Made by a program: the position numbers and the translations under genes. 64,000 bases of DNA from the NCBI GenBank assembly GCA_029555025.1, contig JAKPTZ010000030.1, forward strand, positions 1-64,000, read 5' to 3'. Below, piece after piece: positions 1 through 64,000 of this stretch (the stretch's first letter is position 1; each line of letters opens with the position of its first letter). The DNA comes from Deltaproteobacteria bacterium. Its GTDB lineage: Bacteria; Myxococcota_A; UBA9042; DTJE01. The notes under the pieces were generated by a model. The model saw nothing but the letters and a program-made list of their open reading frames with translations. It searched no databases and was not told the origin of the DNA.

Positions 1-52
1 GAGGGAGCCCGAGGGGCGGTGAATTTGGGTCGGAGTCTTACGGGAGACGGTG

Positions 53-433
53 ATGCCGACAATTAATCAGTTGATCAGGAAGGGTCGTTCGGACAAGTCA
101 AAGAAGACCAGTTCGCCGGCCCTGCAGTCTTGCCCGCAGAAGCGCGCGGTCTGCACAAGGGTTTACACAACCACGCCCAAGAAGCCGAACTCCGCCATGC
201 GGAAGGTGGCCAAGGTTCGTCTTACGAACGGCTTCGAAGTGATCGCTTACATCCCTGGCGAAGGGCATAACCTCAGCGAACACTCCCAGGTCCTGGTTCG
301 TGGCGGTCGTGTAAAGGACCTTCCCGGTGTTCGTTACCACATCGTCCGTGGAACCATGGATGCGAAGGGTGTTGACGGTCGTCAGCGGAGCCGGTCGAAG
401 TACGGCACCAAGAAGGCCAAGAGCGTCAAGTAG
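53..433 (+). CDS. rpsL: 30S ribosomal protein S12
   Basis: Decoding-centre protein of the small ribosomal subunit, first gene of the fused ribosomal operon. The 126-residue product begins [12 protein letters not shown] and carries the [10 protein letters not shown] loop; its lysines at 43 and 44 (K42/K43 of E. coli) are those whose mutation gives streptomycin resistance, and both are wild type here. A GTG lies immediately before the ATG, but the conserved N-terminus and the GGGAG at 42-46 favour the ATG at 53. The operon promoter must lie before the window. Confidence 0.98.
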
Positions 434-446
434 AACGGAGGCTTAA

Positions 447-917
447 ATGCCGAGGCGCAGAAGAAGCGAGAAGAGAGAAGTGTTCCCGGACGCACGTTAC
501 GGGGACTGGCTGGTTGCGAAGTTCATCAACCACCTGATGAAGCGCGGCAAGAAGAGCGTCGCCGAAGCCATCTTCTATGAATCGATGGATGTGATCGCCC
601 AGAAGACCAACGAAGATCCGCTGAAGATCTTCAAGAGGGCCGTCGAGACCATCAAGCCGCAGGTTGAAGTGAAATCCCGCCGAGTCGGCGGTGCCACCTA
701 CCAGGTTCCGGTCGAAATCCGCCCTGAAAGGAAGACGGCTTTGGCGATCCGCTGGCTGCTTGGATACTCCCGCGGTCGGTCGGAAAAGGGCATGGTCGGC
801 AAGCTGTCGGCGGAAATCATCGACGCCTTCAACGGTCGTGGAAACTCGATCAAGAAGCGTGACGATACGCACCGCATGGCAGAGGCCAACAAGGCGTTCG
901 CGCACTACCGCTGGTAG
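447..917 (+). CDS. rpsG: 30S ribosomal protein S7
   Basis: Head protein of the 30S subunit that nucleates 16S rRNA 3' domain assembly and contacts E-site tRNA. The 156-residue product has the family's usual length and the basic N-terminus [10 protein letters not shown]. It lies 13 bases after rpsL and is preceded by an AACGGAGG ribosome-binding site. In enterobacteria S7 is a translational repressor of the str operon; no such leader structure was examined here. Confidence 0.98.
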
Positions 918-938
918 TAGTATCCCGGGGCAACCGAA

Positions 939-3032
939 GTGGCGGAAACGTACAACATCAACCGGATTCGCAATATCGGCGTGATGGCTCACATCGACGC
1001 CGGTAAGACGACCACATCCGAGCGGGTGCTGTACTACACCGGTTCTTCGCACCGCCTTGGTAACGTGGATTCCGGCGATACGCAGCTTGACTGGATGGAG
1101 CAGGAGCAGGAACGCGGCATTACGATAACGTCGGCCGCAACGACATGCTTCTGGCACGACTATTCCATCAACATCATTGACACCCCCGGGCACGTCGATT
1201 TCACCGTCGAGGTGGAAAGGTCGCTTCGCGTCCTCGATGGCGGCGTCGTGGTGTTCTGCGCGGTCGGCGGTGTCCAGCCCCAGTCCGAAACGGTCTGGCG
1301 CCAGGCCGACAAGTACCGCGTCCCCAGGATCGCCTTCATTAATAAGATGGATCGAACCGGGGCGGATTTCCGTCGCGTGGTCGGGCAGATTCGTTCCAAA
1401 CTGCGGGCCCGGGCCGTTCCGGTCCAGTTGCCGATTGGATCCGAATCCGGTTTCCGCGGCGTAATCGATCTGGTCGAGATGCAGGCTCTTGTCTGGGATC
1501 AGGACGTTCTTGGATCGCGTTACACGACGATGCCGGTTCCGACCGAGATGGCCTGCGCCGCCGAGGAAGCACGGAACGAACTGATCGATGCCGTCGCCGA
1601 ATTCGACGAGGCGATCCTCGAGAAGTACATTTCCGGGGAACACCTCTCGACGACGGAAATCAAGTCCGCCATTCGAACCGCGACCATCCAGAGCGAAGTG
1701 ATCCCGGTTTATTGCGGATCGGCTTTCAGGAACAAGGGCGTTCAGCCACTCCTGGACGGTGTCGTTGATTATCTGCCCGGTCCGGCGGATCTGCCTCCGG
1801 TTCAGGGTGCGGACGGAAAGGTTTCCGGGCCAGACCGTCCGGTCGTCGAGCGTTCGTGCTCCCTGTCGGAGCCGTTCTGCGGGCTCGCGTTCAAGCTGAT
1901 GAACGACCCGTTCGTCGGTCAGCTGACGTTTCTTCGCGTCTATTCGGGCTCGGTCAAGGCCGGTGAAACCGTCTATAACGCGAATACTCAGAAGCGCGAG
2001 CGAATCAATCGCCTGGTCCGCATCCACGCCAACAAGCGCGAGGAAGTCGCGGAACTGAAGGCTGGCGAGATTGGCGGCGTCGTCGGTTTGAAGTCAACGG
2101 TGACCGGTGACACGCTCTGCTCGGAAAATGCTCCGGTCGTTCTTGAAACAATGGATTTTCCGGAGCCGGTCGTGAACGTGGCCCTCGAGCCCGAGTCGTC
2201 AACCGATTCCGACAAGCTCTTTGAATCCCTCCGTCGGCTGTCCCTCGAGGATCCGACGTTCAAGTTCCGTGTCGACAGCGAGACCGCCCAGACCATCATT
2301 TCCGGGATGGGCGAGCTTCACCTCGATATCATCGTCGATCGCCTGCGTCGCGAGTTCGGCGTCAAGGCAAGGGTCGGACAGCCCCAGGTCGCATATCGCG
2401 AGACGGTCACCCGTCCGGCCGAGGCCGAGGTCAGGTACGTCAAGCAGACCGGCGGCCACGGGCAGTACGCCCATGTCGTGATGGATATCGAACCCCTTGA
2501 GCGCGGCGCCGGGATGGTTTTTGAGAACGCGGTGGTCGGCGGCGTGATACCGAGGGAGTACATGCCGGCAATCGAGCGCGGTGTTCGCGAGTCGGCTGCC
2601 TCCGGCATCCTGGCCGGTTATCCGGTAATCGACTTCAAGGTCCGTGTCAGCTTCGGAAGCTATCACGAAGTCGATTCTTCGGAGATGGCGTTCCGAATCG
2701 CCGGTTCGATGGCGATCAAGGATCTGGTCGCGCGCGGCAAGCCTGTCATCCTGGAGCCGGTAATGGCCCTGGAAGTGACGGTGCCGGCCGAGTTCCTGGG
2801 AGATGTCCTTGGCAACCTGTCAAGCAGGCGGGCCAGGGTTGTGAGGGTGGATACGTCGGATTGCCTGCATGTCGTCGGCGCCGAGGTTCCGCTCGGGGAA
2901 ATGTTCGGCTATGTCACGGATTTGCGTTCCCTTTCGCAGGGACGCGGAACCCAGACTATGGAATTCCTGCATTACGCACCCGCTCCGGCGGAGGTTCAGT
3001 TGCGCGTAATCAACGCGGGGAGGAGCACCTAG
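939..3032 (+). CDS. fusA: Elongation factor G
   Basis: GTPase that drives ribosomal translocation and, with RRF, ribosome recycling. It is 697 residues long, full length for the family, from a GTG start encoding [12 protein letters not shown]. The P-loop ([10 protein letters not shown], residues about 17-26), DTPGH switch II motif and NKMD guanine-specificity motif are intact. The position after rpsL-rpsG marks it as the canonical copy, although the stretch after the P-loop ([12 protein letters not shown]) departs from the common sequence. The next gene, rpsJ, starts one base after its stop; tuf, the usual neighbour, is missing. Confidence 0.97.
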
Positions 3033-3033
3033 A

Positions 3034-3342
3034 ATGGCGACTCAGAGGATTCGCATCCGGCTGAAGGCCTACGACCACAAGATCCTGGATCAGTCGGTCG
3101 GCGAGATCATCAGTACCGTCAGGAAGACCGACGCACGCGTGGCCGGCCCGATACCGCTTCCGACAAAGATCAGTCGGTACACGGTTCTGCGCTCGCCCCA
3201 CACGGACAAGAAGAGCCGTGAGCAGTTTGAGATCCGCACTCACAAGCGGCTTATTGACATCCTCGATCCGACCCAGCAGACGCTCGATGCGTTGACGAAG
3301 CTGGATCTGAGCCCGGGTGTTGACGTTGAGATTAAGGCCTAG
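3034..3342 (+). CDS. rpsJ: 30S ribosomal protein S10
   Basis: Small-subunit head protein that also pairs with NusB in antitermination complexes; nusB is present at 43740. The 102-residue product begins [16 protein letters not shown] and is complete. Its ribosome-binding site (GGGGAGGAG, 3018-3026) lies inside the end of fusA and only one base separates the genes, so translation is probably coupled. Its usual neighbours tuf (upstream) and rplC (downstream) are both absent. Confidence 0.98.
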
Positions 3343-3367
3343 GGCCGAAGATGGTGGCGAGGTAGTT

Positions 3368-3988
3368 ATGCCGACAATGGATGTATTCGATCTCAACCGC
3401 AAGAAGGTTGGGGAAATCGAGCTGTCGGAAGAGGTGTTCGGAGCCGAGTCCCGTGCGTACCTTTACCACGCGGTCATTCGCGCCCAGCTTCTTTCGAGGA
3501 GACAGGGTACCGTCAAGACCAAGAAGCGTGACGAAGTCTCCGGCTCGACACGCAAGGTTTACCGGCAGAAAGGCACCGGTCGCGCCCGTCATGGCGACAG
3601 CCGTTCTCCGCTGTTCCGCCGCGGTGGGGCCGTTTTCGGACCGCAGCCGCGCGAGTGGGACGTGAAGGTGCCGAAGAAGGTGAAGCGTGCCGCCCTGGTG
3701 TCGGCTCTTTCTGACCGCATGCGCGAGGGTGCCATCACCGTCGTGGATTCGGCCAGGCTTGGCGAAATCAAGACCAAGCGCGTCACCGGCGTCATGGATA
3801 AGTTCAAGGTCAGCAGCGTCCTGTTCGTCGATATCGACAACAGGGAACTGTCGCTGTCCTGCCGCAACCTGCCGACGGCCAAGTACCTGTCGAGCAGCGG
3901 CCTGAACCTGTTTGACGTCCTGAAGTACGCCCACATGGTCGTAACCAGGGAAGCCGTCCAGGCAATTGAAGGAGCGTTGAAATCATGA
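3368..3988 (+). CDS. rplD: 50S ribosomal protein L4
   Basis: Early-assembly protein lining the polypeptide exit tunnel. The 206-residue product begins MPTMDVFDLNRKKVGE and contains the conserved tunnel-loop segment RKVYRQKGTGRARHGDSRSP. The ATG at 3368 follows a GGCGAGG site. The frame stays open upstream into rpsJ, but that extension has no L4 similarity. It begins only 25 bases after rpsJ, leaving no room for rplC (L3), which normally sits here. Confidence 0.96.
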   Translation: MPTMDVFDLNRKKVGEIELSEEVFGAESRAYLYHAVIRAQLLSRRQGTVKTKKRDEVSGSTRKVYRQKGTGRARHGDSRSPLFRRGGAVFGPQPREWDVKVPKKVKRAALVSALSDRMREGAITVVDSARLGEIKTKRVTGVMDKFKVSSVLFVDIDNRELSLSCRNLPTAKYLSSSGLNLFDVLKYAHMVVTREAVQAIEGALKS

Positions 3989-4275
3989 AGAGCCCGTTTG
4001 ACGTGATTCGGCGCCCGATCATCACCGAGAAGGCGAACATCGACAAGGATCGTCGCAACGCGTATCACTTCGAGGTTCCGCTGAAGGTCGGCCGCCAGGA
4101 AGTAAAGGAAGCGGTCGAGGCCGTTTTCAAGGTGAAGGTCGAAGCGGTCAGGACGGTTATCGTCCGCGGCAAGGCAAAGCGCGTCGGCAAGCATGTCGGC
4201 CGCAGGCCTGACTGGAAGAAGGCGGTTGTCACCCTTCGCGAGGGCGACAGCATCGACCTGTTTGAGGGTATGTAA
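3985..4275 (+). CDS. rplW: 50S ribosomal protein L23
   Basis: Protein at the exit of the polypeptide tunnel, where it forms the docking site for trigger factor and SRP. The 96-residue product begins MKSPFDVIRRPIITEKA, a typical L23 N-terminus. Its ATG overlaps the rplD stop codon by four bases (ATGA), indicating translational coupling. Confidence 0.97.
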   Translation: MKSPFDVIRRPIITEKANIDKDRRNAYHFEVPLKVGRQEVKEAVEAVFKVKVEAVRTVIVRGKAKRVGKHVGRRPDWKKAVVTLREGDSIDLFEGM

Positions 4276-4312
4276 TCTTCACGGGGCCTGATGGCCGCCT
4301 GGGAGCTGAAAG

Positions 4313-5140
4313 ATGGGACTTAAGAACTATAAGCCGACTTCAGCGGGACGACGCGGGATGCAGGGCGACGATTTCGCCGACATCACCGCATCAAAGCCCG
4401 AAAAGAAGCTGACGACCGGCGCCAGGGAAAGCGGCGGCAGGAACAATTACGGCCGCATCACGTCCAGGCATCGTGGCGGTGGCCACAAGCAGTTGTTCCG
4501 CGTTATCGATTTCAAGCGGGACAAGGAAAACGTGCCGGCCAAGGTCGCGACGATTGAGTACGACCCGAACCGGTCGGCCCGAATCGCCCTGCTGCACTAC
4601 GTCGATGGCGAAAAGCGTTACATCCTGGCCCCGTCCGGCATCGCCGTGGGCGACATGATCGTTTCGTCGCTGCATGCCGAAATCAGGCCGGGTAACTGCC
4701 TGCCCCTGAAGGCGATTCCGCAGGGTTCGCAGGTTCACAACGTCGAGATCAAGCCGGGTCACGGTGGACAGCTTGTCCGCTCGGCCGGCAGTTCGGCCCA
4801 GGTCATGGCATTTGAAGGCGGATACGTCCTTCTTCGCATGCCGTCCGGCGAGCTTCGCAAGGTTCTCGCGGAATGCCGCGCGACCCTCGGCGAGCTTTCG
4901 AACCACGAGCACGAGAACATGTCCATCGGCAAGGCCGGTCGTAATCGGTGGAAGGGCGTTCGTCCGCAGAGTCGCGGCGTCGTCATGAACCCGGTTGACC
5001 ATCCGATGGGCGGTGGTGAAGGCAAGACGTCCGGTGGACGTCACCCCTGCACCCCGTGGGGTAAGCCCACAAAGGGTTACAAGACTCGGAAGAACGTTTC
5101 GACCGATCGTCTTATCGTGAAGCGGTGCAACGCGAAGTAG
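4313..5140 (+). CDS. rplB: 50S ribosomal protein L2
   Basis: Primary 23S rRNA-binding protein needed for subunit association and the peptidyl-transferase centre. It is 275 residues, the usual length, with the conserved RHRGGGHK segment and the C-terminal [13 protein letters not shown] motif with its conserved histidine. It follows rplW by 37 bases in S10-operon order. Confidence 0.98.
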
Positions 5141-5153
5141 AACGGAGTTTGAG

Positions 5154-5447
5154 ATGCCCAGGTCAGTAAAGAAGGGACCGTTCATCGACAAGCATCTGGT
5201 CGAGAAGATCGAGGACCAGATCCGGTCAGGCAAGAAGCGGACTGTAAAGACGTGGTCACGTCGGTCCGTGATTCTTCCGGAAATGGTGGGCCTGAATTTC
5301 GCCGTCCATAACGGCAAGAAGTTCATCCCGGTTTTCGTGACCGAAAACATGGTTGGTCACAAGCTCGGCGAGTTCGCCCCGACGCGTACGTTCCACGCAC
5401 ACGCCGGCGCCGACAAGAAGGGTAAGGCTCCCGCAGCCAAGAAGTGA
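5154..5447 (+). CDS. rpsS: 30S ribosomal protein S19
   Basis: Head protein that forms a complex with S13 near the A-site tRNA. The 97-residue product begins [12 protein letters not shown], the family signature, preceded by AACGGAG. The C-terminus has a short Lys/Ala-rich tail, as is common in S19. Confidence 0.98.
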
Positions 5448-5458
5448 GGAAGGGCCAG

Positions 5459-5803
5459 ATGGAAGAGCACGTCGTCAAAGCTGTTGCCCGGTACATCCGC
5501 ATGGCGCCCCGCAAGGTGCGAACCGTCGCTGATGCCGTTCGGGGTAAGCGTGTGGACGAGGCCAACGCGATTCTGGGTTTTGCCCAGAGGGCCGCGGTCG
5601 AGCCGCTGTACAAGGTTATCAACTCCGCGGTCGATTCTGCCAAGAAGGCGGGAAACTTCGACGTTGACAGCCTGTACATCAAGGAAATCTTCGTGGACAA
5701 GGGTCCCGTGATCAAGCGAGGAAGACATCGTTCCCGCGGGATGGTCTATCGGATCAACAAGTTCACGAGCCACGTAACCGTGGTTCTCGGTGTGCAAGAG
5801 TAG
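5459..5803 (+). CDS. rplV: 50S ribosomal protein L22
   Basis: Exit-tunnel protein of the large subunit whose beta-hairpin, with L4, forms the tunnel constriction. The product is 114 residues from the ATG at 5459, which has GAGGAAGGG just upstream. A GTG at 5444 inside rpsS would add five residues but is less well placed. The C-terminal part contains the conserved RGRHRSRGMVYRINK hairpin region. Confidence 0.96.
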   Translation: MEEHVVKAVARYIRMAPRKVRTVADAVRGKRVDEANAILGFAQRAAVEPLYKVINSAVDSAKKAGNFDVDSLYIKEIFVDKGPVIKRGRHRSRGMVYRINKFTSHVTVVLGVQE

Positions 5804-5812
5804 GAGGACGCC

Positions 5813-6442
5813 GTGGGGCAGAAGACGCATCCAATCGGATTCCGTATCCCGTATATCAAGAACTGGAATTCCCGCTGGTACGCGGACAAGAATTACGGAC
5901 AGTGGACTTTTGAAGACGTCCAGATCCGCAAGACCGTCCGCAAGATGATGGGCGCCGCGGGCATTTCCTCCGTGCAGATTGAGCGTACGGCCAGCAAGGT
6001 CAAGGTTTACATCTACACGGCGCGTCCCGGCATCGCCATCGGACGCAAGGGCGAGAACATCGAAGTCCTGAAGCGCGAGCTCGCGAAGCTCACCACCCAG
6101 GAAGTCGTTCCGTACATCCAGGAAGTCCGCAAGGCCGAACTGGACGCGCAACTCGTTTCCGAGTCGGTAGCCCAGCAGCTTGAGCGTCGCGTCAGCTTCC
6201 GTCGCGCCACGAAGCGCGCGGTCAGCCAGGCGATCAAGCTTGGGGCCAAGGGGATCAAGATTCGCTGCTCCGGTCGTCTTGGCGGCGCCGAGATGTCCAG
6301 GGTTCTGTGGTATCGCGAAGGGCAGGTTCCCCTTCACACCCTGCGTGCCGACATCGACTTCGGATTCTCCGAGGCCAGCACGACCTTTGGAAAGATCGGA
6401 GTCAAGGTGTGGGTCTATAAGGGCGAAGTACTGAAGAAGTAG
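5813..6442 (+). CDS. rpsC: 30S ribosomal protein S3
   Basis: Part of the mRNA entry tunnel helicase with S4 and S5. It is 209 residues from a GTG start preceded by a strong AGGAGG, beginning [11 protein letters not shown]. The type II KH-domain GxxG-like segment [14 protein letters not shown] is present at about residues 66-80. Confidence 0.98.
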
Positions 6443-6496
6443 CCGGTTCAGCGGTTTGTGTGGGAGCCCCGAACAGGCTACCCCGGGAGGTAGGAG

Positions 6497-6913
6497 ATGC
6501 TTTCTCCAGCGAGAGTAAAACACCGGAAGCAGGCGAAGGGAAAGATGCGCGGCGTCGCATACCGCGGATCCGACGTGTCCTTCGGTGATTATGGTCTTCA
6601 GGCCCTTGAGTGTGGCTGGCTTACCGCCCGCCAGATTGAAGCAGGCCGTATTGCGATGACCCGTCATGTCAAGCGTGGTGGCCAGGTCTGGATCCGCGTG
6701 TTCCCGGACAAGCCGATCAGCAAGAAGCCGCTTGAAACCCGTATGGGTCGTGGAAAGGGATCGCCCGAGGAATGGGTGGCCGTCATCCGCCCGGGCAGGG
6801 TTCTTTACGAAATCGAAGGCGTCGATGAGGCTACGGCCCTGGAAGCTTTCCGCCTGGCGGGCCACAAGCTTCCGATCAGCACCAAGGTTCTGAAGCGTGG
6901 AGAGATCAGATGA
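6497..6913 (+). CDS. rplP: 50S ribosomal protein L16
   Basis: Large-subunit protein positioning aminoacyl-tRNA at the A site. The 138-residue product begins [15 protein letters not shown] and includes the [18 protein letters not shown] segment. A GGGAGGTAGGAG site precedes the ATG. Its last bases overlap rpmC by four (ATGA). Confidence 0.98.
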
Positions 6914-7110
6914 AAGCCCTTAAGAGTGAAGAACTGCATGCGCTGACCACGGAAGAGCTGATTCGCAGGGAAACGCAGTACCGCGAGTCGCTGTTCAAGA
7001 TGCGCATGAAGCTCGCGACCGGTCAGCTTTCGCACGTTGCCGACGTTACGGCCACGCGCAGGAACCTGGCCCGTATCCTTACCGAAATGAACCGGCGGAC
7101 CGGTGAGTGA
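6910..7110 (+). CDS. rpmC: 50S ribosomal protein L29
   Basis: Small helical protein near the exit tunnel and part of the trigger-factor docking site. It is 66 residues with the terminal [15 protein letters not shown] helix typical of L29. The start overlaps the rplP stop, so it is translationally coupled. Confidence 0.96.
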
Positions 7111-7118
7111 GGGATGTA

Positions 7119-7388
7119 ATGGAAAATGCAGTTCACAGCAGGCACAAGCGGCAGTTCACTGGAACGGTTGCGAGCGTTGCCGGCCAGAAGTCGGTCGTGG
7201 TAGTCGTTGAAAGACGATTCAAGCACCGTACGTACCACAAGTACATCACGACGGCCGCCCGTTACATGGCTCACGATGAAAACAGCGTGTGCAAGGCAGG
7301 CGACCAGGTTCTTATCGAAGAATGCAGGCCGATGTCGGCCAGGAAGCGCTGGCGCGTCGTCAACAAGGGCGAAACGGCCGCGAAGTGA
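7119..7388 (+). CDS. rpsQ: 30S ribosomal protein S17
   Basis: Primary 16S rRNA-binding OB-fold protein. The product is 89 residues from the ATG at 7119, with GTGAGGG just upstream; a GTG at 7107 would add four residues. It contains the conserved [20 protein letters not shown] strand region and the HKYITT segment. Confidence 0.96.
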
Positions 7389-7441
7389 TTGGATTGGTTC
7401 GACCCTTCGTGGTCGGTGGGTATAGCAGGTCGAGGTAGACC

Positions 7442-7810
7442 ATGATCCAGAATGAAACAAGCCTCATTTCGGCTGACAACTCAGGCGCGAAGCGCATGAA
7501 GGTCATCCGTATCCTTGGCGGTACCGGCAGGCGGTACGCCACTGTCGGCGACATCGTCGTCGCCAGCGTCAAGGAAGCGATCCCGAGGGCGAAGGTCAAG
7601 AAGGGTGACGTCGTGAAGTGCGTCATCGTCCGGACGGCCAAGGAGATCGGACGTGTTGACGGGACCTACATCCGTTTCGACCAGAACGCGGCGGTCGTAA
7701 TCAACCCCGCAGGCGAGCCGGTTGGAACCCGTATCTTCGGGCCGGTGGCCAGGGAGCTGCGTGCGAAGCGCTTCATGAAGATCGTTTCGCTGGCTCCGGA
7801 GGTGCTGTGA
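7442..7810 (+). CDS. rplN: 50S ribosomal protein L14
   Basis: Large-subunit protein at the subunit interface, contacting 16S rRNA helix 14 and the docking site of the silencing factor RsfS (encoded at 56999). It is 122 residues, the canonical length, beginning [18 protein letters not shown] and ending in the conserved [11 protein letters not shown] segment. Confidence 0.98.
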
Positions 7811-8133
7811 TGAGGAAGATTCGCAAGGGTGATCAGGTCCAGGTCCTGCGCGGCAAGGATGCCGGGCGCAAGGGAAAGGTCCTGGAGATTATCGGTGAAA
7901 CCGACAAGGCCGTTGTTGAGAACGTCAACATGGTCAAGAAGCACACCAAGAAGACGCAGAAGAACCTGACCGGCGGCATTGTCGAGAAGGCAGCCCCGCT
8001 CCCGCTCTCTGCCCTGGCGGTGTTGAGCAAGAAGGACGGCAAGCCCGTGCGGGTTCATTTTGAGACTCGCGAGACCGCCGGTAAGGCAACCAAGGTCAGG
8101 GTTGCGAGCCGTACCGGTGAGGTCCTGGATTAG
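7810..8133 (+). CDS. rplX: 50S ribosomal protein L24
   Basis: Assembly-initiator protein of the 50S subunit with an N-terminal KOW motif (DQVQVLRGKDAGRKGKV). The product is 107 residues from the ATG at 7810, which overlaps the rplN stop by one base (TGATG). An in-frame GTG one codon earlier is possible but unnecessary. Confidence 0.96.
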   Translation: MRKIRKGDQVQVLRGKDAGRKGKVLEIIGETDKAVVENVNMVKKHTKKTQKNLTGGIVEKAAPLPLSALAVLSKKDGKPVRVHFETRETAGKATKVRVASRTGEVLD

Positions 8134-8157
8134 TCGCGCCGGAAGGCGCCGATACAG

Positions 8158-8718
8158 GTGGCGGAAGATATGACGAACATCGAGAAGAAGTACAAAGAAG
8201 AAGTTGCCCCCGAGCTGCAGAAGCAGTTCGGTTTCGGCAACCCCTTCCAGGTTCCGCGGTTGCTCAAGGTAACCGTCAACATGGGCCTGGGAGAGGCGAC
8301 CAAGAACCCCAAGGTCATCGAGACCTCGGTTGCCGAACTGACTGCCATCACCGGCCAGAAGCCGGTCGTGACCAGATCCCGCAAGTCCATTGCGGCGTTC
8401 AAGGTCAGGGAAGGCAACGCGATCGGCGCGTGCGTGACCCTTCGTGGCGATCGCATGTTCGAGTTCCTTGATCGGCTGATGAATGTTGCGCTTCCGCGCG
8501 TCCGGGACTTCCGTGGCGTGCCGACCCGCGCCTTCGACGGCCACGGGAATTACACGCTCGGGCTTCGTGAGCAGATCATTTTCCCCGAAGTCGATTACGA
8601 CAAGATCGACAAGTTCAAGGGAATGAACATCACGATCTGCACCAGCGCGGCCAACGACGAGGAAGCCCTGGTACTGCTGAAGTTGCTCGGAATGCCCTTC
8701 CGCAAGGCAACCGCATAG
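8158..8718 (+). CDS. rplE: 50S ribosomal protein L5
   Basis: 5S rRNA-binding protein of the central protuberance. From a GTG start ([12 protein letters not shown]) it is 186 residues; an ATG four codons later is an alternative start with a similar upstream GGTGG. The conserved [16 protein letters not shown] and [12 protein letters not shown] regions identify it. Confidence 0.96.
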
Positions 8719-8729
8719 GAGGATCAGCC

Positions 8730-8915
8730 GTGGCAAAGACATCTTTGAGAGTTAAGGCCTCCCGCAAGCCGAAGTTCGCGGTCAGGGCTTACAACCGTTG
8801 CCCGATTTGCGGTCGTCCACATGCGTACATCCGCAAGTTCAACATGTGCCGTATCTGTTTCCGGAACGCAGCCCTTCGCGGGGATCTGCCCGGTGTTATC
8901 AAGGCGAGCTGGTAG
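8730..8915 (+). CDS. rpsN: 30S ribosomal protein S14, zinc-binding (type Z)
   Basis: Small-subunit head protein. The 61-residue length and paired CPIC / CRIC knuckles define the zinc-binding short form rather than the longer zinc-free paralogue. It begins at a GTG with AGGAGG upstream. It sits between rplE and rpsH, the standard spc position. Confidence 0.97.
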
Positions 8916-8927
8916 GAGAGGCGAATT

Positions 8928-9323
8928 ATGATTACCGATCCCATTGCGGACATGGCAACGCGCATCAGGAACGCTATCCTCGCCGGTCACGAATCGGTGG
9001 AGATTCCGTCCTCGAAGCTCAAGGCCGGGATTGCGAAGCTGCTTAAGGACCAGGGGTACATCGATGACTTTTCGGTCATGGATGATCGCCTGCAGGGCAT
9101 CCTGAAGGTCTATCTGAAGTACAGGGGTCCGAAGGACAACGTGATTACCGGAATCCAGCGCGAAAGCAAGCCCGGTCGTCGCGTCTATGTTGGCAAGGAA
9201 GACATCCCCAGCGTCCGCAAGGGTCTGGGAATCGCGATCATGTCAACGCCCCAGGGCCTGATGATTGGCGAAGAAGCGAAGAAGCGCGGAATCGGCGGCG
9301 AGCTGCTGCTGTCCGTCTGGTGA
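8928..9323 (+). CDS. rpsH: 30S ribosomal protein S8
   Basis: 16S rRNA central-domain binding protein; in E. coli it also represses spc-operon translation. The 131-residue product begins [16 protein letters not shown] and ends in the conserved GGELLLSVW block. A TAGGAGAGG site precedes the ATG. Confidence 0.98.
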
Positions 9324-9400
9324 TGTGAATTCGACCCGGTCGTGCCGGGTCATGGAAGGCCGGACGCCCAGGCGCGCCGGCCGGGAATTCGGAGGACAGC

Positions 9401-9940
9401 ATGTCCAGAATAGGTAAGAAGCCGATTCCGGTTCCGACCGGGGTCGAGGTAAAGCTGAGCGGCAAGCTCGTTTCCGTGAAGGGCCCCCTGGGAACCCTCT
9501 CGAGGCCGATCCCCGGGGCCATCGTCAAGATCGAGCCGGGCGTCGTGAACGTTCTTCGCGACGAGGAACTGCCGAACGGCGACGCGATGCACGGTCTGTC
9601 AAGGACCCTGGTCGCGAACATGGTCGAAGGGGTCAGCAAGGGCTTTTCGAAGACCCTCGTGATTACCGGTACCGGTTACAAGGTTGAGGCTGGCGGTCGC
9701 GGCCTGATCCTGAGCCTGGGATACTCGAATCCAGTGGATTTCGAGCTTCCGGCCAGTGTCAAGGCTACCGTCGCCGAAAAGAATCTTAAGGTCACCCTGA
9801 CCAGCATCGACAAGGAAGTGCTGGGCGACGTGACCGCGAAGATTCGTGCTCTGCGGCCTGTCGAACCCTATAAGGGCAAGGGCGTGGCCTATGAGAATGA
9901 AGTTGTAAGGCGCAAGGCTGGCAAGGCAGGCGCCAAGTAA
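9401..9940 (+). CDS. rplF: 50S ribosomal protein L6
   Basis: Large-subunit protein near the sarcin-ricin loop. It is 179 residues beginning [17 protein letters not shown], with the C-terminal [21 protein letters not shown] motif. The 77-base gap after rpsH contains a GC-rich imperfect hairpin but no T-tract, so transcription probably continues. Confidence 0.98.
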
Positions 9941-9956
9941 GCGGTGGAGGCTTAAC

Positions 9957-10331
9957 GTGGAAGTTCGCACGGCACAATTCAGGAAGGCCGCCCGGCTGGC
10001 TCGCAAGACCCGCATACGCCGGAAGATCAGCGGTACGGCGGAATGCCCCCGTCTGGTCGTATTCCGGAGCGGAAGGCACATCGACTGCCAGGTGATCGAC
10101 GACTCCCGGGGACACACCCTGGCGGCCGCATCGACGCTTTCAAAGGAAATCCGCGAGGCGGTCGCCGACCTGGCCAAGATTGAACAGGCCAAGAAGGTCG
10201 GAATGCTTATCGCTGATCGTTGCAAGGCAAAGGGAATCGAATCCGTTGTCTTTGACCGCAACGGCTTTTTGTATCACGGACGCGTTGCCGCTCTGGCCGA
10301 TGGTGCCAGGGAGGGTGGCCTGAAATTCTGA
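9957..10331 (+). CDS. rplR: 50S ribosomal protein L18
   Basis: 5S rRNA-binding protein of the central protuberance, 124 residues from a GTG start with GGTGGAGG upstream. The family core is visible from [12 protein letters not shown] through the C-terminal [21 protein letters not shown]. Confidence 0.97.
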
Positions 10332-10343
10332 TGAGGTGACGTC

Positions 10344-10847
10344 TTGAGCGCCGAAGAACAGATCCAGGAGAAGCTCGATTTCTCCGAACACATCGTTCAT
10401 CTTGGCCGTGTCGCCAAGGTCGTCAAGGGCGGTCGCAGGTTCTCCTTCGCAGCCCTGGTGGTCATCGGCAACGGCGAAGGCCTGGTTGGTTACGGACTTG
10501 GAAAGGCTCAGGAAGTTCCCGAGGCCATTCGCAAAGGTTCCGAGCGGGCCCGCAAGAACATGATCATGGTCCCGGTCATCGACGGAACCGTGCCGCATGA
10601 AGTGATCGGTCACTTCGGCGCCGGCAGGGTTCTGATTCGTCCGGCGGCCCCCGGTACCGGCGTCATCGCCGGCGGTGCGGTGCGCGCGGTCCTTGAAGCG
10701 GCCGGAGTCAGGGACGTCCTGACCAAGGTCCTTGGAACCCGCAATCCCCACAACGTGGTCCGGGCAACCGTGGCCGCGCTCCGGGACCTTGTTTCACCCG
10801 AGGAGGCCTTTGAGAAGAGGGGCCTTACGGGCAAGGAGACAGCGTAA
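10344..10847 (+). CDS. rpsE: 30S ribosomal protein S5
   Basis: Small-subunit protein important for decoding accuracy and mRNA helicase activity. The 167-residue product starts at a TTG, unusual for so highly expressed a gene, with GAGGTGA at 10335-10341 positioned for it. The N-terminal double-stranded-RNA-binding fold and [19 protein letters not shown] segment are conserved. Its stop overlaps the rplO ATG by one base, leaving no space for rpmD. Confidence 0.97.
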
Positions 10848-11311
10848 TGGCTAACGAACTTTCAAATCTCAAGCCTGTTCCTGGTTCGACTCACGCCCGC
10901 AAGCGGGTTGGTCGCGGCACCGGTTCAGGACTTGGCAAGACATCCGGTCGTGGTCACAAGGGCCAGGGTTCCCGCACCGGCAAGGGTCAGCCCCGATACT
11001 TCGAGGGTGGCCAGATGCCGCTGCAGCGCCGTCTGCCCAAGCGCGGATTTTCCCCGCTGGATCACAAGGTGTTCGCCGTTGTCAACATCGGCGACCTTGA
11101 AGTGTTCCCGGACAACGCCAGCGTCGATACCGCGGCCCTGGTTGCGGCCGGACTGGTTCGCAAGATCGGCCACGGCGTGAAGATTCTCGCCAAGGGCGAT
11201 CTCAAGAAGAAGCTCAACGTGGTGGTTCACGCCTTCTCGGTCGCGGCGAAGGAAAAGATCGAAAAGGCCGGTGGGACGATCAGGCTCGTGACCGAAGACG
11301 CCGGTGCCTGA
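10847..11311 (+). CDS. rplO: 50S ribosomal protein L15
   Basis: Late-assembly protein of the 50S subunit. It is 154 residues with the Gly-rich N-terminal extension ([20 protein letters not shown]) that threads into 23S rRNA. The start overlaps the rpsE stop (TAATG). rpmD (L30), usually between rpsE and rplO, is absent. Confidence 0.97.
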
Positions 11312-11330
11312 GCCGGTGGAGGGATGACCC

Positions 11331-12668
11331 GTGGCCAATAGCCTTGAAGGACTCGGAAAGGTTCCGGAGCTTCGCAAGCGGCTGCTCTATACGCTGGGCA
11401 TGCTGCTTGTGTACCGCATCGGTATCTTCGTTACGGTTCCCGGGGTTGACCGGGAGATTATGGAGAACTACATCCGGTACGGCCAGTCCGGTCTGCTTGG
11501 ACTGTTCGACCTGTTCTCCGGTGGCGCCGTTTCCCAGATGTCGATCTTCGCGCTGGGCGTCATGCCTTACATCAGCGCGTCCATCATCTTCCAGCTCCTG
11601 GCGGTCGTAGTGCCGGCACTCGAGCGTCTGAAGAAGGAAGGGGACGCCGGCACCAGGAAGATCAATCAGTACACCCGGTACGCGACGGTTGGACTCTCCG
11701 TCATTCAGGCGATCAGCATCGCAGTCTGGCTCGAGTCCCTCTCCGACAACGCCGGCACCGAAAACCTGCTGTCCTCGGGCGGCATGCTGTTCCGGTTCCT
11801 GACTGTAATCTCCCTGACTACCGGTACCCTTCTGCTGATGTGGATGGGTGAACAGATCACCGACCGCGGCATCGGCAACGGAATTTCTCTGATTATCTTC
11901 GCCGGTATCGTCGCGCGTCTGCCGGACGCCGTCGTCCAGACGTTCCAGCTTTCAACGCTGGGCGGTGGCAGCCTTGCCCCGCTGACGCTTCTGCTGATTG
12001 CAATCCTGATTGTGGTGACAATCGGCTTCATCGTTTTCTTCGAAAGGGCCCAGAGGCGCATACCGGTTCAGTACGCGAAGAAGGTCGTCGGTCGCAAGCT
12101 TTACGGCGGGCAGACGACGTTCCTGCCGCTGAAGGTCAATATGTCCGGCGTCATTCCGCCGATCTTCGCCAGTTCCATCCTGATGTTCCCGGCGACGATC
12201 GCGAACTTCTTCCCGGGCGCGTCCTGGGTGAGCTCGATGCAGAACATGCTGATGCCGGGCGGAATGCTTTACAACTTCATGTACGTCGCGCTGATCCTGT
12301 TCTTCTGCTACTTCTACACCGCGGTTACCTTTAACCCGGTTGACGTGGCCGACAACCTTAAGAAGAACGGCGGCTTCGTCCCCGGCATCCGTGCCGGCAA
12401 GGCGACGGCCGACTACATTGACAAGGTGCTTTCCAGGATCACGTTCGGCGGCGCGGTCTATATATCGTCCGTCTGCGTTCTGCCCACGATTCTGCAGGGT
12501 GAATTCAACGTGCCGTTCTACTTCGGCGGCACGTCCATCCTGATCGTCGTCGGTGTCGCGATGGATACGGCCTCACAGATCGAGGCCCACCTGATCAGCC
12601 GCAGTTATGAAGGCTTTGCCGGCGCCGGCGGTCCCCGCATGCGCGGCAGACGGAGCAGTATTGGATGA
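11331..12668 (+). CDS. secY: Preprotein translocase subunit SecY
   Basis: Channel-forming subunit of the Sec translocon in the inner membrane. The 445-residue product begins at a GTG and shows about ten hydrophobic segments, the plug-region sequence after the first helix, and conserved loop motifs such as [14 protein letters not shown] and [12 protein letters not shown]. It follows rplO by 19 bases and overlaps adk by four bases. Confidence 0.98.
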
Positions 12669-13333
12669 CGTCCGCTCGACTTGGTGTTATACTTCTCGGC
12701 CCGCCGGGCGCAGGGAAGGGAAGCGAGGCGGAACTGATCGTTGAACGGTATGGAATTCCTCACATATCCACCGGGGATATGTTGAGGCAGCAGATCCGGT
12801 CAGGCACCGAACTTGGGCGGCTGGCTGCGACGTTCATTGAAAAGGGTTTGCTTGTTCCTGACAAGGTGGTGGTTGACATGGTCAGCGACCGCCTCGGATG
12901 GAGCGATTGCGAAAACGGCTTCCTGCTTGACGGCTTTCCCCGTTCCGTCGGCCAGGCCGAGGCGCTGCACGCGTCCGGCCACACGGTCACGGACGTGATT
13001 CTTCTGGATGTCGGCGACGAGCTGATTGTCCGCAGGATCACCAGCAGACGGTCGTGTCCGGCTTGCGGCAGGGTATATAACGTGGTGACGCTTCCATCCC
13101 GGGACGGCGTTCACTGCGATTCCTGCCAGGACGTCGAACTGATCGTCCGAGCTGACGACGGCGAGGCGACCATCAGGAACCGGCTTCGCGAGTACCAGGC
13201 GATGACGGCCCCGCTGGTCGAGTGGTACGGTGCCAGGGGGCTGTTGAAGAGGGTCAACGGCGAGGGAACGGTGGACGAGGTGTTCGTCCGGATCCTCGAA
13301 GTCATTTCCGTTGGCGGTTCGACGGAGGAGTGA
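12665..13333 (+). CDS. adk: Adenylate kinase
   Basis: Cytoplasmic enzyme interconverting AMP + ATP and 2 ADP. The 222-residue product has the P-loop [12 protein letters not shown] (residues about 12-23), the AMP-site motif [14 protein letters not shown], and a long LID with four cysteines (CPAC and CDSC), indicating a zinc-stabilised LID. The ATG overlaps the secY stop by four bases. The common spc member map does not follow it. Confidence 0.97.
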
Positions 13334-13551
13334 TGGCGAAGGAAGAGGCCATAGAGGTCCAGGGGACTGTCGTTGAGGCGCTCCCGAACGCCATGTTCCG
13401 GGTTGAGCTCGAGAATGGTGTTGTGATCCTGGGGCATGTATGCGGAAAGATGCGGATGCATTTCATCAGGATCCTTCCGGGTGACAAGGTGAAGGTCGAG
13501 CTTTCCCCGTACGACCTGACTCGGGGACGGATCGTTTTCAGGGTGCGATAG
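13333..13551 (+). CDS. infA: Translation initiation factor IF-1
   Basis: OB-fold factor occupying the ribosomal A site during initiation. The 72-residue product begins [20 protein letters not shown], matching the family length. Its ATG overlaps the adk stop by one base (TGATG) with GGAGGAG upstream. A usually near-invariant stretch reads [14 protein letters not shown] rather than AHISGKMRMHYIRI. Confidence 0.97.
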
Positions 13552-13560
13552 GAGGCGACC

Positions 13561-13674
13561 ATGAAGGTCAAGGCTTCGGTAAAGAAGATCTGCGACAAGT
13601 GCAAGATCGTAAAACGGCAGGGTATTGTCCGCGTGATCTGTGAGAACCCGCGGCACAAGCAGCGGCAGGGATAA
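13561..13674 (+). CDS. rpmJ: 50S ribosomal protein L36, zinc-binding
   Basis: Smallest large-subunit protein, read directly from the sequence: 37 residues starting [15 protein letters not shown] and ending at the TAA at 13672-13674. It carries a zinc ribbon (C-x2-C, then C-x4-H), so it is the zinc-dependent form. TAGGAGG lies seven bases before the ATG. It sits between infA and rpsM as expected. Confidence 0.97.
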
Positions 13675-13685
13675 TTGGAGGCGTC

Positions 13686-14054
13686 ATGGCTCGTATAGCA
13701 GGTGTTGACCTCCCCAGAAAGAAGCAGGTGGGAATCGCTCTCCGTTACATTTACGGACTCGGTCCCGTTCTGTCGATGAAGGTTCTGGGCAAGGCGGGTG
13801 TGGATCCGACGACGAAGACGGATGATCTTACGGAAGGCGAAGTCGCCCGTATCCGCGAGGTCCTGGATTCTGGCGAATTCAAGGTTGAAGGTGATCTTCG
13901 CCGTGAAATTTCCGCGAATATCAAGGTCCTGATGGACATGGGCTGCTACCGTGGCCTTCGTCACCGCAGGGGCTTGCCGGTTCGCGGTCAGAGAACCCAT
14001 ACCAATGCGCGTACACGCAAGGGTAGAAAGGGCTCCACAATCAAGAAGAAGTAG
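13686..14054 (+). CDS. rpsM: 30S ribosomal protein S13
   Basis: Head protein bridging to the 50S subunit and touching P-site tRNA through its basic tail. The 122-residue product begins [19 protein letters not shown] and contains the conserved [19 protein letters not shown] tail. TTGGAGG precedes the start. Confidence 0.98.
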
Positions 14055-14068
14055 GGAGGATCCGCCAG

Positions 14069-14455
14069 ATGGCCAAGGCTAAGGGTGGTAAGAAGAAAGT
14101 TCGCAGGGACGTGCCGACCGGGGTGGTTCACATCTCGGCGACGTTCAACAACACAATCATTTCGATCACTGATCCTAACGGGAACGTGATTTCGTGGTGC
14201 ACGGCCGGTCGCAGGGGTTTCAAGGGCTCCCGCAAATCGACGCCGTTCGCCGCCCAGACAGCGGCCGAGGACGCGGCAAGGCGCGCGGTCGAATCGGGCA
14301 TGCGGTCGGTGCACATCCTGGTCAATGGACCTGGTGGCGGACGTGAGTCGGCGGTCAGGGCCATAGCGGCCGCCGGTCTGCGTATCGCGTACATTCGCGA
14401 CATTACGCCGGTTCCGCACAACGGTTGCCGTCCGCCGAAGCGTCGGCGCGTCTGA
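14069..14455 (+). CDS. rpsK: 30S ribosomal protein S11
   Basis: Platform protein near the mRNA exit. It is 128 residues with a Lys-rich N-terminus, and the conserved [16 protein letters not shown] and C-terminal [16 protein letters not shown] segments. GGGAGG precedes the ATG. Confidence 0.98.
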
Positions 14456-14469
14456 TTGGAGGAATACCC

Positions 14470-15129
14470 GTGGCACGGTACAGGGATAGTCTTTGCAAGG
14501 TCTGCCGCCGCGAGGGAGCCAAGCTCTTCCTCAAGGGCGAGCGCTGCTACACAGAAAAGTGCGCCTTTGAGCGCAGGGCTTACGGTCCCGGCCAGCATGG
14601 CCAGAATCGCCGCAAGCCGACGCCGTACTGCACCCAGCTTCGCGAGAAGCAGAAGGTTCGCAGCATCTACGGCATGCTTGAAAAGCAGTTCAGGCTGTTT
14701 TTCGGCCGTGCCGAGCGCGAGCGCGGCATCACGGGCGACAATCTGCTCCGCAAGCTTGAAACCAGGCTTGACAGCGTCGTGGCCCGCGCCGGATTCGCGG
14801 TCAACAGGAACGACGCGAGGCAGCTTGTCCGCCATGGTCACGTCCTGATTAACGGCCGCAGGGTTTCGATTCCATCGTATTCCGTGAAGGCCGGCGATGT
14901 CGTCGAAGTCGCTTCCGGAAGTCGTCAGATTAAGCGCGTGGTCGATGCGATGGCGGTGGCCGAGCGTCGTCCGGCGTGCCGCTGGCTGGAAGTCGATCGC
15001 GGCAATTTCAAGGCGCGCGTCGCGTCCATGCCCGATCCGGCCGATTTCAGGTCGATCGTCCCCGGTTCCGAGGACCTCGACGGCAAGGCGATTCGCGAAG
15101 AACTGATCGTGGAGTTGTACTCCAAGTAA
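14470..15129 (+). CDS. rpsD: 30S ribosomal protein S4, zinc-binding form
   Basis: Primary 16S rRNA-binding protein and part of the mRNA entry helicase. The GTG at 14470 with GGAGG at 14459-14463 gives 219 residues starting MARYRDSLCKVCRREG; the frame is open for 15 codons upstream inside rpsK but without S4 similarity. Four N-terminal cysteines (CKVC, then C-x4-C) form the zinc site seen in Thermus S4. The S4 RNA-binding domain lies at about residues 105-165. Confidence 0.96.
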   Translation: MARYRDSLCKVCRREGAKLFLKGERCYTEKCAFERRAYGPGQHGQNRRKPTPYCTQLREKQKVRSIYGMLEKQFRLFFGRAERERGITGDNLLRKLETRLDSVVARAGFAVNRNDARQLVRHGHVLINGRRVSIPSYSVKAGDVVEVASGSRQIKRVVDAMAVAERRPACRWLEVDRGNFKARVASMPDPADFRSIVPGSEDLDGKAIREELIVELYSK

Positions 15130-15172
15130 TGGACGGTCGGGATATTTCCCGAACCTCCCGGAGGCGCTCATT

Positions 15173-16189
15173 ATGCATAGAAACTGGCGTGAGCTGATTA
15201 AGCCCCGTTCGATAGTCCTGGATGAATCCTCGCGTACCGAACGCTACGGCAAGTTCGTTGCCGAGCCCTTCGAGCGCGGGTTCGGGACCACGATCGGCAA
15301 TTCCCTGCGCAGGGTTCTGCTGTCCTCCATCAGGGGCGCGGCGGTGACCGCGGTCAAGATTGACGGCGTCCTTCACGAGTTTTCGACGATCCCCGAGGTT
15401 GTCGAGGACGTGTCGGAGATCTGCCTGAACCTGAAGGGCGTTGATCTGAAGATGGACGGCGAGGAGTCCCGCAAGGTGCATGCGCACTTCGAGGGCGAGG
15501 GCGTCATCACGGCCGGCGACGTGTTCAAGGGGCCGGACGTGGTCACCACGAATCCGGGCCACGTTGTCTGCACGATGGGACCGGGCGCCGTGGTCGATAT
15601 CGAACTGACCGTGAAGCACGGCTTCGGATACAACCGCGCCGAGCGCAACAAGGATCCTGAAGCACCGGTCGGCACGATTCCGATTGATTCGATTTTCACC
15701 CCGATCCGCAGGGTCAACTACAGGGTTTCCAACGCCCGTGTCGGCCATATGACCGATTACGACCGTCTGACGCTTGAAGTCTGGACGAACGGTGCGGTCT
15801 CCCCCGTTGACGCGGTCGGCATCGCGGCGAAGATCATCAAGGAACAGGTCAAGGTTTTCATTAACTTCGACGACAGGGACGACGACGCCGTCGTCGGAAT
15901 CGTGGGCGGAGGCGATGACGTCGGTGGTGGCGTGGTTGAGGCCGGCGCTTCCCAGGAAGTCCTTTACCGGCTGGTCGAGGAACTGGATCTTTCCGTTCGC
16001 GCGCAGAACTGTCTGCAGAACGCGGGAATCAAGTACGTCGGCGAACTGGTGCAGCGAACCGAGCAGGAGATGCTGAAGACCAGGAATTTCGGAAGGAAGT
16101 CCCTGAAGGAAATCAAGGACGTCCTGGCGGATCTGGATCTTTCGCTTGGTATGCGCCTGGACGGCTTCGATCCCGACAAGAGGGCCTGA
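15173..16189 (+). CDS. rpoA: DNA-directed RNA polymerase subunit alpha
   Basis: RNA polymerase assembly subunit that contacts promoter UP elements and activators. The 338-residue product has the N-terminal dimerisation domain ([20 protein letters not shown] near residue 40) and a C-terminal DNA-binding domain with [35 protein letters not shown]-type sequence. It keeps the usual rpsD-rpoA-rplQ order. Confidence 0.98.
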
Positions 16190-16253
16190 CAGCGGAAGGT
16201 TTGATTTTTGGCGGCCGGCAGCGTGACGGCCGATTCGAGGAAGGCAATTAGCG

Positions 16254-16646
16254 ATGCGACACAATACCAAGAAGGCAAAACTGGGCAAGACCGCGGCTCA
16301 CCGCAAGGCGATGTTCCGGAACATGCTCTCGTCCCTGTTTGAACACGGCAGCGTCACGACCACCGAGGCCAAGGCCAAGGAACTGAAGCGTCGCGCCGAC
16401 ATCCTTATAGGATATGCCCGCGAGGGCGGTCTGCACAGGCGCCGCCTTGCCGCAGGCCAGGTCTTCGGTGCCTTCGCGCTGCAGAGACTTTTCGATCATT
16501 GGGGAAAGGCGTTCCCGACGCGCGAAACCGGTTTCGTCCGTACGGTGAAGATCGGTCAGCGTCAGGGTGACGGCGCTCCGTTGACGATGGTCGAGATTAT
16601 CGACGACGCGGCGGGCGACAAAGCGGCTGCCCCGGCGGAAAAATAG
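16254..16646 (+). CDS. rplQ: 50S ribosomal protein L17
   Basis: Large-subunit protein at the exit-tunnel rim and last gene of the super-operon. The 130-residue product begins [24 protein letters not shown], the family signature, and ends in a short acidic/Ala tail. No hairpin with a T-tract was found immediately after it. Confidence 0.97.
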
Positions 16647-16647
16647 A

Positions 16648-16676
16648 TTGCCAAAGCGGGCGGGATTGGCTACAAT
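16648..16676 (+). promoter_or_regulatory. Predicted sigma-70-type promoter for the tRNA pair
   Basis: TTGCCA (-35) and TACAAT (-10) are separated by exactly 17 bases, directly after the rplQ stop. Transcription would start near 16683, about 40 bases before tRNA-Gln. The -10 lies in the loop and 3' arm of a 12-bp inverted repeat (about 16656-16684). Prediction from consensus only. Confidence 0.6.
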
Positions 16677-16722
16677 CCCGCCTGCCTGATTCGCCAGGAA
16701 GGCGAGTCCGGTTCTTTATAAT

Positions 16723-16796
16723 TCGGGAATCGTCTAACGGTAGGACTGCAGACTCTGGATCTGCCTGTCGGGGTTCGAATCCCTGTTCCCGAGCCA
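16723..16796 (+). tRNA. tRNA-Gln (anticodon CTG)
   Basis: A cloverleaf can be drawn by eye: the acceptor stem TCGGGAA pairs with TTCCCGA (U1-A72, characteristic of tRNA-Gln), the anticodon stem is GCAGA/TCTGC around the loop CTCTGGA with anticodon CTG, and the T-loop TTCGAAT is present. G discriminator at 16793 and encoded CCA at 16794-16796. Reads CAG codons. Confidence 0.95.
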
Positions 16797-16834
16797 CTTT
16801 GCGCCGGCGCTCGCCGGCCCCAAGAGCCAACTCC

Positions 16835-16910
16835 GGCCCATTCGTCTAATCGGTCAGGACGCAGGCCTCTCAAGCCTGAAGAACGGGTTCGAATCCCGTA
16901 TGGGCCACCA
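16835..16910 (+). tRNA. tRNA-Glu (anticodon CTC)
   Basis: The acceptor stem GGCCCAT pairs with ATGGGCC; the anticodon stem CAGGC/GCCTG encloses CTCTCAA with anticodon CTC; the T-loop is TTCGAAT. Discriminator A at 16907 and encoded CCA at 16908-16910. It lies 38 bases after tRNA-Gln and is presumably cotranscribed with it. Confidence 0.94.
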
Positions 16911-16930
16911 GTCCACCCTCATCTTTGCTT

Positions 16931-16957
16931 TCCCCGGGGCTTGTCCGGGAATTTCCT
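16931..16957 (+). terminator. Possible weak terminator after the tRNA genes
   Basis: CCCGG (16933-16937) and CCGGG (16945-16949) can pair around a seven-base loop, followed by AATTTCCTT. The stem is short and the T-run is interrupted, so termination may be inefficient or Rho-assisted. It lies just before the 3' end of the opposing mtnA gene. Confidence 0.35.
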
Positions 16958-16974
16958 TCCTGGTCAGGATCTAT

Positions 16975-17991
16975 TCAGAATCTGTAGCCGTCGGGCCCTG
17001 GCTTGAAGACGCCCCGATCCGTGATGATGGCGGAGATAAGTCCTGCGGGAGTCACGTCGAACGAGGGATTTGCCACCGAGACGCCCTCCGCCGCGACGCG
17101 AACGCCCCCGAAGCTGACGACCTCCGAGGGATCCCGCTGCTCGATTGGTATCCCGCTTCCATCTGGCAGCGACGCATCAAGGGTGCTCGACGGCGCGGCA
17201 ACGTAGAACGGAATCCCGTACCTGCCGGCCGCGATCGCATGCGACAGCGTGCCAATCTTGTTGGCGGTGTCGCCGTTTGCCGCAATCCGGTCGGCACCGA
17301 CAATCACGCAGTCAACATTGCCGCTTGCCATCTGCCACGCCGCCGAATTGTCGGTAATCAGCGTCACGTCAAATCCGTCCCTGACCAGTTCCCAGCAAGT
17401 CAGGCGGGCACCCTGGAGGTACGGCCTGGTCTCGCACGATATCACCGAAATGTCCTTCCCAGCGTTGCGGGCGGCCCGGATAACCCCGAGGGCCGTGCCG
17501 AAGCCACCGGTTGCAAGCGCCCCGGCATTGCAGTGGGTCATGACCCTGCAGCGATCTGGAAGAAGCGCGGCGCCGAACGAACCGATCCTGCGGTTCATCT
17601 CGATATCTTCGGCAAGGATCGCGTCCGCTTCCGCCAGCAGCCTTGCCCTTATGGCCTGCGGGCGCATCTGTCCCGCCTCCCCGGCCGTCCTGACCATCCG
17701 GTTCACCGCCCACGCCAGGTTGACCGCGGTCGGTCTTGATGCCATCAGAATCGCGGCCGCCCGGCCGATATCCTGGAACAGCTCGGAGTCGGGCGCCTTG
17801 AACGCCTCGAGAGCAATTCCGTATGCCGCGGCGATGCCGATTGCCGGCGCGCCGCGAACGACCATGTCGCTGATACCGCCGGCCACGCCGGCCGCGTCGT
17901 GATACTCAAGAAAGACTTCACGGTGCGGAAGAAGACGTTGATCGAGCATGAACAGCTTCAGCCCGTCGCGGAAAACAGGGCGGATATCCAT
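16975..17991 (-). CDS. mtnA: S-methyl-5-thioribose-1-phosphate isomerase
   Basis: Converts 5-methylthioribose-1-phosphate to 5-methylthioribulose-1-phosphate in the methionine salvage pathway. The 338-residue product shows the catalytic cysteine in THCNAGALATGG (C154) and the catalytic aspartate in GADRIAANGD (D234). The ATG at 17991 (MDIRPVF) has GAGG upstream and starts 19 bases after the transpeptidase stop. No other salvage genes are nearby; a related eIF2B-like isomerase is the only serious alternative. Confidence 0.95.
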   Translation of the reverse strand: MDIRPVFRDGLKLFMLDQRLLPHREVFLEYHDAAGVAGGISDMVVRGAPAIGIAAAYGIALEAFKAPDSELFQDIGRAAAILMASRPTAVNLAWAVNRMVRTAGEAGQMRPQAIRARLLAEADAILAEDIEMNRRIGSFGAALLPDRCRVMTHCNAGALATGGFGTALGVIRAARNAGKDISVISCETRPYLQGARLTCWELVRDGFDVTLITDNSAAWQMASGNVDCVIVGADRIAANGDTANKIGTLSHAIAAGRYGIPFYVAAPSSTLDASLPDGSGIPIEQRDPSEVVSFGGVRVAAEGVSVANPSFDVTPAGLISAIITDRGVFKPGPDGYRF

Positions 17992-18010
17992 CGTTGGCCT
18001 CGCAAGTGAC

Positions 18011-19981
18011 TCAATCGGGCTGGGTAATCTTTCGCCGCAGCAATTCAAGCTCGTCGGTCGAGTACGGAATCTTGCCGGCGAAGTAGTCGCGGTCGTAGTT
18101 GTAGATGTCCGAGAAGAACATCATCTTTCCGTCGTCGTCGGGGCCGGCCGAATTGTATTCGATATAAATCGGAACCGGCCGGCTCAACTTGACTGACCTG
18201 GGATCGGGCTCCGCCTTTGCAAGCTCGCGATCCACTTCGTCGGGGCTTGTCTCGGAGGCGACCGAAATAAGGTACTTGGCAATCGGAACCGGGTCGTCCA
18301 ACCTGACGCAGCCATGGGAAAAGGCCCGGATTTCCTTGCCGAAGAACCTTTTCAGGTTAGTGTCGTGCATGAAGATGCCGTACTGGTTGGGGAAGTTGAA
18401 CTTGATCCTTCCGAGCGCGTTCCCGTCGCCGGATTTCTGATAAACGATTTCGCGCCCGTCAGGCAGCATCTCGACCACGTAGTTGTTTTTCAGCAGGTAG
18501 TCGGGCTGGGAAAGAAGATCCATTTCCAGTTCGACCTTTCTGATTCGCATCGGGACATTCCAGCGCGGATTCAGGACGATGTCCTGGATCTGGGCAGAGA
18601 AGATCTTCGTGCGGTTAATCCTGCCTTCCACCTTGGCGCCGGGATCGGTATCCCAACCGTTGTTTCCGACAACGACCCGGTTGCGGAACTTCCTTTCGCT
18701 TCCTTCCCAGACTTCCATCATAAACTGCGGGATGTTGACCCGCACATACAGTTCCCCGCCGTCGCGAATCTCGCTCTCGCGCCATCGCTGAAGGGAAAGC
18801 CGGATCTGCTCGATTCGCTTCGAGACAGGTATGTTCATCGATTTGCCGTGGGATGGCTCGAGTACGCCAGTCGGATTGAAGCCGTGGGTTTCCTGGTACC
18901 TGATCACGGCCTGTTTCAGATCATCGTCAAACTTCTCGTTCGAATCCCCTGAGAAATACCCTTCGCGGGCGAGACGGTTCTTGATTTCGGGGATCAGCGA
19001 GCTCTTCGTGCCAGGCGCCATCTTCCGCGGGATCCTGACCTCCGGGAAATCTCCCTTGGCCGCCATCTCAAGGTAAGCCGCCAGTCCAGCCATCGTCTTT
19101 GCGTAATACGGATGGGAAGGAGGCAGCTTTGACAGCGTCGTATCGGGATCCTGAATGAAACTCTTCAGCGACTCGATCAGCTTCTGGGTGAACTGTCGGT
19201 GGGCCGTCGCCGGATTCCGCTGGGCCATGAACGGATCCGCCACGACTCTGAAACGCATGTTCATCGCATATTTCATATACGCAAGGATGCCTAGCGATTC
19301 GACCTGGCCGCGCGGCGCGGCGTATTCCTTGCGGATGGCTGCCAGCTTTCCGACACCTTCAACCAGTTTCGCCAGGTCGTCGCCGCTTATGCGTTCCGGA
19401 TCTTCGAGGATGGATGCGATTTCCTCGGCAGTCGGTTTTTCGCGGCGATCCACGAGGCCTGAAAGTTTTTCCCATCCCGAAAGATCCGACATGCCGGCAA
19501 GTATCTCACTTTCCGCATCGACACCGGGAGCGTATGCCTCCGTTGCCGTCTTCAGTTCCGGAAGTCCGCTGGACTCGAGTTCAAGACCGTGTGCCGGAAG
19601 CGCCTCAAGGGCCGCGAGAAGCTTGTCGAAAAGATCGGTCGTGCCGGTGTCGTCAGTAAAAACCGGCTGCCACTCGATCGCGTCCATGGCGGATGTAACA
19701 GCCTCGGACCATTCCTTCATGCCGGCAATTGAATCCTGCTGCCGCGCGCGAACAACCGTCCGCGAGGAATTCAGGGCATTCCACATCTGCATGAGCCCCG
19801 ATTCAAGCGGTTCGGCGCCAACGGCCTCCTGTTCAGGGCTGACTACCGCGGTTCTTCCGCCCGCGGCGCGTGAAGCGGGCCTGTCCGGCGTGCAGCCCGG
19901 CAACAGGCCGGAAATGGCAAGAAGAGCGGGAATCGAGAACAGAAAGAGTCGAAGTTGCTTTGTTGAAGGGCTTCCGAACAC
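18011..19981 (-). CDS. YcbB-like L,D-transpeptidase lipoprotein
   Basis: Predicted periplasmic enzyme that makes 3-3 peptidoglycan cross-links. From a GTG at 19981 it is 656 residues. It has a lipobox ending LLPGC at about residue 30, an alpha-helical middle region, a peptidoglycan-binding domain (about 332-385) and a YkuD domain with the catalytic SHGCVRL motif (Cys near 558). The start has GGTGG upstream; a GTG at 20014 falls inside the predicted -10 element and is unlikely. It is followed by mtnA after 19 bases, probably in the same transcript. Confidence 0.9.
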   Translation of the reverse strand: MFGSPSTKQLRLFLFSIPALLAISGLLPGCTPDRPASRAAGGRTAVVSPEQEAVGAEPLESGLMQMWNALNSSRTVVRARQQDSIAGMKEWSEAVTSAMDAIEWQPVFTDDTGTTDLFDKLLAALEALPAHGLELESSGLPELKTATEAYAPGVDAESEILAGMSDLSGWEKLSGLVDRREKPTAEEIASILEDPERISGDDLAKLVEGVGKLAAIRKEYAAPRGQVESLGILAYMKYAMNMRFRVVADPFMAQRNPATAHRQFTQKLIESLKSFIQDPDTTLSKLPPSHPYYAKTMAGLAAYLEMAAKGDFPEVRIPRKMAPGTKSSLIPEIKNRLAREGYFSGDSNEKFDDDLKQAVIRYQETHGFNPTGVLEPSHGKSMNIPVSKRIEQIRLSLQRWRESEIRDGGELYVRVNIPQFMMEVWEGSERKFRNRVVVGNNGWDTDPGAKVEGRINRTKIFSAQIQDIVLNPRWNVPMRIRKVELEMDLLSQPDYLLKNNYVVEMLPDGREIVYQKSGDGNALGRIKFNFPNQYGIFMHDTNLKRFFGKEIRAFSHGCVRLDDPVPIAKYLISVASETSPDEVDRELAKAEPDPRSVKLSRPVPIYIEYNSAGPDDDGKMMFFSDIYNYDRDYFAGKIPYSTDELELLRRKITQPD

Positions 19982-20010
19982 GTCGCCACCAGGGGCTTGA
20001 GGCCGCGAAA

Positions 20011-20039
20011 ACACTACATGATGATGCGCTTCAGGTCAA
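20011..20039 (-). promoter_or_regulatory. Predicted promoter of the L,D-transpeptidase-mtnA unit
   Basis: On the minus strand TTGACC and TAGTGT are separated by 17 bases. The expected start near 20004 leaves a leader of about 23 bases before the GTG at 19981 and excludes the upstream GTG. The -10 matches the consensus at only three positions. Confidence 0.45.
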
Positions 20040-20099
20040 TAATGGACCGACCCTTTCGCAACTGGAGGTTGTTCATTCGGGCTATTGCCGAACAAGGTT

Positions 20100-20105
20100 T
20101 ATAAT
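20100..20105 (+). promoter_or_regulatory. Probable -10 element upstream of nadC
   Basis: A perfect TATAAT lies 70 bases before the nadC ATG in the divergent intergenic region. The best -35 at a usable distance (TTCGGG, 18-base spacer) is poor, so activator dependence is possible. Confidence 0.4.
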
Positions 20106-20174
20106 CGTCTTCAACTTTTTGCCGGCCGGCACCGATTGCTTGAAGGCGCGGCCTGATCCTGGAGGTCATTTCCG

Positions 20175-21026
20175 ATGACGGGAAACTTGTTTGGCGGCAA
20201 TCCGCTTGTACTGGAACTGGTCAGGCTCGCGATTGCGGAGGACATCGGAACGGGGGATGTCACGACCGGCCTGGTTATCAGGCCCGGCGCACAGGCTTCG
20301 GGAAGCATACTTGCAAGACAATCCGGCATTGTTGCCGGGCTTCCGGTTGTCGAGATGGTATTTTCCGAGATCGATCCGGCCATCCGTTTCGAGGCCAAGG
20401 TCGCGGACGGCCAGGCCGTTGAACCGGATCAGGTTCTTGCGGCTGTGTCCGGGCCGGCCGCGTCCCTGCTGCGCGCCGAGCGCACCGTGCTGAACTTCCT
20501 GATGCATCTCTCCGGTGTCGCGACCCACGCATCCAGGTTTGCAAGGGCAATCTCCGGTACCGGAATCAGGCTTCTGGACACCCGCAAGACGACGCCTGGA
20601 AACAGGATTCTGGAAAAGTATGCCGTGGCCGTCGGCGGCGGGATGAATCACCGGATGAACCTGGCGGGCGGGGTTCTTGTCAAGAACAATCACATAGCGG
20701 TGTGCGGCGGAGTCGAACAGGCGGTCGGACTTGCACGCGCGGGTGCCCCGGTAACGCTCAAGATTGAGATTGAGGTCAGATCCGTGTCGGAGGCGGTCAG
20801 GGCCGCCAGGGCGGGCGCGGACATGTTGCTGCTGGATCATATGGGGCCGTCTGAAGCGGCGGAGGTCAGGCAGGCCGTCGGCCCTGCCGTACTTCTTGAA
20901 GTCTCGGGTAACATGACCCCCGAAAAGGCCGTTGCGTACGGTGGAACCGGAATCGATTTCGTGTCCGCCGGATCCGTCGTCTATGGTGCCGTCTGGCTTG
21001 ATATCTCCATGTACCTGGAGCTTTGA
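20175..21026 (+). CDS. nadC: Nicotinate-nucleotide pyrophosphorylase (quinolinate phosphoribosyltransferase)
   Basis: Catalyses quinolinate + PRPP to nicotinate mononucleotide in de novo NAD synthesis. The 283-residue product has the hallmark AEDIGTGDVTT near the N-terminus, LNFLMHLSGVAT, LLDTRKTTPGNR and KNNHI segments, and the C-terminal EVSGNMTPE. GGAGG lies upstream of the ATG. It leads a chain with birA, coaX and the S41 protease; nadA and nadB are not present. Confidence 0.97.
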   Translation: MTGNLFGGNPLVLELVRLAIAEDIGTGDVTTGLVIRPGAQASGSILARQSGIVAGLPVVEMVFSEIDPAIRFEAKVADGQAVEPDQVLAAVSGPAASLLRAERTVLNFLMHLSGVATHASRFARAISGTGIRLLDTRKTTPGNRILEKYAVAVGGGMNHRMNLAGGVLVKNNHIAVCGGVEQAVGLARAGAPVTLKIEIEVRSVSEAVRAARAGADMLLLDHMGPSEAAEVRQAVGPAVLLEVSGNMTPEKAVAYGGTGIDFVSAGSVVYGAVWLDISMYLEL

Positions 21027-21040
21027 AAGGGGTTTGCCGG

Positions 21041-21790
21041 ATGGATGCGGCGAAGGTATGCGAAATCCTTCGTTCCGGTGGCGTCGATGCCAGGTTCGCC
21101 GCCGTGGTCGAAAGCACGCAGGACGAGTGCATCCGGGCCGGTCGCGGTGGTGCCCCGTCCGGAAGCCTTGTGCTTGCCTCGTCCCAGGTTGCCGGTCGCG
21201 GGCGCATGGGGCGTCGCTGGTTGTCGCCGGCCGGAGGGCTGTATGCCAGCATCATGCTTCGACCGGCTCTTCGACAGGAATTGTGGTCGGCGCTGACCCT
21301 GCACGCCGGCCTGGCCGTGGTTTCCGCGGTTCGTGCCGCCGGCGTTGCCGACGCAAGGCTGAAGTGGCCGAACGATTGCCTCGCGGGGGGGCGCAAGTTG
21401 TGCGGAATCCTTGCGGAGTCGTTTCCGGGTGACGGGATTGTGGTGATCGGGCTTGGCATGAATATCGAATCCGCCCCGGACGTCGGTTCGGTCGAATGTC
21501 TGCACCACGGCCTGCCATCCGCCTTTCTTGACGGACTTGTCGATGTCGATCACGACGTCTTCTGTGCCGATCTGCTGTTTCGGATGCGGTCGGCCCTTCT
21601 TCGGGCGGATTTCGGGCTTCCTCTTGACACCCGGGCGATAAGTGAAATGCTTTGGGACGGTGGCACGATCAACGCATGCTGCGACGGTTCCGAATTCAGC
21701 GGCCGGGCAACCGGGGTGGATCCGCTGGGAAGGTTGATTGTCCTTTTGCCCGACGGTTCAGTACGTCATGTTTCAACCGGCGAGGTCTGA
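21041..21790 (+). CDS. birA: Biotin--protein ligase (class I, no DNA-binding domain)
   Basis: Activates biotin with ATP and attaches it to the carboxyl carrier protein. The 249-residue product has GRGRMGRRW (52-60), KWPND (108-112) and CGILAE (121-126), but no N-terminal helix-turn-helix, so it cannot act as the bio-operon repressor as in E. coli. The ATG at 21041 with AAAGGGG upstream is preferred over a TTG overlapping nadC. The C-terminal part contains the small SH3-like domain typical of BPL. Confidence 0.94.
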   Translation: MDAAKVCEILRSGGVDARFAAVVESTQDECIRAGRGGAPSGSLVLASSQVAGRGRMGRRWLSPAGGLYASIMLRPALRQELWSALTLHAGLAVVSAVRAAGVADARLKWPNDCLAGGRKLCGILAESFPGDGIVVIGLGMNIESAPDVGSVECLHHGLPSAFLDGLVDVDHDVFCADLLFRMRSALLRADFGLPLDTRAISEMLWDGGTINACCDGSEFSGRATGVDPLGRLIVLLPDGSVRHVSTGEV

Positions 21791-21791
21791 T

Positions 21792-22601
21792 ATGCTGGTC
21801 GCGATTGATACGGGAAACACGAATACCGTCTTCGGAATCTACCAGGGGTCTGACCTGAAGGCTTCCTTCCGGGTTTCCTCCAGGCGTGACGCGACTCTTG
21901 ACGAGTGGTTGTCGTCGATTGACGGGTTGCTTTCATTCAAGGGAATCGACAGGCGGATGGTTGATTCCGCATGCATCGCGAGTGTCGTCCCGTCTGTCGG
22001 TTCGATGATGGAGGACGTTGTTCGATCTCTCTTTTCCGTCGAGCCCCTGGTTGTGGGCCCTGGCACCCGTACCGGCATTTCGATTTGCTATGAAAGTCCG
22101 TCGGACGTCGGTCCCGACCGGATAGTGAACGCGGTTGCCGCACATGCCCGATACGGAATGAACACGATCGTCATCGACCTGGGGACGGCAACGACGTTCG
22201 ATGCCGTTACCGCTTCGGGTCAGTATCTGGGCGGGGTGATTGTACCGGGAATAGCGATGGGTCTTGATTCGCTTTCAGCAAGGACGGCGCGCCTTCCAAG
22301 GGTCGGTTTTGCGAGAACCGGCCATGTCATCGGCCGGAATACCGTCGCCAGCATTCAATCCGGGGCCTACTGGGGACTGGTTGCGATGCTGGAAGGGCTT
22401 ACCAGGCGGATGATGGGCGAGTTCGAAGGTCCCGTCAGGGTCGTCGCGACAGGCGGGCTTGCATCCCTGGTTTGCGGCGACTGTCCTTTCATAGATGAGG
22501 TTGACGGCGACCTGACGCTCGAAGGGCTGAGGATCATCTGGGACAAGAACCGTGGCCCCGCCAGGGATTTCGGGACGACGGCAGATCGGGGGCAACATTG
22601 A
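21792..22601 (+). CDS. coaX: Type III pantothenate kinase
   Basis: First step of coenzyme A synthesis: phosphorylation of pantothenate by an ASKHA-fold kinase. The 269-residue product shows DTGNTNT at 6-12, GPDR at 107-110, DLGTATTFD at 129-137 and GGVIVPG at 148-154. The ATG at 21792 lies one base after the birA stop with GAGG upstream. birA-coaX adjacency is common in bacteria. coaD, a later step, is at 54350. Confidence 0.96.
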   Translation: MLVAIDTGNTNTVFGIYQGSDLKASFRVSSRRDATLDEWLSSIDGLLSFKGIDRRMVDSACIASVVPSVGSMMEDVVRSLFSVEPLVVGPGTRTGISICYESPSDVGPDRIVNAVAAHARYGMNTIVIDLGTATTFDAVTASGQYLGGVIVPGIAMGLDSLSARTARLPRVGFARTGHVIGRNTVASIQSGAYWGLVAMLEGLTRRMMGEFEGPVRVVATGGLASLVCGDCPFIDEVDGDLTLEGLRIIWDKNRGPARDFGTTADRGQH

Positions 22602-25600
22602 ATAAGCTGTTTTGCAAAAGAGGACTTGCGGGCAGGATGATCAGGTTTGCGGCCACCCTGGCCGGTACCGGCCTTGTCATCTGGATTCTTCTGTTTTCCG
22701 GCATTTATCCGCGTCAGACCGTTTTCAGCCTGGCGGAGTCGCAGCCGGCATCGGCCCTCGAGTACCGGAAGGACGACCTTGCCAGGCTTCGGCTGCTGAC
22801 AAGATGCATCAAGTACATCAGATCCGAATATGTGGTGCCCGAAAAGGTCAAACCCCTGCCGATGCTTGCCGGCGCGCTGAAGGCGGCCGAGGGCCTGGTT
22901 CCGGATCTGATGGTTTCGTTCAACCGCGATGACGTCGAGACCGCGACTTCGGTAGAAGTGCGAATCGGTGAAGTTACGAAGGTCTTTCCGTTGGAGAAGA
23001 CCAGTGATCTTTACCAGATGAACTGGAAGCTGGTCGATATGTTCGAATTCATCTCGGCCCACCTGCCTGCCGACGTGAAGGCGGACGAGGTCGAATACGC
23101 CGCCATCAACGGGATGCTTCAGCCGCTGGATGAGCATTCGGTCTATCTGCCGCCCGAGGCATACCAGCAAATGCAACTTGACACGCAGGGGCGCTTCGGC
23201 GGGCTGGGGATAGTGATATCGAGCCGCAACGGGTACGTCACGATCATGTCGGTCATGGAGGACACCCCGGCCTGGAGGGCCGCCTTGAAGAGCGGCGACC
23301 AGATCGTCGAGATCAATGAAGAATCGACCATGAACATGCCGTTGACCGATGCGGTCTCCAGGCTTCGCGGCGAGCCTGGCACGAAGGTCTCGATGGTTGT
23401 GGATCGGAAGGGCTGGTCGGAGCCCAGAACAATTACGATCGAGCGCGCCGAAATCAAGGTTCAGAGCGTCAAGACCCAGTCGCTGGGCGGGGGTGTGGGA
23501 TACGCCAGGCTCGTGCACTTCCAGGAGGACACCGCCGCGGAACTGTCCCGTCAACTGGAGGAACTCCGCCGTCGCGGGTCGCTGCGCGGGCTTGTCCTTG
23601 ACATGCGTGAAAATCCGGGTGGACTTCTGGATCAGGCCGTCGCCGTCGGTGATTTGTTCCTGCGTTCAGGGACGCTTGTCGTGACCGAGGGCGAGGGAAA
23701 TCGTTTGCGCCAGGCGTTCGACGCCGATTCCGGGGAGGCTTTCGAAAACCTGCCACTCGTCGTGCTGGTTGACGGCGGAAGCGCCTCGGCCGCCGAGATC
23801 GTGGCTGGCGCTTTGAAGTACAACGACCGCGCCATGCTTGTCGGATCGACGACTTTCGGAAAGGGAACCGTCCAGGTCATGCATGAAGTCGGTGACGGTG
23901 CCTTGAAGCTGACAGTTGCCCAGTATCTTATCCCGGGAGATCTTTCGATTCAGGGGGTCGGGGTTGTTCCCGACATAGAGCTGGTTCCAACGTCAATCGG
24001 AAGAAAGAACATATTGATGGGGCTGACCGATTACAAGCGGTTCATGGATCCTTCAAGGCGCCTCGACGCTTTCGGAAAGGTGGCCTCGGACATTCCGGTG
24101 CATGTGATTCCATTCCTGATGAAATCCGAGGAGGAGCAGGAAGAGGAAGACGACGTGCTTGATGAACTGCCAATCGAGGACGATTCGTTCAAGCGTGATG
24201 AATACATCGATCTGGCCGCGTCCATCGTCGCTTCAACGGTCGCCTTTGCCGACGTTTCCCGCAAGTCGCAATTGAAGAACGGCGAGACGGCCGCACTTGA
24301 CTGGAAGAACGCCCAGGACGCAAAGATTTCGGCAAGCCTGGTCGAAAAGGGCGTTGACTGGGCGGCCGGCCCGGTCGTTTCCGGCGCGTCGGTTTCGACA
24401 GGTTTTTCTGCCGGTTCGGCGCCGCTTGCGGCCGGGTCGATGGCCGTGATGAACATGATGGTTACGAACGGCGGGAAAGAGCCGCTTTTCCGGGTAAGGG
24501 CATCCTTGAAATCGGACAACCTTTCGCTGGACGGTCGTGAGTTCATCTTCGGCAGGATCGGTCCGAATGAAACCGTCAGCCGACAGGTGCAGTTCAAGGT
24601 TCCGCGCGAGACCTGGCAGCGCCGCGATCAGGTCGAGATTTCGCTGTACCAGAATGCCGTCGAGGCAATTCCCGGGGGCACGCGCGTCGAGTATGTGGAG
24701 TTCGCCCCTCTTCCAAGGCCGCGTTTCGGGTTTTCCGCCATGGTTCTTGACCGCCAGGGAAACGGCGACGGAATCCTGAATCCCGGCGAGAAGGCCGATG
24801 TGGTGTTTCCGATTGCAAACGTCGGATCCGGCGATGCGCCAAGGGTCATGGCAAGCATAAGGAACCGCAGCGGAGAGTCTCTTTATCTGAGAACCGGCCG
24901 GGAGACAATCCGCGAGGGAATCAAGGCCGGAGCCAGCGGCCTGGCAAAATTCGCTGTCGAAAGGCGCGCCGCGGATTCCCCTGCAAAGGTTACCGGGGGC
25001 CAGGGCGCGACTGGCGGAGCCAAGGTTGAGTTCTCCATCTTCGATCTGGCCTTGAGGGAATACCTGGCCGAGGAAATCGACCTTCCATCGGCGTCCGAGC
25101 CCGGAGCCGCGTTCACGGCAAAGCCCGGAACCATCAGGACGGTCGGGCCGGGCACAAGAATTCTTGCAGCCGCGTCGGCGGATTCGATGGTTCTGGCCGA
25201 GGTTCCCGAGGGAACCACGCTTCGTTCGACAGGATTCTTCCCCGGTTTCTTCAAGGTTGATCTCGCCAACGGGTTGACCGGGTTTGTCACAAGCACCGAT
25301 GTCATGGAACCGGGTACCGCGTCCGGCTCCGACCTGCTGCCCGAACCATCCGGAACCGCGCACCTTGCCCCCGATATCTCGGTGGAGTTTGTTCGGGGTG
25401 AGGGTTCATCCCCGGTGCTGAAGGTCAGGGGCAAGGTGGGCTTCTCGGTCGGATCCGGCGATGTAAGGCGCAAGATCCTGATATTCCGCGAAAGCGACAA
25501 GGTGTATTTCTGGGCCGGCAAGGGCGGAAGCGACAGTCGGGAAGTTCCGCTGGACACGACGGTGAAGCTTCGCCCCGGCCGCAACGCGGTCGCCGTCTAT

Positions 25601-25732
25601 GCGATTGAAGGGAAGGATCGTTCCTCGGTGCGGCGTTTCAATATCTTCGTGCCTGATGATGGACGAAAGAAGGCGGGCGGCCCGGCGAAGGGCTCGAAGG
25701 GCGACCAGCCTTCCGGGAAGCGCGGTTTCTGA
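22598..25732 (+). CDS. S41-family C-terminal processing protease with long SH3-containing extension
   Basis: Predicted membrane-anchored periplasmic serine protease of the CtpA/Tsp family. A TTG start overlapping the coaX stop gives 1044 residues. An N-terminal membrane anchor (about 14-37) is followed by a PDZ domain (about 195-280) and the S41 core, with S397 in GGSASAAE and K422 in TFGKGTVQ, the catalytic Ser-Lys pair at Tsp spacing. After an acidic Glu/Asp-rich segment come several hundred extra residues resembling CARDB-like beta domains and a bacterial SH3 domain (about 842-905), then a Lys/Gly-rich tail. Ordinary CtpA proteins are about 400-700 residues. Confidence 0.9.
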   Translation: MNKLFCKRGLAGRMIRFAATLAGTGLVIWILLFSGIYPRQTVFSLAESQPASALEYRKDDLARLRLLTRCIKYIRSEYVVPEKVKPLPMLAGALKAAEGLVPDLMVSFNRDDVETATSVEVRIGEVTKVFPLEKTSDLYQMNWKLVDMFEFISAHLPADVKADEVEYAAINGMLQPLDEHSVYLPPEAYQQMQLDTQGRFGGLGIVISSRNGYVTIMSVMEDTPAWRAALKSGDQIVEINEESTMNMPLTDAVSRLRGEPGTKVSMVVDRKGWSEPRTITIERAEIKVQSVKTQSLGGGVGYARLVHFQEDTAAELSRQLEELRRRGSLRGLVLDMRENPGGLLDQAVAVGDLFLRSGTLVVTEGEGNRLRQAFDADSGEAFENLPLVVLVDGGSASAAEIVAGALKYNDRAMLVGSTTFGKGTVQVMHEVGDGALKLTVAQYLIPGDLSIQGVGVVPDIELVPTSIGRKNILMGLTDYKRFMDPSRRLDAFGKVASDIPVHVIPFLMKSEEEQEEEDDVLDELPIEDDSFKRDEYIDLAASIVASTVAFADVSRKSQLKNGETAALDWKNAQDAKISASLVEKGVDWAAGPVVSGASVSTGFSAGSAPLAAGSMAVMNMMVTNGGKEPLFRVRASLKSDNLSLDGREFIFGRIGPNETVSRQVQFKVPRETWQRRDQVEISLYQNAVEAIPGGTRVEYVEFAPLPRPRFGFSAMVLDRQGNGDGILNPGEKADVVFPIANVGSGDAPRVMASIRNRSGESLYLRTGRETIREGIKAGASGLAKFAVERRAADSPAKVTGGQGATGGAKVEFSIFDLALREYLAEEIDLPSASEPGAAFTAKPGTIRTVGPGTRILAAASADSMVLAEVPEGTTLRSTGFFPGFFKVDLANGLTGFVTSTDVMEPGTASGSDLLPEPSGTAHLAPDISVEFVRGEGSSPVLKVRGKVGFSVGSGDVRRKILIFRESDKVYFWAGKGGSDSREVPLDTTVKLRPGRNAVAVYAIEGKDRSSVRRFNIFVPDDGRKKAGGPAKGSKGDQPSGKRGF

Positions 25733-25782
25733 TATCATTATCCGTCCGGCTGCGTCCGGATTGTTTCAAGAACGGATGACGA

Positions 25783-26970
25783 ATGGAAAACAAAGAAAAT
25801 CTGGTGGTGCCTGTGTCCGAGGGACAGAGCGCCGACGTGGCGACCCTGGCGGGATCGGGCGGGGTGATTGCCGAGATCGGCTGGATAAGGTTCCCCAAAT
25901 CCGGAAAGCAGGCCCTTGCGGGGGCCGGTGGCCATCAGTTCAGGTCGGGCGATCTCCTGCTGGTCAGGACTGAACGCGGGGACATATACGCAAGGGCCCT
26001 TACTGATTCGGCAAGAAAGGTATTTCTTCCGGCCGAATTCTTCGAGGTCGTCGATGTACTTTCCAGGGAGGAAGCGACCGCGGCCCTGAAGCGCGACGAG
26101 GCCCGGGAACTCGAGGCAAGAAGGGTTTTCGTCGAGCTTGTTCGCAAGCACGAACTGGATATGCATCTTTCCGAGGTCGAGATCACGCATGGCGATGCGA
26201 GGATTGTGTTCAATTTCACGTCGCCGGGCCGGGTGGACTTCCGTTCGCTGGTTCGGGAACTTGCGGGCGCGCTTAAGTCAAGAATTGAATTGCGGCAAAT
26301 CGGCGTCCGCGACGAGACCAGGTGTACCGGCGGTCTTGGCCCCTGCGGCCTGTCGCTGTGCTGCGCGACGTTCCTTCGCGAGTTCACTACCGTCACGATC
26401 AGGATGGCCAAGGTGCAGGGACTCGTCCCCAATCCCCAGAAGGTATCCGGTTTGTGTGGCAGGCTGATGTGCTGCCTGGCTTATGAACATGGCGTCTATA
26501 CCGACATGATGAAGGATCTTCCCAGGAACGGAACCACGATCAAGACCCCGAAGGGCGAAGGTCGCGTCAAGGAAGTCCTGGTGATGCGAAATGTCATCAA
26601 GGTTGCCCTGGGGCCCGGGGTAGTCGAGGATTTCACGTTCGAACAGCTTGGAATATCGGCCGCGCGCGGCTGCGGTTGTTCCGGCGGTTGCACCGACGAT
26701 GGCGTGGACGAGGCCGGCGATGAGGGTGCCCCGGTCGATGAACGCGACGCCGGCGAGCCTTCACGGCAGACGTCCGGGACGGGTGAACGGCGGGATCGCC
26801 AGAACGGCGACAGAAACCGTCCGGAGCAGGCGCGGGGTGACAATCGTGGTTCCAGTCAGGGGGAACGTCGCGATCCCGGGGGCCAGGCTGCCGGTTCCGC
26901 CCGCCAGCACGGTGCCCCACAGGATCGACAGGGGCGCGGCGGGCGTCGTCGGGGCGGTCAGGGCCAGTGA
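25783..26970 (+). CDS. PSP1/RicT-family protein with Arg/Gly-rich tail
   Basis: Homologue of B. subtilis RicT (YaaT), a PSP1-domain protein of the RicAFT Fe-S complex that affects RNA processing and development. In the 395-residue product the cysteine-rich PSP1 core lies at about residues 180-235 (CTGGLGPCGLSLCC and LCGRLMCCLAYE). The last 90 residues are low-complexity, rich in Arg, Gly, Gln and Asp, and look disordered. No RicA or RicF gene is adjacent; tatD follows, and ricT and tatD are near each other in many genomes. Confidence 0.88.
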   Translation: MENKENLVVPVSEGQSADVATLAGSGGVIAEIGWIRFPKSGKQALAGAGGHQFRSGDLLLVRTERGDIYARALTDSARKVFLPAEFFEVVDVLSREEATAALKRDEARELEARRVFVELVRKHELDMHLSEVEITHGDARIVFNFTSPGRVDFRSLVRELAGALKSRIELRQIGVRDETRCTGGLGPCGLSLCCATFLREFTTVTIRMAKVQGLVPNPQKVSGLCGRLMCCLAYEHGVYTDMMKDLPRNGTTIKTPKGEGRVKEVLVMRNVIKVALGPGVVEDFTFEQLGISAARGCGCSGGCTDDGVDEAGDEGAPVDERDAGEPSRQTSGTGERRDRQNGDRNRPEQARGDNRGSSQGERRDPGGQAAGSARQHGAPQDRQGRGGRRRGGQGQ

Positions 26971-27011
26971 TATTCTCCGGCCAGCGCATTTAAGGGGTCT
27001 TCTGTTTTTCC

Positions 27012-27779
27012 ATGTTTATTGATGCCCATGCCCATATAGACAGGCTCTTCTTCAAGGAGGGCCTCGATGGGGTTATCGACAGGTTCCGCGCGGCGGGGGT
27101 TCATGGCGTTGTCACGGTCGGAAGCGGCGGGATCGACGCGATGCAGGCCGCAATCGACGTGGCCCGGCGGAATCGTGACATCGTGGCCGCGATCGGCTGT
27201 CATCCCCACGAGGCGGATCGCTTTGATGACGCGCTGGCCGATGCGATGATCTTGATGGCGGCCGACAGCAGCGTCAGGGCGATTGGTGAAACCGGCCTGG
27301 ACTTCCATTGCAACCTTTCCTCCAGGGACGCGCAGATTCGGGCATTCACGACCCAGCTTGAGATCGCGGCGCGACTTGACCTTCCGGTGGTTATCCACTC
27401 GCGCGAAGCGACCGAATTGTGTCTCGACATAGTCAGGGATGCCGGTCGCGGTCGGGTGCGCGGCCAGATTCACTGCTTCACGGGAAACGTCGATGATGCG
27501 AGGGGATGGCTGGATCTTGGCTTCATGGTCTCTATTCCTGGCGTCGTGACTTTCAGGAATGTTCCAGACTTGCTCGAGGCCGTCAGTTATGTCCCGGACG
27601 ACGCCCTCCTGATCGAAACAGATTCCCCGTACCTGGCTCCGGTTCCGATGCGCGGAAGAACAAACGAGCCAGCCTTCATACAGCACACCGCGGCCGCCGT
27701 CGCGGCGGCAAGGAATCAGTCTGTCGAGCACGTTGCGGCGGTGACCTCCCGAAATGCCGAACTGCTGTTCAAGCTCTGA
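27012..27779 (+). CDS. tatD: TatD-family metal-dependent hydrolase / DNase
   Basis: TIM-barrel metal-dependent nuclease family. The 255-residue product has the metal-binding HAHID at residues 5-9, GETGLDF, VVIHSREA, IHCFTGN and ETDSPYLAPV motifs in order. The length is typical. The specific in vivo substrate cannot be told from the sequence. Confidence 0.94.
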   Translation: MFIDAHAHIDRLFFKEGLDGVIDRFRAAGVHGVVTVGSGGIDAMQAAIDVARRNRDIVAAIGCHPHEADRFDDALADAMILMAADSSVRAIGETGLDFHCNLSSRDAQIRAFTTQLEIAARLDLPVVIHSREATELCLDIVRDAGRGRVRGQIHCFTGNVDDARGWLDLGFMVSIPGVVTFRNVPDLLEAVSYVPDDALLIETDSPYLAPVPMRGRTNEPAFIQHTAAAVAAARNQSVEHVAAVTSRNAELLFKL

Positions 27780-27785
27780 TTTCAA

Positions 27786-27814
27786 TTGATTTTCCCCGTT
27801 CGACACCCTAGCAT
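27786..27814 (+). promoter_or_regulatory. Predicted promoter of the Cys-rich lipoprotein gene
   Basis: TTGATT and TAGCAT are separated by 17 bases; transcription would start near 27821, leaving a leader of about 27 bases that includes the GAGGTG site at 27838-27843. Confidence 0.55.
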
Positions 27815-27847
27815 TGTCCGGTCAGGCTCTTGATTTTGAGGTGCAGC

Positions 27848-30800
27848 ATGAACCGGCCCGTCCTGTTGTTGGTTTCCTGCGTTTTTCTGCTTGTTGCGTG
27901 CGGTGGCGGGGGTGAGCCGGATTTTGATGTGCAGCAGCCTTTTGACGAGGGCGGCTTTCTTGATCAGCAGACCGGCGAGGATCAGTCCGGGACGGATACC
28001 CGGAACGACGTGATTCCGCCTGATTCCGGCAGCGATGGAGTCTCCGAGGTCGTTCAGCCGGATTCAGTCATCATCGATGACCTGGCTGGTGATTCGGCAG
28101 GCGAAACCGGGGGCGACACGATTCAGGATGTCGCCACCCCGTGCACGCGGGACGAGGAATGTGCCGACGACAACATCTGCACGACCGACGAATGCGGGGA
28201 AGACGGCGTTTGCCGGCATTTCTGCGTCTGCGAGGCCGAGTGCGGGACGGATGACGATTGCGCGGCCGAGACGTGCAAGGTCGCAAGCTGCAAGGTTGTT
28301 TCCGGCTCGGGCGACTGCGTGTCGGCGAAGTGTGAAGTCACGGATCTGGATTGCGACGATCAGGACCCCTGCACCACCGACTCCTGCAGCACCGCGACAG
28401 GCAAGTGCCGAAACGTCAGGATTCCGGGTTGCGGAGGCTGCAAGTCGGACACCGAATGCGTCGATACGTCCGAGTGCACCGTCGATTTCTGCGACATCAT
28501 CGCCGGTGAGTGCGTTTTCGCGCCGATTGACTGTGCCGACGGTGACGACTGCACCGCCGACTACTGCGTCGCCGGCTTCGGGTGCGTCAACGCCGTGACG
28601 TGCGCGTGTTCGGTGAATTCCCAGTGCGACGACAACAACGCATGCACCATTGATTCGTGCACCCCGGAAGGGGAATGTGTTTATGCGGGCGTATCCTGCG
28701 ACGACGGAATCGAGTGTACCCAGGATTCCTGCGATCGGCTGACTGGCTGCGTGAACGCGCCTGCTGGAGAGCTTTGCGAGTCTGTCGCCGAATGCAATGA
28801 CGACGACAATTGCACAATCGATTCCTGTTCGGCGAGCGGGTGCTGCGATCACAAGGAGATCAAGGATTGCAGGCGTTGCTTCTCGGACGCCGAATGCGAC
28901 GATGGAAACGACTGTACGCTGGATGGATGCAACACAGAAGTCTATTACTGTGTCCACATAGCCAGCACGGGCACGTGCAGCGACTCGAATCCCTGCACCA
29001 CCGGTGATCGCTGTCAGGATGGTGCGTGCATTCCCGGACGGTTGACCGACTGTGACGATGGTCAGCCCTGTACCGTTGATTACTGCGGGCTTGACGGCGC
29101 CTGTGTGAACCAGCCGATTCCGTTGTGTTCAGCGTGCCAGGGGCACGACGACTGTGATGACGGTTCATTGTGCACCGTCGATTCATGCGTCGAGGGGACA
29201 TGTCGGTTCGTCCGTTCAATCTGCGATGACGGCAACCTGTGTACCGACGATTTCTGCGATGCCTCGGTCGGTTGCGTTGCCAGGAACAATTCGGATCCGT
29301 GTGACGATGAAGATATCTGCACCGTGGATGACGTCTGCCTGGACGGCCAGTGTACCGGGGGATCCGGCCTTGCGCCGTGCGACGACGGCAACGAGTGCAC
29401 CCAGGACTGGTGCGACCCCGTGACCGGCTGCCAGGTGTCGCCGCTGGAAGGGCCTTGCGAGGACGGCGATCCCTGCACAACCGATGACTACTGCGTGCTT
29501 GGCGAGTGCGTGGCCGGTGCCGGCGGCTGCAACGATGACGACCTTTGCACGATCGACAAGTGCCGGGCCGGCGTGGGATGTGAATACCTGACGGTTGACT
29601 GCAACGACAGGAACAAGTGCACGACCGATTCATGCGATCCCCTGAAGGGATGCATCAATGCGCCGATAGTGTGCGACGACCAGGATGCCTGCACGGTTGA
29701 TTCATGCGTTCCATCATCCGGCGAGTGCCGGTTCGAGCGAATCGAAATCGACGATGACGATGCATGCACGGTAGATGAATGCGATCCGACCACAGGCGTC
29801 ATTCATAAGGTCAAGAATTGTCCGCACGACCCATGCTTCGCCGCATCGTGCGATCCCCGCACGGGCATGTGCAGCCAGGCACCGCTTGTATGCGACGACC
29901 AGAATCCCTGCACTGTCGATTCGTGTAATTCCGGAACCAGCACGTGCGTTTTCCAGGAAAAGGACTGCGCCGTAAGCAATAAGTGTGTCGAGGGTTTCTG
30001 CAATCCGAAGAATGGCAACTGCGAGACGGCGCCCAAGGATTGCGACGACGGCAATCAGTGCACGAACGATTCGTGCGATCCCGCCGTCGGCTGCCTGAAC
30101 CAGGCCAGGGATGGTGCCTGCGAGGACGGCGATTTCTGCACGGTGGGCGATACCTGCCAGGCGGGGGTGTGCAAGACCGGCAATCCAAGGGTTTGCGATT
30201 CCGACCAGTGCACCCAGGGTTTCTGCGATTCTTCCTATGGTTGCAGGTTCTCGCCAAGGAACGAGGGTCTTCCGTGCAGTGACGGAAGCATCTGCACGGC
30301 CGGCGACAAGTGTATCGGCGGCATCTGCATCGGCTCCCCGACCGTGAGCTGCGACGACGGGAATCCATGCACGACCGATTACTGCGATCCCAGGGAAGGC
30401 TGCGTTTCAACCAACAACAACAATTCATGCGACGACGGCCTGGATTGCACGAAGGGCGATGTCTGCAGGGCCGGTGCCTGCACCGGGACGCCTGTCGTCT
30501 GCGAACAGGACGGCAATCAGTGTACCGACAATGTCTGCGTGGAAGGGGCCGGTTGCACGAGTGTTGTTCTCGCCGGCCAGCCTTGCGATGACGGTCTTGG
30601 CTGCACCGAACCGGATACCTGCGACAACAACGCTGTCTGCGCCGGTCTTCCGAAGGTCTGCGTGTCGCCCAATACCTGCCTGGTCGGGGAATGCGTCGAG
30701 GGCCGTGATTGCGTGTTTGCAGTCCGGGATGACGGCAGTCCCTGCAGCGACGGCAACGCGTGCACATCGAACGACACGTGCTCCGGCGGCACATGCAAGA

Positions 30801-30997
30801 GCGGCGCGGCCGTCGATTGCCGCGACGGGCTGTCCTGCACCGAGGACCTGTGTGACCAGTCAACCGGATGCTATCAGCGCCTGCGCGAGAACTGCAGTTG
30901 TCGCGAGGACAATGAATGCGTGGTGAAGGGTTCGAAGACCTGTTGTGAGTACCGGTTTGGTGATTGGGGCCGCGAGTGTTACTACAACTGCGACTGA
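27848..30997 (+). CDS. Giant Cys-rich tandem-repeat lipoprotein
   Basis: Predicted surface lipoprotein of 1049 residues; function unknown. The signal peptide ends in a lipobox (FLLVAC near residue 18), followed by an Asp-rich tether of about 80 residues. The rest consists of roughly two dozen repeats of about 35-45 residues built on the pattern CDDGNxCTxDxC-x(4-8)-GxC. Such repeats occur in Myxococcota surface proteins. The very many cysteines suggest a rigid disulfide-rich, perhaps Ca-binding rod. The ATG at 27848 is chosen for its GAGGTG and for the lipoprotein signal. It converges with a related - strand gene after 13 bases. Confidence 0.85.
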   Translation: MNRPVLLLVSCVFLLVACGGGGEPDFDVQQPFDEGGFLDQQTGEDQSGTDTRNDVIPPDSGSDGVSEVVQPDSVIIDDLAGDSAGETGGDTIQDVATPCTRDEECADDNICTTDECGEDGVCRHFCVCEAECGTDDDCAAETCKVASCKVVSGSGDCVSAKCEVTDLDCDDQDPCTTDSCSTATGKCRNVRIPGCGGCKSDTECVDTSECTVDFCDIIAGECVFAPIDCADGDDCTADYCVAGFGCVNAVTCACSVNSQCDDNNACTIDSCTPEGECVYAGVSCDDGIECTQDSCDRLTGCVNAPAGELCESVAECNDDDNCTIDSCSASGCCDHKEIKDCRRCFSDAECDDGNDCTLDGCNTEVYYCVHIASTGTCSDSNPCTTGDRCQDGACIPGRLTDCDDGQPCTVDYCGLDGACVNQPIPLCSACQGHDDCDDGSLCTVDSCVEGTCRFVRSICDDGNLCTDDFCDASVGCVARNNSDPCDDEDICTVDDVCLDGQCTGGSGLAPCDDGNECTQDWCDPVTGCQVSPLEGPCEDGDPCTTDDYCVLGECVAGAGGCNDDDLCTIDKCRAGVGCEYLTVDCNDRNKCTTDSCDPLKGCINAPIVCDDQDACTVDSCVPSSGECRFERIEIDDDDACTVDECDPTTGVIHKVKNCPHDPCFAASCDPRTGMCSQAPLVCDDQNPCTVDSCNSGTSTCVFQEKDCAVSNKCVEGFCNPKNGNCETAPKDCDDGNQCTNDSCDPAVGCLNQARDGACEDGDFCTVGDTCQAGVCKTGNPRVCDSDQCTQGFCDSSYGCRFSPRNEGLPCSDGSICTAGDKCIGGICIGSPTVSCDDGNPCTTDYCDPREGCVSTNNNNSCDDGLDCTKGDVCRAGACTGTPVVCEQDGNQCTDNVCVEGAGCTSVVLAGQPCDDGLGCTEPDTCDNNAVCAGLPKVCVSPNTCLVGECVEGRDCVFAVRDDGSPCSDGNACTSNDTCSGGTCKSGAAVDCRDGLSCTEDLCDQSTGCYQRLRENCSCREDNECVVKGSKTCCEYRFGDWGRECYYNCD

Positions 30998-31010
30998 CGT
31001 TTTCCCGGCA

Positions 31011-33689
31011 TCACCAGAATTTTACGGCCCATTCGGTAACACGGTAATTGCCGGAATCGGCAATCACCAGCCGGTAGTCGGCGCCATTCCCGATCACGTC
31101 GATGTCCGAAGGGTAGAAGAAGCTGCCGGTTCCGGAACCGAACGAGCCGAGTGTTCCGGTCGGCTTTCCGTAATCGTTGAAAAAGACCAGCCTGTGGTTG
31201 TAGGTGTCGGCAACGACCGCGCCACCGCCGGGGAGGGCAGCGATCCCGCCCGGACTGGCCAGGGCCAGTTCCTTGTCAGGTTTGATTACCTGATCAAGCA
31301 CGCCGTCGGCGGAAAAGACCTGGATTCTGTTGTTCTGCGTGTCGCATACCCAGACCCGGCCGTCCCGCCCGACGGTGATGGCCGAAGGCGTCCTGAATCG
31401 TCCCGGACTTGTTCCAAAGGCGCCGAAGGTGAACATGAGGACGCCAAGCCTGTTATGGACGCTGATCCTGTGATTTCCGGTGTCGGCAACATAGATGCGG
31501 TTTGAATCCGGCGAGACCGCGACGTCCCTCGGGGTGTCGAATTTTCCGGGATCCATGCCAGGCTTGCCGAACGAATACAGGAATACGCCGGCCGGGGTCA
31601 TCACCTGGATGCGGCCGTTGAGGTTGTCGGCAATCAGCACCCGACCCTCTGATGCGGCAATGCCGCGGGGAGACAGGAACTTGCCGGGAACCGTTCCGTA
31701 TCCGCCCAGCATGCGGATGAATTTTCCTGAACCGTCAAAGACCTGCACATAATGGGTCCTGGAGTCTGCAACCAGGAACTGGAAGCCGTCGCCGTCAGGA
31801 CCGGGAACCGTCGCCACATCGGTCGGCGAGTTGAACTGGCCGGATTGCGACCCCGGTTCGCCGAACTGGCCGACCTGTATCCAGGTTCTTGAGAAATCGC
31901 ATCGCGATTCACGGCAGAAACCGTTGATTCCCGCCGATCTGCAGTGGTAATCGGCCAGGCACGCCGGTGCCAGGCATGTCGCGGTCACCGCCGGGTTGTC
32001 CAGATAGACGCCGCGACCGTCGTTGGATACATTGTCGTAGGTGTCGAACATGAACTCGAACATGACCTGCCGTCCGGAATACCCTGAAATGTCGATCGAA
32101 ACCTGCGTTGTCGTCTCTCCGGGGATTTGCGCCGATTGATCCCACAGAAGCGATCGGGCCCGTCCAAGCGAGGTGTCCGCGATGATCCACACCTGAAGCT
32201 CGTCGTATCCGCCGATCGGGTCAACATCCATCCACAGGTCGAAGGACAGCTTCAGCGAGCTTGCGGCCGGCAGCATGACGGGCGGCGATGTTATCGAACC
32301 CGAAGCCTGGTAGCCTGTTCCGTATCCGCTCTCGTCCTCGTTGCCGAAATAGAAGGATGGCGCCTCGATGCCCGGAATGTCCGTCAGCAGACCTTCGCGC
32401 CATCCGGCCTCGGGCGCATCGTTGTCAACGCTCCAGCCGCCGCCGAGACCCGCGGAAAGGTCGTCACTCCATGTGTCCGGCCGACAGCAGCCTGTCTGGC
32501 CAAGCGCGCCAGTCCTGCACTGGTGGTTGACGTCGCAGATTGGCCGCACGCATGCCGGTGTTTCGGGGCAGTCCGCGATGGAAAGGCAGCAGCCTTCCGT
32601 TCTCTTTATTCCGGTCGTGCAGTTCCCGGTTGAAACGTCGCATATTCCAGGTTCGCAGGGTCCCGCGGCAGGGCATTGGGAATCGTCGGTGCACGCCGAA
32701 CATCCCTGGATTCGGTCGTGGCGGCAGCCGCCCTGATAACAGTAGTCCGTGGTGCACCAGTCGTTATCGTCGCAGTCGGCGGGAGTTCCGGAACACCTTC
32801 CCTCGATGCATCGGTCGTCGGTCGTGCAACCGTTCTGATCGGCGCATGTGCCGCTGATCGGCTCGTGGATGCATCCCGTCAACTGGGTGCAGTAATCGAG
32901 CGTGCAGATGTTGCCGTCATTGCAGTCGGCCGGCTTTCCCGGTCTGCATGAGCCCTGGCTGCACATGTCGTCCTTCGTGCACTGGTTGTTGTCGTCGCAG
33001 GCGATGTCGCTGGCCGGGTGGTGATTGCACTCACCGGCCGAGCAGTAATCAATCGTGCACATGTTGTCGTCGGCGCAGTCCTTTCGAACCCCCTCGACGC
33101 AGCGGCCGGCTTCGCAGCGGTCGCCCTCGGTGCACGGGTCATAGTCGAAGCATTCCATGATGATGGTGAATCCGGCACCGTTGTCCGAACACCTGTAAAG
33201 CGTGTCCTGATGGCAGAAATTGGCGCCGGGACTGCAAAGGTGCTGCCGACAGGTTCCGTCGTCGCACCATGCCGTCAGGCCGCAATGTCGATCCTGGGTG
33301 CATTCCAGACATTCCAGGGTTTCCGGGTCGCAGATCGAGTTCGGGCAGTGCGCGCAGGGATCGAAGGCGTCGGTTACGTCCAGGTCGCCAGACGATTCAT
33401 CGCCGGAATCCACGGTGTCAGCATCGTGACCGGTCATGGTGTCTTCACCGGTGTCGCCGCCGTTGCCGTCGTCGCCGTCGATGCCGATATCTCTCTCCAG
33501 GTCGGATTCGATGTCCCGGTCGGCGTCCGGCCCGATCCGGTCTTCCCCGACGTCCACGCCGGAATCAGGAATAAGCACCTCGGCCGCATCGTATTCGCCG
33601 TCGGTTCCCGTCGTCGCATCAGATACACGTTCCTGAACGCAGCCGACCGAAACCGCAATCAGCACAATGTATGGAATCCAGGGTTTCAT
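31011..33689 (-). CDS. Lipoprotein with Cys-rich repeats and C-terminal NHL beta-propeller
   Basis: Predicted surface lipoprotein of 892 residues, function unknown. The lipobox (AVSVGC near residue 17) is followed by an Asp/Glu-rich tether, then CDDxNxCTxDxC-type repeats as in its convergent neighbour. A beta-sandwich-like region follows (about 400-540, with GQVMFEFMFDTYDN-like sequence), then about six NHL repeats of the form SPRGIA...VLIADNLNGRIQV to the C-terminus. The ATG at 33689 is preferred over the TTG just before it. Confidence 0.84.
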   Translation of the reverse strand: MKPWIPYIVLIAVSVGCVQERVSDATTGTDGEYDAAEVLIPDSGVDVGEDRIGPDADRDIESDLERDIGIDGDDGNGGDTGEDTMTGHDADTVDSGDESSGDLDVTDAFDPCAHCPNSICDPETLECLECTQDRHCGLTAWCDDGTCRQHLCSPGANFCHQDTLYRCSDNGAGFTIIMECFDYDPCTEGDRCEAGRCVEGVRKDCADDNMCTIDYCSAGECNHHPASDIACDDNNQCTKDDMCSQGSCRPGKPADCNDGNICTLDYCTQLTGCIHEPISGTCADQNGCTTDDRCIEGRCSGTPADCDDNDWCTTDYCYQGGCRHDRIQGCSACTDDSQCPAAGPCEPGICDVSTGNCTTGIKRTEGCCLSIADCPETPACVRPICDVNHQCRTGALGQTGCCRPDTWSDDLSAGLGGGWSVDNDAPEAGWREGLLTDIPGIEAPSFYFGNEDESGYGTGYQASGSITSPPVMLPAASSLKLSFDLWMDVDPIGGYDELQVWIIADTSLGRARSLLWDQSAQIPGETTTQVSIDISGYSGRQVMFEFMFDTYDNVSNDGRGVYLDNPAVTATCLAPACLADYHCRSAGINGFCRESRCDFSRTWIQVGQFGEPGSQSGQFNSPTDVATVPGPDGDGFQFLVADSRTHYVQVFDGSGKFIRMLGGYGTVPGKFLSPRGIAASEGRVLIADNLNGRIQVMTPAGVFLYSFGKPGMDPGKFDTPRDVAVSPDSNRIYVADTGNHRISVHNRLGVLMFTFGAFGTSPGRFRTPSAITVGRDGRVWVCDTQNNRIQVFSADGVLDQVIKPDKELALASPGGIAALPGGGAVVADTYNHRLVFFNDYGKPTGTLGSFGSGTGSFFYPSDIDVIGNGADYRLVIADSGNYRVTEWAVKFW

Positions 33690-33730
33690 CAATGTTCCGC
33701 CGGCGCAGCGGCCGGAAAACGTTCAGGGAT

Positions 33731-33736
33731 ATTGTA
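33731..33736 (-). promoter_or_regulatory. Possible -10 element of the NHL lipoprotein gene
   Basis: GGCTACAAT on the minus strand lies 42 bases before the ATG at 33689. The same nine bases occur at the tRNA promoter. No convincing -35 is at the right distance. Confidence 0.3.
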
Positions 33737-33761
33737 GCCTTTTTTTTCCAAACACCCCTCG

Positions 33762-33790
33762 TTGACATGGCCGGGCGTGTCTGCAACAAT
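33762..33790 (+). promoter_or_regulatory. Predicted promoter of the PEGA lipoprotein gene
   Basis: A perfect TTGACA is 17 bases from AACAAT. The start would be near 33797, giving a leader of about 65 bases ending in AGGAGG at 33856-33861. Confidence 0.6.
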
Positions 33791-33863
33791 TCCAGCACGT
33801 TAGTCCCGGCCGCAATTCACCCATTGTAATTCGGCATATCCCCGGGGTTTGACAGGAGGATAA

Positions 33864-34979
33864 ATGAGGTACGAGCTGCTCGCGATCTCGAGTCTGGTTC
33901 TGTTGCCGGTTGCCTGTGCGGCTTCAAGCAGGAACATGGAACAGGAATATCATGATGTTACCCCGGCCCCGGTGGCGATTGTTCAGCCTGCCCAGCCTGT
34001 CGTGGCTCCACCTTCGGCCGAGACGCTTCCCCTGAAGGGTGAATTTGAATGCATGAATGCATTCATTCCGGCTTCGGAAGGCAAGCTGCTGGCAAGAAAG
34101 GCGAAATCACTCGGCTTCGATGGCTTCGTGTTTGTCCAGGCCACGGTTCCCGACGCCCGCATCAATGTCGAGGGGATGACCGGGACTGGCAGCGTCTTTT
34201 TCGGCCCGTCCAAAACCAGGTATGCCATGGTCAGGGCTTCGGCACCTGGATACAGGGATTTCGAGGGATACGTCGAAGTCTTCGAGAAGCAGGTTCGGAA
34301 AGTGAAGCTTCACATGGATGTCGCCGGCGGAACCCTGACCGTGCTGGTCGAGCCGTGGGGCTCCAAGGTGCGGATTGACGGGAAACTCGCGGGCGCGACC
34401 CCGTTGACGGTCAAGAACGTCAAGGCCGGAATTCGCGACGTGATGGTCGAGGCCGAGGGTTGCCGGCTGGTTCCGCTGGACATTCCGCTTGATGGAAGCG
34501 TGGTCATGGGACAGGAGTACTGCCCGCGTGTCCGTGCTTACGTGGCCCCGGTTGTCGTCGCTCCGCCTCCGCCACCGCCGCCGGTCGCCCCGGTTGTCGT
34601 CGAGCCCGTCCGCGCCCCGGTCGTCGAGCAGGCGCCCCCGCCTCCGCCGGTCGTGGTTGCCCCGGCACCAGTCGTGCAGGAACCTGCCCCCGCGCCGGTC
34701 GCAGAACCGCCGGCCGTGATTGAGCCGGCCCCCGCGCCCGCGCCGGTGGCACCCGCTCCCGCCCCGGTTGCCGCGGCACAGTCCGGCCCGAAGCCGAACT
34801 GCCAGAAGGTCTGCGAAAAGTTCGTTCAGGCGGTGTCGATCGAATCGGCGCGTCCGCCGATGTTCAGCGCATGCTTCAACCGTTGCGACAGCGGTGACAT
34901 GGGTTATTCGAAGTGCGCGTGGATGGCCGCGACGATGGCCGACGTCGTCAACTGCAACAAGATGCCGGCCGCGAAGTGA
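33864..34979 (+). CDS. PEGA-domain lipoprotein with Pro-rich linker and Cys-rich C-terminus
   Basis: Predicted envelope lipoprotein of 371 residues; no specific function known. The lipobox ends LLPVAC near residue 18. A central PEGA-type domain (about 150-220) contains VRIDGKLAGATPLTVKNVKAG. A Pro/Ala/Val-rich linker (about 225-310) could span the periplasm or cell wall. The last 60 residues contain six cysteines (CQKVCEKF, CFNRCD, KCAW, VNC) in a helical-looking module. A strong AGGAGG precedes the ATG. Confidence 0.85.
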   Translation: MRYELLAISSLVLLPVACAASSRNMEQEYHDVTPAPVAIVQPAQPVVAPPSAETLPLKGEFECMNAFIPASEGKLLARKAKSLGFDGFVFVQATVPDARINVEGMTGTGSVFFGPSKTRYAMVRASAPGYRDFEGYVEVFEKQVRKVKLHMDVAGGTLTVLVEPWGSKVRIDGKLAGATPLTVKNVKAGIRDVMVEAEGCRLVPLDIPLDGSVVMGQEYCPRVRAYVAPVVVAPPPPPPPVAPVVVEPVRAPVVEQAPPPPPVVVAPAPVVQEPAPAPVAEPPAVIEPAPAPAPVAPAPAPVAAAQSGPKPNCQKVCEKFVQAVSIESARPPMFSACFNRCDSGDMGYSKCAWMAATMADVVNCNKMPAAK

Positions 34980-36533
34980 TCATTTTGGATCTTCCTTTCT
35001 AATCAATCTCTTTCCGTCGATGTCCCATATCCGCGCGGCCCTGGCTTCGTGCCTGGAACCGGGCGGCGCAATTACGTAGGTCAGCCTGGTACCATCCTTC
35101 CGTTCGCGCCATTCGGCTTTGTGAAGCACGCGGGCCACGGTTGCGAATGGCCATGTCCCCATCCTTGTCCCTGGCATGTCGAAAACAAGCCTGAACGATG
35201 AAGGGCCGGCATCCGCAAGGATGGTTCTTGAGGCCTCGACCACAAGGTGAACGGATGCCTTCGATTCCTCGGCGCGATAGTACCTTGCGGTAAGGATGGC
35301 CTGGTTGAGCGCGATGGCCGCCGCCAGGACCATGAGGCCGGCGACCAGCGTCCTTGATCGGCCCAGCCGGGAAACGGCCGCCGCGACGGGAACAATCGCC
35401 AGCGGGAAAAGAACCATGGAGTAGTGCGGGTAAAACGGCTTGGACGTCTTCAGCATCAGCAGGATCAGAACCGGGATGTTGAGGATTGCCAGCACGGTCA
35501 AAGGTTCTGACCGGATGAATGCCGTAACGCCCCGAGAGCCGCGTCGCACGGCATCGAGCAGCACGAATGCGTGGGCGGCGGCCGCGACCGCAAGAGCGGC
35601 GCACAGCAGGGCCAGGGCAGGGTAGCCAGGCCACGACGGAAATCCGAGCAGCGTCGAATAGGCGGTCGAACCCCCGCTTCCAAGAAAGCCCCATTCCGTC
35701 ATCGGGAACCAGAAGCCCTTGCCAAGGAAATAGGTGTAGTCACCGCCGGCGTACAGCAACTGGTAAAGGCCGCCGCGGAAGGCTTCGTACCACGGGGCCG
35801 CAGCTTCGGAAAGCTGGTTCAGAATCCTGGTCGTGTTCGACCATCCGTTGTAAGCATCGACGGCCAGGTACGGGACATAGGTGGCCATGCCGATGGCGGT
35901 TCCACCGGCAATCTGCAATGGCCGGATCCGTGGCCTGAATACGGCCATCATGACCACCGTCATGATTGTAAGGTGCGGGCAGGACATGTGTATCTGGGGA
36001 GACACCACCAGCAGCGTGGCCAGCCAGCCCCACCGGAACCGACCTTCACCGCGGAACGCGGAAAGCAGCAGCCAGATCCACAGCCATCCAAGAGGAACAA
36101 GAAGGTTCGGGTTCCATTGACGATCCGAGAAAAAGACCGAAAACGGATTGAACAGCGAGATGATCAGCCCGAACGTAGCGGCAACGCCCCCGAATTCGCG
36201 TCGCAGGATGAACCAGCCGAAAAGCATCGATGCGCAGTTCAGAAGAACCAGGAAAACGCCGGCACCCCTGGGGTCGTCCGTGAAGAAGAACGGGATCGAC
36301 ATGATCAGGTGGTACAGCCCGCCGGGCGTCATTGCGGCGTCGCCCGTCATGTTGACGCCCTTGACGGGGAAAAGCTTCAGGTCGGCCACCTGCATCGCCG
36401 TTGAGTACTGGGTTGCCTCGTCGCCCGCCAGGCGCGCGTCGGGAACGAACCAGAGCCTGAACAGGCATGAGGCCATCACGAGAGCGACCGCGACGACAAC
36501 GCCCCTTTTTGACTGGAAGAACCGTTCCATCAT
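34980..36533 (-). CDS. Polytopic membrane protein, GT39/ArnT-like glycosyltransferase
   Basis: Predicted inner-membrane glycosyltransferase of the GT-C superfamily using polyprenyl-phosphate sugars. The 517-residue product has roughly ten hydrophobic segments and an Asp-Glu pair in the first periplasmic loop (LAGDEATQYS, near residue 39), as in GT39/ArnT enzymes. Donor and acceptor are unknown. It lies 74 bases after a lipoprotein gene in the pilQ unit, so pilin or envelope glycosylation is possible but unproven. Its stop abuts that of the convergent PEGA gene. Confidence 0.78.
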   Translation of the reverse strand: MMERFFQSKRGVVVAVALVMASCLFRLWFVPDARLAGDEATQYSTAMQVADLKLFPVKGVNMTGDAAMTPGGLYHLIMSIPFFFTDDPRGAGVFLVLLNCASMLFGWFILRREFGGVAATFGLIISLFNPFSVFFSDRQWNPNLLVPLGWLWIWLLLSAFRGEGRFRWGWLATLLVVSPQIHMSCPHLTIMTVVMMAVFRPRIRPLQIAGGTAIGMATYVPYLAVDAYNGWSNTTRILNQLSEAAAPWYEAFRGGLYQLLYAGGDYTYFLGKGFWFPMTEWGFLGSGGSTAYSTLLGFPSWPGYPALALLCAALAVAAAAHAFVLLDAVRRGSRGVTAFIRSEPLTVLAILNIPVLILLMLKTSKPFYPHYSMVLFPLAIVPVAAAVSRLGRSRTLVAGLMVLAAAIALNQAILTARYYRAEESKASVHLVVEASRTILADAGPSSFRLVFDMPGTRMGTWPFATVARVLHKAEWRERKDGTRLTYVIAPPGSRHEARAARIWDIDGKRLIRKEDPK

Positions 36534-36607
36534 GATTCCAGTTCAGTTACGCGTGAAGGATATCACCGGAAGCGACATGATGTGGATTTCGCTGCTTCGA
36601 TGCGGGA

Positions 36608-37381
36608 TCAATAGACCGGGCAGAAGGTGGGGTATTCGGCGATTGCCGGGCAGATGACTGCCGGAACGCCGTAGTCCTGTCCCGGGAAGCAAGGCGGATC
36701 GGTGATCGTGTCGTCGGCCGACGGTCTTACCAGGCATCCGAAGCAGACCTTGATCGGGAACGCCAGTTCGTTCGAATAGATGATTTCGCCCGCCTGGTTC
36801 TCTGCCATGAGCATGACATACACGTTGATGTCGGCACCGTATTCCTCGCCCGCGTGAGTCCTCATGACCTCGCCGATCAGGTTGCCCAGCTCCGTCTTGA
36901 TTACCTCGACGCCGACCGTTCCTTCCTGTTCAGGTTCGGCCCCGGCCGCGACCGTGTGCTGGACGCCGTCGGTTGAGAGGATGAAAAGCTGTTCTTCGGT
37001 CATCCGGCCCGTGGCCTGAAGTTCGTCACCGAGCTGCCCAAGGTCGATCCATACCTTGGCGCCACTGATGTTCAGGTAGTTCGTTTCCACATTGCCGGAT
37101 TCGATCCCTTCCCCGCTGATGGTGGTGCTTTTCATCATCATGTTGCGGAATCGCGGGAACAGGAAGTAGTTGTTGGTCAGCATCGAATCCAGGATGCCGA
37201 ACGCCAGTACCGCCTGGGCCCGCTGGCCGGGCTGGATGATGCACTGCGAACGCGGCGTGATGGCCTGGGCATCATAGATGAACAGGGCCCGCGGGTTCGG
37301 CACCTCGCACGTTACGAGCAGGGGCAGGGACGCTGCCAGTACGCCGACAGCAAGCAGTCTGCCGAAAATGGACTTCTTCAT
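36608..37381 (-). CDS. Predicted lipoprotein, translationally coupled to pilQ
   Basis: A 257-residue protein of no recognised family. The signal peptide ends LPLLVTC at about residue 25, a plausible lipobox, followed by a mature beta-rich domain and a C-terminus with several cysteines (VCFGC, PPC, VIC, FC). Its ATG overlaps the pilQ stop by four bases with GAGAGGTG upstream. The operon place suggests a pilus-secretin accessory lipoprotein in the manner of PilP or a pilotin, but no sequence match to either is visible. Confidence 0.8.
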   Translation of the reverse strand: MKKSIFGRLLAVGVLAASLPLLVTCEVPNPRALFIYDAQAITPRSQCIIQPGQRAQAVLAFGILDSMLTNNYFLFPRFRNMMMKSTTISGEGIESGNVETNYLNISGAKVWIDLGQLGDELQATGRMTEEQLFILSTDGVQHTVAAGAEPEQEGTVGVEVIKTELGNLIGEVMRTHAGEEYGADINVYVMLMAENQAGEIIYSNELAFPIKVCFGCLVRPSADDTITDPPCFPGQDYGVPAVICPAIAEYPTFCPVY

Positions 37382-40300
37382 AAGGACACCTCTCTGTTCA
37401 CGACCTTCGGGGTTATGAAGATGAGCAGTTCTGACCGGTCGTCAGAACGGTTACGGGACTTGAACAGCCAGCCCAGGACGGGGATGTCGCCAAGGAACGG
37501 TATTTTCTTGAACGACTTACCCGTGCTACGCGTATAGATACCGCCGATGACGGTCGTGTCGCCGTCCCGGATCAGCAGTTCCGTGTGGGCTTCCTTCTTC
37601 TGGATGGTCGGGTTGCCGTTGGCGGCAAGGTTACCGAAGTCGGGTTCGTTCTTGCTGATGTCGAGCTTGAGATTGATGTGTCCGTCACGCGTTACGTGCG
37701 GCTCGACATCCAGCTTCAGGTCGGCCGAGAAGAACTGCGTGTTGACGCCCGCCGCCGAAACGACGCTGATCGGGATCTGGACGCCCTGGCTGATCGATGC
37801 CTTGCGGTTGTCCAGGGTCGAGATTCGGGGCGAACTGATGATCTTCACATCGCCCGTTTCTTCCGCGGCCGACAGGCGCAGCGTCAGGTTGCCGATTCCG
37901 CCGATCGAACCCAGCTGGATGCCGATGGCACCGCCGGACCCGGTGCCGACGGCCGCCGGGAGGTTGACCGCCCAGTTCGGGTTGTCAAGCGTCAGGCCGC
38001 CGCTGGGGTCGGCAGGAGTCGCGCCGCCGGCCAGACCGAGGCTGGACGGGAACACAAGGCCGGTTTCGTTTCCATAGGCGGAATTCATCGCGAAATTGCC
38101 GCCCCACTGGATGCCGATGTCTTCACTGAAGGTGGTCCTTGCCTCGACGATTCTTGCTTCGATCAGGATCTGCGGGGTCTGCTGATCAAGCCTCTTGACC
38201 AGGTCTTCAGCCGCCTGCAGGTAGTCTTCGGTGTCCTTGATGACCAGCGTGTTGGTTCTTTCATCGACCGAAACGGAGCCCTTGTCGGAAAGGACATCCT
38301 TCAGCCTGGTCGCCATTTCCTGACCGCGGCCGTAGTTGACCGGGACAAGCCTGACGACGACCGGCTTCAGTTCGCGCTGCTTCTTGGCCTTTTCGACCTT
38401 GGCTTCGTATTCCTTCTGGATCGATTCGGCAGATGCCACCCGGAAGATGCCCTGCTCGACGACGTAATCCATTCCCTTTGCCTTGAGCACGGTATCGAGC
38501 GCCAGATCCCACGGCACGTCTTCAAGGTGGAAGGTGACCTTGCCCTTGACTTCTTCGGATGTGACGATGTTGACCTTGCCTTCACGGGCAAGGAACGTCA
38601 GCACGTTCTGCATGTCGGCGTCCTTGACCGTAAGGTTGATGCGCTTGCCCTGGTACTTCTTCTTCTTCGGAACCATCGACGGGCGCAGGTATCCCTGGGG
38701 CTGCGCCGAAGGATCCTCGGCCATTTCCGGGCTTGATGACGGTGCGGCCGGGGCCGGTGGCGGCGTTGCCTGGGCAACGGTTCGTCCGACGCGGGGAACC
38801 GGCTGGGACGACGCAAACATGTCGGCCGGTGCCGGTCCCGAGAAGGTCCACACCAGCTTGCCGTCGCGCCTGGCGATTTCCTGTCCGACCTGGCCCGAAA
38901 GTTCGGCGACAATCTGGATTGTTCCGTTTTCCGTGGCGAAAGAGCTGACCATGTTGACAGGGGTCTTGAACGCCGTCACATCAAGGCGCCTGGCCAGTTC
39001 CTTCGGAAGGCTGGCGCCGGAAACCGTAAGGACATAGGCGCCATCACGGGACGAAACCGAATAGTCGGCCGAGCCGTCAAGCGTCAGAATCACGCTCGGC
39101 ACCGAACCGATCTTCTTGAAATCAATAGCCTTGACCGAAGCGACTCCGGTCGCTGCGCGGCCGGCCGCCTTCGCCTTCGCCAGTTCGGCGTTCAGGCGAT
39201 CTATTTCGGCCTGGGCCGCAGCGTTGGCCTGTCTGGCCGTGCGGTTCTCTGCCTCCCGCGCCTGCGCCAGTTCCGCAGTCAGGCGGTCAATCTGTTCCGA
39301 AAGTTCCCTGCGTCCGCTTTCCGCCGCGCTGTCCAGCGCCGTGCGGGCCGCAGCGAGTTCGGAATTGAGCCTTTCGACTTCCTTCTGCTTCTGGGCCAGC
39401 CTGTCTTCGGAAGAACCGGCGACAGCAGTCAGCTCGGCAATTCTGGCCTGTGCGGCCTGCTCGCGAGCCACGGCTTCCCTTTCGCGCCGCTCGGCAGCGG
39501 ACATCATGTCGCGTGCCTCGCGCAGGGAAGCGGCCGCCGTCGCGACCTGCCTGTCCTTTGCGGCTCCAGACGCCTTCGCGCGGTTGACGCGCTTCAATTC
39601 GGCCTCACGTTCCGCGACCAGCTTGCTCAGGCGCGAAACCTCCGCCTTTTCCTGGCGTGACGACACTTGCTGGAGCTGGGCAAGTTCCGAGGTCAGCGAC
39701 GATATCTTCTGCTCCTTAAGGGCGATCTCCCTGCGGGCCTGATCCGCGTCTTCCTGGGCGGATGCAACCTGGCGGCTGAGATCACGGATGGTTTGTTCCT
39801 GCTTGCGGTTCGTTTCCCGCACATCGGCCAGGGCCCCTTCATATTTCTCGCGCAGTTTACGAACCTCGGCCTCGCTCTGGGCCAGCGCCTTGCTGCGGCC
39901 TTCTTCCTCGGCCGCCTTTTTCGCGGCAATCATGGCGGCGCGCAGGGATTCCAGTTCCTTTTCCCTTGCGGCCATGCGGGCTTCGGCCTGGCCTCTTTCA
40001 CGTGCGAGCGTCGCTTCGGCGTTTCTGGCCGTCTTCTCTGCCTCGACCCTCGCCGCCTGAAGTTCCTTTTCCTTTGCCTGGAATTTCGCAATCGCCTGCT
40101 TCTGCGATTCCGTAAGCCGTCCATCGGACGCAGCCGCGGCCGCCCGGGCCTTTTCCGCCGCGTCGCGGAGTTCCCTTATCTCCCTCTCCCTGGATGACAG
40201 CGCCGCGGTCGCGGCCGCCTTTTCCGCCTCGAGCTTCTGCTGAAGCGTCCTGCGCTGTCCTTCAAGGCCTGCCTTCAGATCGCTGATTTCCTTTTCCTTG

Positions 40301-41610
40301 GCGGCAAGCCGGATTGTTGCCGCGTCTGCCACCTCGCCGGCCTTCTCAACCCTGGCCCGCAGTTCCTTCAGTTCGGATTCGCGCGATTCCATCTGCTCGC
40401 GCAGTTTCCTCGCCTCGGCCGTCTCGACCGCCTTGCGGGCGGACTTCAGGTTATCGACTTCGGCGCGGAGAGCCGCCACTTCCTGCTCAGCCGCCTCGCG
40501 TCGCTGGGCAATCGCCCTCAGCCGCAGTTCTTCGGTCTTCAGGCGGCCTGTCGCCTCGCTCCAGGCCTTCGATGCCTCCTGGCTGTCCCTGGTCAGCTTC
40601 TCAAGCTTCTGCTTTTCGGCGACCACGCTTGCCTGAAGCCTTTCGGCCTCCCTGGCAAGGTCGGATGCCTTGGTGGCCTCGGTTCTGGCCAGGTCGATCT
40701 TTGTCCTGAGGGCCGCAATTTCCTTTTCGCCCGAAGCCTTCTCAGCCCGGGCCTTTTCCAGCCTGGCCTCAATTTCCGACACCTTGGCGCTTACGTTCTG
40801 ATTGCGGGCCTGCGCCAGTTGCGCGACCAGCTTCTCCTCGTTTTCCCGGCTCCTGCGCAGATCATCAAGCTTCGCGGCCTCGAGCCTGGCCAGTTCGGTA
40901 AGCTGGCCCCTGGTCTTTTCCTCGGCAATCCGAGCCTTCCTGGTCTCCTCGAGCCTGGTCTTTTCCTCCGCGGCGAGTCTGCCCGCTTCCCGGGCCTCCA
41001 CCTCGGCGGCCTTCTTGAGTTCCTCGGCCTTCGCCCTCAGGCGCTCGGCCTCAAGGCGACTCTGTTCCTCGGTCAGGCGCAGCTTGGAATCGCGTTCGCG
41101 AGTCTCGCGAATCTTTTCAAGCAGTTCCTTCTCGCGCGCCAGTTCCGCCCGGATTTTATCGACCTGCTCCGCCAGAACCTTGCCGTCTTCCTGCGAAGGT
41201 CGGCGACCGGCACCGTCGATGCGTATCACAATCCCGCGGTCAATCGCCTTGATGTCGTATGCGGCGCTTTGCCTCAGGCCGAGGATGATTCGGCCCACCG
41301 GTGTCCCGTTGCTCTTGATTTGCATCGTCGCGACCCGGTCAAGAACACCGTTGTCAACCATGACACCGTCAGCCACCTTGCTGATGTCGCCCTGCGGGAC
41401 ATCGACGAAAAGGCGAACCGGCTCCTCCAGCTTGAAGACGCTGAAGGTCGGAGTCCTTTCCGCAGCGATGGTTATGACGGTCTCCTCGGGCTCCTCCCTG
41501 ACGGTTATCCCGGAAATCCGGTTGGCATCGTCAGGCGTGGCGGTTGCCACCCCCGATATCAGAATAAAAGCTGTGGCCGACAGCAGCCCTGTAAGTTTCG
41601 CGCTTGACAT
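37378..41610 (-). CDS. pilQ: Type IV pilus secretin PilQ with giant coiled-coil insertion
   Basis: Outer-membrane channel through which the type IV pilus passes. From the ATG at 41610 (GGTGGAGG upstream) it is 1410 residues against about 700-900 in typical PilQ. In order: signal peptide (1-25); AMIN domain (about 32-133); predicted coiled coil (about 145-820) rich in Glu, Ala, Arg, Lys and Leu; second AMIN domain (about 826-925); Pro-rich linker; STN domain (about 985-1060); secretin N domain (about 1085-1145); and the secretin pore domain ending GDIPVLGWLFKSRNRSDDRSELLIFITPKVV-like sequence. AMIN domains bind peptidoglycan. pilM-N-O-P are not upstream. Confidence 0.92.
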   Translation of the reverse strand: MSSAKLTGLLSATAFILISGVATATPDDANRISGITVREEPEETVITIAAERTPTFSVFKLEEPVRLFVDVPQGDISKVADGVMVDNGVLDRVATMQIKSNGTPVGRIILGLRQSAAYDIKAIDRGIVIRIDGAGRRPSQEDGKVLAEQVDKIRAELAREKELLEKIRETRERDSKLRLTEEQSRLEAERLRAKAEELKKAAEVEAREAGRLAAEEKTRLEETRKARIAEEKTRGQLTELARLEAAKLDDLRRSRENEEKLVAQLAQARNQNVSAKVSEIEARLEKARAEKASGEKEIAALRTKIDLARTEATKASDLAREAERLQASVVAEKQKLEKLTRDSQEASKAWSEATGRLKTEELRLRAIAQRREAAEQEVAALRAEVDNLKSARKAVETAEARKLREQMESRESELKELRARVEKAGEVADAATIRLAAKEKEISDLKAGLEGQRRTLQQKLEAEKAAATAALSSREREIRELRDAAEKARAAAAASDGRLTESQKQAIAKFQAKEKELQAARVEAEKTARNAEATLARERGQAEARMAAREKELESLRAAMIAAKKAAEEEGRSKALAQSEAEVRKLREKYEGALADVRETNRKQEQTIRDLSRQVASAQEDADQARREIALKEQKISSLTSELAQLQQVSSRQEKAEVSRLSKLVAEREAELKRVNRAKASGAAKDRQVATAAASLREARDMMSAAERREREAVAREQAAQARIAELTAVAGSSEDRLAQKQKEVERLNSELAAARTALDSAAESGRRELSEQIDRLTAELAQAREAENRTARQANAAAQAEIDRLNAELAKAKAAGRAATGVASVKAIDFKKIGSVPSVILTLDGSADYSVSSRDGAYVLTVSGASLPKELARRLDVTAFKTPVNMVSSFATENGTIQIVAELSGQVGQEIARRDGKLVWTFSGPAPADMFASSQPVPRVGRTVAQATPPPAPAAPSSSPEMAEDPSAQPQGYLRPSMVPKKKKYQGKRINLTVKDADMQNVLTFLAREGKVNIVTSEEVKGKVTFHLEDVPWDLALDTVLKAKGMDYVVEQGIFRVASAESIQKEYEAKVEKAKKQRELKPVVVRLVPVNYGRGQEMATRLKDVLSDKGSVSVDERTNTLVIKDTEDYLQAAEDLVKRLDQQTPQILIEARIVEARTTFSEDIGIQWGGNFAMNSAYGNETGLVFPSSLGLAGGATPADPSGGLTLDNPNWAVNLPAAVGTGSGGAIGIQLGSIGGIGNLTLRLSAAEETGDVKIISSPRISTLDNRKASISQGVQIPISVVSAAGVNTQFFSADLKLDVEPHVTRDGHINLKLDISKNEPDFGNLAANGNPTIQKKEAHTELLIRDGDTTVIGGIYTRSTGKSFKKIPFLGDIPVLGWLFKSRNRSDDRSELLIFITPKVVNREVSL

Positions 41611-41648
41611 CGCGACCTCCACCTGAAAAGGCAAACAGTTCCGTTGAA

Positions 41649-41678
41649 ATCGTAAGCCCGGATCTTCAAACCCGTCAA
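41649..41678 (-). promoter_or_regulatory. Predicted pilQ promoter
   Basis: On the minus strand TTGACG and TACGAT are separated by 18 bases; the start would be near 41642, about 32 bases before the pilQ ATG. Confidence 0.55.
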
Positions 41679-41714
41679 AGAAACAGCAGTTGTTTTTTGC
41701 AGAACCCGTTTTTT

Positions 41715-41733
41715 GTCGCGAAGTCGTCGCGAC
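41715..41733. repeat. Perfect 7-bp inverted repeat in the pilQ-hisC region
   Basis: GTCGCGA and TCGCGAC flank a five-base spacer. A T-run lies on its 5' side on the + strand, so it is not an intrinsic terminator in either direction. About 40 bases upstream of the pilQ -35, it could be a regulator-binding site. Confidence 0.5.
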
Positions 41734-42004
41734 TGGGGCATGTCCCCTATTAATGATATTGCGACTTCAGTGCGCGGTCGTCCGGAAGGCATCGATGGCG
41801 AATTCGTAGTCAGATGTGGAGTATGTTTTATCCAGTAGATGGCGGAACCCTGTCGTCCATTTGGATAAGATGCGGATTTTGTTGTATTTCAAAGTTTGAT
41901 GCTTCTGGCGTGGATTTTGCATGTACAATTCGCGCCCCGGCTTTCCGGCCCTGATACTCCAGGCCCGGTCATTTGCCGAATTTCATAATTGAAGGTGACT
42001 GCAA

Positions 42005-43168
42005 TTGCAGAAAGCTGAATACGAAGTAATCCCCTTCCCGAAGTCGAACCTTCCCGCGCCGTCGCGTTCGATCGAAGGTTTGAAGCCATATGACGCCGTT
42101 TCCTCGCTGGACGCGATTTCACGTCTTCCCGCCGGCCTGAGCCCGCTGAAGCTGGACTGGAACGAAAGCGTGATTCCGCCGTCGCCCCGGGTTGTTGACG
42201 AGATAACGAAGTTCCTTCGCAACGGACATCACATCAACTGGTATCCGGATCTTGGCGCATCCAAGCTCCGAAGAACCCTGGCGGCCTATTGCGGTGTCGA
42301 TTCCGAGGACATAATCGTAACCAACGGTTCAGACGACGCGCTGAGCCTGATTTGTTCTTCCTATCTGGATCCCGAGGACGACGTTGTCGTTGTTTGGCCG
42401 ACTTATGGTCATTTCGTGATTTTCGTCAAGGGACGCGGCGTCGAGCCGAGGATGGCGGCACCGGAAGATCCTTTCGACAACCCGACCGAGACCATCCGGA
42501 GAACCATCCGCCAGGACACGAAGCTCGTCTATATCGCGAGTCCGAACAATCCGACCGGCGTGGTGACCCCGCCGGAGGACGTGCAGGCCCTGTGCAGGGA
42601 GTTTCCTTCGACTCTGTTCGTCGTCGATGAGGCCTATTACGAGTTCTGCCGCGTGACTTCGGCCTGGCTGGTCGGCAAGATGCCGAACCTGATCGTTACA
42701 AGAACCTTCTCGAAGTGCCTCAGCATGGCCGGCCTGCGGATTGGCTACCTGATGGCATCCCAGGAGGTCATTTCGAACCTGAAGCGCCTTTACAATCCGA
42801 AGAGCGTCAATGTGCTTGGCCAGGTCGGCGCCGCCGCGGCCCTGATGGATTACGAATTCATCTCCAGGTACGTGAACGACTGCCGTGCCGCGCGTTCGTG
42901 GCTGGTTCAGGAACTCGCGGCCCGCGGGGCGGATGTCCGCAACACGCAGGGCAACTACATCCTGGTCAGGGTCAAGGATCCGGCAGGATTCTGCGGCAGG
43001 CTCGAATCTGTCGGCGTGTTCGTCCGCGACAGGAGTTTCATTGAAGGGTTCGAGGGCTATGTGAGGATTACGGTCGGTCCTCTTGATTACATGAAGGAGT
43101 TCGTCAGGAGAATCGACATGCTCCTGGAGAAGAACCCCGATCTGATGGCACCCTGGTCCATCGCGTGA
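42005..43168 (+). CDS. hisC: Histidinol-phosphate aminotransferase
   Basis: PLP enzyme converting imidazole-acetol phosphate and glutamate to histidinol phosphate in histidine synthesis. The 387-residue product starts at a TTG with AAGGTGA upstream. It shows LDWNES, the PNNPTG motif, VDEAYYEF, and the PLP lysine in TFSKCLSMAGLRIGY. Fold-type I relatives such as threonine-phosphate decarboxylase are possible alternatives because no other his gene is nearby. Confidence 0.87.
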   Translation: MQKAEYEVIPFPKSNLPAPSRSIEGLKPYDAVSSLDAISRLPAGLSPLKLDWNESVIPPSPRVVDEITKFLRNGHHINWYPDLGASKLRRTLAAYCGVDSEDIIVTNGSDDALSLICSSYLDPEDDVVVVWPTYGHFVIFVKGRGVEPRMAAPEDPFDNPTETIRRTIRQDTKLVYIASPNNPTGVVTPPEDVQALCREFPSTLFVVDEAYYEFCRVTSAWLVGKMPNLIVTRTFSKCLSMAGLRIGYLMASQEVISNLKRLYNPKSVNVLGQVGAAAALMDYEFISRYVNDCRAARSWLVQELAARGADVRNTQGNYILVRVKDPAGFCGRLESVGVFVRDRSFIEGFEGYVRITVGPLDYMKEFVRRIDMLLEKNPDLMAPWSIA

Positions 43169-43193
43169 CGCGGTCGCGCTTGTTCCCGCGCTA

Positions 43194-43222
43194 TTGTTAA
43201 TCACCACCTTTTGAGTTAAATT
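43194..43222 (+). promoter_or_regulatory. Predicted promoter of the ribH-nusB unit
   Basis: TTGTTA and TAAATT are separated by 17 bases, with the start expected near 43229 and GGGAGG just before the ribH ATG. No FMN-riboswitch sequence was recognised in the short leader. Confidence 0.5.
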
Positions 43223-43258
43223 GTTGCGGCATTGATTGATGTGCCGGGAGGTTCATAA

Positions 43259-43723
43259 ATGGCCAGGGTACTGGAAGGAAAATTGACTGCCAGGGGTCTC
43301 AGGGTCGCCCTGATTGTAAGCCGGTTCAACCATTTCATAGTCGATCGCCTCGAGGAAGGCGCCAAGGACGCCTTGGCAAGGCACGAGGCGGATGAGAAGG
43401 ATATCGACGTGATCCGCGTCCCCGGCGCGTTCGAGTTGCCCCTGATTGCACAGAAGGCCGCGAAGTCTGGCCGATATGATGCAGTCATCTGCCTTGGCTG
43501 CGTGGTGCGGGGATCGACTCCGCATTTTGACTACGTTGCTTCCGAGGCGGCAAAAGGCATCGCGATGGCATCGATGGACTCCGGCGTTCCCGTCATCTTC
43601 GGCGTGCTTACGACCGAAAATCTTGAGCAGGCAATCGAGCGGGCAGGGACGAAGGGCGGAAACAAGGGCTGGAGCGCGGCGATGTCCGCAATCGAAATGG
43701 CCAATCTTATCAAGCAGATGTAA
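43259..43723 (+). CDS. ribH: 6,7-dimethyl-8-ribityllumazine synthase
   Basis: Penultimate step of riboflavin synthesis. The 154-residue product has IVSRFNHFI at the N-terminus, [23 protein letters not shown] and [23 protein letters not shown] motifs; the histidine of PHFDYV is the catalytic one. ribH-nusB adjacency is widespread. No other rib gene is in the window. Confidence 0.97.
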
Positions 43724-43739
43724 CTGTCCCGGGGGGCCG

Positions 43740-44204
43740 ATGGGTACAAGGCGACGCGGGCGTGAATGCGCCCTTCAGCTTCTTTACATGTGGGAATATC
43801 ACCGCGACGGCGGTTTTGATTTCAACACCTTCTGGATCGAGTTGCCCCAGGAGGAAAAGGCGACCAGGCAGTTCGCCGAGCGGCTTGTCGATGGTGTCAC
43901 GTCCAACCTCGATCATATCGACGGCTTGATTAAGGACGCATCGACCAACTGGCGAATCGATCGCATGGCAAACGTCGATCGCAATATCCTGCGCCTGGCG
44001 ACCTGGGAACTCGAGAACATCTCGGAAACGCCCCTGAAGGTGGTGCTGAACGAGGCGATCGAGCTTTCGAAACGTTTCGGATCCGAAGACTCCAGCGCTT
44101 TCGTCAACGGCGTCATGGATCGTATCGGTTCCCTGCTCCGGCCAGGCGCGCTGCGTGACCAGGAGGAGCCCGATCCTGCACGACCCCAGCCGGTGGAGGG
44201 CTGA
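43740..44204 (+). CDS. nusB: Transcription antitermination protein NusB
   Basis: RNA-binding factor that, with S10 (rpsJ at 3034), forms the rRNA antitermination complex. The 154-residue helical protein begins MGTRRRGRECALQLLYMWE and includes RNILRLATWELEN and the VLNEAIELSKRFG segment. The ATG at 43740 follows a G-rich site 16 bases after ribH; the C-terminal tail is Pro-rich. Confidence 0.96.
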   Translation: MGTRRRGRECALQLLYMWEYHRDGGFDFNTFWIELPQEEKATRQFAERLVDGVTSNLDHIDGLIKDASTNWRIDRMANVDRNILRLATWELENISETPLKVVLNEAIELSKRFGSEDSSAFVNGVMDRIGSLLRPGALRDQEEPDPARPQPVEG

Positions 44205-44209
44205 CGTCC

Positions 44210-44752
44210 ATGAAGGTATCGCTGGTCAAGCCGGATCTGCACGCGATTGATCAGCTGGATATCGATACGGTCGCCATTCCCGTTTTCGAAGACATGCGTC
44301 CGCCGGCCGGATTGACCGGGCTTATCGACTGGAGGCTCTGTGGCAGGGTTTCGGCGCTTCTGGTGTCCGGACAGCTTTCCGGAAGGTTTCGCGAGGCGGC
44401 AATGATGCCGGGGTACGGGCGGCTGCCTGGCACAAGGATTGTGGCTTTCGGCATGGGCGACAGCCGTGAGTTTTCCCAGTCCCGGGCAAGGGAAGCGGCC
44501 TGGTTCATGTCCGATTCGCTTCGACGGTTGAAGACGGGCGCTTTCCTGACGGCCCTTCCGGGCTCGATGTCAAAAACGGTGCCGCCGCGTGCCGGGCTTG
44601 AAATGATGATTGAGGAGATCGGCCGGGTCTTTTCCGCGGACGAGTCTTTTCAGTCGCTGGACGTAAGCATCGTTGAAGCGCAGGAAAGTCATCGCGAGCT
44701 TAACGATCTGGTCTCCTCGGCGATGAGGCGTCTTCGCGGGGTTTGGAAGTAA
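44210..44752 (+). CDS. Stand-alone M17 aminopeptidase N-terminal (macro-like) domain
   Basis: A 180-residue protein resembling only the N-terminal domain of leucyl aminopeptidase (M17): strand IDTVAIPVFED, then a helix, LPGTRIVAFGMGD, and alternating helix and strand. The catalytic metal-binding C-terminal domain is missing and no continuation is found downstream, so it cannot be an aminopeptidase. It starts 5 bases after nusB, in an operon with pyrF. It might bind nucleotides or act as a regulatory or scaffold domain. Confidence 0.72.
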   Translation: MKVSLVKPDLHAIDQLDIDTVAIPVFEDMRPPAGLTGLIDWRLCGRVSALLVSGQLSGRFREAAMMPGYGRLPGTRIVAFGMGDSREFSQSRAREAAWFMSDSLRRLKTGAFLTALPGSMSKTVPPRAGLEMMIEEIGRVFSADESFQSLDVSIVEAQESHRELNDLVSSAMRRLRGVWK

Positions 44753-44785
44753 TCCGTTCGTTTCACTCATTCAGGATTTCACGAA

Positions 44786-45478
44786 ATGATACCAGCCGAA
44801 AACATATGTGTTGCACTGGACACGGCCGATCTGGGTCGAGCGAGGGAGCTTGCGTCGGCACTGGCTCGCGAGGTGGGCTGGCTGAAGGTCGGGCTTACGC
44901 TTTACGGCGCGTGTGGTCCCGAGGCCGTCAAAGCGCTTTCCGGGTTCGGTCCGAAGGTGTTCCTGGATTTGAAACTGCACGATATTCCGGTTCAGGTCGC
45001 TGGTGCCGTCAGGGCCGCCTCCGATCTTGGGGCCGGATTGCTGACCGTTCACGCCTCGGGCGGCCCCGCGATGATGAAGGCGGCGGCCGATGGCCGCGCC
45101 AACGGATTGAAGGTGGTTGCGGTTACGGTGCTGACTTCCATTTCCGAAGCGGAACTCGATGCGGTCTGGCCTGGTTCGACCCCCGCGGGGGCGGTTGCCC
45201 GCCTCACCTCCATGGCCGTTGATGCCGGCCTGGACGGCGTCGTGATGTCACCGCTGGAAGTTTCCAGGATGCGATCCGTGGTTCCCCCTGAATTCATGTT
45301 TGTGGTTCCCGGAATCCGGCCTGCCGGGAAACCCGGGACAACCGGCGATGATCAGTCCCGCGTGGGAACCCCTGGCGAGGTATATGCCGCCGGCGCCAGC
45401 GTGCTGGTGGTCGGACGGCCCATAACCGGGGCGGCCGATCCGGTCGCCGCGACCAGACTTGTGCGTGGCATTGCGTGA
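44786..45478 (+). CDS. pyrF: Orotidine 5'-phosphate decarboxylase
   Basis: Last step of UMP synthesis. The 230-residue TIM-barrel protein has the catalytic DLKLHDIP motif (D-x-K-x-x-D), LTVHASGG, and the C-terminal VVPGIRP and VVGRPITGA phosphate-binding segments. No strong ribosome-binding site is seen before the ATG, suggesting coupling to the upstream gene. Confidence 0.96.
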   Translation: MIPAENICVALDTADLGRARELASALAREVGWLKVGLTLYGACGPEAVKALSGFGPKVFLDLKLHDIPVQVAGAVRAASDLGAGLLTVHASGGPAMMKAAADGRANGLKVVAVTVLTSISEAELDAVWPGSTPAGAVARLTSMAVDAGLDGVVMSPLEVSRMRSVVPPEFMFVVPGIRPAGKPGTTGDDQSRVGTPGEVYAAGASVLVVGRPITGAADPVAATRLVRGIA

Positions 45479-45522
45479 TTTTCGGCATCGGTTTTCAGGA
45501 AATGTAACGGAAGGCGGAAAAA

Positions 45523-46611
45523 TTGGGACAGGAAAGGAAGGATCGCCCATCGGGAAGGCAGGCAAGGGATGGTCAAGCCACTGGATCGCGGCGGCCGGCG
45601 CGCGAAGGCGGGGCTTCCGGATCAGGGCGGCAACCCCGGGAAGGATACGGCGCCGGATCCGGCAGGCCGCCGGCGGAAGGTCGTGGTCATGGAACCGGAA
45701 GATCCCCGGCGGCCGACAGGTTCCGGGGTGAGAGTCGTCCCGGCCGTGAACAGGGCCGGGCAGGCGGTTTCGGATCCTGGCAGCGTCGCGACGAGACTTC
45801 GCCGGGGCGATCGAAGGGCTTCGATGCCCGGAAGGATCCCAGGCTTGACGATCAGATGGTCGTGTATGGAATCCATCCGGTTTCGGAATTCATAACGGTT
45901 CGTCCGAAGCAGATAAGGCACATCCTGCTTGACCGCAGGACGCCACCGGGTGCAATCGACGCGGCAAGGCGCGCGGCCGGTCTTGGAATTCCGGTGCGCG
46001 AGGCCGCCGCCGGCGAATTCGAGGAACTGGTCGGTCCCGCAAATGCCCAGGGCATCGTCGCCATCCTGCGTCCGATGGAGCCGGTTGACGGCGACGACCT
46101 AATCGATTCCGTCCTGGCGGCCGGCGAAGGATTGCTGGTCGCCCTGGATTCGATCCAGGATCCCCAGAACCTTGGTTCGATCCTGCGGACTGCCGCATTT
46201 TTCGGTGCCGCCGGGGTCATCATCACCAAGGATCGCAGCGTCAGGCTTACTTCGTCGGCGGTGCGGGCGTCCGCCGGCGGCGCGGCCCGCGTTCCCGTGG
46301 GCGAGGTGACGAACCTTGCGCGCGCGCTGGGCCGCTGCGTCGATGCGGGGATGACGGTGGTCGGCACGGTGGTCTCCCGTGGCCGGCCGCTTTCGGAAGT
46401 TCCGGCAGGCGGTCCCAGGGTCATCGTCCTGGGTTCCGAGGGTGCGGGCATGCGCAGGCTGGTCTCGGAGTCGTGTTCCATGCTTGTGACAATTCCTTCA
46501 CCAGGCGGGTTTGAATCCCTGAATGTGGGCGTCACTGCGGGGATAATGCTTTGTGCCGCCAGCGGCCAGGTCCCCCAGGCTTCAAGGCCGCCGGAACCAT
46601 CGGAGGACTGA
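45523..46611 (+). CDS. rlmB: SpoU-family rRNA 2'-O-methyltransferase (RlmB-like) with Arg/Gly-rich extension
   Basis: Predicted SPOUT methyltransferase that 2'-O-methylates a guanosine of 23S rRNA. The conserved core spans about residues 112-350: an N-terminal L30-like domain (YGIHPVSEFI), then DPQNLGSILRTA, VLGSEGAGM and the knot motif ESLNVGVTAGI. Before it lie about 105 residues of low-complexity Arg/Gly/Ser/Pro sequence. A TTG start with GGAAGG upstream gives 362 residues. TrmH-type tRNA methylation is an alternative. Confidence 0.85.
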   Translation: MGQERKDRPSGRQARDGQATGSRRPAREGGASGSGRQPREGYGAGSGRPPAEGRGHGTGRSPAADRFRGESRPGREQGRAGGFGSWQRRDETSPGRSKGFDARKDPRLDDQMVVYGIHPVSEFITVRPKQIRHILLDRRTPPGAIDAARRAAGLGIPVREAAAGEFEELVGPANAQGIVAILRPMEPVDGDDLIDSVLAAGEGLLVALDSIQDPQNLGSILRTAAFFGAAGVIITKDRSVRLTSSAVRASAGGAARVPVGEVTNLARALGRCVDAGMTVVGTVVSRGRPLSEVPAGGPRVIVLGSEGAGMRRLVSESCSMLVTIPSPGGFESLNVGVTAGIMLCAASGQVPQASRPPEPSED

Positions 46612-47900
46612 TGCGACCTGAAGATGTCAGGATGGTTTATTGCGACGAACACGGAGAACTGTTCGACCACCCCGAACTGGCGATGGCCGTGTTTGATGGA
46701 ATGGGGTTCAGGCTTCCATACGAGGATGAACTGGTGCCCCTGCCGCCTGGCAGCGATGTCTACAGCATGCCGGGCCACAGTCCGGTCGGAGCGGTTCCCG
46801 GCACGCTGGACATGGAGGCTCTTTCCGGTTTCGGTGCGGTGGCCGCCTTTGCGAGTCCCGCCTGGCTGCGGTTGAATCATCCGGCGACCGATCCGGATCC
46901 CGGGGCGGACGCACTGCCACTTTTCGCGTATGCACCCCTGGGATGGTACCGTGGTCGCTTCTATACGACCGCCCTGCGCGTCGATCGGTCGAATCGCCAG
47001 GATCCACGCCGGTTCGACCTGGAAGCTATCGGCCGGGCCGCCGACGCGCTTGTCGGCAGTCATCCATCGAACAGGTTGATCGAGCATCTGCGGCATTGCG
47101 CCATGGTTTATGGATGCCGCGCGGCGCAGAATTTCTTCCTTGGGCGCGAGGAAGGGCCGCTTCCGACATCCCCTTCGTGCAACGCCCGCTGCGCGGGCTG
47201 CCTCTCGAAGGATCCCGCCGGAAATGTCCGCGCCAGCCACGACAGGATCAGTTTCGTGCCGAGTCCCCGGGAGATCGCCGAGACGGCTTTGATTCACATA
47301 GGCCGGGTCAGGAACGCCGTCGTGAGCTTCGGGCAGGGTTGCGAAGGCGAACCGCTGATGGTCGCGGACGCGATCGAGGGCGGGATTCGGTTGATCAGGC
47401 AGGCCACCGGGCGCGGAACGATCAATATCAATACAAACGGCAGCAGGCCCGATGCGGTGGGCAGACTGGTGGATGCCGGCCTGGACGCCATAAGGCTCTC
47501 GATCAACAGCTTCAGGCCGGAGTGTTACGACGCCTACTACAGACAGTCGGGATACACGATTGACGACGTCCTTGAAAGCGGGCGCATCGTAAGGTCCGCG
47601 GGCGGTTTCGTGTCGGTCAACTACCTGGTCTTTCCCGGCGTCACGGACACGAAGGAAGAGATTGCCGCCGCTCTCGAAGGGCTGGCCGCCTGTCGTGCCG
47701 ACTTCATCCAGATGCGCAACCTGAACATCGATCCATATCTGTACCTGGACACCGTTGGCGCCCCCGTTTCGGAGCCGGTCGGGCTTGTGAAGGTCATGGA
47801 GGCGATACGGCAAAGGTTTCCAGCGATCAGGTTCGGATATTTCAACCCGCCGGTCCGGAGTCTTGTGCAGTCCCGCCGAAGGCAACGCTTCAGCGACTGA
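46611..47900 (+). CDS. Radical SAM protein of unknown function
   Basis: A 429-residue protein. An N-terminal region of about 185 residues has no recognised family. The radical SAM core begins with the cluster motif C190-x3-C194-x2-C197 (SPSCNARCAGC) and continues with FGQGCEGEP, TININTNG and IRLSINSF segments. No SPASM-type extra cysteine cluster is obvious. The ATG overlaps the rlmB stop by one base with GGAGG at 46602-46606, so it is coupled to the methyltransferase. The substrate is unknown. Confidence 0.88.
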   Translation: MRPEDVRMVYCDEHGELFDHPELAMAVFDGMGFRLPYEDELVPLPPGSDVYSMPGHSPVGAVPGTLDMEALSGFGAVAAFASPAWLRLNHPATDPDPGADALPLFAYAPLGWYRGRFYTTALRVDRSNRQDPRRFDLEAIGRAADALVGSHPSNRLIEHLRHCAMVYGCRAAQNFFLGREEGPLPTSPSCNARCAGCLSKDPAGNVRASHDRISFVPSPREIAETALIHIGRVRNAVVSFGQGCEGEPLMVADAIEGGIRLIRQATGRGTININTNGSRPDAVGRLVDAGLDAIRLSINSFRPECYDAYYRQSGYTIDDVLESGRIVRSAGGFVSVNYLVFPGVTDTKEEIAAALEGLAACRADFIQMRNLNIDPYLYLDTVGAPVSEPVGLVKVMEAIRQRFPAIRFGYFNPPVRSLVQSRRRQRFSD

Positions 47901-47915
47901 CATTGTTTATTTTCT

Positions 47916-47943
47916 TTGACTTATACCGACGGCGATAGACAAT
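47916..47943 (+). promoter_or_regulatory. Predicted promoter of the aminotransferase gene
   Basis: TTGACT and GACAAT are separated by 16 bases, 53 bases before the ATG at 47996. Confidence 0.5.
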
Positions 47944-47995
47944 GGGCACGGCCCGGGCTGCTGTCTGTCCGGGAAGGTCTTCATGGAGATTGAAC

Positions 47996-49210
47996 ATGAG
48001 AATCAGTGCTGTGGCGGACGCGATTGCCGGACCGGCAACGCTGAAGCTGAACGAGAAGGCAAACCAGTTGAAGGCGGACGGGAAGCCGGTCATCCATCTG
48101 GGAAGCGGGGAACCGAAAGCGCCGGTTCCGCAGGCGGCAACAGATGCCGCCAGGGTCAAGCTTGATTCGGCGGTCGTAAGGTATTCGCCGACTTCGGGTT
48201 CACCGGATCTCAAGAAGGAGGTTGTGGAATACACCCGCCGCAATTACCGGTACGAGTGTTCCCCCGCCAACGTCCTGATATCCTCCGGCGCCAAGCCGGC
48301 AATCTTCTTTGCTCTTTACTCGGTCGTCCAGCCCGGCGACGAGGTCGTCTTTCCCGCCCCTTACTGGGTCAGTTATCCCGAAATGGCACGGATGCTGGGT
48401 GGCGTCCCGGTAGTTGTCGCGCCGGAGCCGGGCACGTTCGAGCCTTCGTTTGAGTCTTTCGCCGCGGCGGTCACCGACCGCACCAGGGCGATGATCATCA
48501 ACAGTCCGAACAACCCGTCGGGACACGTCTATTCTGCGGCGTTGATAAAGGATCTGGTGCGCCTGTGCGAAGAACGCGACATCTGCCTGATAATGGACGA
48601 TATCTATCACAAGCTGGTGTTTGACGGCCGTGAAGCGCCCTCGGCGTTTGATTTCGCGCGCAGGACGGGCGAGGACTCGGTCATCGTAGCGGTCAACGGC
48701 GTAAGCAAGCTTTACGCCATGACCGGCTTCCGTATCGGCTGGGCCGTCGCGTCGAAGCGGATGATCAATGTCATGAAGAACGTTCAGGCGCAGATCCTGT
48801 CGTGTCCGTCGTCGCTTGCCGAGGCGGCCGCCCTTGGCGCCCTCGAAGGTGACCAGGGCTGCGTCGAATCGCTTCGTTCGACCCTTCAGGCCAATCGCGA
48901 TGTAATGGTCGGGGAACTGTCAAAGATTCCCGGTGTGAAATTGAACGCGCCTGGCGGAACCTTCTACAGTCTTCCCGATTTCTCGGCAATTGACGCGAAT
49001 TCACATCGTCTGTGCGAGTTCCTGGTCGAGAAGGTGATGGTCGTGACTGTTCCTGGAAAGGATTTTGGGGCCGAGGGCCACCTGAGGTTTTCGTACTGCG
49101 GTTCCGCCAGGGAGATTATCGAGGGCGTGGAACGCGTCCGCTGGGCACTTGATCCGAACGGTCCCCGCCAGATCACGATCGGTTCGACAACTTTCACCAG
49201 GGACTGGTGA
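47996..49210 (+). CDS. Class I/II aminotransferase (aspartate aminotransferase-like)
   Basis: PLP-dependent transaminase of the AspC/PatA Igamma group. The 404-residue product has the substrate-side GSGEP motif, PAPYWVSYPEM, NSPNNPSG, DDIYHKLVF and the PLP lysine in NGVSKLYAMTGFRIGW. The ATG at 47996 with GGAGA upstream is chosen over an earlier in-frame codon lacking similarity. Aspartate or aromatic amino acids are likely substrates; exact specificity cannot be read here. Confidence 0.92.
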   Translation: MRISAVADAIAGPATLKLNEKANQLKADGKPVIHLGSGEPKAPVPQAATDAARVKLDSAVVRYSPTSGSPDLKKEVVEYTRRNYRYECSPANVLISSGAKPAIFFALYSVVQPGDEVVFPAPYWVSYPEMARMLGGVPVVVAPEPGTFEPSFESFAAAVTDRTRAMIINSPNNPSGHVYSAALIKDLVRLCEERDICLIMDDIYHKLVFDGREAPSAFDFARRTGEDSVIVAVNGVSKLYAMTGFRIGWAVASKRMINVMKNVQAQILSCPSSLAEAAALGALEGDQGCVESLRSTLQANRDVMVGELSKIPGVKLNAPGGTFYSLPDFSAIDANSHRLCEFLVEKVMVVTVPGKDFGAEGHLRFSYCGSAREIIEGVERVRWALDPNGPRQITIGSTTFTRDW

Positions 49211-49252
49211 CAGCCGCGTCCAGGTAGCGATACGTCGTCACGGTTTTGGGGT

Positions 49253-51466
49253 ATGATCCCTTCCGCCGTGAGTGAAGAAAACCTCCCGATTGCCGATGTG
49301 CTCCTGCTGCTGCCGCTGGCGCGTACGTACTCCTATACCGTGCCTCCCAGGCTGGCCGGAGTCGTTACTCGCGGTACCCAGGTACTGTGTCCCGTGCGGC
49401 GATCCAGGGTTCACGGCATCGTCCTCGACGTCCGCGGCCCGAGAGACGACGACCCCGAACTTCTTGAAATCATCGACGTGTCGGAGAGGCCTGCCTGGCC
49501 GGCGGATCTGATGGAACTGATGGGATGGGTATCCACGTATTACGTTGCCCCTCCGGGTACCGTGGCAAGAACCGCCATGCCGGGCTTGTTCGCGCGCCGC
49601 AAGGCGGCGGTCGATGAGTACGTGGTGTTCGTAAGGTGTCCCGATTCCCCGGGGCGATCCCAGCGTGTGCTGAAGGTTCTTGATGTCATGGAAAGGTGCG
49701 GGTCGATGGAGATCGGCCAGGCCAGGAAGATTGTCCCGGGGGGATCCGATGTAGTCAGGAAGCTGCTTGCCGGCGGTTACCTGCGGGTCGAGAACAGAAC
49801 CGCGGCCGAATTCATGCCGCCTTCGTGCATGGATGACGGCGACAGGCCGACTTTGACCAGGGATCAGCAGTCCGTTCTTGACGCGATCCCGACCGAAAAG
49901 GGCAGATATAGTCCGTTTCTGCTTCACGGCGTTACCGGTTCCGGAAAGACCGAAGTCTATATGAGGGCGATCGAGCGCGTCCTTGCCGAGGGTCGGGGCG
50001 CCATCGTGCTGGTTCCGGAAATTGCCCTTACCTTTCAGTTGAGGACTACGTTCGAGCGGCGTTTCAAGGATGCCGCGGCCATCATGCACAGCCAGATGAG
50101 CGATTCGGTCAGGGCGGCCGCCTGGGACGAAATCCTGGCCGGGCGGCGTCGCCTGGTCGTTGGGGCAAGGTCGGCAATTTTCGCGCCGGTCAGGGACCTC
50201 GGCCTGATTGTGGTCGATGAGGAACACGACACTTCGTACAAGCAGCAGGACGGTCTCAGGTACAACGCGCGCGACCTGGCGCTGGTGCGGGGAAAGATTG
50301 CCGGGTGCACCGTTCTGCTCGGATCCGCCACGCCTTCGCTGGAGACTTTCAACAACACGGCCAACGGGAAGGTCGGCTATCTGTCATTGCCGTCCCGCGT
50401 CAGGGAACTTCCAATGCCGTGCGTTGAATTCGCGAATATGAAGTACGCGCAGACCCGCGGCGACGAGAAGCTTTTTTCGGAACAGCTCGCGGTCGAACTG
50501 AACAGGACAATCGACGCCGGAGAGTCGGCGATACTTTTTCTTAACAGGCGCGGATTCGGCAGGTTCGTGATGTGCAGGACGTGCGGTCGCAAGATTGACT
50601 GCCCCGATTGTTCAATCACCCTGACCCACCATGCGCGTCCGGATCGCCTTGTATGTCATTACTGCGACCACCACCAGGCGTTGCCGGGATTGTGTCCGTC
50701 GTGCGGATCCGGTGAACTCGGTATCATGGGGTTCGGAACCGAGCGCCTGGAAGAGGAGACGCAGAGGCTGTTTCCAAAGGCCAGGGTGTGCAGGCTTGAC
50801 TCCGATACCGCCGGACGAACGAAGGAGATACTTTCCGATTTCCGCGATGGCCGGTTCAACGTTCTGGTCGGAACCCAGATCGTTGCCAAGGGTCACGACT
50901 TTCCGGCGGTAACCCTTGTCGGCGTGATGCTGGCCGATCAGTCGCTGGCTTTCCCGGACTTCAGGGCATCCGAAAGGACGTTTCAGCTTCTTACGCAGGT
51001 CTCGGGCAGGGCCGGGCGCGGCAGCGTGCCGGGACGCGTAATCATTCAGACCTACTGTCCCGAGAACTACGCGCTGCGGTATTCATCGACCCACGACTAT
51101 CTGGGTTTTGCCGTCGAGGAAAACAAGCTGAGGCGCGAACGCGGGTATCCGCCGTACTCGTTCCTTGCGTCGATCGAGGTGTCATCCACGGATGCCGTCG
51201 CGGCCTCTTCAACGGCGTCCGGGATTGTCGAATTCATTATTGGGCAGATAGGGGCCCTGGGCGGCCCCCCGGGACAGATCCGGGTACTTGGCCCGGCCCT
51301 TGCGGCGATCGAGCGGATTCGCGGCCGCACAAGGCTGCACATCCTGCTGAAGGGACCTTCTCGAAGCGTCATGAACAGGCTGCTGTGGGCGGTCAGGGGT
51401 CGGTTCCGGACCGGTGCCGGTGATCTTCGGGTTACGATTGATGTGGATCCGGTAAGCATGTTGTGA
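49253..51466 (+). CDS. priA: Primosomal protein N' (replication restart helicase PriA)
   Basis: 3'-5' helicase reloading the replisome at stalled forks. The 737-residue product has an N-terminal fork-binding domain, Walker A in GVTGSGKTEVYM (near residue 228), a DEEH box (near 322), the eight-cysteine zinc domain (about 442-490; CRTCG, CPDC, CHYC, CPSCG), and helicase C-terminal motifs with VSGRAGRG. An alternative GTG start lies five codons in. Confidence 0.96.
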   Translation: MIPSAVSEENLPIADVLLLLPLARTYSYTVPPRLAGVVTRGTQVLCPVRRSRVHGIVLDVRGPRDDDPELLEIIDVSERPAWPADLMELMGWVSTYYVAPPGTVARTAMPGLFARRKAAVDEYVVFVRCPDSPGRSQRVLKVLDVMERCGSMEIGQARKIVPGGSDVVRKLLAGGYLRVENRTAAEFMPPSCMDDGDRPTLTRDQQSVLDAIPTEKGRYSPFLLHGVTGSGKTEVYMRAIERVLAEGRGAIVLVPEIALTFQLRTTFERRFKDAAAIMHSQMSDSVRAAAWDEILAGRRRLVVGARSAIFAPVRDLGLIVVDEEHDTSYKQQDGLRYNARDLALVRGKIAGCTVLLGSATPSLETFNNTANGKVGYLSLPSRVRELPMPCVEFANMKYAQTRGDEKLFSEQLAVELNRTIDAGESAILFLNRRGFGRFVMCRTCGRKIDCPDCSITLTHHARPDRLVCHYCDHHQALPGLCPSCGSGELGIMGFGTERLEEETQRLFPKARVCRLDSDTAGRTKEILSDFRDGRFNVLVGTQIVAKGHDFPAVTLVGVMLADQSLAFPDFRASERTFQLLTQVSGRAGRGSVPGRVIIQTYCPENYALRYSSTHDYLGFAVEENKLRRERGYPPYSFLASIEVSSTDAVAASSTASGIVEFIIGQIGALGGPPGQIRVLGPALAAIERIRGRTRLHILLKGPSRSVMNRLLWAVRGRFRTGAGDLRVTIDVDPVSML

Positions 51467-51522
51467 CAAAGTTGACGCAGCTTTTGGTTTCATGCCGGGC
51501 GGACCCGCCCATGGAGGATCCC

Positions 51523-51978
51523 ATGAAGTTCACGATCAATTTCAAGGTATTTGGCGTTCCCGACGGGGAACTGCTGGACGGCAACGATCCCGATAACCCC
51601 CTTGTCCTTGAAATTGAAGGGGATGAACAGGAACTTACCGAACTGGAAAGAACCGTCAGCACGATGAATCCCGGGGAAACCAGGGAGATCGAGGTCGATG
51701 CCGACGAGACCGTCGGAGAGTGGGACGAGTCGAGGATCGAGCGCATTCCGGTGAGTCAGTTCGCGGAAGGAACCGAGTTCGAGGAAGGCATGCTGTACGC
51801 GTTCGGGGACGAGGGCCACGGCGCGGACGAGGACGCGGACGAGGAGGCGGACGAGGGTGAAGGCGAGGTCTTCTTCCGCGTGATTGGGCGGGAAGGGGAC
51901 GTCGTCGTCTGCGACTTCAACCATCCGCTGGCGGGGCGCAGGCTCAAGTTTGTGGTTACCCTCCTGTCGGCCGAGTGA
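51523..51978 (+). CDS. SlyD-like FKBP-type peptidyl-prolyl isomerase with acidic insert
   Basis: Predicted chaperone and prolyl isomerase. The 151-residue product begins MKFTINFKVFGVPDGELLDG and has the FKBP/IF layout of SlyD (EQELTELERTVSTMNPGETREIEV, then GEWDESRIERIPVSQF). Where SlyD often has metal-binding histidines, an acidic run (about 105-125) dominates. The ATG at 51523 has GGAGG at 51513-51517; a longer frame upstream overlaps priA. The region 51979-52100 after it shows no gene. Confidence 0.83.
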   Translation: MKFTINFKVFGVPDGELLDGNDPDNPLVLEIEGDEQELTELERTVSTMNPGETREIEVDADETVGEWDESRIERIPVSQFAEGTEFEEGMLYAFGDEGHGADEDADEEADEGEGEVFFRVIGREGDVVVCDFNHPLAGRRLKFVVTLLSAE

Positions 51979-52100
51979 ATTTCAAGTGCTTCCAGTGTCG
52001 CATGGCCGTGCCGGGCGGCTTGAAGCACCTTGACTTTTAAGTCGTTGTCGGCGAAAAGATTCCGGGCGGCCTGTCGCCGTACCGTTGCGGGGGCTGGACC

Positions 52101-52325
52101 TTGAAACCGACTCCTACCCTGATAAGGCTGCATATGGCCCAGGGATATCTTGCGCGCGCAAGAAAGATGATCGATTCGTATCGTCGCACGGGGAACCGGG
52201 AAATGGCCCGCGCGCTGGAATGCGAATGGGACGATGCCGCGGCGGGAACCAGAAGGCAGGCGTCGATCGAGCTTCTGCAGGCGCTGCTTTCGCGGGTGAA
52301 AAGAAACAGGTCGATCACCGGATGA
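52101..52325 (+). CDS. Small helical protein upstream of a TPR protein
   Basis: A 74-residue protein starting at a TTG with a G-rich site at 52089-52095. The sequence is helical (TLIRLHMAQGYLARARKMID, then REMARALECEWDDA), resembling a single TPR-like hairpin. It ends 9 bases before the TPR gene, with which it likely forms a unit. No known family recognised; it could be a partner or a detached repeat. Confidence 0.6.
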   Translation: MKPTPTLIRLHMAQGYLARARKMIDSYRRTGNREMARALECEWDDAAAGTRRQASIELLQALLSRVKRNRSITG

Positions 52326-52334
52326 GGTCGTGAT

Positions 52335-53741
52335 TTGGGCAAAGTCAATCGGGCAAAGGTCATAACGGCGGCGCACAAGCACCTGGCAAAGGGCAACCTG
52401 CGCAAGGCGGTCAAGGAGTACGAGAAGCTTCTGAAGGAAGACCCCGCGGACATCCGGACCAAGCTGAAGGTCGCGGATCTCCTTTTCCGCCTGGGGGAAA
52501 AGGAGCGTGCCGTCAGGACTTTCGAGGACGTGGCGAAGTTCTACTCCGAACAGGGCTTCCTGCTGAAGGCGGTCGCCGTTTACAAACAGGTGCAGAAGAT
52601 GAAGCCCGACGACATCGGGATTCACCTTGCGCTTGCCGAACTTTATCGCCAGATTGGGCTGGCCGGTGACGCCATCACGCAGTACCGCCAGGCGATTGCC
52701 CTTCAGAAGAAGGCCGGTCTTTCGTCGCAGCGTCTTGAAACTGCCAGAAAGATGGTCGAACTGGATCAGGACAACGCCAGGCTTCGCATTTCCCTGGCCG
52801 AGGAACTTTCCGCCGAGGGCATGGTCGATGAGTCTGTCGCGGAGTTCCGGTCGGCTTACAGGATTCTGCGCGAGGCGGATCTGATTGACGAGGCCGTACT
52901 GGTCGCCGAAAGGCTTCTTTACCACCAGCCTGACGACTGGGAGGTCAGCCAGTTCCTGGCAAGACATTTCATCGAACGGCGGGACGGACTGAAGGCGCTG
53001 TCCAGGTTGCAGGTCTGTTTCAAGGTGAAACCGGAGGATCCCGAAGTCCTGGAACTTCTGGCCCAGGTGTTCGAGTTCCTTGGACAGCCGCACAAGGCCG
53101 CGACCGTCCTCAAGTCCCTTGGCCGTATTTACGAGAAGGCCGGCCTGAAGAGCGAGCGCGACACGACTTACCACAACATCCTCCGGCTGGTTCCTGGCGA
53201 CAAGGAAGCCGCGGTGGTGCTTGGCATCGAGAAGGCCGCCCCGCGTGAAGCCGTCATCGGCGAGGAGATCGTCTTTGAGAACGGCGCTTCGCCTTCCACC
53301 GCGTCAGCAAGGCTGCGCCAGGCGCCGCCCGTTCCGCCTCCCCCGGTCATGCGCGAGGAGGACATCCCGATAGAGACGGACGACGGCGAAATTCCGATCG
53401 ACGAAGATGGCGAAGATACCAATCCCGAAATGCAGGCCCCCGAGCCGATCGTGCCGGGTTCAAAGCCGCTTGATTTCGAGACCTTCCCGGCCGGCAGCGG
53501 CGAGATCGAGGTCGGACAGGAAACCGGCGAGGCACGCACGATCGTGCAGAATCTGCCGTTCCTTGGCGGAAACCTGGATCTGAAAGGGGTGCCTCCGGAG
53601 ATCCAGGACGACATCCAGAGCCTGGAGTTCATGATTGACGCCGGACTCGAGGAGGAGGCCGCCGACCTGCTGAAGGAGATTCAGGAGCGTGCAGGCGACC
53701 TGCCGTGTCTTCGCAAGTACAAGTTCCTTAAAAAGTCTTAA
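52335..53741 (+). CDS. TPR-repeat protein
   Basis: A cytoplasmic 468-residue protein from a TTG start with GAGG upstream. Residues about 5-310 form a series of tetratricopeptide repeats (for example AVKEYEKLLKEDPADIRTKLKVADL and ATVLKSLGRIYEKAG-like units). A Pro- and acid-rich linker (about 325-410) follows, then a short helical C-terminal domain ending EEAADLLKEIQERAGDLP. No signal peptide. Probably a protein-interaction scaffold; the partner is unknown. Confidence 0.85.
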   Translation: MGKVNRAKVITAAHKHLAKGNLRKAVKEYEKLLKEDPADIRTKLKVADLLFRLGEKERAVRTFEDVAKFYSEQGFLLKAVAVYKQVQKMKPDDIGIHLALAELYRQIGLAGDAITQYRQAIALQKKAGLSSQRLETARKMVELDQDNARLRISLAEELSAEGMVDESVAEFRSAYRILREADLIDEAVLVAERLLYHQPDDWEVSQFLARHFIERRDGLKALSRLQVCFKVKPEDPEVLELLAQVFEFLGQPHKAATVLKSLGRIYEKAGLKSERDTTYHNILRLVPGDKEAAVVLGIEKAAPREAVIGEEIVFENGASPSTASARLRQAPPVPPPPVMREEDIPIETDDGEIPIDEDGEDTNPEMQAPEPIVPGSKPLDFETFPAGSGEIEVGQETGEARTIVQNLPFLGGNLDLKGVPPEIQDDIQSLEFMIDAGLEEEAADLLKEIQERAGDLPCLRKYKFLKKS

Positions 53742-53762
53742 TACCTTACCAGGTCTGCCCGC

Positions 53763-54350
53763 ATGAGAATCGTCGCCGGAAAATATGGTGGCCGCAAGCT
53801 GGCCGCGCCGAAGGGCAGGGGTGTCCGCCCGACCCTGGAAAAGGTGCGCGAGGCGGTTTTCGATTCGCTCGGTCCGCGCTTCGAGGGAGCTTCCGTGCTT
53901 GACCTGTTTGCCGGTTCCGGTGCCATGGGATTCGAGGCGCTGTCCCGGGGTGCCGCCAGGGTCGTGTTCGTCGATTCGGAGCAAAGGTCGCTGGACGCTG
54001 TTCGGCAGAACGCGGCCGCATTGAAGGTGGTGGAACGATCGATCAGTCTGATGGCACTTACGGCGTCGGCCGCAATCAGGTCGCTTGCATCGAAAAAGGA
54101 ACGTTTTGACGTCGTGTTCGTCGATCCTCCCTGGGAATCGGGAATTTACGAGCAGACCCTGCTTGAACTCGGCCTTTCGGGGATTGTTGATCCCGACGGC
54201 ATCGTGGTGGTTGAACATGCCAGGCGGTATCCGGTTGACGCCGTGCACGGCCCGCTTGTAATGACAAGGGATCGTACTTACGGGGACGCCTGCGTCGCGT
54301 ATTTCAGGATCGCGTCCGCCGCGAACGAGCCGCGGCAGGTGGAGGATTGA
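53763..54350 (+). CDS. rsmD: 16S rRNA (guanine(966)-N2)-methyltransferase
   Basis: Methylates a guanine near the P site of the small subunit. The 195-residue Rossmann methyltransferase begins MRIVAGKYGGRKLAAPKG, has the SAM motif LDLFAGSGAMGFEALSRGA and catalytic VFVDPPW (usual DPPY/F). rsmD-coaD adjacency with a one-base overlap is the common arrangement and supports the call. Confidence 0.94.
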   Translation: MRIVAGKYGGRKLAAPKGRGVRPTLEKVREAVFDSLGPRFEGASVLDLFAGSGAMGFEALSRGAARVVFVDSEQRSLDAVRQNAAALKVVERSISLMALTASAAIRSLASKKERFDVVFVDPPWESGIYEQTLLELGLSGIVDPDGIVVVEHARRYPVDAVHGPLVMTRDRTYGDACVAYFRIASAANEPRQVED

Positions 54351-54838
54351 TGGTGTCGGTCATTTATCCCGGTTCGTTCGATCCGGTTACCGACGGTCAT
54401 GTCGGCCTTATAAGGCGGGCGGCGTCCGTATTCGGTCACGTGGTCGTTGCCGTCGCGGGAAACTTTCGGAAGTCTGAACTCTTTACCCGTGATGAGCGGG
54501 TTCAGATGTTGAGAACGGTGACCGCCGGCATCCGGAATGTCGAGATAGATGCCTTTGACGGGCTTCTGGTCGATTACATGAGGGCGCGCGGTTCACGGAT
54601 TGTCATTCGGGGACTTCGGGCGGTTTCGGATTTCGAGTACGAGTTCCAGATGGCGCACATGAATGGCAGGCTTGATCCCGGAATCGAGACCGTATTCATG
54701 GTCGCCAGCCCGGAAGAGACTTTCATCAGTTCCTCGGTCGTCAGGGAAGTCGCCATGCTTGGCGGCAACATTGAAGGGATGGTTCATCCGGAAGTCGCCA
54801 GGCTTCTGAAGGAAAGACTTGTCAGTAGCGGCCGGTGA
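54350..54838 (+). CDS. coaD: Phosphopantetheine adenylyltransferase
   Basis: Adenylates 4'-phosphopantetheine to dephospho-CoA. The 162-residue product begins MVSVIYPGSFDPVTDGHVGL with the nucleotidyltransferase T/HxGH-type motif and has the C-terminal ISSSVVREVAMLGGNI. The ATG overlaps the rsmD stop and follows GGAGG. Its 3' end overlaps the convergent outer-membrane gene by 17 bases. Confidence 0.95.
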   Translation: MVSVIYPGSFDPVTDGHVGLIRRAASVFGHVVVAVAGNFRKSELFTRDERVQMLRTVTAGIRNVEIDAFDGLLVDYMRARGSRIVIRGLRAVSDFEYEFQMAHMNGRLDPGIETVFMVASPEETFISSSVVREVAMLGGNIEGMVHPEVARLLKERLVSSGR

Positions 54839-56165
54839 GCATCAGCATTATTCCGTACATGTGTGCACCTTCGGAAAAGAACCTGTTTCCGGGAAGATCG
54901 ACGTCCGAGTTGAATACCGGATTGAAGGCCTTGTCGCCGTCCGCATTTGAAAGCATCGTTGTCGTCGCGGTCTTTTTCAGGTTCATGCCGGGATCGGCAT
55001 TCGTAAGGAAGTGACCGGTTTCGTATGCGTAAGTGAACCTGAAAGCCATCGACACGTATTTGATGGGCTGCACGTTGACGCCGACCCAGGTCGAAAAGAT
55101 TCCATACGAGCCGACGTCTGTGATGCCGTCCATGAACTGGATCGCGTGCTGTTGTCCGTCGGTGGTCAGGTTATAGGCCAGCAGGTTCTTCGAGGATGTC
55201 GGGCTGACGCAGGCCGGGTCGCCGGCGCATGTCGATGTCCCGAACGCGTCGAAGAGGTCGGTATACTCACGCCCCTGGAAGCGGTACTTCGCGAAGAAGC
55301 CGAGATCGACCGTCGCAAATCTTTCCGGCTCCTTGTTTTCCTGCGGGGCGTTCCAGACATAGAAATCGCCGCCAAGGCGAAGGCCGATGTCCGGCCCCGG
55401 TCCAATCTTCGTCTGATCCTTGGCGTTGTAGGTGCGAAACAGAGTTCCCCGGTCGTTCGCGGGTGCCTGGTACTGGGCGAACAGGCCGAACCATGGCTCG
55501 AAAAACGCAATCCTCCGGCTGGCCGTGATATCGAGGTTCAGCTTGTGGAGCCCTTCCCCGACACCCTTTCCGCCAGCCTTGCGTATGGTGCCGGTCGGTG
55601 CCGTGTACGAAAAGGCGAACACCAGCGTGGGGTGATGCTTCTTCCGGAACTGGTTCATGGCGGCAACTTTCAGTCCGACAATCATGTCGCCAAAACCGTG
55701 TCTGGTGGCGCTGCGGTTGTCAACCTCGAAAAGGTGGGCCCCGCTGGACGGGTAAACCGTTGAATTTCCGCGCCTAACCCCGCTTGCAAAATCGAGTTCC
55801 GTCCTGTCCATCACGGCGAACGGGAAGGTCGCGAAGAACTCAAAGTCCCTGTAAAGGCCGATGCGCATGTCGATGTTCATGAAATGGGTGTCCCGAACCG
55901 AGTCGAGTTCAGCCCTTCTTGCAATTCCTGCGGTCGCCGGGCATCCGGGATCGGTCGGATCGCAGATGTATTCGCGGGTGATGCTGGATTGGCGCATCAA
56001 CCAGTCGTAACGGATCCCGAGAACACCGTCCCACTTGTCGTCCCTGTCCGCGGCCGACATGACCGATGTGTATTCCGAGGCGGAGGCCCGGGTGAAGGCT
56101 CCCCCAACCAGCAAGGCCGTCAGCACGGCCGCCAGGATGAATCGACCGGGACGAGGAATCGACAT
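54822..56165 (-). CDS. Predicted outer-membrane beta-barrel protein
   Basis: A 447-residue exported protein of unknown function. A signal peptide (about 1-31, ending ASA) is followed by alternating amphipathic strands (for example MNIDMRIGLYRDFEFFATFPF and YVSMAFRFTYAYETG) and an aromatic C-terminal residue (LMLTGRY), the pattern of outer-membrane barrels. A short cysteine-containing loop (CDPTDPGC) lies near residue 70. The ATG at 56165 has GGGGG upstream and its own promoter. Confidence 0.77.
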   Translation of the reverse strand: MSIPRPGRFILAAVLTALLVGGAFTRASASEYTSVMSAADRDDKWDGVLGIRYDWLMRQSSITREYICDPTDPGCPATAGIARRAELDSVRDTHFMNIDMRIGLYRDFEFFATFPFAVMDRTELDFASGVRRGNSTVYPSSGAHLFEVDNRSATRHGFGDMIVGLKVAAMNQFRKKHHPTLVFAFSYTAPTGTIRKAGGKGVGEGLHKLNLDITASRRIAFFEPWFGLFAQYQAPANDRGTLFRTYNAKDQTKIGPGPDIGLRLGGDFYVWNAPQENKEPERFATVDLGFFAKYRFQGREYTDLFDAFGTSTCAGDPACVSPTSSKNLLAYNLTTDGQQHAIQFMDGITDVGSYGIFSTWVGVNVQPIKYVSMAFRFTYAYETGHFLTNADPGMNLKKTATTTMLSNADGDKAFNPVFNSDVDLPGNRFFSEGAHMYGIMLMLTGRY

Positions 56166-56193
56166 CGGAACCCCCGGGAAAACCAGCCCCCCG

Positions 56194-56222
56194 ATTATCT
56201 GAAGAAAGCCTCTTACTGTCAA
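56194..56222 (-). promoter_or_regulatory. Predicted strong promoter of the outer-membrane protein gene
   Basis: TTGACA and GATAAT are separated by 17 bases on the minus strand: a full -35 match and five of six at the -10. The start would be near 56187, 22 bases before the ATG. Confidence 0.65.
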
Positions 56223-56249
56223 AGCCGACCAGCATCGTTCAGGCGAGTT

Positions 56250-57044
56250 TCAGGGCAGATGAACGCTTCTTGCAAAAGTCAGCACGTCGACGCGGCGGGC
56301 GCCGGCGGATTTCAACGCTCGTGCACAGTCCGAAACGGTGGCCCCCGTCGTCAAAACATCATCGACTAGAAGGATTCTCCTGCCCCTTACGTCACGGCCA
56401 TTCCTGACGTGGAAGCTTCCGGCGGCAAGTCTGCGGCGCTCGTTCGCGCCAAGACCCCTGGTTGACTGCGGGGGGCCCTGGCGGATCAGGACGAAATTGT
56501 CGGCCGGAAAGTCTGAAATCGCGGAAAAGGCCGAGGCAAGAAGCGCGGCCTGATTGTATCCCCTGGCCAGGAAGCGTCGCGGAATTGCCGGCACGCTTGT
56601 TACAAGGTCGGGAAGACCGCCTCCGGATGCGGCCCACACTGCGGCCATCACTGTCGCCATCGGCCGGGCCAGTTCCCATTTGCGTGAGTATTTGAGGGCC
56701 AGAACCATGGATCTGGGCGGGCCGGTCCAGGCGAAGGCGGACCTGGCCATGTCCACGGTTTCAAAAGCAGGGTCGTGGCAGATGCACGTATCCGGCGAGT
56801 CTGAAGGCGCACCGCATCTTGAGCAGACGTCGGGGCCGCACAGAAGCGCTTCCCGGGTGCATGCGGGACAGAGATCGATTGCCGAGGTCGCGGACATGGC
56901 GGTGCCGCAGGATAAGCAGTGCCGCGGGAGAAAGGAATCGGCCAGGCATTGAAGCAGATGTCGGATCGCGAACAGAATCGTCCCGGCGGGGCGGCCCTTC
57001 AGTCGAACTGGCTGGATTCCATCCTGGCGAAGTCCAAAACCCAT
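56250..57044 (-). CDS. ComF family protein (phosphoribosyltransferase-like)
   Basis: Homologue of ComF/GntX, required for DNA uptake in naturally competent bacteria and having a phosphoribosyltransferase fold. The product is up to 264 residues. An N-terminal zinc-finger region (CLSCG, CPAC, CSRCG, CIC) is followed by the PRPP-loop ILLVDDVLTTGATVSDCARAL. The start is uncertain: the ATG at 57044 overlaps rsfS by 46 bases and no later ATG/GTG precedes the zinc finger. Confidence 0.86.
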   Translation of the reverse strand: MGFGLRQDGIQPVRLKGRPAGTILFAIRHLLQCLADSFLPRHCLSCGTAMSATSAIDLCPACTREALLCGPDVCSRCGAPSDSPDTCICHDPAFETVDMARSAFAWTGPPRSMVLALKYSRKWELARPMATVMAAVWAASGGGLPDLVTSVPAIPRRFLARGYNQAALLASAFSAISDFPADNFVLIRQGPPQSTRGLGANERRRLAAGSFHVRNGRDVRGRRILLVDDVLTTGATVSDCARALKSAGARRVDVLTFARSVHLP

Positions 57045-57448
57045 TCCGGCTCCGGAACGTCAATAGTTTTTGCTTCCAGCCACAGGCGATCAAGGTCGTA
57101 GTAGCTGCGTTTGTGTTTTTCGAACACATGCACTATCACGTTTCCGAAATCCAGCAGCACCCATGCTCCGGACTTGCGCCCCTCGACGCCGGCCGCCCGG
57201 ATTCCCTGTTCCTTCAACTGACCTTCGACGGCCTCCGCGATGGCCATCACATGGCGATCCGACCGCCCGGAAAGGATCACGAACATGTCGGTGTAGTCAA
57301 CGACACCGGTGACGTCGTAAACCTTCGTCGCGAAGGCGTTCTTTGACCAGGCGGCGTCAAGGATGGCCTTCACCAGATCGTCGTTGCCGATAATCCCCGA
57401 TGTCGCCTTTTCCTTCCTTGCCGCCGGCTTGAATTCGTTACTGTCCAT
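56999..57448 (-). CDS. rsfS: Ribosome silencing factor RsfS
   Basis: Binds L14 (rplN at 7442) and blocks subunit joining when nutrients are scarce. The 149-residue product has the DUF143 core KVYDVTGVVDYTDMFVILSG, SGAWVLLDFGNVIVHVF and YYDLDRLW. The ATG at 57448 follows GGAGG. nadD, its usual neighbour, is absent; instead it lies in a unit with a Cys-rich lipoprotein and a pseudo-receiver protein. Confidence 0.94.
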   Translation of the reverse strand: MDSNEFKPAARKEKATSGIIGNDDLVKAILDAAWSKNAFATKVYDVTGVVDYTDMFVILSGRSDRHVMAIAEAVEGQLKEQGIRAAGVEGRKSGAWVLLDFGNVIVHVFEKHKRSYYDLDRLWLEAKTIDVPEPEWVLDFARMESSQFD

Positions 57449-57462
57449 TTTCCTCCGGTTGT

Positions 57463-57879
57463 TCACCCTTCGTTCGCGTCCCGCACCCCGGAACCCGCGC
57501 CGTCGTCGCCCTGTCCGGCCGGTTCCCCGGCGACCTGGTTGCAGAACGGGTCAACAAGATTTCCGTCGCAGTCGATGAAGTCGGTCACGCACCTGTAATC
57601 GTCACGGCAATAATCGAAAATGCTGCACGACTGCATGCACCAGGACGACAGACGGTCGAACCTGACGCAGACCGAGCCACCCGGGCACCCGGCCCTGGGA
57701 CACGGCGATATGGTGCAGTAACCGCCGGTCTGAGACAGGTCGCATACGTGGTTGCTGTCGCAATCGGTGCTGGATTCGCAGGCATCGCCGATGGACGGGG
57801 TACACCCTGTCGCCGCCAGGATTGATGAAGCGACCGCCAAAAGAATTATTGGAATCGATGAAGATGCGGGTCTTTTCAT
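57463..57879 (-). CDS. Small Cys-rich lipoprotein
   Basis: A 138-residue predicted lipoprotein with lipobox LAATGC near residue 26. The mature part has about 14 cysteines in the pattern GDACESSTDCDSNHVC ... GYC ... CPGGSVCVRF ... WCMQSCS, a style frequent in Myxococcota lipoproteins, and a Gly/Asp-rich tail. Its ATG overlaps the preceding stop by one base (TAATG). Function unknown. Confidence 0.82.
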   Translation of the reverse strand: MKRPASSSIPIILLAVASSILAATGCTPSIGDACESSTDCDSNHVCDLSQTGGYCTISPCPRAGCPGGSVCVRFDRLSSWCMQSCSIFDYCRDDYRCVTDFIDCDGNLVDPFCNQVAGEPAGQGDDGAGSGVRDANEG

Positions 57880-59315
57880 TAGGAACGGCCTTCCCCGGCG
57901 GCTTTTGCGCCCGGATCTTCCGGGTCACCGCTTTCCTGGTGGTTCAATCCCAGCAGGCTCTTGACCTGCACGAATTTCTTCCTGATGTCGTCAAGTTCGG
58001 CCCGGACCAGGCGTTCGGCGCTCTTCGCGGTCTCAAGCTGGGCCCGCAGCGAGGCGGCTTCCTTCTCGATGTCCTGGAGTTCTTCCACCCGATCCTGCAT
58101 GCGGTCGAGCGTCCTTTGAAGTTTCCGGTTTTCCGCCGAAAGAACCTCGTTCTTTGCAGCGGCTTCCTGCAGGGCCGGGAATTCCCTGGCCATCGATTCA
58201 AACCTGGAAACCTGTTCCCTCAGATCCTGAACGGTGTCTTCCGTTTCGGAAAGTCTCTCTTGAAGGGAATCGCGTTCTTCTTCCAGGGCTTCGATATTTT
58301 CCTTGTAACCGGTCTCGAGTCTTCCAAAAAGCTCCAGGGTTTCGTCCATGTCGGCACGGACGGCGGCTTCCCGACTTTCCGCGTCGGCCCTGCGCTCGGC
58401 CTCGCGGCGCCTTGTGTCCTCAAGCTGTTTTTCCAGCTTGGCTATCTGTTTTCTCTGGCTGGCCGTCTCATCCGCGGCTTCCTTCAGCGCCTCGATCCTG
58501 GACAGGGCATCCTGGAGCTCGTTTTCCAGTTTCAAGCGGGCCTTTTCGGCGACCGCCTCGGCTTGCAGGTTCGCCTTGGAAACCGCCTCCTGTACCGCCT
58601 CGTCTATAAGCCGGTTCATGTCCTGCAGAGCGGACGTGTCGCTCTGTGCGGTGCGCTTGAGGACTTCCTGGTGTTCGCGCATCGCTAGGATGCTTGAGTT
58701 CAAGGTTTCGGACTGGTTACGCAGAAGGGATTCAAGATCCCCGAGCTTGCCGTTGAGATCCTGCTTTTCTGTTTGCAGTTTGACGACCGTTGATTTCAGG
58801 TCCCTGACCTCGTCCTCGACAAAATTGACGACGGCGGCCTCGATTGTCCGGGCGGACACCATCGTGCGATCCGGTATGTCGTTGACGTCGATTTCGGCAG
58901 GTGGTTCAAATCCCGTCGTGACAGGCTGAGCCTGCTGCACCGGAAGCGCGGGAATCTGTTCCCGAAGGATTTCCGTCAGCATGACGGTCGAAAGGGGCGT
59001 GGAAAGATACACGTCGGCCCTTGTCGGCAGCCGCTGGTGCTTGTTGATGACGTCCGCGGCCGTCTTGCCCGAAATCATGAACAGCGGAATCCGGCGAAGC
59101 GTCTTGTCCTTCTTGATTTTCAGGCACGCGCTGAAGCCATGCTTCATGTCGGCGGAAAGAATGATCAGATCCGGCTTGTGCTCGGCTGCGTGTTCAAGGA
59201 TTGCGGCCGGATTGGTGTCGATTACCGGCACCAGCCCGAGCGATGTCAGGACCGATTGAATCTGATTCAGGGTAGTCTGATCGTCTTCGTAAATCAGAAC
59301 CTTTCTGTCGTTCAT
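57879..59315 (-). CDS. AglZ/FrzS-like pseudo-receiver coiled-coil protein
   Basis: A 478-residue cytoplasmic protein: a receiver-like domain (about 5-120), a linker, and a long coiled coil (about 165-455). The receiver has the acidic pair E10/D11, but the phospho-acceptor position (54) is Ser and the conserved lysine (near 106) is Thr, so it should not be phosphorylated. The segment GFSACLKIKKD and the HQRLPTRADVYL stretch resemble Myxococcus AglZ and FrzS, polarity proteins of gliding and pilus-driven motility. The ATG at 59315 has AGGA upstream. Confidence 0.82.
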   Translation of the reverse strand: MNDRKVLIYEDDQTTLNQIQSVLTSLGLVPVIDTNPAAILEHAAEHKPDLIILSADMKHGFSACLKIKKDKTLRRIPLFMISGKTAADVINKHQRLPTRADVYLSTPLSTVMLTEILREQIPALPVQQAQPVTTGFEPPAEIDVNDIPDRTMVSARTIEAAVVNFVEDEVRDLKSTVVKLQTEKQDLNGKLGDLESLLRNQSETLNSSILAMREHQEVLKRTAQSDTSALQDMNRLIDEAVQEAVSKANLQAEAVAEKARLKLENELQDALSRIEALKEAADETASQRKQIAKLEKQLEDTRRREAERRADAESREAAVRADMDETLELFGRLETGYKENIEALEEERDSLQERLSETEDTVQDLREQVSRFESMAREFPALQEAAAKNEVLSAENRKLQRTLDRMQDRVEELQDIEKEAASLRAQLETAKSAERLVRAELDDIRKKFVQVKSLLGLNHQESGDPEDPGAKAAGEGRS

Positions 59316-59370
59316 CCAGTTCCTGCCTTGTCCGGCCCGCATGGTGGCGAGGCCGTCCGGTCGCGAAGGC

Positions 59371-59399
59371 ACATTAGCCGGTCACCGAACCGGTGTCAA
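59371..59399 (-). promoter_or_regulatory. Predicted proximal promoter of the AglZ-like gene, with a palindromic spacer
   Basis: TTGACA and TAATGT are 17 bases apart. The spacer holds the inverted repeat CCGGT-N6-ACCGG, positioned where a repressor could block polymerase. Confidence 0.45.
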
Positions 59400-59446
59400 T
59401 TCCGGCCGGGAGGTGCCGGGATGGCACTTGCGGAATCAATGGCAGG

Positions 59447-59476
59447 ATTTTAAGGCGCCGCGACGTTCATAGTCAA
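59447..59476 (-). promoter_or_regulatory. Predicted distal promoter of the AglZ-like gene
   Basis: TTGACT and TAAAAT, each five of six to consensus, are 18 bases apart, about 75 bases upstream of the proximal promoter. Confidence 0.55.
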
Positions 59477-59531
59477 TCGTTGCGCGCGCGTGTATGTGCA
59501 TAATTCTTGAAAAGCGGCATAAGCGGAGTTG

Positions 59532-60500
59532 TCATGCCCGATCCCGACCCGGCGTGGCCCCGGCAGCCGCCCGAGTGGCGAATCTGATGGCGGCAAGCAT
59601 GCTCGACGGGTCTGCCCTGCCGGATCCGGCAAGGTCGAAGGCCGGCCCGTGGTCGCAGGCGCACCTGACTCGCTCGAGTCCCATGGTGATGTTGATGGCG
59701 TCCGAAAAGTGAATCAGCTTGAGTGGTCCGAGTCCCTGATCATGGAACATCGCCAGAACCACATCGAACTCGCCGGAAAGGGCGCGGTGAAAAACCGTGT
59801 CCGCGGCAAGCGGTCCGGTTGCGGAAATGCCTTCGTTTCGGGCCGTCTGGATCGCCGGGGCGATGATTTCGATATCCTCGCGTCCGAACATTCCCCCGTC
59901 CCCGCAGTGCGGATTAAGGCCGGCAACCGCAATCGAAGGGTTCTTGAGGCCCATATGACTTTTCATGAACCTGTCGCAAACCCTGAGCTTTCGAAGCACC
60001 AGGTCGGCAGTGATTGCATCCGGAAGTTCCCGGATCGAAACGTGCGTGGTTGCCAGTGCCACCTTCAACCGGGAACCGCACAGCATCATCGCCCATTCGG
60101 TGCATCCGAACCGGGACGCAACGAATTCCGTCTGTCCCGGAAATGGAAGTCCGGCGTCCGCGAAGGCCTGCTTGCATATCGGGCCGGTTGCCAGGGCGCC
60201 GATGGAACCATCGACAAGGCAGTCGGTCGCCGCCGTCAGAGCAGCCAGGCTGGCGGAGCCGGAAGCAGTCGTGTAGCGACCGGCATGGACTTCCCGCACG
60301 TCCGGCGAAGTGGCCACCGGAAGAATCCGGCCAGCGTCGGGCAGCCCGGAGACTATCTGGCCGATGATCGGCGCGGGACCGAAAAGCATGAACGATGTCT
60401 GCGCCCGTGGTTCGGCGGCGGTCAGCGTGGCCAGCGCGCGGCCGACAATTTCGGGCCCGATGCCGGCAGGGTCGCCGACGGTGATTCCGACTGTTTTCAT
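59532..60500 (-). CDS. pdxA: 4-hydroxythreonine-4-phosphate dehydrogenase
   Basis: NAD-dependent step of pyridoxal phosphate synthesis by the DXP-dependent route. The 322-residue product has GDPAGIGPEI near the N-terminus, the metal-binding HVSIRELPDAIT and GLNPHCGDGGMFG segments, HDQGLGPLKL, and DHGPAFDLAGSGRADPSS. The ATG at 60500 follows GGGGGTG and overlaps the upstream stop by four bases. pdxJ, the usual partner, is not in the window. Confidence 0.96.
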   Translation of the reverse strand: MKTVGITVGDPAGIGPEIVGRALATLTAAEPRAQTSFMLFGPAPIIGQIVSGLPDAGRILPVATSPDVREVHAGRYTTASGSASLAALTAATDCLVDGSIGALATGPICKQAFADAGLPFPGQTEFVASRFGCTEWAMMLCGSRLKVALATTHVSIRELPDAITADLVLRKLRVCDRFMKSHMGLKNPSIAVAGLNPHCGDGGMFGREDIEIIAPAIQTARNEGISATGPLAADTVFHRALSGEFDVVLAMFHDQGLGPLKLIHFSDAINITMGLERVRCACDHGPAFDLAGSGRADPSSMLAAIRFATRAAAGATPGRDRA

Positions 60501-62962
60501 GGCCGCACCCCCGTGGCACCGCAATCGGCGACGCCGGCAGCGGATTCAAGCACTGGCAGGCCCGAAAGCACCGCACCCTCTGCCGAGAAGGTTCCGGAAA
60601 ACATGCTGAAGCCCTTTTCAAGGCTGACCGGCGCTCCTGGCTCCGGACTGAATTCCGATGACCTGGCCGCAGAGACGACCCATTCGGGATCCTCGCCCGG
60701 AATATCGATCCTGATCACGGAAATGCCTTCCGAACCCGGTATGGCCGTCAACTCCGGCATGATTCCGCCCGATGGCGCGAACGCGAGCACCGTCAGGAAC
60801 CCGGCGTTTTCGGGCGGCATCGACGCGTTCACTGCAAGGCGGCGGTGCGTCAGCCACTGGCCCCACTGTGGGGCGTTGTGTTCCTCGAGGCTTGATGACA
60901 CCGAAACGATTCCGGAAAGCGGAACCGTCATGGCCCGAACCGCCACGCCCTGGTTCGTCCAGATCGCGCCGTCGTCAAGCTCCTGGAAGGACGAGTCCGG
61001 CGTGGTGCCGCCCCCTTTGCCGTTCAGAAGCAGCGTGTATGCGTGTTCCTGGCTTGCCCGTATCACGTCGTGAACAACCAGGTAGTCGCTTCGAACCCGC
61101 AGAATCTGGCGATGGAAATCGACGCCTTCGTAGGCGGTGGAGACGGCCGTCCACGTCAAGTCACCCTGGGAACCGGGGCACGAAAGGAACGCGTCGTTGC
61201 CCACGTTCAGGCCCATCTCCGACATGCTGTCGAACCGGGAACCCTTCCCATCGACCAGGATCGTGTTGTGGTCGGTCGGCCTGAACACCAGGGAATGGTT
61301 TTCGTAGTTGATATACCCGGGATCGATTATCAGCGGCTTGCCGTGTGCCCAGGCGATGAAAGCAAGTTCATCCGGGTGTTCGTGCCCGAGTCCGTTGACC
61401 CGAACCGGGCCGTGTTCGCCACACAGGAGGATGTAGAGCGCGTCCGGCTCCCAGGATGTACGCAGGATTGATATTCCGGCCCCGTACCGGGTGAAGTCAA
61501 GGGGAGCTTCCGGCTGCAACGGTGGCGCCAAACCATTGAAGGCGACCAGGGAAAGGGCATGCAGCGGCGCCGAGTCAAGCCCGGCCGCGTCGCGGTGCCA
61601 CTGCCACAGGAAGTCGTCGTCGCCAAGCATCGTGGCCAGGATGGCTCCGTGCTGGGCGGCACCGTTTGAATCATCGACCGATGGGCAGAGTCCGTCGGGC
61701 GTAACCGTTTCCAGCGACAGGCGATAGGCCGCCCTGACGGCCGGGGACGTCGCGAAGTCCTGCACTTCGATGATCTGTCCTGCCGCCGGGTTGTCGGGCT
61801 GGGTCTCGCCGACCACCCTGGCCGGGATCGATTTTCCATCCGCCCACCGATGGAGCCCGAAGAAGAACGGAAGGTATGTGTCCGAGCCGTAGGTCAGGTA
61901 ATGGCAGCCTTCCGCGTGTCCGCCGTCGGGCGTGAGCTGGTTCTCGACGAAAACCCACTGGATACCGGTCAGGGAGTGAGACATGTCCCGGGCCGCCTCG
62001 CGGCGATCGTTTAACGCCATCGCGCACAGGCCGAGCGACGAAAGGACTTTTATGACGTGATTGTTGCGCGCGAAAAGCATCATTGGAAGCAGGGGGCCTT
62101 CCTGGACAAGCCGCCTGAAGTCGTCGATTCTTGTGACGATTGATTCCCTGACGGCGATAAGTTCCGGTTCGCCAATCATCGGATTTCCGGCAAGCCAGTC
62201 CCATGCCTGGCAGTATGAAGCAAGCGCCTCGGCACCAAGAAGGTCGTAGTCCGAATCCATCGCAAGGTCGGCAGCACCAGGATCGCGATAGCCTTCGGTC
62301 ACGGCTGAAACAGCCTTGTCAAGCATCGCCTGGTCGGCTTCAAGCAGGGCGAGGAATGCCGCATTCTCGGCAACCTGGCCGCGGGATCGATCGACATGAA
62401 GGTCAAAGGAATCGTCCGGGTGCTCGACAAGGGGCCTGCCCGCCGCCGCCCTTATCCGGGCCGCCAGCACCGCGTCCGGTCCCTCGGTTGCCGCGAGCTT
62501 CGCGGCGATGGCCGGGATTTCGTCGCTGTCGAAGAACAGCCGGGGATGCGGCCCGAGTCCCGGCTGCCACGCCCTTGCGTCCGAGGGATCCAGCGGGTCG
62601 GTTCCGTCGGAAATTTCATCAAGATCCGGAATTCCGTCCCCATCGGAGTCGGCCTCCGGATCGATTACATCCGCATCGACCGAAGAGTCGCCGCCGGTCT
62701 CGTCCGGCAGGAAGCCGTCATCGGTCGGGACATCGGCCCCGTCGCCATCCGCGGCGATGTCCGCCTGGCCCGAGTCGGGAAGGTCGCCGGTGGAATCGGA
62801 TTCCGGCAGATCGGCGGAGTCGGGCGCCGCGTCCGTAATGACCGTCCCTTGATCCAGGGCGTCCTGCGTCACGTCGCCGAACGACTGGCAGGCGGAAGAC
62901 AGAAAAGCGAGGATGACGCAAATGGCGGCGGGGTGCTTCAACATCATTTGAACGGCTTGCAT
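60497..62962 (-). CDS. Heparinase II/III-like polysaccharide lyase lipoprotein
   Basis: Predicted surface polysaccharide-degrading enzyme of about 821 residues. The signal peptide ends FLSSAC, a lipobox, followed by an Asp/Ser-rich tether and a Ca-binding thrombospondin-type segment (DSDGDGIPDLDE). An alpha-toroid region then leads into a heparinase II/III beta domain with HEHPDELAFIAW, IIDPGYINYENH and DHNTILVDGKG. The start is uncertain: a -10 at 63007-63012 rules out frame codons further upstream, leaving 62962 or 62947, neither with a clear ribosome-binding site. Substrate unknown. Confidence 0.8.
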   Translation of the reverse strand: MQAVQMMLKHPAAICVILAFLSSACQSFGDVTQDALDQGTVITDAAPDSADLPESDSTGDLPDSGQADIAADGDGADVPTDDGFLPDETGGDSSVDADVIDPEADSDGDGIPDLDEISDGTDPLDPSDARAWQPGLGPHPRLFFDSDEIPAIAAKLAATEGPDAVLAARIRAAAGRPLVEHPDDSFDLHVDRSRGQVAENAAFLALLEADQAMLDKAVSAVTEGYRDPGAADLAMDSDYDLLGAEALASYCQAWDWLAGNPMIGEPELIAVRESIVTRIDDFRRLVQEGPLLPMMLFARNNHVIKVLSSLGLCAMALNDRREAARDMSHSLTGIQWVFVENQLTPDGGHAEGCHYLTYGSDTYLPFFFGLHRWADGKSIPARVVGETQPDNPAAGQIIEVQDFATSPAVRAAYRLSLETVTPDGLCPSVDDSNGAAQHGAILATMLGDDDFLWQWHRDAAGLDSAPLHALSLVAFNGLAPPLQPEAPLDFTRYGAGISILRTSWEPDALYILLCGEHGPVRVNGLGHEHPDELAFIAWAHGKPLIIDPGYINYENHSLVFRPTDHNTILVDGKGSRFDSMSEMGLNVGNDAFLSCPGSQGDLTWTAVSTAYEGVDFHRQILRVRSDYLVVHDVIRASQEHAYTLLLNGKGGGTTPDSSFQELDDGAIWTNQGVAVRAMTVPLSGIVSVSSSLEEHNAPQWGQWLTHRRLAVNASMPPENAGFLTVLAFAPSGGIMPELTAIPGSEGISVIRIDIPGEDPEWVVSAARSSEFSPEPGAPVSLEKGFSMFSGTFSAEGAVLSGLPVLESAAGVADCGATGVRP

Positions 62963-63006
62963 TGCGGCTTTTGTCCAGTTGTTGATGACGACGGAACCAA
63001 ACATCT

Positions 63007-63012
63007 TATATA
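63007..63012 (-). promoter_or_regulatory. Possible -10 shared by the divergent lyase and etfB genes
   Basis: TATATA is a palindromic AT-rich hexamer between the divergent genes. On the + strand TTGATG at 62982-62987 lies at a usable distance from the overlapping TTATAT (18 bases). No good -35 was seen for the minus strand. Confidence 0.3.
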
Positions 63013-63072
63013 TTCTTCCGCTGGAGTTTAGAATCGATTTTTCCGGCAGGGCACAAAACAGCAGGAGGCAAC

Positions 63073-63828
63073 GTGAAGATACTTGTAACAGCAAAGCGCG
63101 TCACTGATCCGGATGCGCGCATCAAGGTACTTCCCGATGGGACCGGCATCGAGACGGCAGGCCTGGAATACAAACTGAATCCGTTCTGCGAGAACGCCAT
63201 CGAGGAAGCGGTGGCCATCAGGGAGAAGACGGGTGCAGAGGTGATCGCGGTGACCATCGGCGACGAGGAGGCGGTCAAGAGTCTTCGAACCGCGCTGGCA
63301 ATGGGCGCGGATCGTGGCGTGCACGTCAAGGCCGGCGATTTTGAGCTCGATTCCGATCTGGCCGCCCGGATACTTGCGGCGGTCTTTGCGAAGGAAGGCT
63401 GTGACCTTTTCATCCTTGGAAAGCAGGCCGTAGATGGCGATTCAAACCAGGTCGGGCAGCTTGTCGCCGAGTATGCCGGCGTTCCCCAGGCCTGTTTTGC
63501 ATCCAGGGTCGTGATTGGTTCCGATGGCGCGGTGGTGTCGAGGGAAGTCGATGGAGGCATGGAAACCGTCGAAGTGAAGTTCCCCGCGGTCATCACCGCG
63601 GATCTGCGCCTGAACGAGCCCCGCCTGCCGAAACTTCCGGACGTCCTGAAGGCGAAGAAGAAGCAGGTCGATGAGTACGCCCCGGCCGATCTTGGCGTCG
63701 ATATGTCGATGAAGGTCGAGACGGTGGGTTACAGCGCTCCTGCCGGAAGGGCCGGTGGGCGTCGCGTTGGAAGCGTCGCGGAACTGGTCGATCTTCTCAG
63801 GAACGAGGCGAAGGTTCTGAAGGCTTGA
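63073..63828 (+). CDS. etfB: Electron transfer flavoprotein subunit beta
   Basis: Beta subunit of the heterodimeric ETF, which passes electrons from acyl-CoA dehydrogenases to the quinone pool. The 251-residue product from a GTG start (AGGAGG upstream) begins MKILVTAKRVTDPDARIKV and has the IEEAVAIREKTGAEV and AVDGDSNQVGQLVAEYAG segments. The ETF-beta signature region lies near LRLNEPRLPKLPDVLKAKKK. It is followed by etfA. Confidence 0.96.
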   Translation: MKILVTAKRVTDPDARIKVLPDGTGIETAGLEYKLNPFCENAIEEAVAIREKTGAEVIAVTIGDEEAVKSLRTALAMGADRGVHVKAGDFELDSDLAARILAAVFAKEGCDLFILGKQAVDGDSNQVGQLVAEYAGVPQACFASRVVIGSDGAVVSREVDGGMETVEVKFPAVITADLRLNEPRLPKLPDVLKAKKKQVDEYAPADLGVDMSMKVETVGYSAPAGRAGGRRVGSVAELVDLLRNEAKVLKA

Positions 63829-63886
63829 TGAATTGCTGTCGGGACGCGGGGCGAAAGGGCTTCCGCGGCCTGGTTGGGGGTCAGAG

Positions 63887-64000
63887 ATGGGAAAGATACT
63901 CGTCCTTGTCGAGGTTCAGAATTCCAGGGTTCGCAAGGCTTCCCTGTCAGGGGTGACCTTTGCGGCGGACCTGGCCGGAAGAACTTCCGGAACCTTCGAT
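63887..64000 (+). CDS. etfA: Electron transfer flavoprotein subunit alpha (5' end)
   Basis: First 38 codons of a gene cut by the window edge, starting MGKILVLVEVQNSRVRKASL, matching the ETF-alpha N-terminus (KILVLVE...KKASLE). It lies 58 bases after etfB in the standard etfB-etfA order. A GGGGGTCAGAG stretch precedes the ATG. Confidence 0.88.
   Translation, partial: MGKILVLVEVQNSRVRKASLSGVTFAADLAGRTSGTFD

Follow-up and report, generated by a model that had tools for sequence, protein, structure and literature searches.

Within the 64,000-nucleotide stretch of DNA analysed here (the window), whose host is a Myxococcota MAG, we identified a gene for a FrzS-type pseudo-receiver protein (P0001) that may serve as a docking adaptor operating without phosphorylation or MglA, probably on type IV pili; taken as a whole, with the client that we infer, this reading has in our estimate a probability of about 0.5. 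Its architectural part, a phosphorylation-independent docking head carried on a coiled-coil rod, is very probable. That the client process is most likely the building or positioning of type IVa pili is put forward tentatively, by analogy.

The pseudo-receiver head and its probable rod

The minus-strand open reading frame (Table 1) begins with an ATG at 59315, stops with TAA at 57879-57881 and encodes 478 amino acids. It is not a chance frame, because all 14 family/order genomes (13 from its own family, 1 from elsewhere in the order) have homologues. The family profile matched once and at full length in every one of the 13, and gave two incomplete pieces in the order member. A wider scan of contigs gave 12 loci of this protein family, all in records assigned to Myxococcota, Myxococcales, Deltaproteobacteria, Oligoflexales or Anaeromyxobacter.

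Table 1. Features of the P0001 gene, its product and the adjoining gene in the window
Feature	Position	Strand	Basis
Pseudo-receiver/coiled-coil gene P0001	57879..59315	(-)	478 aa; homologues in 14/14 family/order genomes
Pseudo-receiver domain, residues 4-120	58956..59306	(-)	Pfam; phmmer and Foldseek top match FrzS
S54 codon, phospho-acceptor position (FrzS A53, CheY D57)	59154..59156	(-)	Alignment
D56 codon (FrzS D55), invariant in 14/14 family members	59148..59150	(-)	Alignment
H93 codon, equivalent of FrzS His92	59037..59039	(-)	Alignment; FrzS His92 role from PMC1974792
Y103 codon, equivalent of FrzS Tyr102	59007..59009	(-)	Alignment; FrzS Tyr102 role from PMC1974792
T106 codon, conserved-Lys position (CheY-Lys109)	58998..59000	(-)	Lys in 12/14 family members
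Low-confidence linker, residues 121-154	58854..58955	(-)	AlphaFold2: residues 121-160 with pLDDT block means of 40-53
Long helix 1 (residues 155-222), probably a coiled coil	58650..58853	(-)	AlphaFold2; periodicity
Long helix 2 (residues 234-455), probably a coiled coil	57951..58616	(-)	AlphaFold2; periodicity
Residues 329-338, LFGRLETGYK, matching the family motif (L)FxRLExGYK	58302..58331	(-)	Family alignment
Downstream Cys-rich lipoprotein gene	57463..57879	(-)	Start overlaps pseudo-receiver stop by 1 base

The head was recognised by the Pfam Response_reg profile on residues 6-116 (31.5 bits, cut-off 30.2). The AlphaFold2 model, built with 13 aligned sequences, predicts a receiver fold with pLDDT block means of 93-96 over residues 11-110; its pTM is only 0.32, so that the mutual arrangement of the parts of the protein is not fixed by the model. 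The sequence-only reading had described a receiver lacking the phosphorylatable Asp (D54S) and the conserved Lys (K106T), and alignment with FrzS confirmed Ser and Thr at these positions. Asp occurs at the acceptor position in none of the 14 family members, which carry Ser (10), Cys (3) or Asn (1), and together with the modelled fold this loss agrees with the FrzS/AglZ type. The Lys to Thr change was rejected as a family-defining trait, being of genus level only: Thr was found in P0001 and its one congener.

The pair H93/Y103, which corresponds to His92/Tyr102 on α4/β5 of FrzS, is invariant in all 14 family members. The FrzS study (PMC1974792) reports that S-motility and leading-pole localisation are both lost when either His92 or Tyr102, residues of the output face, is mutated, that Asp55 is dispensable, and that AglZ carries the same pair. 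His was present at the FrzS-92 position in 14/14 family members, 11/11 class-level relatives and 30/30 loci retrieved with FrzS as query, and in 0/25 of the other receivers of the same genome, of which 24/25 keep the acceptor Asp; as the first three sets were themselves retrieved for their resemblance to P0001 or FrzS, this contrast marks membership of one group and is no independent test.

Most switch residues survive in the family, the acceptor excepted, as seen from the conservation of the shifted Asp56 (14/14), of Asp at the second acidic-pair position (12/14; E10/D11 in P0001), of Thr or Ser at the position of CheY-Thr87 (13/14) and of Lys at position 106 (12/14). The receiver could then be phosphorylated on Asp56 and act as an unorthodox but real response regulator, which we regard as improbable, since FrzS tolerates the equivalent D55A substitution without a phenotype and does not bind Mg or its BeF3 complex (PMC1974792). 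Moreover, the Lys is lost in the genus of P0001 itself, and among the class-level relatives the acceptor Asp is missing in 11/11 and the Asp at the shifted position also in 7/11.

The long coiled coil proposed to follow the receiver held up as a prediction, as two long helices were predicted and both showed a hydrophobic period of about 3.5 residues that was equally strong in 5/1000 and 2/1000 shuffles; helices and period together mark P0001 as having a probable long C-terminal coiled coil. Residues 234-325 taken alone had an unremarkable period, with 102/1000 shuffles as strong. The first helix begins in a conserved stretch (consensus DRTLVSxGxLExAVVxYVEEEVR in the family alignment). The second helix, of 222 residues, is near in length to the FrzS coil, reported as 235 residues (PMC4546325), both being of moderate length, and in this respect the FrzS-style coil of the sequence-only reading is supported.

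Within the second helix lies the motif FxRLExGYK, in which F330, L333, E334, G336, Y337 and K338 are invariant in 14/14 family members. A profile of the motif segment, which includes rows from the family/order genes and from the relatives of a second family (f9), was searched over 52 genomes of the class and matched the family gene in 14/14 family/order genomes and the relative gene in 3/4 f9 genomes, the fourth gene being cut by the contig end; the only further matches were a second, weak one in the family gene of G013 (2.2e-4) and one in G021 (0.03). The motif was absent from all 18 FrzS/AglZ-like frames that were read. These came from 20 regions after exclusion of L172, L175 and L178, which had no frame with the receiver signature; L173 contributes two frames, and two others (L174 and L052) belong to the class of P0001. 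The related pseudo-receivers of the f9 loci L023, L025, L028 and L030 have Ala or Tyr in place of the acceptor Asp; in three of them (L023, L025 and L028) the gene also encodes the coil motif of P0001, and its neighbours differ. Strict conservation of so short a segment, in a coil that otherwise varies, suggests a putative binding site, and these nine residues mark a place to look for the partner of the P0001 family.

Relationship to FrzS and AglZ

The kinship of the head with the AglZ/FrzS type was borne out by sequence, signature residues and tree. The FrzS pseudo-receiver (2gkg) was the top PDB sequence match of P0001 (phmmer, E 8.7e-11), above PleD and DivK, and also the top Foldseek match (E 1.7e-10, rmsd 1.6 Å), the two receivers being 30% identical. 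In VIA-align, FrzS (Z 18.9) and DivK (Z 18.1) were tied within 1 Z as fold matches, and the structural match alone was rejected as proof of FrzS kinship. As the fold is indecisive by itself, kinship rests on signature residues, profile hits and the tree. A search of a viral fold library with P0001 returned ordinary receivers only, at low E-values.

The tree comprised 79 receivers, namely 14 of the family, 11 of the class, 30 from FrzS-query loci, FrzS itself and 23 from the genome of P0001, from which L128 and L129 were left out; the canonical set was thus drawn from one genome. It was built from 124 columns and leaves many forks unresolved, and in it a branch with support of 100/99 parts the pseudo-receivers from the 23 own-genome receivers. 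The P0001 family, together with nine class-level rows (91/81), forms the sister of the FrzS/AglZ-like rows including FrzS (88/85), and a topology holding the family with FrzS proper was marginally rejected (AU p 0.043). The family was therefore not found nested with FrzS inside the FrzS/AglZ-like group, as an orthologue would be, the rejection being marginal. The phylogeny that the sequence-only reading had called for thus sets the head apart from canonical receivers, and places it beside the FrzS/AglZ-like group rather than inside. When the family profile was run over 377 Myxococcota genomes, FrzS/AglZ-like frames were among the strongest matches outside the order, and many of the matches there fell at the same places as FrzS-query matches.

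Compared with FrzS of M. xanthus (PDB 2gkg/2i6f), P0001 shares a pseudo-receiver head without the acceptor Asp and with the His/Tyr pair, but its b3-a3 loop is three residues shorter, it keeps E10/D11 where FrzS has S10, it bears its own coil motif, it branches beside the FrzS-like group and its genome is without MglA. The head with the His/Tyr pair is likewise common to AglZ of M. xanthus and the long AglZ/FrzS-like proteins of Myxococcota (30/30 loci), which differ from P0001 in length (768-1055 residues in 15/18 frames against 478), in lacking the motif and in the MglA carried by their genomes outside the class. With canonical receivers of the DivK, PleD and PhoB type the receiver fold is shared, but these carry the acceptor Asp. 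A pseudo-receiver of the same kind as the P0001 head is encoded at locus L033 (1498-2355) of the class genome G016. The domain behind it looks RidA-like from its letters, in which case such heads would be used with other outputs as well.

MglA, MglB and the type IVa pilus genes

The sequence-only reading had seen a hint of a polarity or motility circuit, and for one of the AglZ/FrzS kind this was not supported, as the 14 closest genomes have no convincing MglA and the genome of P0001 has no credible MglB, so that the known circuit lacks its core. MglA was not found at E<=1e-3 in 13/14 family/order genomes, the sole match being in G007 (1.5e-4, residues 114-189 only), and at E<=1e-15 it was found in 0/14. 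Across the 377 Myxococcota genomes the latter threshold detected MglA in 298, comprising 296/325 outside the class and 2/52 inside. Of the Arf matches in the genome of P0001, L004 was rejected as MglA since Pfam identifies it as Obg, and L003 is presumably IF-2, judging from its N-terminus, hence not MglA. The search for MglB, confined to this one genome, gave a single Roadblock match, which scored below the hmmscan cut-off and fell within a TGA-interrupted frame of an ABC transporter, and hence no credible Roadblock GAP of the MglB kind.

The FrzS receiver matched 89/377 Myxococcota genomes at 1e-13, of which 88 lie outside the class. MglA is present in every one of these 88, and the FrzS receiver matched 0/29 of the genomes outside the class that are without it (Fisher p 1e-4, a value that ignores genome kinship). 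G016 is the only class genome with a FrzS-receiver match and also has the strongest MglA of the class (7e-43). Among the 23 class genomes with a family-profile match at 1e-20, 21 are without MglA at 1e-15. As every genome outside the class with a FrzS-receiver match also has MglA, a FrzS-type gene without MglA is an oddity of this lineage. In M. xanthus the recruitment of FrzS is described as partly MglA-dependent and FrzS as acting in the MglA/SgmX pathway (PMC11580455). An earlier report of FrzS-type proteins in MglA-less genomes was not found in the literature consulted, which was mostly non-subscription.

Since the family/order genomes are draft MAGs (68 to 97.6% complete), P0001 might be a true FrzS whose MglA was missed, but we hold this to be very improbable. 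MglA is missing in all 14 at the stricter threshold against its presence in nine tenths of the genomes outside the class (296/325), the topology test speaks, marginally, against a grouping of the family with FrzS proper, and the candidates in the own genome were an Obg, a presumable IF-2 and a sub-threshold Roadblock match in a transporter frame.

Motility genes are present in the genome, namely a type IVa pilus cluster on contig C144, encoding PilB (765 bits, cut-off 676), PilT (470 bits, cut-off 319) and a PilC-like protein (538 bits, under its cut-off of 700), and PilQ in the window (1418 aa, 37378-41634 (-), 419 bits against a cut-off of 284). In this PilQ, residues 837-916 form an AMIN domain and the core of the family starts near residue 996, and the roughly 830 N-terminal residues are without a Pfam match. 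Its presence in the window had been taken as a hint of function; PilQ is indeed there, but as an argument this is weak, as it lies 16 kb away and the nearer neighbours are housekeeping genes. It was absent from 20 loci of relatives, whose flanks reach at most about 10 kb per side against the 16 kb here, so that this absence carries no weight. PilT-family ATPases were present in 52/52 class genomes with no co-variation with the P0001 family, and because of this universality pili alone do not point to P0001. The PilB of the same genome (L228, 6842-8698 (+)) has a match to the MshE-type c-di-GMP-binding motif of 37.1 of 38 bits, just under the cut-off, and from its sequence an MglA-free control of pilus extension through such a PilB is possible.

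Neighbouring genes and the proposed role

The lipoprotein gene is the immediate neighbour of the pseudo-receiver gene in 14/14 family/order genomes, and the order pseudo-receiver, Cys-rich lipoprotein, RsfS and ComF holds throughout the family wherever the contig is long enough to show it, with the order-level genome G013 retaining the first two. The neighbours of P0001 (lipoprotein, RsfS, ComF and PdxA) are housekeeping genes, with no motility gene and none hinting at function among them. The lipoprotein has no Pfam or NCBIfam match. Elsewhere in the window, Dicty_CTDC Cys-rich repeats occur in a convergent pair of large genes, one at 27830-30997 (+) with 11 such stretches (E 3.2e-82) and the other at 31011-33692 (-) with NHL repeats as well, and a gene at 60497-63094 (-) encodes an Asp-rich N-terminus followed by a Heparinase II/III C-terminal domain and a stretch of TSP3 repeats.

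The conserved adjacency, with a one-base overlap here, would fit a scaffold of the same build that serves a different process at the pole, in division or in the envelope, possibly together with the lipoprotein. A coil motif that differs from FrzS/AglZ fits a different partner, and the lack of co-variation with PilT also favours such a client. However, the lipoprotein was found in 49/52 class genomes, with one match in most, does not lie beside such a gene at 16 loci outside the family and order, and is located outside the cytoplasm, so that the pairing may be mere shared transcription; it was accordingly down-weighted as an obligate partner. On balance a non-pilus client is conceivable but rather doubtful.

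The reading that we prefer, an MglA-free docking head on a rod, is proposed by analogy with FrzS, from which placement, client and process are drawn. The helices would dimerise into a rod which, perhaps through FxRLExGYK, would fix the protein at a pole or at a machine of the envelope, the FrzS coil being reportedly sufficient for polar localisation (PMC11580455). The head would offer a constitutively competent face around H93/Y103 and recruit its client much as the FrzS head recruits SgmX, and the site of pilus assembly or placing would be set by something other than MglA/MglB.

More speculatively, a whole order of Myxococcota may use a FrzS-type pseudo-receiver rod uncoupled from the MglA/MglB GTPase to control type IVa pili or some other machine at the pole. 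This could be either the ancestral, GTPase-free form of the FrzS pathway or a rewired one in which FxRLExGYK has taken the place of MglA as the localisation cue. A conserved FrzS-type protein without MglA amounts to a natural knock-out of the switch, in which the role of the head alone becomes testable, and the lineage that carries it makes it testable whether the GTPase was added to the circuit or lost from it.
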